Positions 1 through 27,673 of a stretch of DNA of 27,673 bases are shown one piece after another. Numbering within the stretch: position 1 is the first letter of the stretch; the number at the start of each line of letters is the position of its first letter. Both the position numbers and the translations under genes were made by a program. The stretch lies in the IMG/VR virus record IMGVR_UViG_3300030202_001845, positions 1 through 27,673 of that record; one strand, given 5' to 3'. This DNA is from a virus. The notes beneath the pieces were generated by a model. The model made no database searches, was not told the DNA's origin, and was given only the letters and a program-made list of their open reading frames with translations.

Positions 1-36
1 CCTAATTTCGTTTGTTTCTGTCCATACTACTTTCAT
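1..36 (-). CDS. Small hypothetical protein, 5' end only
   Basis: Only the first 12 codons are present (MKVVWTETNEIR) before the left edge cuts the gene. The ATG at 36-34 shares its A with the TAA stop of the gene upstream (TAATG), the same coupling used by the rest of this small-gene operon. That is the main reason to call it. Nothing can be said about function. Confidence 0.5.
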   Translation of the reverse strand, partial: MKVVWTETNEIR

Positions 37-152
37 TACACCCCCCATATCCAAAAGACTATTGCTCGTATTGGAAAGTAACTGCCGATAGCTAGTATAA
101 CAAGGATCATACAACCCTCATTCGTTAGATAGCGCCCTTTCTTTTTTTTCAT
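36..152 (-). CDS. Tiny single-span membrane protein (38 aa)
   Basis: This is a 38-residue protein with a lysine-rich start (MKKKKGR) followed by a mostly hydrophobic stretch from about residue 15 to the end, including ILVILAIG and AIVFWIWGV. It would be a single-pass inner-membrane peptide with the basic end in the cytoplasm. Its ATG overlaps the TGA of the upstream gene (ATGA at 152-149), and its TAA overlaps the next ATG, so it sits in a translationally coupled chain. Phage peptides of this size and shape are often membrane-acting early proteins or holin-like, but no family was recognised and the function is unknown. Confidence 0.6.
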   Translation of the reverse strand: MKKKKGRYLTNEGCMILVILAIGSYFPIRAIVFWIWGV

Positions 153-352
153 TCTTGCCCCCTTTGTTTAGAATGAAGATAGTCGCCAAATAAATTGTTT
201 CCGATTTCGCTACACGTCTCAGCAAAACTATCACCGTACTGGTGGCAAAATTGCTCCCATTCGTCATCAGAGATATTGTCGCTTTCATCACACACATGTT
301 CTTTTTCCAAATATTGCCATAATGTGTTTTTTGGATTTATTTCTATTTTCAT
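149..352 (-). CDS. Small acidic hypothetical protein (67 aa)
   Basis: A 67-residue acidic protein rich in Asp and Glu (for example ESDNISDDEWEQF at about residues 23-35), with three cysteines that form no clear metal-binding pair. No membrane segment or known fold was recognised. Its start ATG (352-350) overlaps the TGA of the 51-residue gene upstream, and its stop overlaps the next start, so it is one link in a chain of coupled tiny genes. Acidic early phage proteins often bind host proteins or mimic DNA. For this one that is only a possibility. Confidence 0.65.
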   Translation of the reverse strand: MKIEINPKNTLWQYLEKEHVCDESDNISDDEWEQFCHQYGDSFAETCSEIGNNLFGDYLHSKQRGQE

Positions 353-504
353 TCTTCGCCCTCCTCAATAATTTCAACTATGTCGTCCTTATTAAATTCA
401 AGATCATCTTCTGACCCGTCTCTTTGTATAATAATTCTAGTGCTGTCCCACTCATCCTCGTAAATTACGACACCTTTAATATCCAAAATAAATTGTCTGT
501 TCAT
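349..504 (-). CDS. Small acidic hypothetical protein (51 aa)
   Basis: A 51-residue open frame running from ATG 504-502 to TGA 351-349. It begins MNRQFILDIKGVV and ends in an acidic tail (VEIIEEGEE). It shares ATGA overlaps with both neighbours, which is strong contextual evidence for a gene of this size. The alternating hydrophobic and charged pattern (FILDIKGVVIY, RIIIQRD) suggests a small beta-rich fold. No family was recognised. Confidence 0.65.
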   Translation of the reverse strand: MNRQFILDIKGVVIYEDEWDSTRIIIQRDGSEDDLEFNKDDIVEIIEEGEE

Positions 505-707
505 TGTAGCATTCCCCCTTCTCTAAGTTCAAAATTAAAAATGTTTTCTAACTCTTCTTTGTTGTAAAATATTTTTACAACATCATCATTTTTCAACTCA
601 TCTAGCGCCTCGTTCAACGTTAGTATTCGGTGAACAACATAGCTAACATAAGTATCTACTTTTTTTTCTGCTTCATCAAACAACATACTCTTTACCTTTC
701 CCATCAT
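501..707 (-). CDS. Small hypothetical protein (67-68 aa)
   Basis: About 68 residues, mainly amphipathic helix by eye, with no cysteines or membrane span. Two adjacent ATG codons (707 and 704) could start it. A GGTGA ribosome-binding sequence lies 4 nt before the first and 7 nt before the second, so the start at 704 (MGKVKS) is at least as good. It is separated from the gene upstream by about 50 nt, the largest gap in this operon, and its stop overlaps the next ATG. Function unknown. Confidence 0.65.
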   Translation of the reverse strand: MMGKVKSMLFDEAEKKVDTYVSYVVHRILTLNEALDELKNDDVVKIFYNKEELENIFNFELREGGMLQ

Positions 708-756
708 AAAATCACCATTAAGAATACAAGATCTAAAATTAAAATTACTGCGTCAA

Positions 757-1080
757 TCACGAGAACAGCCCTTCGTAAATCCAATCGTCTGGCAATTCTT
801 TGTCAAAATCTTTATCAGTAACTTTATCCATTTCAAAAACTTTTATGTCATCAAGGTAGTCTTTAAAGCCTTCATGTAGGCAATCATCTTTGTTTACCGT
901 TTCGCTAGGTACCGCTTCCTCCACTTCTTGCCTATATCCGCTTTTAATGTCCCACATTTTTTCTTTCGCTTGCTCCTCGCTGTCTGCCATGACAGTAAAA
1001 TATTCTTTGATAAATTCTGAATACTCTATCTTGTAAATTTTTTTACCAATATCTTTTTTTGTTATATAAAGTTTAGTCAT
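757..1080 (-). CDS. Hypothetical protein with DpnD/PcfM-like N-terminal pattern (107 aa)
   Basis: A 107-residue acidic protein. Residues 14-43 (IYKIEYSEFIKEYFTVMADSEEQAKEKM region, described not quoted in full) follow the pattern of small phage beta-strand/helix modules, in which a strand ending in V-A-D/E-S is followed by an E-E-A helix. The resemblance to DpnD/PcfM-type proteins is loose and does not assign a function. Its ATG overlaps the TAA of the 174-residue gene upstream (TAATG), so the two are co-translated. No catalytic motif was seen. Confidence 0.7.
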   Translation of the reverse strand: MTKLYITKKDIGKKIYKIEYSEFIKEYFTVMADSEEQAKEKMWDIKSGYRQEVEEAVPSETVNKDDCLHEGFKDYLDDIKVFEMDKVTDKDFDKELPDDWIYEGLFS

Positions 1081-1604
1081 TATGCTACCACCTTTAGTTC
1101 AATAGTTTCAGCAGATAGCATAAGAGTAATATCACTACCATTTGCTACACTAACTAACATAGATGAAGGCATCTCCACAAACTCGCCAAAGTCATCACCA
1201 CTTACTAAATAACTATCTTCCCAAACATTTTCGTTAGTGCTAGGGTCATAGCCCTCAGCATAAATAGTGAAACCTTCCGTGCTTGGAGTTTTCCCCTCAG
1301 CTAGTGAAAAAGCATTCATTAGATAAATACCTTCATCTTTCACAAGATAGATACCTTTTTTAGAAGTCGTCTCGTTCGTATAAGGTATGTTAAACTTTTT
1401 TTCTTTTAAAGTTTGTTGTGCTAACTTACGTAAGTTATCGTTGCTTTTAAATTTTAAAATGTTTGCTATCTTATCTGCTTCTTGTCTTGTAACTTCAGAG
1501 GCTTTCTTAATATTAATTTTTTCACCGCACTCTAAACATAAACAATCGTTGTTAATATAACCAATGTTTTTACTTTCACAATCATCACATTTATTATTAC
1601 TCAT
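1080..1604 (-). CDS. Zinc-ribbon plus DUF3085-like protein
   Basis: First gene of the leftward small-gene operon, 174 residues. The N-terminus holds two Cys pairs (CDDC at 6-9, CLEC at 23-26), a small zinc ribbon. The body contains GIYLVKDEGIYLMNA (about 84-98), IYAEGYDP (about 114-121) and a GDDFGEF segment (about 136-142). That arrangement resembles DUF3085, a family of unknown function in which a G-hydrophobic-V-x-D-x-G-V/I-Y-L-M motif is followed by YA-x-G and GGDD. The match is from memory, not a profile search. A strong GGGAGAAG ribosome-binding site precedes the ATG, and a TTGACT-18-TATGAT promoter lies just upstream. As the first gene it is probably the most expressed of the operon. 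Confidence 0.75.
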   Translation of the reverse strand: MSNNKCDDCESKNIGYINNDCLCLECGEKINIKKASEVTRQEADKIANILKFKSNDNLRKLAQQTLKEKKFNIPYTNETTSKKGIYLVKDEGIYLMNAFSLAEGKTPSTEGFTIYAEGYDPSTNENVWEDSYLVSGDDFGEFVEMPSSMLVSVANGSDITLMLSAETIELKVVA

Positions 1605-1631
1605 CTTCTCCCTCTCTATTTGTTATTTCGA

Positions 1632-1661
1632 ATCATAATCTGATTTTCGTCCCATAGTCAA
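1632..1661 (-). promoter_or_regulatory. Leftward promoter for the small-gene operon
   Basis: On the minus strand, TTGACT (1661-1656) and TATGAT (1637-1632) are separated by 18 nt. Both match sigma-70 hexamers at five of six positions. They lie about 30 nt before the start of the gene at 1604 and just upstream of its GGGAGAAG ribosome-binding site. The promoter faces the rightward one at 1692 back to back. Confidence 0.6.
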
Positions 1662-1691
1662 TAGCATTTTATAATTATTTTTAAAAAAAAT

Positions 1692-1721
1692 TTGACTTTA
1701 TACACACATACCACATATAGT
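1692..1721 (+). promoter_or_regulatory. Rightward promoter for the terminase small subunit
   Basis: TTGACT (1692-1697) and TATAGT (1716-1721) are separated by 18 nt, the same architecture as the divergent promoter at 1661. The TTG of the -35 box is in frame with the downstream gene and could be mistaken for its start codon. The promoter explanation is better, because an ATG lies in frame at 1746, about 18 nt after the expected transcription start. Confidence 0.55.
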
Positions 1722-1745
1722 GGTGTCAAACGAACAGCATACTAT

Positions 1746-2219
1746 ATGTCGAGACGCAAACATTTAACACCACAACAGATAAAATTCGTCAATTTACTGG
1801 TATATAATGAAGGACGCAAAACAGCTACTGAATGTGCTGTTGAAAGTGGCTATGCGAAAGATCGGTCTAGAAGTACGGCATCTGAGCTACAAAATCCAAA
1901 TTATTATCCTCTCGTTGTACAAGAAATCAACCGGCTTCGTTCTGAAATCAACGCAAAGTATCGAGTATCTTTAGAAACCCACATGCGAGACTTAGCAGAC
2001 ATCAAGCGCAGAGCTTTAGAAGACGGATCATATTCGGCTGCGGTTCAAGCGGAGGTAGCCAGAGGAAAAGCAGGCGGGCTATATGTAGAACAAAAAATTA
2101 TCAAGCATGGAAAAATAGATCAGCTTACACCAGACGAGGTGAAGCAAGAACTACAAAAGATAGCGGATTCTATTAAACCAAAAATTATTGACGCGAAGGT
2201 AGAAGAGATAAAACACTAG
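1746..2219 (+). CDS. terS: Probable terminase small subunit
   Basis: A 157-residue protein counted from ATG 1746 (MSRRKHLTPQQIKFV). The N-terminal third has the layout of the small-terminase helix-turn-helix: L-T-P-x-Q-x-K-F-V, then a stretch like ECAVESGYAKD, then a long helix with the Q-N-P-N-Y-Y-P-LV pattern. A helical middle likely drives ring assembly, and the Lys-rich C-terminus could contact the large subunit. The role would be recognition of phage DNA for packaging and recruitment of the ATPase/nuclease. The large terminase is not in this window. No clear Shine-Dalgarno sequence precedes the ATG, and the leader would be very short. It is a plus-strand gene among minus-strand genes, with its own promoter. 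Confidence 0.75.
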   Translation: MSRRKHLTPQQIKFVNLLVYNEGRKTATECAVESGYAKDRSRSTASELQNPNYYPLVVQEINRLRSEINAKYRVSLETHMRDLADIKRRALEDGSYSAAVQAEVARGKAGGLYVEQKIIKHGKIDQLTPDEVKQELQKIADSIKPKIIDAKVEEIKH

Positions 2220-2241
2220 TAGGCGCAGGCGCTACTCTTTT
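2218..2241. terminator. Possible terminator between convergent genes
   Basis: An imperfect hairpin (AGTA / TACT outer stem, one bulged G, GCG / CGC inner stem, loop CAGG) at 2218-2236 is followed by CTTTT on the plus strand. It sits at the stop codon of the small-terminase gene, exactly where the convergent minus-strand gene ends. The stem is short and bulged, so this is weak. Confidence 0.3.
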
Positions 2242-2666
2242 AAAGAAGCTTTTAAAAAATCTAACAACCACGGATTATCTCTAAACGCTCCCATTAACCA
2301 ATTAGCTATACTATTTATTGTGGTCTCTTCATTGTCTTCCTCTTTTAATGGCCCATTAGCTTGATTCAAAGAACTAGCGTAGGCAATGGCGTGCAAAATT
2401 TCATGAAGCACGGTATTACCGAGCTCTACTCCTTTAACTTCTTTTTGAAAGTTAATCTTTGATTCCCTAGAAAGAAACTCCCCATAACAATCTGCATTAT
2501 CTTTTAGAAAGGATGCGTCCACTGGAACCAATCTTATATCCCTCCATCCAATCTTCACTGTCGGGGGCAAGTCTGCAGTGGTAACCAACAATTGATCTAG
2601 CGTAGTCTTTGCCTCTTTGCGAATAGACTTCGATGTTTCCTTTTTCTTCTTCAAATTTTTCTTCAT
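2232..2666 (-). CDS. HExxH zinc metallopeptidase-like protein
   Basis: A 144-residue protein with VLHEILHAIAYA: the HExxH zinc site is at residues 88-92, with His88 and His92 as ligands and Glu89 as catalytic base. A Glu-rich segment about 20 residues later (DNEETTINSIANWL) could give the third ligand. The C-terminal FRDNPWLLDFL matches a common ending of small phage metallopeptidases related to ImmA/IrrE or SprT-type folds. Substrate unknown. Known relatives cut regulators or are structural remnants. The first 20 residues are almost all Lys, Arg or Ser/Thr and may not belong to the domain. The start has only a weak ribosome-binding site and overlaps another frame (2497-2766), so the true start could be further in. 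It converges on the terminase gene. Confidence 0.7.
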   Translation of the reverse strand: MKKNLKKKKETSKSIRKEAKTTLDQLLVTTADLPPTVKIGWRDIRLVPVDASFLKDNADCYGEFLSRESKINFQKEVKGVELGNTVLHEILHAIAYASSLNQANGPLKEEDNEETTINSIANWLMGAFRDNPWLLDFLKASLKE

Positions 2667-2766
2667 ACTTACTTTCGCAGTCGTTAGTTATGTAGTGGTC
2701 TTCGTGTATAGGTGAAGTCAAAGTAAACGCACCATACACATACCATATTGAAACAATATACTTCAT
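2497..2766 (-). CDS. Possible small protein overlapping the metallopeptidase gene
   Basis: An 89-residue open frame whose last 170 nt overlap the start of the metallopeptidase gene in another frame. The first 33 residues (MKYIVSIWYVYGAF..., IHEDHYITNDCES) read like a real protein, with aromatic strand-like segments. The part inside the overlap is less convincing. No good ribosome-binding site precedes ATG 2766. It could be a genuine overlapping gene, a short gene whose 3' end is fortuitous, or an old N-terminus now out of frame. Nothing identifies a function. Confidence 0.35.
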   Translation of the reverse strand: MKYIVSIWYVYGAFTLTSPIHEDHYITNDCESKYEEKFEEEKGNIEVYSQRGKDYARSIVGYHCRLAPDSEDWMEGYKIGSSGRILSKR

Positions 2767-2830
2767 AAAGAGTTTTTTTACTAAATTTACAAACGATAAA
2801 ATCCAAATACAGTCTCACGACGACAAGAAG

Positions 2831-2944
2831 ATTACCTCTAAGTATAAAAAATTACCTCCAAATTACCTCTAAATTACCTCTATTTTTATAGTTAACTTAT
2901 TGTTATATATAAACATTCTTAAAAAAGTTACCAAATTACCTCTA
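2831..2944 (+). repeat. Iteron-like array of ATTACCTCTA
   Basis: Five direct copies of a 10-bp unit ATTACCTC(T/C)A start at 2831, 2851, 2862, 2873 and 2935. The spacings are 20, 11, 11 and 62 nt, so the central copies sit one helical turn apart on the same DNA face. The segment 2767-2947 is otherwise AT-rich and gene-free. A sixth match in the opposite orientation (GAGGTAAT at 2995-3002) lies inside the next gene. A TATACT box (minus strand, 2846-2841) lies between copies one and two. Such arrays are usual for initiator binding at an origin or for cooperative repressor binding. Which applies here is not determined. Confidence 0.65.
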
Positions 2945-2947
2945 ATT

Positions 2948-3154
2948 TTATTTTTTTAGTTGCTTCAAAATATTTTTAGCAAAAAAACCCTTAGGAGGTA
3001 ATTTTTCTTTTAGGTGCCTTTTCGGTGTCCCTGTGCCGTCATTCATGTACGGTTTACATAGATCCCTGCAATATTTCTTGCCTTTCTGCCATTTATTGAC
3101 AGTAAAAGAACTCCCACATCCCAAACATATCCGTTGGCCCTTGTCCGTCGTCAC
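2948..3154 (-). CDS. Small basic zinc-finger protein (68 aa, GTG start)
   Basis: Starts at GTG 3154-3152, which overlaps the TGA of the preceding gene (GTGA), with AAGG four bases before it. Residues about 10-33 hold CLGC, then CRDLC, a compact four-Cys zinc site flanked by Lys and Arg. The C-terminal 25 residues are strongly basic (RHLKEKLPPKGFFAKN, KQLKK). This points to a nucleic-acid-binding protein, resembling the short Cys4 fingers of some HNH or DksA-like phage proteins but without a nuclease motif. Its coding sequence contains an inverted copy of the repeat found in the array just downstream, so it might bind there. That is a guess from position. Confidence 0.65.
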   Translation of the reverse strand: MTTDKGQRICLGCGSSFTVNKWQKGKKYCRDLCKPYMNDGTGTPKRHLKEKLPPKGFFAKNILKQLKK

Positions 3155-3291
3155 TTACCTTGTCCTATGTATCGTTTAAAATTACGTTTCTTATGTTTAT
3201 TCTTCGGCCGTGACCGGATACTCTGTCCAATGGAGGTACGTTTCTTGGGCCCCGGTTCATGCTGTGAATACGTTTTCGCTTTCTTTGCCAT
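3151..3291 (-). CDS. Very basic 46-residue protein
   Basis: A 46-residue frame from ATG 3291 to TGA 3153-3151: MAKKAKTYSQHEPGPKK, then a tail full of Lys and Arg (SRPKNKHKKRNFKRY). About 40% of residues are basic and there are no acidic clusters, so it probably binds DNA or RNA without sequence preference, or neutralises packaged DNA. The ATG directly follows the TAA of the 71-residue gene upstream, and the stop overlaps the GTG of the next gene, so three tiny genes are coupled. Similar short basic proteins recur in marine phage genomes, and their function is not established. Confidence 0.65.
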   Translation of the reverse strand: MAKKAKTYSQHEPGPKKRTSIGQSIRSRPKNKHKKRNFKRYIGQGK

Positions 3292-3507
3292 TTAAAGTTC
3301 CTGTATTACAATTATTAATCGATACTTTTCTTTTGCCCCAATAATACTATTAGGCACTAAATCTATTTTTCGTATGTCAAACGACGTATTGGGATTAGAA
3401 CCAAAACCCATGGGCACTGCTAAAGATACTCTGGCGTTTGCGCCTTCAGGACTTTCACAAAATTTTTCGAGTCGCGCCACCAGTTCTTTAGTCGTCCACT
3501 TTACCAT
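3292..3507 (-). CDS. Hypothetical protein (71 aa)
   Basis: A 71-residue protein with an N-terminal helix (WTTKELVARLEKF) and a beta-strand-like end (KYRLIIVIQEL). A GGAGGA ribosome-binding site lies 10 nt before the ATG. It follows the exonuclease gene with a 28-nt gap and ends exactly where the next ATG begins. Its opening resembles the short 'lysine/tryptophan, T-x-x-E-L-x-x-x-L' starts of other marine phage proteins, but no domain was recognised and no function can be given. Confidence 0.6.
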   Translation of the reverse strand: MVKWTTKELVARLEKFCESPEGANARVSLAVPMGFGSNPNTSFDIRKIDLVPNSIIGAKEKYRLIIVIQEL

Positions 3508-3535
3508 CCGTATTCATCCTCCGGGTTCATCGGGT

Positions 3536-4237
3536 TCATGCTACACCCTCATTAAAATATTTCTCGCAACGTTTCAGCCACTTGTATTTATAATCATCGA
3601 ACCGTTGACCGTCGATCGTGAACATTTGAAACTCGAGCCCTCTCGACGCCATAAGAATCACGCCCGCTTCCATCTTCGTCCCGAACAACGCGTCGTGCGC
3701 CATAGAATAAGCGGCCAGTTGCACAAAGTAATCTTCAATCCACTCAATCTTCTTTGGCTTGTTCGTCTGCTTGAAATCCATGATCGCCGGTTTGTCGTGC
3801 CACAGACCTACACAGTCTGCGGTACCACCGTAGAACGTTGGATAGTACATCGTTACTTCGGTTCCCCATATCTCGTTAATAAAAGGAAAAGCTTTCTCAA
3901 TAACAACTTTCGCCATCCGCTTGCCGATCACTCCTTCGTTGGTCTGATCGTCGTAGCCGACGCCTTTGATATGACACTCGAGGTACTTGTGCATGGCTGT
4001 GCCAACTGTTGCCGCTTGATTTTTAATTTTCTCTGCCGTCTCTTCGCCAACTCGATTGCGCCACGCCTGTAGACCTTTTTGGTCTGCTTCGTCTTTGGTT
4101 GCAGAAATAATTGTCGTAACAGACGGTAAAAATTTTCCCTCACCTTCATAGTGTCGCTTGCCATTGACTTTCTTGCGACGCACATCTTTGTAAGGGTAAC
4201 GTTCTGTAACTAGTGATTTAAGGTTTTGAATGCCCAT
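3536..4237 (-). CDS. PD-(D/E)XK exonuclease (MGME1/RecB-like)
   Basis: A 233-residue nuclease of the PD-(D/E)XK superfamily, like the phage exonucleases related to mitochondrial MGME1 and RecB/Cas4. The visible core runs in order: G-T-A-M-H (His83), Glu127 in WGTEVTM, Asp141 in FYGGTADCVG, the catalytic D-F-K (Asp154, Lys156) in AIMDFKQT, and Q-L-A-A-Y (about 173-177), the typical downstream Q-xxx-Y helix. It would degrade DNA from ends, processing replication or recombination intermediates or host DNA. No Fe-S cysteine cluster is visible. It lies downstream of the ribbon-helix-helix gene with a 20-nt overlap, so the two are coupled. Confidence 0.85.
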   Translation of the reverse strand: MGIQNLKSLVTERYPYKDVRRKKVNGKRHYEGEGKFLPSVTTIISATKDEADQKGLQAWRNRVGEETAEKIKNQAATVGTAMHKYLECHIKGVGYDDQTNEGVIGKRMAKVVIEKAFPFINEIWGTEVTMYYPTFYGGTADCVGLWHDKPAIMDFKQTNKPKKIEWIEDYFVQLAAYSMAHDALFGTKMEAGVILMASRGLEFQMFTIDGQRFDDYKYKWLKRCEKYFNEGVA

Positions 4238-4400
4238 TCAATCCTAATGCTTTTGCTTTCTGTGTTGCTAAATGCTCAATAGTTTTTGACAACGACATCT
4301 TTATACCAAGTTCTTTCGATAGAGCTTCTGCTATAGACTTCAGCTCGTGATACGCCTTTTTATTTACAGAGACAGAACTGTACTTGAGAATGTCCGGCAT
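4218..4400 (-). CDS. Probable ribbon-helix-helix protein (60 aa)
   Basis: 60 residues with the Arc/CopG pattern: a short strand (KYSSVSVNKKAYHEL), a first helix (AYHELKSIAEALSKELG), then MSLSKTIEHLATQK as the second helix. The S-V-x-V-x-K-x-A-Y-x-x-L opening is typical of ribbon-helix-helix repressors, which dimerise and place the strand in the DNA major groove. It has an AAAGGGAAAAG ribosome-binding site and overlaps the exonuclease start by 20 nt. A small DNA-binding regulator near divergent promoters (4626-4670) fits local autoregulation. The operator is not known. Confidence 0.6.
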   Translation of the reverse strand: MPDILKYSSVSVNKKAYHELKSIAEALSKELGIKMSLSKTIEHLATQKAKALGLNGHSKP

Positions 4401-4429
4401 TCTTTTCCCTTTCTTTATGTTATAAGCGA

Positions 4430-4618
4430 CTATACCATACTGGCATACTTTGGACCGACTTCTTGTTCTAAAGAAACTTCTAGTTCCTTTATCTTATCGC
4501 GCAACAGTTGGTTATGCTTCTTCAAAGCTTCGTTCTGGTGTCGCAATTTCAAGGCCTCGTTACCCATAGCGTACTGGTATGTAGCCACATCGTCTTCAAA
4601 AATCATGGAATCCTCCAT
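4430..4618 (-). CDS. Small coiled-coil protein (62 aa)
   Basis: 62 residues, of which about 20-52 form a clear heptad coiled coil (ALKLRHQNEALKKHNQLL, KIKELEVSLEQE). The first 19 residues are acidic and aromatic. It probably forms a dimer or trimer. It is the first gene on the leftward transcript from the divergent promoter at 4670 and sits before the ribbon-helix-helix protein. No enzymatic motif. Function unknown. Confidence 0.6.
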   Translation of the reverse strand: MEDSMIFEDDVATYQYAMGNEALKLRHQNEALKKHNQLLRDKIKELEVSLEQEVGPKYASMV

Positions 4619-4625
4619 AGTTTTA

Positions 4626-4654
4626 TTGTAATGTACTACTAGATATAGTATAAT
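4626..4654 (+). promoter_or_regulatory. Rightward promoter for the TSCPD gene
   Basis: TTGTAA (4626-4631), a 17-nt spacer, then a perfect TATAAT (4649-4654). It lies 32 nt before ATG 4686, which has an AAAGG ribosome-binding site. It overlaps the leftward promoter at 4670-4642, so the two transcripts would compete for polymerase. Confidence 0.6.
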
Positions 4655-4670
4655 CTGGTAAAATAGTCAA
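4642..4670 (-). promoter_or_regulatory. Leftward promoter for the coiled-coil/RHH/exonuclease genes
   Basis: On the minus strand, TTGACT (4670-4665), a 17-nt spacer, then TATATC (4647-4642). It reads into the coiled-coil gene at 4618. It uses the same TTGACT -35 box as the promoters at 1661 and 1692 and overlaps the opposing promoter. Confidence 0.5.
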
Positions 4671-4685
4671 CAAGAAAGGTATCGT

Positions 4686-4991
4686 ATGCGTCAAGAACCA
4701 CAAAATCGTCGGCCATGCTACAAAGAAACAATCAGAGACAGCAATGGCACCCCCTATTCACTAACCGTATCCTATCAAGATGAAAAAATAAAAGAGGTTT
4801 GGATTAATGGTGGAGGTAAATCGGGCACGGAACGCTTTGATATTCTTACAGAAATTGGACGTATCTTGTCTGTGGCATTACAAAATGGAACCCCCATGAA
4901 AGATCTTATGTCCTGCGCGACGTATCACACTGACGGTAGGCCGTCGACCATTGTTGGGATTATGTTTAAAAAGTTGAACGATCTTATATAG
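4686..4991 (+). CDS. Stand-alone TSCPD-domain protein (101 aa)
   Basis: 101 residues. The core VWINGGGKSGTERFDIL followed by GRILSVALQNGTPMKDL (about 38-75) follows the TSCPD domain, normally the C-terminal part of class II (B12-dependent) ribonucleotide reductases, where the pattern is hydrophobic-x-G-K-x-G, a short gap, then A-x-GR-hydrophobic-S-x-AL-x-x-G-x-P. Residues 84-100 (GRPSTIVGIMFKKLNDL) match the S-x-P-x-A/I segment that follows. No catalytic reductase domain is present, so this is a domain used alone. It could modulate a host or phage reductase or bind nucleotides. Both are inference. The gene has its own promoter and AAAGG site, lies opposite to its neighbours, and its 3' end overlaps the convergent zinc-ribbon gene by 8 nt. 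Confidence 0.7.
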   Translation: MRQEPQNRRPCYKETIRDSNGTPYSLTVSYQDEKIKEVWINGGGKSGTERFDILTEIGRILSVALQNGTPMKDLMSCATYHTDGRPSTIVGIMFKKLNDLI

Positions 4992-5292
4992 GTTCTTCAG
5001 AATCTAAGTCCGGGTCAAAGTCAGGTTCAAAATCAATGTCGAGTTCTAGTTCTTCACTCTCTTCGTTGTGGCCTAATCCAAGATCAGGATCAAAAGTAAA
5101 TACTATTTTATTGTGCGCAAGTTCTTGCGCCACTGCGATTGGAATATAAACAAGGCGCCCGTTACGATACTGTTTGAATCTATCTTTACATTGTCTACAA
5201 AAATAAATGTCATCTTTCATTGGCTTCATCAATGTTAGATTACGACAAGAAGGACAAACACAAAGACGAATAATTTTATTTTCTTCTGCCAC
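4984..5292 (-). CDS. Zinc-ribbon protein with acidic tail
   Basis: 102 residues starting at GTG 5292-5290, whose GTG overlaps the TAG of the polymerase gene (TAGTG). Two Cys pairs, CPSC (about 13-16) and CRQC (about 32-35), form a zinc ribbon like those in transcription factors and primases. The last 30 residues are almost all Asp, Glu and hydrophobic residues (ELELDIDFEPDFDPDLD), an acidic tail like those on ssDNA-binding proteins that recruit partners. Coupled directly behind DNA polymerase, it may be a replication accessory protein. That comes from position and tail only. Confidence 0.7.
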   Translation of the reverse strand: MAEENKIIRLCVCPSCRNLTLMKPMKDDIYFCRQCKDRFKQYRNGRLVYIPIAVAQELAHNKIVFTFDPDLGLGHNEESEELELDIDFEPDFDPDLDSEEPI

Positions 5293-7199
5293 TACTTTGC
5301 ATCTCCCCAGTTCTTCGCCAACTTATAGTCCACTTTGCTTGGAACATGTAAAGGCTCATTACCGGGCATGCAGTCTTCCATTTTCTTTGCTATCATCTTA
5401 GCTTGTTCCTCACTGTGTATAGATATGTTAAGTTCATCATGAACTTGTATGTGAGGTATGATACCATCTTGTTCGTACAAGTCTACCATTGCTTTCTTTG
5501 TCTGATCGGCGGCGGATCCTTGTATTAATTTATTTAACGCTTTGTATGTATAAGCTTTTTTATAACCATACTTACCCAACGCTTCTTCAGCTTCTTTTTC
5601 TGTCTTATAAAAACCACTAGCATTCCAACCTTTTGGCACAAAGCCAAACGAACGACAACGTCGTCCACCAACAGTTGTAACATGACCGTTCTTTTCCATA
5701 GCGTCCATGGCACGCTGAGATAACATTTTTACAAACGGCACTTTCTGGTTGTACTCACCAATTAAAGTGTCAGCAGTCTCTTGGTCAATACCAAGTTGCT
5801 CTTTAAGTTTACCTTTACCCATACCATAAAATAAACCTAAGTTAATTGTCTTAGCGTGATCTCTTTCGATGCCGGCCATCCTTGCCACCATCTTGTGAAA
5901 GTCTGCACCACCTTTACGATAACCTGTGATAAATTCTTTTGTACCCATCGTTGGCCGTTTTGAGTTGTACGTGAACCCGTCTACTTCATTCACCTTCTCT
6001 GCAAAGTGCACCACCAATCGTGGCTCCTGCTGACTGTAATCAAAACTACCCCACAACGTTTCTTCTTCCGGGATAAACAAAGAACGTATTTTATTTTTTA
6101 TGTCCTCGTTCCGTGCCGGGATCTGCTGTAGATTCGGATGACTATAACTAAATCGTCCTGTCACTGTACCACCGTCATCACTCCGCATCTGATGTATCTC
6201 AGAGTGTATGCGTCCCTTGTGTTGATGCTTCATAATGGTGTCAATAAAAGTTGTGTGCGCCTTGTTCATCTCTCGTGCTTTTACAATTAGCTGAGACAAC
6301 GGCGACTTGTTCTTGAGTAAAAAGTTTTTGGTGAAACTAGGCTTGCCCGTTGGCGTTTGTTCGTATTTTATTTTCATAGCATCGAAAGCTTTTGCCACCG
6401 AAGCGGCCGCCCAAATATCAACATCAATGTTGGATAGCTTCTTGATCTCGTGCAAAGCTTTGGACTCTTCACTCATGAGCTCTGCCTTCGCATTGTGGGC
6501 CGCGTCTAAGTCCACACGAACTCCTTGCGCTCTCATGTCAATCAAGCAGGGCTGTAATCTACACTCTAGATCATAGATACGGTACAGATCTTGCTCGTCT
6601 ATCTCTCTATGGTTGTAGAAAAACAGGTCATACGTCAGTCTTGCGTCCATCTCGGCGTATTTACCCACATACATAGCAGGGACTTTGTACATTTCTTTCT
6701 TTGGATCGATCCCTTTGGACTTGGCAAACTCTGTTAAAATGTCCTCACTCTTGTTTTGACCTAGTTTATCTTTGGCTAAACTGTTCAAAGTAAACGAAAA
6801 TCTATTCTCATCAATTAATGCACTTGAAATCATAGTGTCATGTATAGTACCATTGACGGTTATGCCTGCGCTTCTGAGCCAACCCATATCATACGAGGCA
6901 TTGTGAAATATTTTAGGCATGTCATAGGCCAAAGTCTTTTTAATCCAAGCTGTAACTTTCTTCTTGTCTAAGTTGCCCCCACCAGCATGAGCTATCGGAT
7001 AGTATCCTTGCCAATCTTTTGTGGCTAAAGCGAAACCAGTTATATAGCCGTTGCCTGTAGCCCAACCAGAACCATGAGTTATAAGATTAGTATCGCAGGT
7101 TTCTAAGTCGACTGCTAAATATTTTTCTTGTGATAGGTCTGGATAGTAATCTTCTGCAACCCACTCAGTCCATAGATCGAATTTCGTATTGCTCGCCAT
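5292..7199 (-). CDS. polA: Family A DNA polymerase with 3'-5' exonuclease domain (Leu762 type)
   Basis: A replicative DNA polymerase of 635 residues. The DnaQ-like proofreading domain is intact: Asp31/Glu33 in AVDLETCD, Asp104 in HNASYDMGW, and Y-A-E-M-D-A near 185-190. The polymerase domain has motif A (Asp387, FDYSQQEPR), motif B (R-D-H-A-K-T-I-N-L-G-L-F-Y-G) and motif C (Asp588, HDEL). There is no 5' nuclease domain, as in T7 gp5. The residue equivalent to E. coli Pol I F762 is Leu454. A GGAGG site abuts an ATG at 7205 but is 6 nt from the ATG at 7199, so the latter is chosen. The gene overlaps the DUF3310 gene upstream, in an operon with helicase and primase. Confidence 0.95.
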   Translation of the reverse strand: MASNTKFDLWTEWVAEDYYPDLSQEKYLAVDLETCDTNLITHGSGWATGNGYITGFALATKDWQGYYPIAHAGGGNLDKKKVTAWIKKTLAYDMPKIFHNASYDMGWLRSAGITVNGTIHDTMISSALIDENRFSFTLNSLAKDKLGQNKSEDILTEFAKSKGIDPKKEMYKVPAMYVGKYAEMDARLTYDLFFYNHREIDEQDLYRIYDLECRLQPCLIDMRAQGVRVDLDAAHNAKAELMSEESKALHEIKKLSNIDVDIWAAASVAKAFDAMKIKYEQTPTGKPSFTKNFLLKNKSPLSQLIVKAREMNKAHTTFIDTIMKHQHKGRIHSEIHQMRSDDGGTVTGRFSYSHPNLQQIPARNEDIKNKIRSLFIPEEETLWGSFDYSQQEPRLVVHFAEKVNEVDGFTYNSKRPTMGTKEFITGYRKGGADFHKMVARMAGIERDHAKTINLGLFYGMGKGKLKEQLGIDQETADTLIGEYNQKVPFVKMLSQRAMDAMEKNGHVTTVGGRRCRSFGFVPKGWNASGFYKTEKEAEEALGKYGYKKAYTYKALNKLIQGSAADQTKKAMVDLYEQDGIIPHIQVHDELNISIHSEEQAKMIAKKMEDCMPGNEPLHVPSKVDYKLAKNWGDAK

Positions 7200-7398
7200 A
7201 CTCATCCTCCAAAATCATTAATAAAAAATGCACTGCTTTTCTTATGTCCTTTGCTTTCCCTTTTTCAGAGTGCCGAGTTGTATATTTCACCACGTTGCCT
7301 TCACACCAACCCAACTTGTTTTTTACAATGTAGTCGGTGGGTTGTATTTCTAGTTTAGAGTAATGCTTGCCATCTACTTGTATGTCTCTCCATCCCAT
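7165..7398 (-). CDS. DUF3310 (SaV-like) protein
   Basis: 77 residues with the DUF3310 signature: Y-x-x-L-E-I-Q-P-T-D-Y-I near residue 14-25, N-K-L-G-W-C-E-G-N-V-V-K-Y (28-40), and KAKDIRKAVHFL (48-59). The family is widespread in phages and lies near replication genes. Its helical fold has been compared with nucleotide pyrophosphohydrolases, but no activity is firmly established. The start ATG overlaps the TAA of the helicase gene (TAATG), and its 3' end overlaps the polymerase start by about 35-40 nt, so it is translated between the two. Confidence 0.85.
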   Translation of the reverse strand: MGWRDIQVDGKHYSKLEIQPTDYIVKNKLGWCEGNVVKYTTRHSEKGKAKDIRKAVHFLLMILEDEYGEQYEIRSMD

Positions 7399-8975
7399 TA
7401 AGCCACTTCCTTTCTGTCTCTGTATTTTTTAAATACTTTGTCAAACTCAAAACGATAGGGTAAATCGGGACACATATAAATATACATTCTTTTCTTGGCC
7501 CGAGTGCATCCAACATAAAACATTCTAATGATACTATCTCTTTCGTTTGTATTGTTGTTATTATACTTTCTATAAAATGGTTGTTCCATATTACCGACCA
7601 ACACAGTGTTGTCGTCTTCTCCACCCTTCATGCCGTGAATGGTAGATAGTTCGATCTTAGGCATTTTAGTAAAGATATCAACACCTTTCTCTATACAGTC
7701 TTTAATATATTTTTGTTTCTTCTGCCACTCTGGATTTTTAATCTCAGAAAAATGAGAGATCCAACTTACAGAAAAATCTAGTCCAAACATTTCTTCTAAT
7801 TGTTTTGCTGTGTACAATTGATCCGGGTCTAAACTTTCCCACTGCTTTGGTTTAAAGTTTTTAGGCTTAACCAAAGTTCTGTATATCAACAGCTCAGACT
7901 TTGAAACATACTTGTTTGCTTGTAGATCAAAATAACATTTCAAAGCAGAAATAATTTTTGCGCCTACAGGATAGTGTACATAACCTCTTGCGGTTATTTG
8001 TTTAAACCACAGTCTACGGTGCATCAAAATATCCTTTATCTCGTTCATGATCCGTGAGCCGGTGACCATGATTGTCCAAGACTCTTCATTGTTTAAAGGT
8101 ATTGGCACAAAACGATCCGTATAAAACAACTCGCCCCTCTCTTGTTTAGTTGAAATATATTTTTTTGGTTCTCGCATTCTTATCTCAGAACTCACGATGT
8201 TTGCAAAATCAATATGCTCTTGTGTCAAACGATACGACTTTGTTAGTTTTATAGGCTCACAACTTTTAAATAAATTTAAAAAGTATTGTACCTCTCCCCC
8301 ATTCCAATCAAAGATCGCTTGATCATCATCTCCTGCAATATACAAATATTCTACCGATCCTTTATCCATAAGCTTTTTAATTACTTGCCACTGACACCAC
8401 GAAGAGTCTTGAGCCTCGTCAAGAAATACCGCTTTGTAATTTTGAAACTGATCTACTTTTAGAGCATGAAGTATTTGATCTGTAAAATCATGTAAGTCAT
8501 TGTTTTCTTTGTACTTATGCCAACTGTCTACATAGTATTCTACGTGTTTCCATTTGTAGCTTCTCTCATTCAGTTTCATAAAAGCATCAGTAAGTTTTAT
8601 GTTAGACACTCTCTGTAAATTGTAAACTTGTATAATAAAATTATTGTCAAAGTCTAAGCCATATTCTTTTTTTACATCGCCTCTTTCTTTTGATGCCCAG
8701 TATTCAAAATCACTTGAGTTTACCAATCTAGATTTTTCACCTTTAATATACTTATTGCACAGACCATGTATCGTTGCAAAAGATTCGTACCCGTCTGTCT
8801 TTTTTACAACACCTAATCTATCTCGTACTTCATCAATACCTTTGTTGGTAAATGTAATGTAACAGATGTCACTTGGGGACACATGTTTGTTGTCTCTTAA
8901 ATCTAATACTTTGTTAATCAGATAGTTTGTTTTTCCTGTGCCCGGAGGCCCAAAAATTTTATTCGCTTCTTTCAT
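7398..8975 (-). CDS. UvrD/PcrA-like superfamily 1 DNA helicase
   Basis: 525 residues with the SF1A helicase motifs: Walker A GPPGTGKT (9-16), a motif Ia region ITFTN (40-44), TIHG (68-71), Walker B DEAQD (186-190), motif III GDDDQAIF (215-222), motif IV-type SYRLT, motif V STIHGMKGGEDD (444-455) and motif VI YVGCTRAKK (487-495). It should unwind DNA 3'-to-5' with ATP. It is shorter than bacterial UvrD (about 720 residues), lacking the long C-terminal part. In this operon, where no DnaB-type helicase is found, it is the best candidate for the replicative or repair unwinding motor. TAATG overlaps link it to primase before and DUF3310 after. Confidence 0.9.
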   Translation of the reverse strand: MKEANKIFGPPGTGKTNYLINKVLDLRDNKHVSPSDICYITFTNKGIDEVRDRLGVVKKTDGYESFATIHGLCNKYIKGEKSRLVNSSDFEYWASKERGDVKKEYGLDFDNNFIIQVYNLQRVSNIKLTDAFMKLNERSYKWKHVEYYVDSWHKYKENNDLHDFTDQILHALKVDQFQNYKAVFLDEAQDSSWCQWQVIKKLMDKGSVEYLYIAGDDDQAIFDWNGGEVQYFLNLFKSCEPIKLTKSYRLTQEHIDFANIVSSEIRMREPKKYISTKQERGELFYTDRFVPIPLNNEESWTIMVTGSRIMNEIKDILMHRRLWFKQITARGYVHYPVGAKIISALKCYFDLQANKYVSKSELLIYRTLVKPKNFKPKQWESLDPDQLYTAKQLEEMFGLDFSVSWISHFSEIKNPEWQKKQKYIKDCIEKGVDIFTKMPKIELSTIHGMKGGEDDNTVLVGNMEQPFYRKYNNNNTNERDSIIRMFYVGCTRAKKRMYIYMCPDLPYRFEFDKVFKKYRDRKEVA

Positions 8976-10651
8976 TAAAACGCGTCCTCCTTAATTATTT
9001 CTTTTGGTTCTATGTCGTCTTTAGTTAAATCAAATAATATTTCTTCTATGGCCCATACATGAACTGTTTTACCTTTTACATTTAGTTTCATACTGGACGC
9101 ATTAAGTCCGGCATTAGTAATGTCGTTGCCTTGATCGTCTTTGTTTTTTCTTTTTAGAAAGTCCAACAACATAGTTGTGTCTCTCTGTGTGTCCTTAATT
9201 GACTTTGTTGATACCAAAGCAGAACGTAAATCTGGAAAACGAAAGTATATCTTTTTCTTTTTTTCATCATAAAAAGAATTACCTGCGAGCAAACTTTCTC
9301 TGTCGTCTCCTTGACCTGTACCACTTAACCAATCTTGAATGCCTGTGCGTATTCTATCTGTTCTTGATACTCCCTCTGGCAATCTCACGTACTCCAATCG
9401 ATCTCTCATATTATTATTAAGTATCGCGTCAAAGTCCTCTCCCGGTAATCTAGGGGGTTTAAAATCAAGAGTTGCAAAGACAAGTTCTCGCCATAATTTT
9501 TGATCAGACATTTCTTTCATGTCTGCTTTCATAACAACGCCGTTATCAAAAGTTACGTAATATATTATTGGATCGTCTAAAACTTTGTGTATCTGTGTGA
9601 TACCAAACTCTTCTCCGTCGTTGTCCGTTGACCGTGTTACGCCAAACTTTCTCGACACACACTCACTACGATTACAATAGCTTTTCATAGGTTCTTGCTT
9701 ACATAGATAATGATAACTTGAGTTTGTCTCTTCGTCTAAGTGCTGGCCCGGCTCAGTGACAGAGTTCATGTCTCCTTCGCTGTGACTACGAACTGAAGCA
9801 TATATTCTAGATACCTCTGTAGGTGGTAAAGGTTTTGTTATGTATTTATCGTTAGCCTCTCTAAGCTTATCAAACCAATCTTCTCCACTCTCTGCGTACA
9901 TTTTATTGTACATAACAGCAATGTTAAACAGATACATATTCCTGCCGCCCTCTGAACAACCACGTAAAGCGATACAGTTATTACAAGGAGGGCCATCTGG
10001 AAATATAGTGTCCGTTCTTACCTCAAACTTATCTAGCGCATCAATGACACAGTCTTGATACAAAGCATAAAAATCTACTAGAGATAAATTTTTTACATGA
10101 TCTTTATCGTCCAATATCATGGCGTATCTATCCGTCTTGTCCGCACCAAAATACGGAGTATTCACATAGTTGCCGAAGAACCCTTCTCTTAGTTCTATTT
10201 GTTTTGGAAATATTTCTGATCCTTTGAAACCTAAATGAGATGAAGCGTCAGCTAATTTTTTTCTCAGTGCTTTTGCTTTGACAGGATTTTTAAAAAAACA
10301 ATATACGTGAGCGCCACCACTCTTAGATTTAAAAACAATCAAAGGTAGTTTAGCCCGTTTAATACTTAATAGTAACTGTCTATGATCAAAACCATCATAA
10401 GAATCTATGTCGATACATCCCCAATAACATTCATGTTGTTTGTTGATTGGTATCACACCTATGCTTTGTGAGCCATTTAAGTGCCCTGTCCAAAGCATGT
10501 CGTCTTCTGATAATTTTTTATTCTCCGGTAGACCTAGTGTTTGACAAAAACCTTTTGCTTTTCCTCGCTCATCTTTTTCTCCAGAGCTGACAAAAGTTCC
10601 GTAAGCTTCTTCGTTACCTTTAAATATCTCTCTAATAAATAATTTTTCCAT
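8975..10651 (-). CDS. TOTE-type archaeo-eukaryotic primase
   Basis: 558 residues from ATG 10651. A TTG 12 nt upstream is in frame but lacks support, while GGTGGTG precedes the ATG. Residues 75-175 carry the archaeo-eukaryotic primase core as seen in TOTE-type primases: the metal site Asp81-x-Asp83 (GCIDIDSYDGF), SKSGGAHVY (His115), EIFPKQ (146-151) and a following G-x-x-G-N-Y-V-N-T-P-Y-F. A second part holds CNNC...C (223-232) and C...C...C (317, 326, 331), probably zinc sites, with GRNMYLFNIAVMYNK like a primase C-terminal helical domain. No helicase motif is present. It would make primers for the PolA two genes downstream. It overlaps the helicase by TAATG, and a terminator lies just upstream. 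Confidence 0.8.
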   Translation of the reverse strand: MEKLFIREIFKGNEEAYGTFVSSGEKDERGKAKGFCQTLGLPENKKLSEDDMLWTGHLNGSQSIGVIPINKQHECYWGCIDIDSYDGFDHRQLLLSIKRAKLPLIVFKSKSGGAHVYCFFKNPVKAKALRKKLADASSHLGFKGSEIFPKQIELREGFFGNYVNTPYFGADKTDRYAMILDDKDHVKNLSLVDFYALYQDCVIDALDKFEVRTDTIFPDGPPCNNCIALRGCSEGGRNMYLFNIAVMYNKMYAESGEDWFDKLREANDKYITKPLPPTEVSRIYASVRSHSEGDMNSVTEPGQHLDEETNSSYHYLCKQEPMKSYCNRSECVSRKFGVTRSTDNDGEEFGITQIHKVLDDPIIYYVTFDNGVVMKADMKEMSDQKLWRELVFATLDFKPPRLPGEDFDAILNNNMRDRLEYVRLPEGVSRTDRIRTGIQDWLSGTGQGDDRESLLAGNSFYDEKKKKIYFRFPDLRSALVSTKSIKDTQRDTTMLLDFLKRKNKDDQGNDITNAGLNASSMKLNVKGKTVHVWAIEEILFDLTKDDIEPKEIIKEDAF

Positions 10652-10667
10652 GCACCACCACAAAAAG

Positions 10668-10693
10668 AAAGGGCGACTTTCGTCGCCCTTTTT
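10668..10693 (-). terminator. Strong intrinsic terminator between SSB-type gene and primase
   Basis: A perfect 10-bp inverted repeat (AAAGGGCGAC and GTCGCCCTTT) encloses a four-base loop that reads GAAA on the minus strand. The hairpin begins about 5 nt after the stop codon of the gene ending at 10697 and is followed by CTTTTTG in the leftward direction. The plus strand also has a T run, so it could stop transcription both ways. Confidence 0.8.
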
Positions 10694-10696
10694 AGA

Positions 10697-11500
10697 TTAA
10701 AACGCTGTCTTTTGTGTGACTTGTGCATCTTCTGTGTGTTCGACCTTCACGGTGTTTTTACTTACACCTTGTGCAAACAGTTTTGCGGCGTCATATACAG
10801 CTTGGTGTTGAACAGGACCTATTTTAAATATCTCCCATCCGAACCACGTTCCTTTAGCATTAGACTGTGGTACAGTTTTTAATCTATACACTTGACTGTA
10901 TGATGGCGGCGTAAAAGACTGACCGTCTTTGCCTTGCATTTTAACTTGTAGCATCATCGAGTTCCATTTACGTGAAACTTTTCTTTGCGTTGATTTCATG
11001 GTCAACAAAGCTTGTTCGTGACCATCATCATTCATAATCAAAATAAAATGATTAGCTGTCTCTTCTATAATGTTTCCATTAGGCAATCTATTTTGAAAGT
11101 TTGCGTCTCTTGGAGCTTGATTGATGTCGTAGTTCGCATCGTGTATGGCGATTGGAGCACCACTTCCTTGGCCTCTTTCACCCCACTCAATGAACTCTCT
11201 TTTGTAAAAGCAAGGTATTATATCAATACCTTCTTCTCCGTCATAGAGTTTACCACTAACAGTGTTAAAGATCATGCCGGGTTCTGCACCCTCAACATAA
11301 CCATTGCTCGATTTATTGCACTGCGGCGACAATTGACTCAGCACTTTTATAAAAGGCAGAGCTAAATCATCCGCAGAGTTTATGTTCTCAAGACCAGAGA
11401 AAGACTCTGAATCTTGAACTATCGTATCTAAACTTAGAGCAGCACCATTAGTTTTTTGTACAGCGTTGCCGTTGTTCGTTTTCTTTTTTGTATTAGTCAT
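10697..11500 (-). CDS. Probable ssDNA-binding / recombination-associated protein
   Basis: 267 residues. The first 30 are polar and likely disordered. The core (about 45-235) includes LALPFIKVLSQLSPQ, a G-A-E-P-G-M-I-F-N segment, IIPCFYKREFIEWGERG, then MKSTQRKVSRKWNSMM and the YRLKTVPQSN / TWFGWEIFKIG region. This combination is familiar from conserved marine and other phage proteins placed beside exonuclease and polymerase genes and usually annotated as ssDNA-binding, but I could not confirm an OB fold by eye. The end is polar, without the classic acidic SSB tail. It is followed by a strong terminator, which fits a protein needed in larger amounts than the primase and polymerase downstream. 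Confidence 0.6.
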   Translation of the reverse strand: MTNTKKKTNNGNAVQKTNGAALSLDTIVQDSESFSGLENINSADDLALPFIKVLSQLSPQCNKSSNGYVEGAEPGMIFNTVSGKLYDGEEGIDIIPCFYKREFIEWGERGQGSGAPIAIHDANYDINQAPRDANFQNRLPNGNIIEETANHFILIMNDDGHEQALLTMKSTQRKVSRKWNSMMLQVKMQGKDGQSFTPPSYSQVYRLKTVPQSNAKGTWFGWEIFKIGPVQHQAVYDAAKLFAQGVSKNTVKVEHTEDAQVTQKTAF

Positions 11501-11502
11501 TG

Positions 11503-12063
11503 TTACTTTTTCCTAACTACTTTTGCTTGTCTACCCACAAACGTTTTAAATATCTCTTCGGGTGGTAGAGCCGCACCTTTCTCGTGCAGTTCCCTTAGAG
11601 TTGCTTTTAGAGTCATAGGTTCAACTTTTAAATTTTGTTGTACCTCGTACCCATTTGCGGTGGCTAACTTGGCAAATTCCAACGCCTTCCCGTCTTCGTT
11701 ACGTCCAAACCTAACACCGACCTCATTTTTAATAAGATCGCCAAGGTTGTTTTCGCGAAGCCATTCATACGCCTTGCCCCTTTCGTCGGGGTCTTTGGGT
11801 ATGGTAATTCCATAAAAATTTTTGATGTCTATAGAACTGCCGTCATTTAGTTTTAATTGAGATAAATTTTTATCTTGCATCCATTCAGGTATCTGAACTT
11901 GACGAATGTCTACGGCTTGTTCTTGTTTTGTTTTGAGTAACTCTTTCATCTCGTCTATTTCTTTTTCTAAATCAACGAGCTCTTGGCAAAGAGTGCCAAT
12001 AGTCTTTGCGTCCTCATTGGACACAGTCTTTATTTCATTGTCTTCAAAATTGATCGCTTCCAT
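11503..12063 (-). CDS. Conserved replication-region protein with N-terminal coiled coil
   Basis: 186 residues. An acidic N-terminus with a coiled coil at about 22-50 (LCQELVDLEKEIDEMKELLKTK) is followed by a globular part: IPEWMQD, LKLNDGSSIDIKNFYG, KAYEWLRENNLGDLIKNE and a C-terminal LRELHEKGAALPPEEIF. I recognise the general family as one found beside the SSB-type gene in several phages, with no proven role. It is separated from that gene by 2 nt and overlaps the gene upstream by 20 nt, so the three are a transcription and translation unit, probably working together on DNA. Confidence 0.75.
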   Translation of the reverse strand: MEAINFEDNEIKTVSNEDAKTIGTLCQELVDLEKEIDEMKELLKTKQEQAVDIRQVQIPEWMQDKNLSQLKLNDGSSIDIKNFYGITIPKDPDERGKAYEWLRENNLGDLIKNEVGVRFGRNEDGKALEFAKLATANGYEVQQNLKVEPMTLKATLRELHEKGAALPPEEIFKTFVGRQAKVVRKK

Positions 12064-12403
12064 CTTTCTCCTCTTTCTGATATAAATTGACGGTCAATGG
12101 ATAATACTTACTAGATTCTCGATCCCATTTCAACATTTTAAATTTACCGTGGTTGATATCCGAAACTACAGCACTAGTAGTAGCAATGATAGCAGGATCA
12201 CCCACAAGAAGTAAATAATCTTCGTCGTTAAATTTCTCAAGTTTCTTTCTAAGTTCATGCACTAACGCACCAGCACTATACACCAGTTGTGCTCGCTCTG
12301 TAAATAAAAATTTTACTTCGCCAAAAGATAAAGCTTTCATCACATCCATTTTTGGTGTGCCTCTTGCAGTTCCCGGCGGTTCTTGCACGCAATAGACCGT
12401 CAT
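12044..12403 (-). CDS. Conserved phage protein of unknown function (119 aa)
   Basis: 119 residues. The middle contains VHELRKKLEKFNDEDYLLLVGDPAIIATTSAVVSD (47-81, described by its parts) and MLKWDRESSKYYPLTVNLY near the end. The D-Y-L-L-L-V-G-D-P-A and L-K-W-D-R-x-x-x-x-Y-Y-P features recur in small conserved phage proteins next to replication genes. No function is known to me. It is the first gene of the leftward replication transcript, has a possible promoter upstream with a perfect TATAAT, and overlaps the coiled-coil gene by 20 nt. Confidence 0.75.
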   Translation of the reverse strand: MTVYCVQEPPGTARGTPKMDVMKALSFGEVKFLFTERAQLVYSAGALVHELRKKLEKFNDEDYLLLVGDPAIIATTSAVVSDINHGKFKMLKWDRESSKYYPLTVNLYQKEEKDGSDQF

Positions 12404-12414
12404 AATTTTCTTTC

Positions 12415-12445
12415 TTGACTTATTCGTTTTGACACATATTATACT
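12415..12445 (+). promoter_or_regulatory. Possible rightward promoter for the SNF2 helicase
   Basis: TTGACT (12415-12420) and TATACT (12440-12445) are separated by 19 nt, longer than ideal. The -10 box lies 25 nt before ATG 12470. The -35 box matches the phage's other promoters. Confidence 0.4.
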
Positions 12446-12464
12446 GTTTTAGAAAGCAAGACAA
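12438..12464 (-). promoter_or_regulatory. Possible leftward promoter for the replication operon
   Basis: A perfect TATAAT (12443-12438, minus strand) overlaps the rightward -10 box. The best -35 is TTGTCT (12464-12459) with a short 15-nt spacer, so the call rests mainly on the -10 box and on the divergent gene layout. Confidence 0.35.
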
Positions 12465-12469
12465 TATTT

Positions 12470-13924
12470 ATGAAATATAAATTTAAGACGAAGCCTTACA
12501 AGCATCAGATGAAGGCTTTGGAAAAGAGTTGGAACAACAAAAATTTTGCTTTGTTCTGCGAGATGGGAACAGGTAAATCCAAGATATTATTGGACAATAT
12601 TTCTATTTTGTATGACAAAGGCAAGATAAATGCTGCCTTAATTATTGCACCAAAGGGGGTGTATAAGAACTGGGTAGAACAAGAAATACCTAAGCATGTA
12701 CCAGATCATGTTTTTTGCAGAACGTTTTATTGGGTAGCTCCGAGCTCACGATCTAAAGACGACAAAGAAATGTTATCTCAGTTATACACAAAAACACGAG
12801 ACCCCTATCTAACCTTCTTTGTAATGAATGTAGAAGCTTTCTCTACCAATCCGGGCAAAGAAGAAGCAAAGAAATTTTTATCTGCCTACAAGGCTTTGAT
12901 GGCTATTGATGAAAGCACTTCTATCAAAACTCCGAATGCGGCTAGGACTCAAAACATTCTACAGGTGGGAACGTGGGCGCCATACAAAAGGATTATGACA
13001 GGCAGTCCCGTGACCAAAAGTCCTTTAGATCTTTTTTCACAGTGTAATTTTTTAGACTCAGAGCTGTTGGGTCACGATACTTTTTATTCTTTTAGATCTA
13101 GATACGCAAACATGCAGACTATAAATGTTGCAGGGCGTTCTGTTAATATTGTTCGTCCTTTTAACAGTTATCGTAACTTAGGTGAGCTGTCCGACATCGT
13201 GTCAGAGTTCTCATACAGAATATTAAAAGAGGATTGTTTAGATCTACCTGAAAAAATATATCAACGACGCACTATTGAAATGACGCCTGAGCAAAGGAAA
13301 GCCTATGACTCTATGCGAACTATGGCGTTAGCAGAATTAAATAATAAAGTTTGTTCTACCATGAGTGTGCTAACACAGTTGATGCGACTGCATCAAATAA
13401 CTTGTGGCCACATTAAGACAGATGATGGCGAAATTGTGTCCTTAAAAAATAATCGTATGACAGAACTTATGTCTGTTTTAGAAGAGACAGAAGGCAAAGT
13501 TATAATATGGGCAAACTACGTTGCTGACATAGAAAATATAGTAACTGCCTTAAAAAAAGCTTACGGAGAAGCCTCTACAGTGGCATATTACGGTGGAGTC
13601 AAGGCGAAGGTTCGTCAGAAGCAAATCTCTCTATTTCAAGAGAAAAACGGCCCTACACGCTATTTCGTAGGAAATCCGCAAACAGGAGGGTACGGAATTA
13701 CCCTCACAGCCGCAAATACCGTGGTGTATTATTCTAATAGCTATGATCTCGAAAAAAGACTACAATCAGAGGACAGAGCACACAGAATAGGTCAAACAAA
13801 TAAAGTAACTTATGTTGATCTGCTGTGTGAGAACTCTGTTGATGCAAAGATTGTAGATGCTTTGCGCGATAAGATAAGTATCGCAAACGAGATATTAGGT
13901 GAGGAGCTAAAAGAATGGCTATAA
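12470..13924 (+). CDS. SNF2-like superfamily 2 DNA helicase/translocase
   Basis: 484 residues with SNF2 motifs: Q-type opening YKHQMKALE, Walker A EMGTGKSK (31-38), IIAPKGVYKNW as motif Ia, Walker B variant D-E-S-T within AIDESTSIKT (about 147), motif III TGSPV, and in the second RecA domain IIWANY, the G-G-Y-G-I-T-L-T-A-A-N (motif V) and SEDRAHRIGQ (motif VI). The R-A-H-R-I-G-Q ending is typical of SNF2/RapA/Rad54 proteins, which translocate on duplex DNA rather than fully unwind it. Phages use such enzymes for recombination, fork restart or to strip proteins. On the plus strand with the nuclease gene 6 nt behind it, it forms a two-gene unit. Confidence 0.9.
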   Translation: MKYKFKTKPYKHQMKALEKSWNNKNFALFCEMGTGKSKILLDNISILYDKGKINAALIIAPKGVYKNWVEQEIPKHVPDHVFCRTFYWVAPSSRSKDDKEMLSQLYTKTRDPYLTFFVMNVEAFSTNPGKEEAKKFLSAYKALMAIDESTSIKTPNAARTQNILQVGTWAPYKRIMTGSPVTKSPLDLFSQCNFLDSELLGHDTFYSFRSRYANMQTINVAGRSVNIVRPFNSYRNLGELSDIVSEFSYRILKEDCLDLPEKIYQRRTIEMTPEQRKAYDSMRTMALAELNNKVCSTMSVLTQLMRLHQITCGHIKTDDGEIVSLKNNRMTELMSVLEETEGKVIIWANYVADIENIVTALKKAYGEASTVAYYGGVKAKVRQKQISLFQEKNGPTRYFVGNPQTGGYGITLTAANTVVYYSNSYDLEKRLQSEDRAHRIGQTNKVTYVDLLCENSVDAKIVDALRDKISIANEILGEELKEWL

Positions 13925-13930
13925 AAAAGG

Positions 13931-14296
13931 TTGTCGGATAATCCGGGACACACCAAAGGAAATATCACTATACATCATGCCATCTCTAGGTTGCTAGAGG
14001 AGGGCTACAATGTCTATCAGAACACCGAATATCATGGTCAGTTTGATTTAATTATAGAAAGTAGAAGAACGAGGAAACTTTTAAGAGTGGATGTCAAATC
14101 TTTAAACTATATTGACAACACCAAAACTAGAATGTCTGGAGCTACCTTACGTACCAATCAAAGAGATTTTCCAGAAGATGGTATATTGTTTTTAATTGTG
14201 GACGCTGATGGTTGTATGTGGATACAAGGACATATTAGTCAGTCGACGTCAAGAGAAGACAGATTAAAAGAATCCATGGATAAATTAGGTATGTAG
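13931..14296 (+). CDS. PD-(D/E)XK nuclease, Holliday-junction-resolvase/VRR-like size (121 aa)
   Basis: 121 residues with the nuclease core: K-G-N-I-T-I-H-H-A-I-S-R-L-L-E-E-G-Y-N-V helix/strand start (Glu in the first helix), Y-H-G-Q-F-D-L-I (Asp at about 37), then L-L-R-V-D-V-K-S (the D-x-K motif, near 51-55) and a later strand GILFLIVDADG. Small enzymes of this layout are group I-intron-type or resolvase-like endonucleases. An in-frame stop just upstream at 13922 excludes an earlier start. TTG 13931 is the only conventional start before the conserved region, but the AAAAAGG sequence abuts it, so the start is uncertain. It directly follows the SNF2 gene, so the pair probably act together on branched DNA. 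Confidence 0.75.
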   Translation: MSDNPGHTKGNITIHHAISRLLEEGYNVYQNTEYHGQFDLIIESRRTRKLLRVDVKSLNYIDNTKTRMSGATLRTNQRDFPEDGILFLIVDADGCMWIQGHISQSTSREDRLKESMDKLGM

Positions 14297-14297
14297 T

Positions 14298-14528
14298 TTA
14301 TTCTTTAAGTATCTTGTCACAATGTTTGACACCTGTTTTATCTGTTGTCATCTCACATTGTTCTAATGAGCATGTGTATTGTACTTGATTGCCTGAGTTC
14401 CTCTCAGCAATGCGCTTGGCTGAAAGGCACGTGCTTAAATTATCCTGATGATACCAACCTTCTATTGTTTTGTTGCCTCCATCATAGACATACAAACTAA
14501 GTATAATAACGGTTTCAATGATTCCCAT
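14298..14528 (-). CDS. Small cysteine-containing membrane or exported protein (76 aa)
   Basis: 76 residues. The first 14 (MGIIETVIILSLYV) are hydrophobic, followed by Y-D-G-G-N-K, a short polar region and four Cys at about 34, 53, 58 and 70, which suits an extracytoplasmic disulfide-bonded domain anchored by a short N-terminal segment. No lipobox is visible, so a lipoprotein spanin is unlikely. It overlaps the coiled-coil membrane gene upstream by 14 nt. I know proteins of this general style from marine phage genomes. Function is not established, and a role in lysis is a guess from its neighbours. Confidence 0.65.
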   Translation of the reverse strand: MGIIETVIILSLYVYDGGNKTIEGWYHQDNLSTCLSAKRIAERNSGNQVQYTCSLEQCEMTTDKTGVKHCDKILKE

Positions 14529-14889
14529 TCTTTCTCTCCTCTAGGTCTATCAATCTCTCCTCGTGAAACTGTATCACCATGTCATTTTTTAATATCATAG
14601 GTATCTCTGCTTCCATTTGTTCTTTTAGTTTTTCTACATTAGACGATAAGTATTCAACCAACATGTATAATTCCTGGACTTGTGGACTGACCATGTCGCC
14701 TTTGGGGACACCGTCAATAAAAGCATTTGCAGATTCTAAATCTTTTTCCATAAGTTGCAGCGTAGTCTCAATAGAATTTAAACGCTCAATAATTGTGAAG
14801 TAGCTCATTGTGCCTATCGCTACGGCTGCAAGTATAGCAAGTAAGTTACGTGCAGGTAAAGATATAGAAGTATTATCTGATAGTTTCAT
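14515..14889 (-). CDS. Membrane-anchored coiled-coil protein (124 aa), possible spanin-like
   Basis: 124 residues: a short polar N-terminus, one transmembrane helix (about 13-33, NLLAILAAVAIGTMSYFTI), then a long helical, charged region (ERLNSIETTLQLMEKDLE, LYMLVEYLSSNVEKLKEQME). That topology, cytoplasmic tip, one span and periplasmic coiled coil, is what an inner-membrane spanin has, but no partner lipoprotein gene was seen. It could also be a tail-associated or superinfection membrane protein. Its start overlaps the upstream stop (ATGA). Confidence 0.65.
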   Translation of the reverse strand: MKLSDNTSISLPARNLLAILAAVAIGTMSYFTIIERLNSIETTLQLMEKDLESANAFIDGVPKGDMVSPQVQELYMLVEYLSSNVEKLKEQMEAEIPMILKNDMVIQFHEERLIDLEERKNGNH

Positions 14890-15116
14890 ACTATTTCTTT
14901 AATAAAATATATAATTCCAAGAAGAAGAGAGATTGCAGCAAATGACGCTGCAGCTCCCATAAACCACGTCATCATTTGACGAAGTTCAAATGTGTGCTTG
15001 TTAATACGTTGTTGATGCTCGTTTAAGTTGTCTAATTTTTCTTCAAATATTTTATAACGCAGCTCACATTCTTTTAGGTGAGCTTCTAAAGCATATTTAG
15101 TTTCGTCGTCCGTCAT
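14886..15116 (-). CDS. XhlA-like coiled-coil plus membrane-tail protein (76 aa), possible holin
   Basis: 76 residues: a helical, charged coiled-coil segment (about 15-45, CELRYKIFEEKLDNLNEH, RINKHTFELRQ) followed by one C-terminal transmembrane helix (about 48-72, TWFMGAAASFAAISLLLGIIYFI) and a short KEIV end. This is the topology of the XhlA family, a holin-associated hemolysin-type protein in phages, so a role in membrane permeabilisation at lysis is plausible. It is not proven, and no endolysin is nearby. The ATGA overlaps at both ends place it in a cassette with the large virion protein upstream and the spanin-like gene downstream. Confidence 0.65.
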   Translation of the reverse strand: MTDDETKYALEAHLKECELRYKIFEEKLDNLNEHQQRINKHTFELRQMMTWFMGAAASFAAISLLLGIIYFIKEIV

Positions 15117-18100
15117 ACTACATCCTTTAAAAAATCATCTTCTTCCGCGATCCGTTGTCTAATACTTTTAGTTTGAGTTCCTGCTGGTGTCAACCCTGCT
15201 ACTCGTGTTACAGGAGCTGGAGGAAGCGCAGGCGGTACGTTGACCGTTGGCCCTTGTGCTTGTGCTGTAACTTGTGGAGCAGGAGCAGGAGGTTGATTTT
15301 CTTCTCTAATTTGAGAACGCAACACGCTTATAGATTGCAGTAAATCTCTTCTCTTATAGTTATTAAATATTTCTTTTATTTCCTCTCTTGGATACAACTC
15401 AGATCTAGAAACGCCTAGTTCTTTAGCTAGTTTTCTAAATCTTTCATCATCGTAAAAAGTTCTAGGATTAGGTGGAATAAATTGATTTCTTTTAATACTT
15501 TGTTGAATATTTTTCTTAGCTCCTCTTTGTTTTAAAAACTTAGTAATGTATCTATCGTTTATCCCTAGTTTTTTTAAGTCATTAGTAAGTTTTTCAAATC
15601 TATTATACGCCTCAAAGCTACTGTCTAAATAATTTTTATAAGCAGATATTCTTGTGCCTCTAGTTGCGTTGGCCGCAAAGAACTGTCCTTTGGCTTTCGC
15701 TGTAAGGGTTCTTTCAACCCTTGCAAAATCATTGTAATTAAAGTTTAAGTTGTTAGCTAAATCCGCATCATACACTCTGATTCCTGCAAACAAAGCTAAG
15801 GCTTCGTCACCTATTTCATATTGTTTACCGTACGCTGTCTGTTCTTCTGCTACAGCCTGAGTGATTCTAGCACCTTGAGTAAACACTCCCGGTTGAACGC
15901 CCTCTAACAAGTGACCAAAAGAAGCGTACATCTTATCACCTATACTTGTATCGGGACTGTCCACCCACAGACGACGTCCTCGACGCGGCTGACCTTTCCT
16001 TGTGGTGATGTCTAATAGTCTTTCTGTTAAGATAGCTTCGTCAACAAACGGTTGTAAAGTTGCAGCAATAGATGTTGACACTCCTTTTAAAAACCTGTCA
16101 TCAAAATCAACTCCCACTTTTTTACCTGCAGCCATTTCTCCAGAGAAAGCATAGAATGGAGCTTGTAGATAAGCGTAAGGGTTTTGATAAGAGAAAGGTA
16201 TGTAACGATAAATTATATTACCATCATTCTTTTCTTGTTTAGAAAGCATAATTAAATCACCGTACTTGTTCCATTCAGGAACTTGCGTTTCTCTAAACGA
16301 TTCGTACTGTTCTTTGTTCATGCCTAGTGCTGACATAGATGCGATTGAAAGCGCTGTTCCAGCAGTTAATCCTACACTCTGTCCCATCATTCTTTTTGCT
16401 CCCATTTTTCTTATAACAGGATTAGAGCTAGACATTTCTTTAGCTGCAAACTTCATTAAATTAGCAGAGGTTCTAAGTATTTCAGCTGGAAAAGAAATAA
16501 AGTTTCCAAGAGGCAAACGTCTTAAATCTTTTACAAACTGTGGCACGTAGTTATAGTTTGGATAAGTGTTCTTAATGTACTGCGCTGATATTTCCTCTAT
16601 TACTTCTTTACTGCTTTTAATGCTGCCGTCACCATTTAAAAAATTAAATCGTTTACCAAACATTTCAGCGTAAAATTTTTGTACGTTTCTTTGAAAATTT
16701 GGACCAGTAGGCAAAGCTTCTTTCAACTGTGATTGTGTAAATCTCCAACCATAATCTTTCCAAATATCATCGCCTTTCATATACAATTCTTGCGACTTTT
16801 TAAAAGCTTTAGACTCTGTTAATTTTTTAAACAGCCCTTGAGTTGTTGAATATTTAGATCCTCCAGCGACAACATCTGCCAGTAAATCGTCTATCTCTCG
16901 ACCCATAACGTTACTTTGTGTAACTCCTAGTTCGATGGCGCGTATTCTATTTTCTCCTAATACTTTTTGAGCTTGTTCTTTGGTAACTTTTCCTGCAGGA
17001 AAAACTTCGTCAAGATGCGCTCTAATTATATCTGCAAAAGTGTGTTCTACTTTACCAAAAGGACGTCCGATGTGACCGTTGTGAAGAGCAAAGAAAGCAG
17101 CAGAAGTAAAGTTACGAATCTGTGTTGTGGGACTGAAAACAGTTTTACCTGCTTGTGTTAATCCTTTAAAACCTAGAAACCCTTTATAAAAAGGAACGTT
17201 GTCTAACAAGATAGACCATCCTTGTATTTCTCCTGTCAAAGCTTCATAGATATTTTCTGGCACGTAATGATCTGGCATATACTTATACAATCCAAAAGGA
17301 TCTTCTCTAGTGCCTTTTAATTTAAATTGGTCCGCCATGTTTTTAAAATTAGGAGGATTTACATTTGGAAACTGTTGTCTAAATTGTCTTTCTAAATCTT
17401 GATTAATTATGTCTCTGACTCTTGGCGCTCCTGCTTTTCCGTAAGCTTTTATAAGATCTTCTTTTAAACTTGTTTCTTTAAGAGCTCCTTTAGGCAGCCC
17501 TAATAATTCAGTTTGTTCTCTAGCTATTCTTTTGTAGTCAGGAGTAAAAATAAATTTTGTGCCCGGAACTGTGGTATTTTTGTTAAATAAAAACATTTCA
17601 TTTATGAATCTTTTTTGAGAAAGCAGTTGAGCTAAAATAATGTTGGTGTCAAAAATAGACTCTTGCACTCCTCCTTTTCCTAAAAGTTTTTCAATAGAGT
17701 CAGGCAATTGTCTGAATTTTGCTTGTTCAGGTGTTAAAAAGGTTATCGAACCTCCGGGTCTTTTTCTACTGCGAAGAGCAAAATTTGGGAGGGCTTCATC
17801 AAAAAAATATTCTGCTGTCTTAGATCTTTCCGCTTGATTAATAAAAGTATCAAGTTGTTTTCTTGCATTGTTTTTAATAAAAGCAGGAGTTAATCCTTTT
17901 TCTGAATTATTTTTTATAAAGTCTTCAATGTAATTTAAAGCGTCTGCGGTTCTTTTTTTATCTCTAAGTTTAAAAGTTTTATCTGTTCTAAAAGCAGCAT
18001 AGCTGGCATGCAAACCTTTTTGTAAATATTCTTTTAAATCTTTGTTAATAAGAAATTCTGTTTTATCTGTTATTTTTTTATTGTTTAATATGGAAAGTCC

Positions 18101-19306
18101 TTTTTTGTTTAAAACTTGAGGACTTAACATTAAATTTTTTACTTCTGATTTTAAAGTATCGTGTGCTTTTTTTATTTGACCAACAGGTTGTCTGATGTCT
18201 TTAGGCAGTTTTGCTAAAAGTTTTTTCTCAAGTTCTTTGTCTTTGTTTTCTAAAACATCACCAACATTTTTGTACAGTCTTTCTTTTGCAGGTATTGTGT
18301 CCGCTCTTTTAAAAGCATTTTCTTTACCTCTTACCAAACCATCAATTGCTGTGTCTAAGTCTCTTGCCATGTCGTGTAATTCTGTTGACCTAGCGCGAAA
18401 TACGTTTGATTCTAATTGCTTAACATCAAAAGCATTCTTTGGAAGTTGTCCGGAAGTTGTTAAATTATTAACAATGCTCTTTTGCATTCTTTGTATAAAA
18501 TTTTCTGGATTTCTAATTAACCTAATTTCATCTAAACTTTTTGCACCAATACTGTTTTTAGTTATTTCTGTGGCTCTACTAACACTGTTCCTTAATAAAT
18601 TAAACGTTGGTTTGGTGACAAACTCACCTACAGGACCTTTAGCAAGAATAGTTGCGAGAGGATTAATCACTGCAAAATCTAACGCTTGCGCTACGGGTTT
18701 TGCAACTTGCGTAGCTTTGACTATGCTTTCTTTGGCCACAGCTCCCGCTACGGGTAAAGCGGCACCTACCACTGCAGCCTCAAGTCCCATCATACCTTTT
18801 TGTTTTAAAGCAGCGACTGCTTTTGCTCTACCTGTTAGTTCTGACAGTTCTGGTTTCGCAGTTAAACCAAAAGCTTGTCCTAAAGTTTGATCTCTACTTG
18901 TAGTTACAAGAGGCTCGGTAACAAGACCAAGACCACCATAGTAACCCATTTTTCTAGCTACGCCTGCAACACCTGTGCCTTGACGAATGCTGTCCAATTT
19001 TTTTAAACCAATTAGTCTGCCTGCTATCTTGGTTGCTCCTATGTAAGGAATGCCATACTGAACCAATAGTTCGGTAAATTTACCAACACCATCGTCAACA
19101 TTTACTTTAGGAAAATTTTCTTCTAGATAAGTAACTAGATTTGAATCTGTTGCATAATCAATAAAACTAGCACCGAGTTCAAGAATTGCCTCTGCAATTT
19201 TAAATCCACCTGATGTTAAGCCTAACGCAAACTGTTCAAACTTATTGAACTCTGTTCCTTTAGTACCGTATTGTGTACCAAGAATATAATTTCTTTTATC
19301 TCCCAT
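15113..19306 (-). CDS. Giant internal virion / DNA ejection-type protein (1397 aa)
   Basis: The largest gene in the window, 1397 residues. A good GGAGG site precedes the ATG. The content is mostly long charged helices, with a hydrophobic Ala/Gly/Val stretch near 165-200 (GLEAAVVGAALPVAGAVA) and another in the C-terminal third (GLTAGTALSIASMSALGM). The tail is Pro/Ala rich (PPAPAP, PPALPPAP) and ends in a charged segment, EEDDFLKDVV. This size, helical make-up and position just after other virion genes fit the large internal core or ejection proteins of podoviruses (the T7 gp16 role), which enter the envelope to form a DNA channel. No lysozyme or transglycosylase motif was seen. A 'tape-measure' role cannot be excluded from sequence alone. 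Confidence 0.75.
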   Translation of the reverse strand: MGDKRNYILGTQYGTKGTEFNKFEQFALGLTSGGFKIAEAILELGASFIDYATDSNLVTYLEENFPKVNVDDGVGKFTELLVQYGIPYIGATKIAGRLIGLKKLDSIRQGTGVAGVARKMGYYGGLGLVTEPLVTTSRDQTLGQAFGLTAKPELSELTGRAKAVAALKQKGMMGLEAAVVGAALPVAGAVAKESIVKATQVAKPVAQALDFAVINPLATILAKGPVGEFVTKPTFNLLRNSVSRATEITKNSIGAKSLDEIRLIRNPENFIQRMQKSIVNNLTTSGQLPKNAFDVKQLESNVFRARSTELHDMARDLDTAIDGLVRGKENAFKRADTIPAKERLYKNVGDVLENKDKELEKKLLAKLPKDIRQPVGQIKKAHDTLKSEVKNLMLSPQVLNKKGLSILNNKKITDKTEFLINKDLKEYLQKGLHASYAAFRTDKTFKLRDKKRTADALNYIEDFIKNNSEKGLTPAFIKNNARKQLDTFINQAERSKTAEYFFDEALPNFALRSRKRPGGSITFLTPEQAKFRQLPDSIEKLLGKGGVQESIFDTNIILAQLLSQKRFINEMFLFNKNTTVPGTKFIFTPDYKRIAREQTELLGLPKGALKETSLKEDLIKAYGKAGAPRVRDIINQDLERQFRQQFPNVNPPNFKNMADQFKLKGTREDPFGLYKYMPDHYVPENIYEALTGEIQGWSILLDNVPFYKGFLGFKGLTQAGKTVFSPTTQIRNFTSAAFFALHNGHIGRPFGKVEHTFADIIRAHLDEVFPAGKVTKEQAQKVLGENRIRAIELGVTQSNVMGREIDDLLADVVAGGSKYSTTQGLFKKLTESKAFKKSQELYMKGDDIWKDYGWRFTQSQLKEALPTGPNFQRNVQKFYAEMFGKRFNFLNGDGSIKSSKEVIEEISAQYIKNTYPNYNYVPQFVKDLRRLPLGNFISFPAEILRTSANLMKFAAKEMSSSNPVIRKMGAKRMMGQSVGLTAGTALSIASMSALGMNKEQYESFRETQVPEWNKYGDLIMLSKQEKNDGNIIYRYIPFSYQNPYAYLQAPFYAFSGEMAAGKKVGVDFDDRFLKGVSTSIAATLQPFVDEAILTERLLDITTRKGQPRRGRRLWVDSPDTSIGDKMYASFGHLLEGVQPGVFTQGARITQAVAEEQTAYGKQYEIGDEALALFAGIRVYDADLANNLNFNYNDFARVERTLTAKAKGQFFAANATRGTRISAYKNYLDSSFEAYNRFEKLTNDLKKLGINDRYITKFLKQRGAKKNIQQSIKRNQFIPPNPRTFYDDERFRKLAKELGVSRSELYPREEIKEIFNNYKRRDLLQSISVLRSQIREENQPPAPAPQVTAQAQGPTVNVPPALPPAPVTRVAGLTPAGTQTKSIRQRIAEEDDFLKDVV

Positions 19307-19314
19307 GAGACCTC

Positions 19315-20925
19315 CTAAATAATTTCAGCTTCTGGGAATACGTTATTCACGTCCTCTTGTGGTAAATTTAATTCAACTCTGTACTTGTCTTCAAAATCTT
19401 GAACTTGAGTGACAGTTTGAATCTCAACAAATTCTGCTAAAGCTTGTGGGTCTTTTGCTAATAGAGTTACAACGTCGTCGGAGACGTAGTCAGGTAAAGC
19501 TTGTCTTAAAGCTTGAAAAGTCATTTGTGGTGTTTCTTGCATCCCTTGTGCGTTGTCCGTAGGCATTTGTGCTTCAGCCGCCATGGCTTCTGTTGCAGCA
19601 TCACCGCCTTCTTGAAGTCCTATTCTACCTCCATCTTTTTGTCCTAGACTTGGTTGTGTTAAAGTTTCTGTGGTTAAGTCTTGCGCTGGTCCTGTCGTTG
19701 TTTGTCCCGGAGCAGTTAAACCACCCGCCATTACTTGTTCAGCATATAAGTTCAAGTAATAACCTCTATTCTTTTTAAGTTCTTCTTTAGATATACCGTA
19801 TCTAGTCATAAGTTCTTCGTCTCCCGGATCAAGAGTGCCCACCACATTTGCTAAATCTGCTCCACTAAAGCCAGCGCCCGAAGCACTAGGGCCTAATATC
19901 TGTTGAACAAGAGCTGCGTTCTGAGGGCTTTGTTGCGCGAACTCAATGAGTTTAACACTGTCTGGTTTCTCTAGATCATCAGTAGCCGCGTCACGAACAG
20001 AAGTATAAATGTCCTCAGCTCGTTTGTAGTCTCGCTCTCTAAGTGTAGCCATCGGATCTTGAAACGCTTTAAATATTGCTTGCATAGTGCTTTCGCCTTC
20101 TTGCACAGGATCTGCCGCACCAAAGTTAATGAAGCCTGCTTGCACTGCTTGTCGTCTTGCTTTTTCTCTTAGTTCTGTTTCTTCTTGTAATTTTTTAAAA
20201 TAGTCCACGGCCTCTTGTCTGCCCTCACCAGAAACAATAGCGCTTTTGATGCCGCCTAAATCTTCAGCGGGCTCTTCTGTTTCCGTGCCGGTATCAGTGT
20301 CTGTGCCTGTATCCATATCTGTTTCGTCTGTATCAATTTCAGGTTCAGTAGTATCTGTTGGAGTGGATTCTAGTCCTCCTAGTTTTCCTGTGTAGCTATC
20401 TATAAAAGTATTTAGTTCTCCCTCTCTACGTTCAATTGCACTTTGTATCATAGGGATCTTTCCACTGCTTATAAATTTACTTTTTCCAGCTTTGTCTTTT
20501 GCACCTACTTCAGTAACCACCTCATCAAAACGATCAATAATGGCTTTTCTAGTGTCTGGAGTTAAATTTTGTCTAAGATCTTCGGGCAGTGAATTAAAGA
20601 ACTCTTCAACTTTAGGAGCATAATAATCAGATAACGTTTTTGTATCAAAGTTTCTTAGCTCGCTAAAGTTGTCAATAAAATCTTGATATATAATAAAACT
20701 AAGAGAACGACTTAATTGATCCGTTGCATCGTTTTGAAATGTTTTTAAAAGGTCTCTCGATTCTGCTTGTTGTTTAAGTTCACTAGAAGGGCCCCCACCT
20801 TCTTGAAAATTAACCCGTCCGCCAACTGCGAACCCCGGCCTTTCATCGGCCAACCCAGAAGCTATACCAGTGCCGTAATGTTCATACGGCGTTCGTGTGA
20901 ATAATTTTCGTTTATATAAGGTCAT
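19315..20925 (-). CDS. Virion protein with GGRxxxQEGG motifs and acidic Thr/Asp linker
   Basis: 536 residues from ATG 20925 (MTLYKRKLFTRTPYEHY). An in-frame TTG upstream at 20958 lies inside the preceding gene and is rejected. The sequence has a Gly-rich motif GGRVNFQEGG (35-44), a helical part, an acidic linker of TD and TE repeats (about 190-225), then helices and a second motif GGRIGLQEGG (432-441). The linker is like those that separate domains in phage tail proteins. No catalytic site is seen. It sits between two other virion genes with only 1- to 8-nt gaps, so it is probably an internal or tail structural component. Confidence 0.75.
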   Translation of the reverse strand: MTLYKRKLFTRTPYEHYGTGIASGLADERPGFAVGGRVNFQEGGGPSSELKQQAESRDLLKTFQNDATDQLSRSLSFIIYQDFIDNFSELRNFDTKTLSDYYAPKVEEFFNSLPEDLRQNLTPDTRKAIIDRFDEVVTEVGAKDKAGKSKFISSGKIPMIQSAIERREGELNTFIDSYTGKLGGLESTPTDTTEPEIDTDETDMDTGTDTDTGTETEEPAEDLGGIKSAIVSGEGRQEAVDYFKKLQEETELREKARRQAVQAGFINFGAADPVQEGESTMQAIFKAFQDPMATLRERDYKRAEDIYTSVRDAATDDLEKPDSVKLIEFAQQSPQNAALVQQILGPSASGAGFSGADLANVVGTLDPGDEELMTRYGISKEELKKNRGYYLNLYAEQVMAGGLTAPGQTTTGPAQDLTTETLTQPSLGQKDGGRIGLQEGGDAATEAMAAEAQMPTDNAQGMQETPQMTFQALRQALPDYVSDDVVTLLAKDPQALAEFVEIQTVTQVQDFEDKYRVELNLPQEDVNNVFPEAEII

Positions 20926-20926
20926 G

Positions 20927-21673
20927 TTATTGTCCAAATAAACCAGTGCCTGCACCAAAACCAGCTATACCCATTTGTAATGGATTAGGCATTTGTAATC
21001 TTGAGAACTGTGGAGCTCCTGTTGCTAGACTAGACAAGAACAAGGATTGATCCATAGGTTTTTGATAAGCTAAGTTTGCGGCATCTATTCCAGTTTGTCG
21101 TTGTGCGCCTCCAAAATTAAATAGTGCGTTCACATCTGCAAGTCTTTGCGTTTGTCCTTGTTGTCCAAGGTTCATAAAATTTTGTGCTGCGTTCTGTGCT
21201 GCTTGTTGTGATTGAGTAAATCCTTGATTGTATAGATCGCCGACCGTGTTTCGTAGTGTGTTTGCTTGTTCTCCTGCTAAGGCAGCATCAAACACTGCTT
21301 GTCTTGTACCAGATCCTGCAAATGCACCAGAACCAATGGCTCTTTCATTAGCCTGAGCTTTTTGCAAATCAAATTGTTTGTTTAATTGTTGTACGGTATT
21401 GTCTACTACATTTTGTGTGTAAGGATTCATAAACGCCTGTGCGCCGCCCGGACCAGCATAACTAGTTGCTTTTTCTAAGAACGGTTGAAAAGATCCTAAT
21501 CCTTGTTGTAAAATACTACCTGCTTGTTGCTGTAACGGATCAAGACCCGGAGCCATAGCGCCAACATTTACTGGTCTATCAGCTATGTTTGCTGCTTGAC
21601 CAAAAGATTTTTTAAACGCGTCTTGTACAAACGTTGGTAATTTTGCAAAATCTGCTTGAGGTAGTGCCACCAT
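20927..21673 (-). CDS. Gln/Ala-rich virion protein, likely internal/ejection
   Basis: 248 residues, very rich in Ala, Gln, Gly and Asn. An early PLQQQAGSILQQGLG, then a conserved-looking block YAGPGGAQAFMNPYTQNVVD followed by a long helix, IGSGAFAGSGTRQAVFDAA, and Gln/Ala-rich helices (QSQQAAQNAAQNFMN), end in a hydrophobic Phe-Gly tail (MGIAGFGAGTGLFGQ). The 'N-P-Y-T-x-N-V-V-x-x-x-x-x-x-x-N' plus 'G-A-F-A-G-S-x-x-R' pattern is common in marine phage virion proteins of unknown exact role. Low-complexity, helical and amphipathic, it suits a protein that leaves the particle with DNA. A GGAAAGAGAG sequence precedes the ATG. Confidence 0.75.
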   Translation of the reverse strand: MVALPQADFAKLPTFVQDAFKKSFGQAANIADRPVNVGAMAPGLDPLQQQAGSILQQGLGSFQPFLEKATSYAGPGGAQAFMNPYTQNVVDNTVQQLNKQFDLQKAQANERAIGSGAFAGSGTRQAVFDAALAGEQANTLRNTVGDLYNQGFTQSQQAAQNAAQNFMNLGQQGQTQRLADVNALFNFGGAQRQTGIDAANLAYQKPMDQSLFLSSLATGAPQFSRLQMPNPLQMGIAGFGAGTGLFGQ

Positions 21674-21674
21674 A

Positions 21675-23207
21675 TTATGCTCTCTTTCCTTGCTCTTCTA
21701 GTTTATACATCATATCATACATCTTTTTTGCTCCTTTGTTAACACTTCCGTTACCAAAACCTCTAACAGCGTCAGCGGTCATGACAAACTCGTTTTTACT
21801 TAATCTAGCAGGTACATCATCAGCGCGTTCTTTTGCGCCGATCGGTATGAAACCACCTACACGAGCATCCATTTCAAGTCCTGCTACACCACCTTTTTCT
21901 TTAGCTTCTTGATTAGCAAAGTAATCCATTAAAGATACATTGCCAAGATTCATAGAACCACTTTCTCCCATTTCAGCCATATTTTGCATAGCTTCTTTAT
22001 CGGTCATGCCCATTTCTTTTGTTAAACGCTCAAACATAAGCTTACCTTCAGGTGTGATTATATCTTGAAAAGTTTGACCTCCGTCTTGATAACCAATACG
22101 ACCACCCATAGCTTTACCTACACTATCATAATATTTTTTAAATTCCATATGCCTTGGATGCGTAGTAGCTAATTCAGGGCTTTGTTCAAATATGTTTTTC
22201 CAACCCATATATTCTGGATCCTTTGCCATAGCATTTTCTTCTTCCATAAAATTTTTGTCTCCGCCAAACAAACCACCTAAGAAAGCGTTCACTCGACCAC
22301 CATCTTCATAAGACTGTATACCACCTTCAAAAACAGGATTCTCTCTTTGTGGTACATTTTGCATAGGCCCCATAATACCTTCAGCCGCTGTCATTTCAAG
22401 ATCAGGTTCTTGCATAGCCATACCCATAGCCATAGGCATTGGTATGTTTCTTGGATCTACTTCTCCGCCTTCTGCGTATTGAATTGGTGCCAATCTGTTT
22501 TCCTCTGCTAACTGAGCAAGAGATTTTGTTTCGCCTGATGCTTCAGCCAATCTTTTTGCTTCTTCCAGATCTTTTTTCTCTGCTAGATAAGAACCTCCAC
22601 CAATTAAAGACCGCATTAATAAGTCGTTTGTAAGTCCTCCGCCACCTTCTCCTGTCAACAAATTCTGTACAAAACTACCTAAACCTCCAGAAGAGCTTGC
22701 CCCTGTTCCTGCGGCTTCCGATATAATTTTTAAACTAGGGTTTCTAGCTGCTTCTTGCGCTGTAGTGTTAAAAACATCTCCTGCTGAATTTTGAACAGTG
22801 ACTTGACCTGTGCCTCCCATACCAGTGTTACCTATCGATGTTTGTAACATCTTACCAACATTGCCACCAAGGCCTTCTATGTTTTGAAAGATACTGCCGA
22901 TGCCTTGTCCGATTGGACTTCCAGTTAGCGTACTTACTCCGGGTATGCCTTTTAAAATATTACCAAGTCCAGAAGAAAGTCCTTGACCAAATTGAGGCAT
23001 GCCTGCACCACGGGCGAATGACCCTAGGCCGTAGTTCGTTAGCCCTCCCATTACTGCCTTGCCAATGTTGCCTTCTCTAAGACCACCGGCTGCACCGAGA
23101 GCTGCTCCTATTGCTGGATTAAAAACAGATACAATTGGCGCTATAGCAGCGGTTTCTTTTGGAATAACTTTTCTTGCTAATTTTTTTAATTTACTGCCAA
23201 TACCCAT
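21675..23207 (-). CDS. Virion protein with GGR motif and 'DDVPARL...EFV' C-terminal module
   Basis: 510 residues. The first 200 are Gly/Ala/Ile/Phe-rich and amphipathic (GAALGAAGGLREGNIG, GQGLSSGLGNILKG). Then come repeated Gly motifs: YAEGGEVDPRN (244-254), YEDGGRVNAFLGG (300-312) and MGGRIGYQDGGQTF (367-380). The end has the module ADDVPARLSKNEFVMTADAVR followed by GNGSVNKGAKKMYDMMYKLEE (about 463-502), a C-terminal arrangement shared by several phage tail or tape-measure-like proteins. Gene order suggests a structural role at the tail/internal-core interface, not confirmed by any known fold. It is spaced 1 nt before the next gene. Confidence 0.75.
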   Translation of the reverse strand: MGIGSKLKKLARKVIPKETAAIAPIVSVFNPAIGAALGAAGGLREGNIGKAVMGGLTNYGLGSFARGAGMPQFGQGLSSGLGNILKGIPGVSTLTGSPIGQGIGSIFQNIEGLGGNVGKMLQTSIGNTGMGGTGQVTVQNSAGDVFNTTAQEAARNPSLKIISEAAGTGASSSGGLGSFVQNLLTGEGGGGLTNDLLMRSLIGGGSYLAEKKDLEEAKRLAEASGETKSLAQLAEENRLAPIQYAEGGEVDPRNIPMPMAMGMAMQEPDLEMTAAEGIMGPMQNVPQRENPVFEGGIQSYEDGGRVNAFLGGLFGGDKNFMEEENAMAKDPEYMGWKNIFEQSPELATTHPRHMEFKKYYDSVGKAMGGRIGYQDGGQTFQDIITPEGKLMFERLTKEMGMTDKEAMQNMAEMGESGSMNLGNVSLMDYFANQEAKEKGGVAGLEMDARVGGFIPIGAKERADDVPARLSKNEFVMTADAVRGFGNGSVNKGAKKMYDMMYKLEEQGKRA

Positions 23208-23220
23208 AAATATTTAGTCC

Positions 23221-24777
23221 TTAACTTGCTGCGTATAGTGGCATATACATTACTGTAGTGCCAACTTTTACTTTAACATATTTTGTTATTGAACCAACAG
23301 ACCCTGTTTCTATACTGTTGCCTCCACCGCTACCTTCAGTAGCAAGAAAAGTAAAGACGGGTGCATCAACATCGTCTTGGTCCAATGTAAGGCAGGGATT
23401 GCCACCACTCCCTGAATATTGCAATGTGGCGTTAGTTCCAGTAGCATTAACGGCCAAACCAGTTAAGGTACCTACACTAGTTATAGCAGTTTGTGCCGCC
23501 GTGGTCAACGTAAGATCTGAGACATATGTTTTAATTCTTGAGGCTGCGGTCTTACGATTAGTGCCTCCAGCACCGTCGTCCACGATAAATAGGTCAGCAT
23601 CCACCAATCCAGCCCCTATGTCAGTGCCTCCGTCTATATTTAGTGCTGCTATACTTACTTTGTCAGCGGTTGAAATAGTGTCCAATTTGCTGTCTGCTAT
23701 AGCTGCTCCTGATGAAATACTAGCGTTTACAACGGCATTTGCAGCTAATTGATCTGCGCCAACGGCATCATCTGCGATTTTAGCTTGTGTCACATTATCA
23801 TCAACTATAGAAGCAGTAACAACGGCACTTGCAGCTAGTTGATCAGCACCCACAGCGTCATCTGCAATCTTAGCTTGAGTCACATTGTTATCAACAATAG
23901 AGGCAGTGACCACAGCGGAAGCTGCAAGTTGATCTGCACCAACGGCATCATCTGCAATCTTTGCTTGTGTTACATTGTCATCAACTATGGAGGCAGTAAC
24001 AACGGCGTTAGCAGCCAACTCATCAGCTCCCACGGCATCATCTGCCAGCATAGAATTTTCAACAGCTTGCGCTGCAATAGTCAACGCACCGTTAGATGCT
24101 ACAGTTGCATCGCCACTGACTTTACCAAATACATACGTTGGTATTCTAGATGCTAACATAGACTTTTCTGTACCGCCTGCACCATCATCTACAATAAATA
24201 AATCCGCATCTACCAAAGCCGCGCCCATCTCAGATGCACCGTCAATTTCTAATGCACCTATGTCGACTTTACCCGCAGTAGATATTGTTGCTAGTTTACT
24301 ATCAGCAATTGCAGCAGAGGAGTTTATGTCTGCATTTACAATTGAGTTTGAAGCAATTGATGCTAGGCCCGCAACTGTAAAAGTTACATCTCCCGTTACA
24401 GCGTCTAATACTTCTCCTGTAGCTGCTTTTTTTAAAGAATTATCCGTAGCATCTAAAAACAAAAAATCATCATTAGTTAAATCCAAAGCTGTAATCTCGG
24501 TTTGATTAGCAATAACAGAAGCGTTTAACTCCGTGTTTGTAATCGTTGCATCTGCAATTTGTGTTGAGGTAATACTATCATCTCCAACAGTTGCGGTGGT
24601 TACAACAAACCCTGTTTTTGTATCTAAATCGTCTGTGGATACCGCTCTATCAATTTCTAAAAAGTTTTGTTCTAATTGACCTGCAAAAAAATTTACATGG
24701 TTAGCTAGTTCGTTTGTTGTGGGTTCTTTACTAAACGAACGAAAGCGAGGTAAAGAACGAAATCGAGAACCTGACAT
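23221..24777 (-). CDS. Repeat-rich tail fibre / adhesin protein
   Basis: 518 residues. A basic N-terminal stub (MSGSRFRSLPRFRSF) is followed by a helical segment (ELANHVNFFAGQLEQNFLEIDRAV) that may attach to the tail. The rest is Asp/Ala/Thr/Val-rich, low in aromatics, and built of short beta-repeat units, typical of trimeric fibres. A 30-residue unit (DDAVGAD(Q/E)LAA(S/N)AVVTA then SIVD(D/N)NVTQAKIA) is repeated three times and partly a fourth (246-354). A longer block of about 64 residues (153-216) is duplicated at 356-419. The C-terminus (420-518) is different and could be a folding or host-binding tip. The ATG overlaps the stop of the gene upstream (TAATG). It would bind host receptors. 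Confidence 0.75.
   Translation of the reverse strand: MSGSRFRSLPRFRSFSKEPTTNELANHVNFFAGQLEQNFLEIDRAVSTDDLDTKTGFVVTTATVGDDSITSTQIADATITNTELNASVIANQTEITALDLTNDDFLFLDATDNSLKKAATGEVLDAVTGDVTFTVAGLASIASNSIVNADINSSAAIADSKLATISTAGKVDIGALEIDGASEMGAALVDADLFIVDDGAGGTEKSMLASRIPTYVFGKVSGDATVASNGALTIAAQAVENSMLADDAVGADELAANAVVTASIVDDNVTQAKIADDAVGADQLAASAVVTASIVDNNVTQAKIADDAVGADQLAASAVVTASIVDDNVTQAKIADDAVGADQLAANAVVNASISSGAAIADSKLDTISTADKVSIAALNIDGGTDIGAGLVDADLFIVDDGAGGTNRKTAASRIKTYVSDLTLTTAAQTAITSVGTLTGLAVNATGTNATLQYSGSGGNPCLTLDQDDVDAPVFTFLATEGSGGGNSIETGSVGSITKYVKVKVGTTVMYMPLYAAS
23521..23712 (-). repeat. Second copy of a 64-residue duplicated block in the fibre gene
   Basis: Encodes residues 356-419 and matches residues 153-216 (24130-24321) at an offset of exactly 203 residues. 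Shared parts include AAIADSKL, then T-I-S-T-A-x-K-V, I-D-G, and LVDADLFIVDDGAGGT followed by ASRI-x-TYV. The 30-residue tandem repeats lie between the two copies. Confidence 0.8.
23716..24042 (-). repeat. 90-bp tandem repeat, 3.6 copies, in the fibre gene
   Basis: The DNA encoding fibre residues 246-354 consists of three whole 90-nt units and one partial unit. They are in frame and 30 codons long, and differ mainly at third positions and at a few substitutions (Q/E, S/N, D/N), so the protein repeat has outlived DNA drift. In-frame length change here would alter fibre length. Confidence 0.85.
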
Positions 24778-26282
24778 TATCTTTTACCATCAGGTTGCAT
24801 ATTTAGACGAATATCTCCTAATCTCCAATGCGAGCTTGTAGCATTACTAGAAAGAATCATAGACATTTGTCTTCCTCGCGCCCTTAAATTTTTATGTTCA
24901 GTAGTGGTTGCTAAAGTTTCACTAGATTCTGTGACTTGACTAGAGTTTGGATAAATTCTAAATTTTAAATCCATACTGACAGACCCTACTTGATCATCAA
25001 AGTCAGGAATAATTTTGTCCACAAACATAATATTATCTCCGTCTTGAGGTAAATCCATATCAGCACTTGTTAAACTGCACGACATGGCTGAACCATCATC
25101 ATCCGTTCCGCTTTCGTGTTTGTAAATAAGAGACGAAGAAGTGGCTACAGAACTTGCTAAGGGATTGTCGTATATTCCAGCAGGAGCCCATGCACCTCTA
25201 GCTAAAGTTCCAACCGACCACGTTTGTTCTTTGTAATTATAAATAACATAATCTGTAATTTCATCACTCGCGTCGTTACTACCAGTTGGATAAAACCACC
25301 ACACTTCACTAAACTTAGGATTAAGTGCGGCGAAACATTTTATCTTTTGTTGCTGCGTTAAATTATCAAAAACATGACGTTCTACAGAACAAGGTATTTG
25401 TTGTACACCACCAGCGTATTGATAAAAGCCATCGTTGCCCATCCAAAAAACATTACCATTATACTCTGCTGCAGCCTGTGGCCCGACAATACCTGCATTC
25501 TCTGCAACTTGTTGAAAAGCAAAAACGTCTGGCTGTCCAACAAACGTCATAGTAAACACAGAAGTATCCGAGAATAAAAGTACAACTCCTCTTGTTCTGA
25601 TACCACCAAGCAATAAGTTTCCTCCTGTTAATACCTGCGAACCTGCAAAGTTTGTAGTGGTTGCAACAAAATCTGTAACGTCTGAAAGATCAGAGAAAGC
25701 AACATTCATAGGACTGTCTGCAGTGCCATCATGTGCTCCGTATAATACAACTTGCCTTGACGCCGAGTTCACGACCACACCGTTGGCCGTTATCGGTACA
25801 CCGCTGGTTGTTTCTGCAACTGCGTTAGTAGTAGCATCTCCTTGAAAAGCACTGGTATCTAATCTGTACAATCGTCCGCCTATTCCATTTACTCCTATCA
25901 GATCTTCACCAAACATGTCCAGTGTCCACATTGTAGCATTACTAAATGTTCCTGAGCTTATTGTAGTGTGTTGATTGCCTGCAGTGTAATTTGAAGCCGG
26001 AGTTATGTCTACGTAACTTCCTGCTCCATCGTCATATAAATAAAAATGGCTATGTGTACCAATGCCTATATATCGTTTGGTATTGTTTGCACGATAGGGC
26101 ATCAAAGATCTGACAACTCCAGAGGTAATGGTGTCAGTATCTAATTTAGACCAACCACCTATTTTTTCTGGTCGGCCTTTCATAAATCTTATTTTTTCAG
26201 CAGCAATGTATTTACCTTCTTGTGAGTAAACCGTGTCATCTTTAAATATGCCCGGAGCTATATTGATTTTAGTTAGTGGCAT
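24777..26282 (-). CDS. Tail nozzle / packaged-DNA stabilisation-like protein
   Basis: 501 residues of beta-rich sequence with repeated blades: IRFMKGRPEKIGGW (31-44), YIGIGTHSHFYLYDDG, TLDMFGEDLIGVNGIGGRLYRLD, VLYGAHDGT, VFAFQQVAENAGIVGP, and EYNGNVFWMGNDGFYQYAG. The order and the G-x-P-x-K-I-G-G-W start are like the P22 gp10-type and T7 gp12-type tail proteins that close the portal channel. Such proteins form the hexameric beta-propeller nozzle after packaging. This is a fold-level resemblance from memory and could also be a related tail protein. ATG 26282 directly follows the TAA of the gene upstream, with an AGGATAAG site, and its end overlaps the fibre start. Confidence 0.75.
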   Translation of the reverse strand: MPLTKINIAPGIFKDDTVYSQEGKYIAAEKIRFMKGRPEKIGGWSKLDTDTITSGVVRSLMPYRANNTKRYIGIGTHSHFYLYDDGAGSYVDITPASNYTAGNQHTTISSGTFSNATMWTLDMFGEDLIGVNGIGGRLYRLDTSAFQGDATTNAVAETTSGVPITANGVVVNSASRQVVLYGAHDGTADSPMNVAFSDLSDVTDFVATTTNFAGSQVLTGGNLLLGGIRTRGVVLLFSDTSVFTMTFVGQPDVFAFQQVAENAGIVGPQAAAEYNGNVFWMGNDGFYQYAGGVQQIPCSVERHVFDNLTQQQKIKCFAALNPKFSEVWWFYPTGSNDASDEITDYVIYNYKEQTWSVGTLARGAWAPAGIYDNPLASSVATSSSLIYKHESGTDDDGSAMSCSLTSADMDLPQDGDNIMFVDKIIPDFDDQVGSVSMDLKFRIYPNSSQVTESSETLATTTEHKNLRARGRQMSMILSSNATSSHWRLGDIRLNMQPDGKR

Positions 26283-26705
26283 TTAACTTATCCTTATCAA
26301 AGCAGTGGTTGCAGAAGCAGAAGGCAAAGTAACTGTTAACGTTCCTCCAGAGACAGATTTTTTAGCTCCAAAGTCAATAACAGCGATGGCTCTGTTACTT
26401 GCAGAAGAGTTATAAATTAGAGCGCCAGACGCGTCACTGATGGTAGCACTAGTAAAAGAGACATCATCAAAGTCAACGTAAGCAACAGTGCCGGATAAAG
26501 CAACTGCTACATTAGCTAAAGTTGCGCCGCCCGATGAATAATTGGTGCCACTTGATTCGTTGGTTGTAGAAAAAGCGGTGGTCGTTGGCCCTAATGTGGC
26601 GTCCGAGGTATATAAAGCAAGTTTAAGTGTGTGCCCATCAAGGTCGTGCAAACCTTGAAGAAGTTCTTGTTTGAATGAATTGCATACTGCTTGTGTAATT
26701 GCCAT
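26283..26705 (-). CDS. Small beta-rich virion protein (140 aa)
   Basis: 140 residues. An N-terminal helix (QAVCNSFKQELLQGLHDL) is followed by LKLALYTSDATLGPTT and a long Ser/Thr/Ala-rich beta region ending in VTLPSASATTALIRIS. I recognise this kind of protein from marine and other phage virion regions, where it is often labelled a structural or tail protein; the exact role is unknown to me. A GGAGAAAC site precedes ATG 26705. It is immediately followed by the nozzle-like gene and would be expressed with it. Confidence 0.75.
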   Translation of the reverse strand: MAITQAVCNSFKQELLQGLHDLDGHTLKLALYTSDATLGPTTTAFSTTNESSGTNYSSGGATLANVAVALSGTVAYVDFDDVSFTSATISDASGALIYNSSASNRAIAVIDFGAKKSVSGGTLTVTLPSASATTALIRIS

Positions 26706-26714
26706 AGTTTCTCC

Positions 26715-26930
26715 TTATGCAGCACTAATTTCTGACCACGATTCTGTATTGCTTGACGCTGTAACTTCTGTCCAACCAGTAGATAACCGTATTCTTTCAA
26801 AGTCAGGGCTGCCTGCAATAGATAGTACAGCAAAAGCAGTCTCTCCGATAGCAGAAGTTTCAAAAACTCCTTGCAGATCTCTTTGTAGTTCTTCAAGAAC
26901 ATATATTGCATGCCATACTTCAGTTGCCAT
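26715..26930 (-). CDS. Small virion-region protein (71 aa)
   Basis: 71 residues. An N-terminal amphipathic helix (EVWHAIYVLEELQRDLQGVF) is followed by a strand-rich part (TAFAVLSIAGSPDFERIRL, GWTEVTASSN). A second frame over the same DNA (26591-26911) is rejected because this frame is coupled to the gene upstream: its ATG shares its A with that gene's TAA (TAATG). It may be a small tail or head component. No family was recognised. Confidence 0.6.
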   Translation of the reverse strand: MATEVWHAIYVLEELQRDLQGVFETSAIGETAFAVLSIAGSPDFERIRLSTGWTEVTASSNTESWSEISAA

Positions 26931-27100
26931 TACTCGCTCTTTTCCTCTTCCGGCTCTTCTTTTTTTGTCGACGCTACTATCTCTGTTTGTAAAGCAGTGA
27001 TTTGTGCTTCTAGTTTAACGTTCGCATCCATAGCTGCGTTTCTTTGTTTAGTTAACGTAGCTATAACACTATTTACGTAGTTTGTTGTTTTTTCGTCCAT
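26930..27100 (-). CDS. Small coiled-coil protein with acidic end (56 aa)
   Basis: A 56-residue frame from ATG 27100, with a good AAAGGAAG ribosome-binding site, to TAA 26932-26930, which overlaps the next ATG. Residues 8-43 look like a coiled coil (YVNSVIATLTKQRN, VKLEAQITALQTEIV). The end is Lys/Glu rich (KKEEPEEEKSE). It is probably a small virion assembly or accessory protein, from its position between two structural genes. Confidence 0.7.
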   Translation of the reverse strand: MDEKTTNYVNSVIATLTKQRNAAMDANVKLEAQITALQTEIVASTKKEEPEEEKSE

Positions 27101-27124
27101 GATTCTTCCTTTCGTTAATTAAAA

Positions 27125-27673
27125 TTACGCGTCCTCTAATGCTTTTACTTTAGTTTCTAAAGTCTCTATTTTTGTTATAGCTGCTTGTAGTGCTTGAACC
27201 ACATCAGGAAACAATTTATCAGGCATTGACAATTGAAAAGCAGGTACGACTTTTGATGCTGACCAAGTACAATTTTTATAAATTTCTTTTCCTTTAAGTT
27301 CGTCAAATTCTTCTTCAGTAACATTTTGTTTTAAACAATTTCCGTGTTCACTTATTATAGCGTTTGTAACAGTTCTTGTTGCGTCTTTTGTACCTGTAAC
27401 CGCCTCTGGGAAAACTGTTTCAAGTTCATCTGCTATCCAACCTTTAAGTCCTGTTGCATCTGTAAATTGTTCATCCCATGTTTGCACGGGTACAGATTTA
27501 ATTTTATCATATCCTCCTGTGTAAGCTGTTATGTTCTTTTTTAATCTTCTATCAGAACCAGCTCCAAAAGCAGGATTGCTTGAGTCACCTGTTCCATTTA
27601 ATATGAAACCTCTACCTTGACCACCTACTTCAAAACTAAGCATTCTTGATGCTGTAGAAGCAGATTCACTTGC
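27125..27673 (-). CDS. Tail fibre/spike C-terminus with S74 intramolecular chaperone (partial)
   Basis: The frame is open to the right edge, so only the last 182 residues are seen. The sequence FGAGSDRRLKKNI starts a peptidase S74 (endosialidase C-terminal chaperone) domain. The self-cleavage dyad is Ser (codon 27554-27556) and Lys five residues later (27539-27541), at the same spacing as Ser911 and Lys916 of phage K1F endosialidase. Then come a G-Y-D-K-I-K-S-V-P-V segment and W-I-A-D-E-L-E-T-V-F-P-E-A-V, diagnostic of the family. The coiled-coil end (TKIETLETKVKALED) trimerises. The domain folds the fibre, then cuts itself off. The receptor-binding part lies beyond the window. Confidence 0.9.
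   Translation of the reverse strand, partial: ASESASTASRMLSFEVGGQGRGFILNGTGDSSNPAFGAGSDRRLKKNITAYTGGYDKIKSVPVQTWDEQFTDATGLKGWIADELETVFPEAVTGTKDATRTVTNAIISEHGNCLKQNVTEEEFDELKGKEIYKNCTWSASKVVPAFQLSMPDKLFPDVVQALQAAITKIETLETKVKALEDA

Follow-up and report, generated by a model that had tools for sequence, protein, structure and literature searches.

Genes and Repeats of the Locus

The analyzed stretch of DNA (the window) is a linear virus record of 27,673 bp. It contains genes encoding an AEP primase, a UvrD-like helicase, PolA, an exonuclease and a terminase small subunit (TerS), and its replication genes match those of the HTVC023P/HTVC027P-type pelagiphages with 70–73% DNA identity over small parts. 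Genes for an SNF2-type helicase and then a PDDEXK protein are located at 12,470–14,296 bp on the plus strand, opposite to most genes. A small protein of 60 aa, encoded on the minus strand just 5' of the exonuclease gene (gene position 4218–4400 bp), resembles ribbon-helix-helix (RHH) proteins by eye; a similar protein was found in 023Pt_psg01, and a Pfam search gave no match.

A cis element of 236 bp was found at positions 2768–3003; it also occurs beside the gene of the packaging enzyme in numerous pelagiphage-like phages from the sea. In the minus-strand direction, from 3003 to 2768, it consists of an inverted unit, a left outer arm, a pair of units, a spacer, a triple of units, a fourth unit, a G+C-rich box and a right outer arm (Table 1). 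In minus-strand letters, the inverted unit is AATTACCTCC, the pair is GGTAATTT-GGTAACTT and the triple is GGTAATTT repeated three times; the box after the fourth unit can also be written GTCGTCGTG, and the spacer between the pair and the triple is AT-rich.

Table 1. Features of the cis element and the candidate binder gene in the window.
Feature	Position (bp)	Strand	Remarks
Whole cis element, predicted packaging-initiation site	2768–3003	−	Place and layout conserved in relatives; top grammar-scan rank in the window
Inverted unit	2993–3002	+	GAGGTAAT at 2995–3002; adjoins the left outer arm; inverted copy changes together with the word in L002–L005
Left outer arm of the inverted repeat	2975–2992	−	AAGGGTTTTTTTGCTAAA
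Pair unit 1	2935–2944	−	GGTAAT core at 2935–2940
Pair unit 2	2927–2932	−	Degenerate copy, GGTAAC; spaced 8 bp from unit 1, the standard pair spacing in relatives
IHF-like spacer site	2893–2905	−	TAACAATAAGTTA, one mismatch to WATCAANNNNTTR; p = 0.20 alone, strong across the element set
Triple unit 1	2873–2882	−	54-bp gap from the pair
Triple unit 2	2862–2871	−	11 bp after triple unit 1
Triple unit 3	2851–2860	−	11 bp after triple unit 2
Fourth unit of the right-hand cluster	2831–2840	−	20 bp after the triple
G+C-rich box	2816–2830	−	CTTCTTGTCGTCGTG, conserved; TTCCCTACGCGCG in other lineages; putative cleavage region
Right outer arm	2768–2785	−	TTTAGTAAAAAAACTCTT; separated by 1–2 bases from the start codon of the 89-aa ORF
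Gene of the candidate binder TerS (terminase small subunit)	1746–2219	+	phrog_51, E = 1e-8; SF6 TerS DNA-binding domain by profile and fold

The sequence-only reading of this DNA had listed five direct copies of ATTACCTC(T/C)A at positions 2831, 2851, 2862, 2873 and 2935. These positions are exact and the number of copies is above chance in shuffles; the inverted copy that it placed at 2995–3002 is GAGGTAAT. A sixth, degenerate copy (GGTAAC, 2927–2932), which pairs with the copy at 2935, had been missed, and the outer arms and the G+C-rich box were also absent from that list. The local coding strand is the minus strand; in the sense of the genes around it, the unit is therefore GAGGTAAT. The surrounding DNA had been described as gene-free, but the inverted copy sits within the 3' end of a 68-aa ORF (2948–3154 bp), and thus the element is partly coding.

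With at most one mismatch allowed, 12 unit matches were found in the window against 3.5 expected, a number reached in 0 of 100 shuffles, and five copies of one GC-containing 8-mer within a 711-bp region exceeded all 2000 dinucleotide shuffles. For the elements taken together, the best inverted repeats in the flanks, i.e., the outer arms, scored 250.5 in total versus 159.1 (SD 5.2) in shuffles. In many elements the start codon of the following gene falls within the right arm (ACTCTATGG), the left arm being CCATAGAGT. The right arm of the window element (2768–2785) and those of its relatives reach or enter the next start codon, and a clear Shine-Dalgarno sequence was not seen there. An RNA element was considered and rejected, the single sub-threshold snoRNA match in Rfam being judged a chance match; a sigma-70 promoter or a terminator was likewise rejected, since such signals were at chance level.

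Conservation of the Element in Related Phages

About 30 loci of related marine phages, as well as HTVC027P, HTVC023P and 023Pt_psg01, carry the element at a distance of 0–1.7 kb from terS. The repeated word is lineage-specific (GAGGTAAT, TGYTACAA, TGTCTCAA, TGTGACT, CTAGGAAA and others) and the grammar, i.e., the arrangement and spacing of the units, is constant. L004 has the same word as the window, GAGGTAAT, whereas L003 and L005 have GATGTAAT, L002 has ACGTAAT and L093 has AAGTAAT; the inverted copy beside the left arm varies in step with the direct word. An alignment of six loci showed that the entire 260-bp layout is retained. The gene order in relatives selected by their exonuclease is exonuclease, small genes, element, SprT-like gene and convergent terS, and relatives selected by TerS carry arrays of unrelated words with identical spacing. 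The sequence-only reading would have lost ground if relatives lacked the repeats; this is not so because the array recurs at the same place in relatives.

An unsupervised scan that uses the spacing rule only ranked the element first in the window, with a score of 60.1 against 51.5 for the runner-up and no more than 49.3 in shuffles. It was also first in HTVC027P, of which the first 50 kb were scanned (57.1; runner-up 49.2). When the surroundings of terS were scanned in pieces no longer than 5.6 kb, about 30 loci, several of them near-identical, scored at least 54.5 at the expected place; in the shuffle control for these pieces the best of 20 was 53.2 and the others did not exceed 49. Scores above 54 away from the expected place corresponded to G+C-rich stretches and were left uncounted, and the matches in L040, L061, L081, L095, L097, L123, L135 and at 15.4 kb of 023Pt were rejected as compositional artefacts of this kind. 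The strict element was not seen in more than half of the TerS loci scanned.

The element is unannotated in the four phage records examined. In HTVC027P (L174, 9680–9920, i.e., about 14,726–14,966), an element with TGTTACAA words lies between gp27 and gp28 without annotation. A different array, GGATACAT / CCAAAATGTAT with units 9–11 bp apart, occupies the same place in L010 (6540–7000) and L008 (6950–7220); it is palindromic (AAAATGTATACT...AGTATACATTTT) and departs from the strict grammar. Other repeats were observed close to terS, namely three 33-bp tandem repeats immediately 3' of this gene in HTVC023P (L177, 12,469–12,567) and G+C-rich tandem repeats of the CTTGCTCGC type in 023Pt_psg01 (L178, 15,360–15,470), to which the GCTTG-rich stretches 5' of terS in L112, L142, L150 and L158 are similar.

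The conservation of the element can be compared with that of its neighbours. The zinc, basic, 89-aa, SprT-like and RHH-like neighbours were not found with most elements, partly owing to the limited length of the loci, and a single-sequence SprT scan of viral contigs gave no match. The small zinc and basic proteins next to the array had been proposed as its binders; they are absent from most element-carrying phages, and L003 and L004 keep the element without the zinc ORF. Such neighbours were rejected as binders because they are not conserved together with the element.

These data also bear on the assumption that the element is an operator, either for the downstream operon of small genes (the 89-aa ORF and the SprT-like gene) or for a late switch, bound by the RHH-like protein. 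The element ends almost at the start codon of the 89-aa ORF (Table 1), the 60-aa protein is RHH-like by eye and present in the window clade, and RHH proteins bind short tandem sites. However, promoter-like sites in the region are at chance level with none on the coding strand; TATACT, earlier suggested as a −10 box, lies on the minus strand, where no promoter-like site was called. The downstream genes vary by lineage while the element persists, and the RHH-like protein was not detected beyond the window clade in the set tested. Its presumed DNA-contact residues mostly stay Y-S-S as the words change; near-constant contact residues and restriction to the window clade led us to reject it as the binder. 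An operator of this kind is distinctly unlikely.

Spacing of the Units and the IHF-like Site

The spacing of the units is fixed across elements, being 8 bp in the pair and 10–11 bp in the triple. The gap between the second unit of the pair and the first unit of the triple takes values of 43–44, 53–55, 64–65 or 74 bp (the pairs of L125 and L139 were re-read by hand, giving gaps of 54 and 53). This phasing is significant at a period of 11 bp (Rayleigh R = 0.95, p = 2.9e-9, 22 elements), also when one value per word/TerS class is used (p = 2.2e-5, 13 classes); periods of 10 and 11 bp fit about equally well. The gap thus varies by whole helical turns gained or lost, and half turns were not seen among these elements. 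The quantisation of the gap in 11-bp steps suggests joint binding of the two clusters, both on one face of the DNA. The earlier description of a helically phased array of multiple probable protein-binding sites agrees with these spacings.

Many spacers hold TATCAATAGTTTA or a related sequence that fits the IHF consensus WATCAANNNNTTR. The match occurs in both orientations, forward in L146, L160 and L116 and reverse in HTVC027P, L087, L107 and L108. Over 21 representatives, IHF mismatches in the spacers summed to 23 versus 45.0 (SD 3.0) in shuffles, and 13 of the 21 spacers had at most one mismatch against 3.3 expected (shuffle maximum 9); the significance of this enrichment is optimistic because the representatives are related. 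An IHF-consensus site between the units, as in lambda cosB, is a property of the element set; the window's own match is weak, and the spacers of L090 and L148, among others, contain no match.

Tandem units 10–11 bp apart together with an IHF site resemble attP of phage lambda, in which tandem arm sites are spaced 10–11 bp apart and IHF sites are also present, so an integration site with integrase arm sites was considered. This is highly improbable: a tyrosine integrase (PF00589) was absent from 15 of 15 records, including four whole isolate or circular genomes, with positive controls, and the 43–65 bp gap between the pair and the triple is filled by the IHF site, with no obvious core site.

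Position Relative to the Terminase Genes

In HTVC023P, the element (about 11.62–11.84 kb) is located directly 5' of terS on the same strand. The phage DSL-LC04 carries a looser element about 600 bp 5' of terS, with an outer repeat of 36 bp (83%) and a perfect IHF consensus, and its exonuclease gene is 16 kb away. A terS gene convergent with the element was found in HTVC027P, 023Pt_psg01 and the window clade. Among 80 loci selected by exonuclease, terS was present in 22, and strict elements were found only in the L002–L006 clade, where terS lies just beyond the element (L002 ends before terS). Because most loci were chosen by TerS, the association between the element and terS is partly built in, a bias from which only the isolates and the loci selected by exonuclease are free. 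In addition, the element-bearing loci share ancestry.

The direction from the pair to the triple coincides with the direction of terL in seven of seven records (HTVC027P, HTVC023P, 023Pt, DSL-LC04, G018, G021 and G022), despite the differing orientation of terS; for DSL-LC04, polarity was read from the order of the IHF site and the G+C-rich box only. The orientation of the element with respect to the late genes is therefore constant, also in records with an inverted terS.

The main rival of a packaging site is a replication origin, in which the units would be iterons for a phage initiator (e.g., the AEP primase or a protein of the primase operon), IHF would bend the DNA and the AT-rich spacer or flank would melt. 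Iterons, an IHF site and AT-rich DNA make up the anatomy of a theta origin too, the window encodes its own PolA, UvrD-like helicase and AEP primase, and there is a single such element per genome, in a stretch of low coding density. Nevertheless, the replication genes are thousands of bases away, whereas terS is always within about 1.7 kb, and an origin requires neither a G+C-rich box by the units nor a fixed polarity towards terL. A shared candidate initiator gene was not found beside the units, where the neighbours vary. The cumulative GC skew, proposed earlier as a check, does not turn at the element in the window and rises smoothly across it in HTVC027P, HTVC023P and 023Pt, where gene orientation dominates the skew; since the genes are co-oriented, skew is a weak test for an origin. 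An origin thus appears unlikely. The sequence-only reading had interpreted the array as an origin or the operator of a switch; the GC skew gives no sign of the former, and the latter has no promoter support.

Terminase Small Subunit as the Candidate Binder

The TerS of the window contains an N-terminal helix-turn-helix (HTH), and the variable positions lie in its recognition helix (residues 38–48, KDRSRSTASEL). In a profile search, the strong PDB matches were solely to DNA-binding domains of small terminases (SF6 entries 4zc3/2cmp/3zqp, E = 2–4e-4). Modeling using AlphaFold 2 gave pLDDT values of 85–95 for the HTH region, and a comparison of the model with two of the same SF6 entries at the domain level yielded TM-scores of 0.84 and 0.73 (target length), with a Foldseek E-value of about 0.3. 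Judged by profile and predicted fold, the DNA-binding domain is of the SF6/SPP1 type.

Classes of words correspond to classes of recognition helices: GFSKDSARQYAS always occurs with TGTCTCAA, GFAKDSARQYAS with TGYTACAA, ARSYAS with TGTGACT and YAKDRxRSTAS with GTAAT words. Word distance correlated with the distance of the recognition helix (r = 0.64, p = 2.5e-4) and with that of the rest of TerS (r = 0.67), and a Mantel test of the helix versus the remainder did not separate the two (partial r = 0.14, p = 0.057). As both correlate equally, the word can be said to track the TerS lineage, not yet the helix itself, and the binder could also be a protein that shares the history of TerS. The chimeric TerS of L134 was rejected as proof of a word that depends on the HTH: its DNA is a TCTC-type gene with a TACA-type middle patch, which is mild support only.

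According to a 2022 review, DNA binding by pac-type small terminases is unclear and controversial (PMC9611059). As a point against the packaging reading, the DNA-binding domain of SF6 TerS reportedly showed no sequence specificity for pac DNA in vitro (PMC4737164).

We propose tentatively, with somewhat less than even confidence, that the element is a packaging site of conserved grammar whose word has been rewritten repeatedly together with the recognition helix of TerS in an abundant group of marine phages.

Predicted Function of the Element

We consider it probable, from sequence comparison, that the element is a TerS/IHF DNA-packaging initiation site, pac or cosB-like, of a pelagiphage-like phage. 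The closeness to terS, a repeat arrangement that can be bound jointly and a fixed polarity in the genome were all found, as would be expected of such a site. On the other hand, the element lies outside terS, unlike the sites of SPP1, P22 and P1. The roles of TerS as the binder and of IHF in the spacer, as well as a DNA cut at the element with headful (pac) or cohesive (cos) ends, are inferred.

According to the proposed mechanism, several copies of TerS would use their N-terminal HTH to bind both the pair and, beyond the spacer, the cluster of three or four units. With the spacer folded by IHF or a comparable bending protein, both clusters would lie on the same face, so that one TerS assembly could hold them. 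This complex would position the large terminase (TerL) for a cut nearby, perhaps in the G+C-rich box by the last unit, and packaging would then proceed one way from the element, towards the late genes.

No packaging site of a pelagiphage was found in the literature searched. If the packaging reading is right, about ten TerS lineages with matched words are available, and therefore a recognition code could be tested by binding or swap experiments; the grammar would also offer a sequence-only route to packaging starts in marine viromes. Even as an origin, the element would be a strongly conserved control site of HTVC023P/027P-like phages.

Comparison with Known Systems

Iteron origins of the pSC101 or R6K type combine tandem iterons, IHF and an AT-rich spacer. 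In contrast to them, the element has no adjacent initiator gene and no change of skew, and terS is always near.

The pac site of SPP1/SF6 (pacL-pacC-pacR) is comparable in that TerS has a DNA-binding domain of the same family. There, the cut lies between two regions bound by TerS, and direct repeats are present in the site, as in the element. SPP1 pac differs in that it overlaps the promoter and start of terS, its boxes are fewer and less regular, and an IHF site is not described in the passages considered. For phiM6 of the HMO-2011 group, which is only loosely related to the pelagiphage set, PhageTerm called a headful pac (PMC6256558). In phiM6 (L179, 452–501), a 14-bp unit, ATCATTCAAGT, is present three times in direct orientation, within about 500 bp of the pac cut that PhageTerm set to position 1.

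The pac site of P1 comprises two groups of hexamers (HEX4 and HEX3), an IHF site and a cleavage site within about 161 bp (PMC10028697). Two groups of short repeats and an IHF site are common to both systems. However, P1 pac is located inside pacA and its hexamers contain GATC Dam sites, whereas the element is outside terS and its words lack GATC.

In cosB of phage lambda (R3-I1-R2-R1), short TerS sites, one of them inverted, flank an IHF bend; the cos region of about 200 bp adjoins terS, and the word and recognition helix vary among lambda, 21 and N15 (PMC4669245). The element likewise has units on both sides of an IHF-like bend, one of them inverted. It differs from lambda in that its words are about 8 bp long and spaced by 8 and 10–11 bp, instead of three R sites, outer inverted repeats are present, and terS may be convergent with it. 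In lambda-type sites, cosB adjoins a cosN with 12-base cohesive ends; the element carries a conserved G+C-rich box, and no cosN-like cohesive-end sequence was recognised. The TerS proteins also differ, the domain here being of the putative SF6/SPP1 type and that of lambda a winged HTH. If the word has indeed been rewritten together with the recognition helix, these phages would provide a natural set of TerS–DNA specificity pairs, in which an SPP1-type terminase is combined with an IHF architecture like that of lambda and P1.
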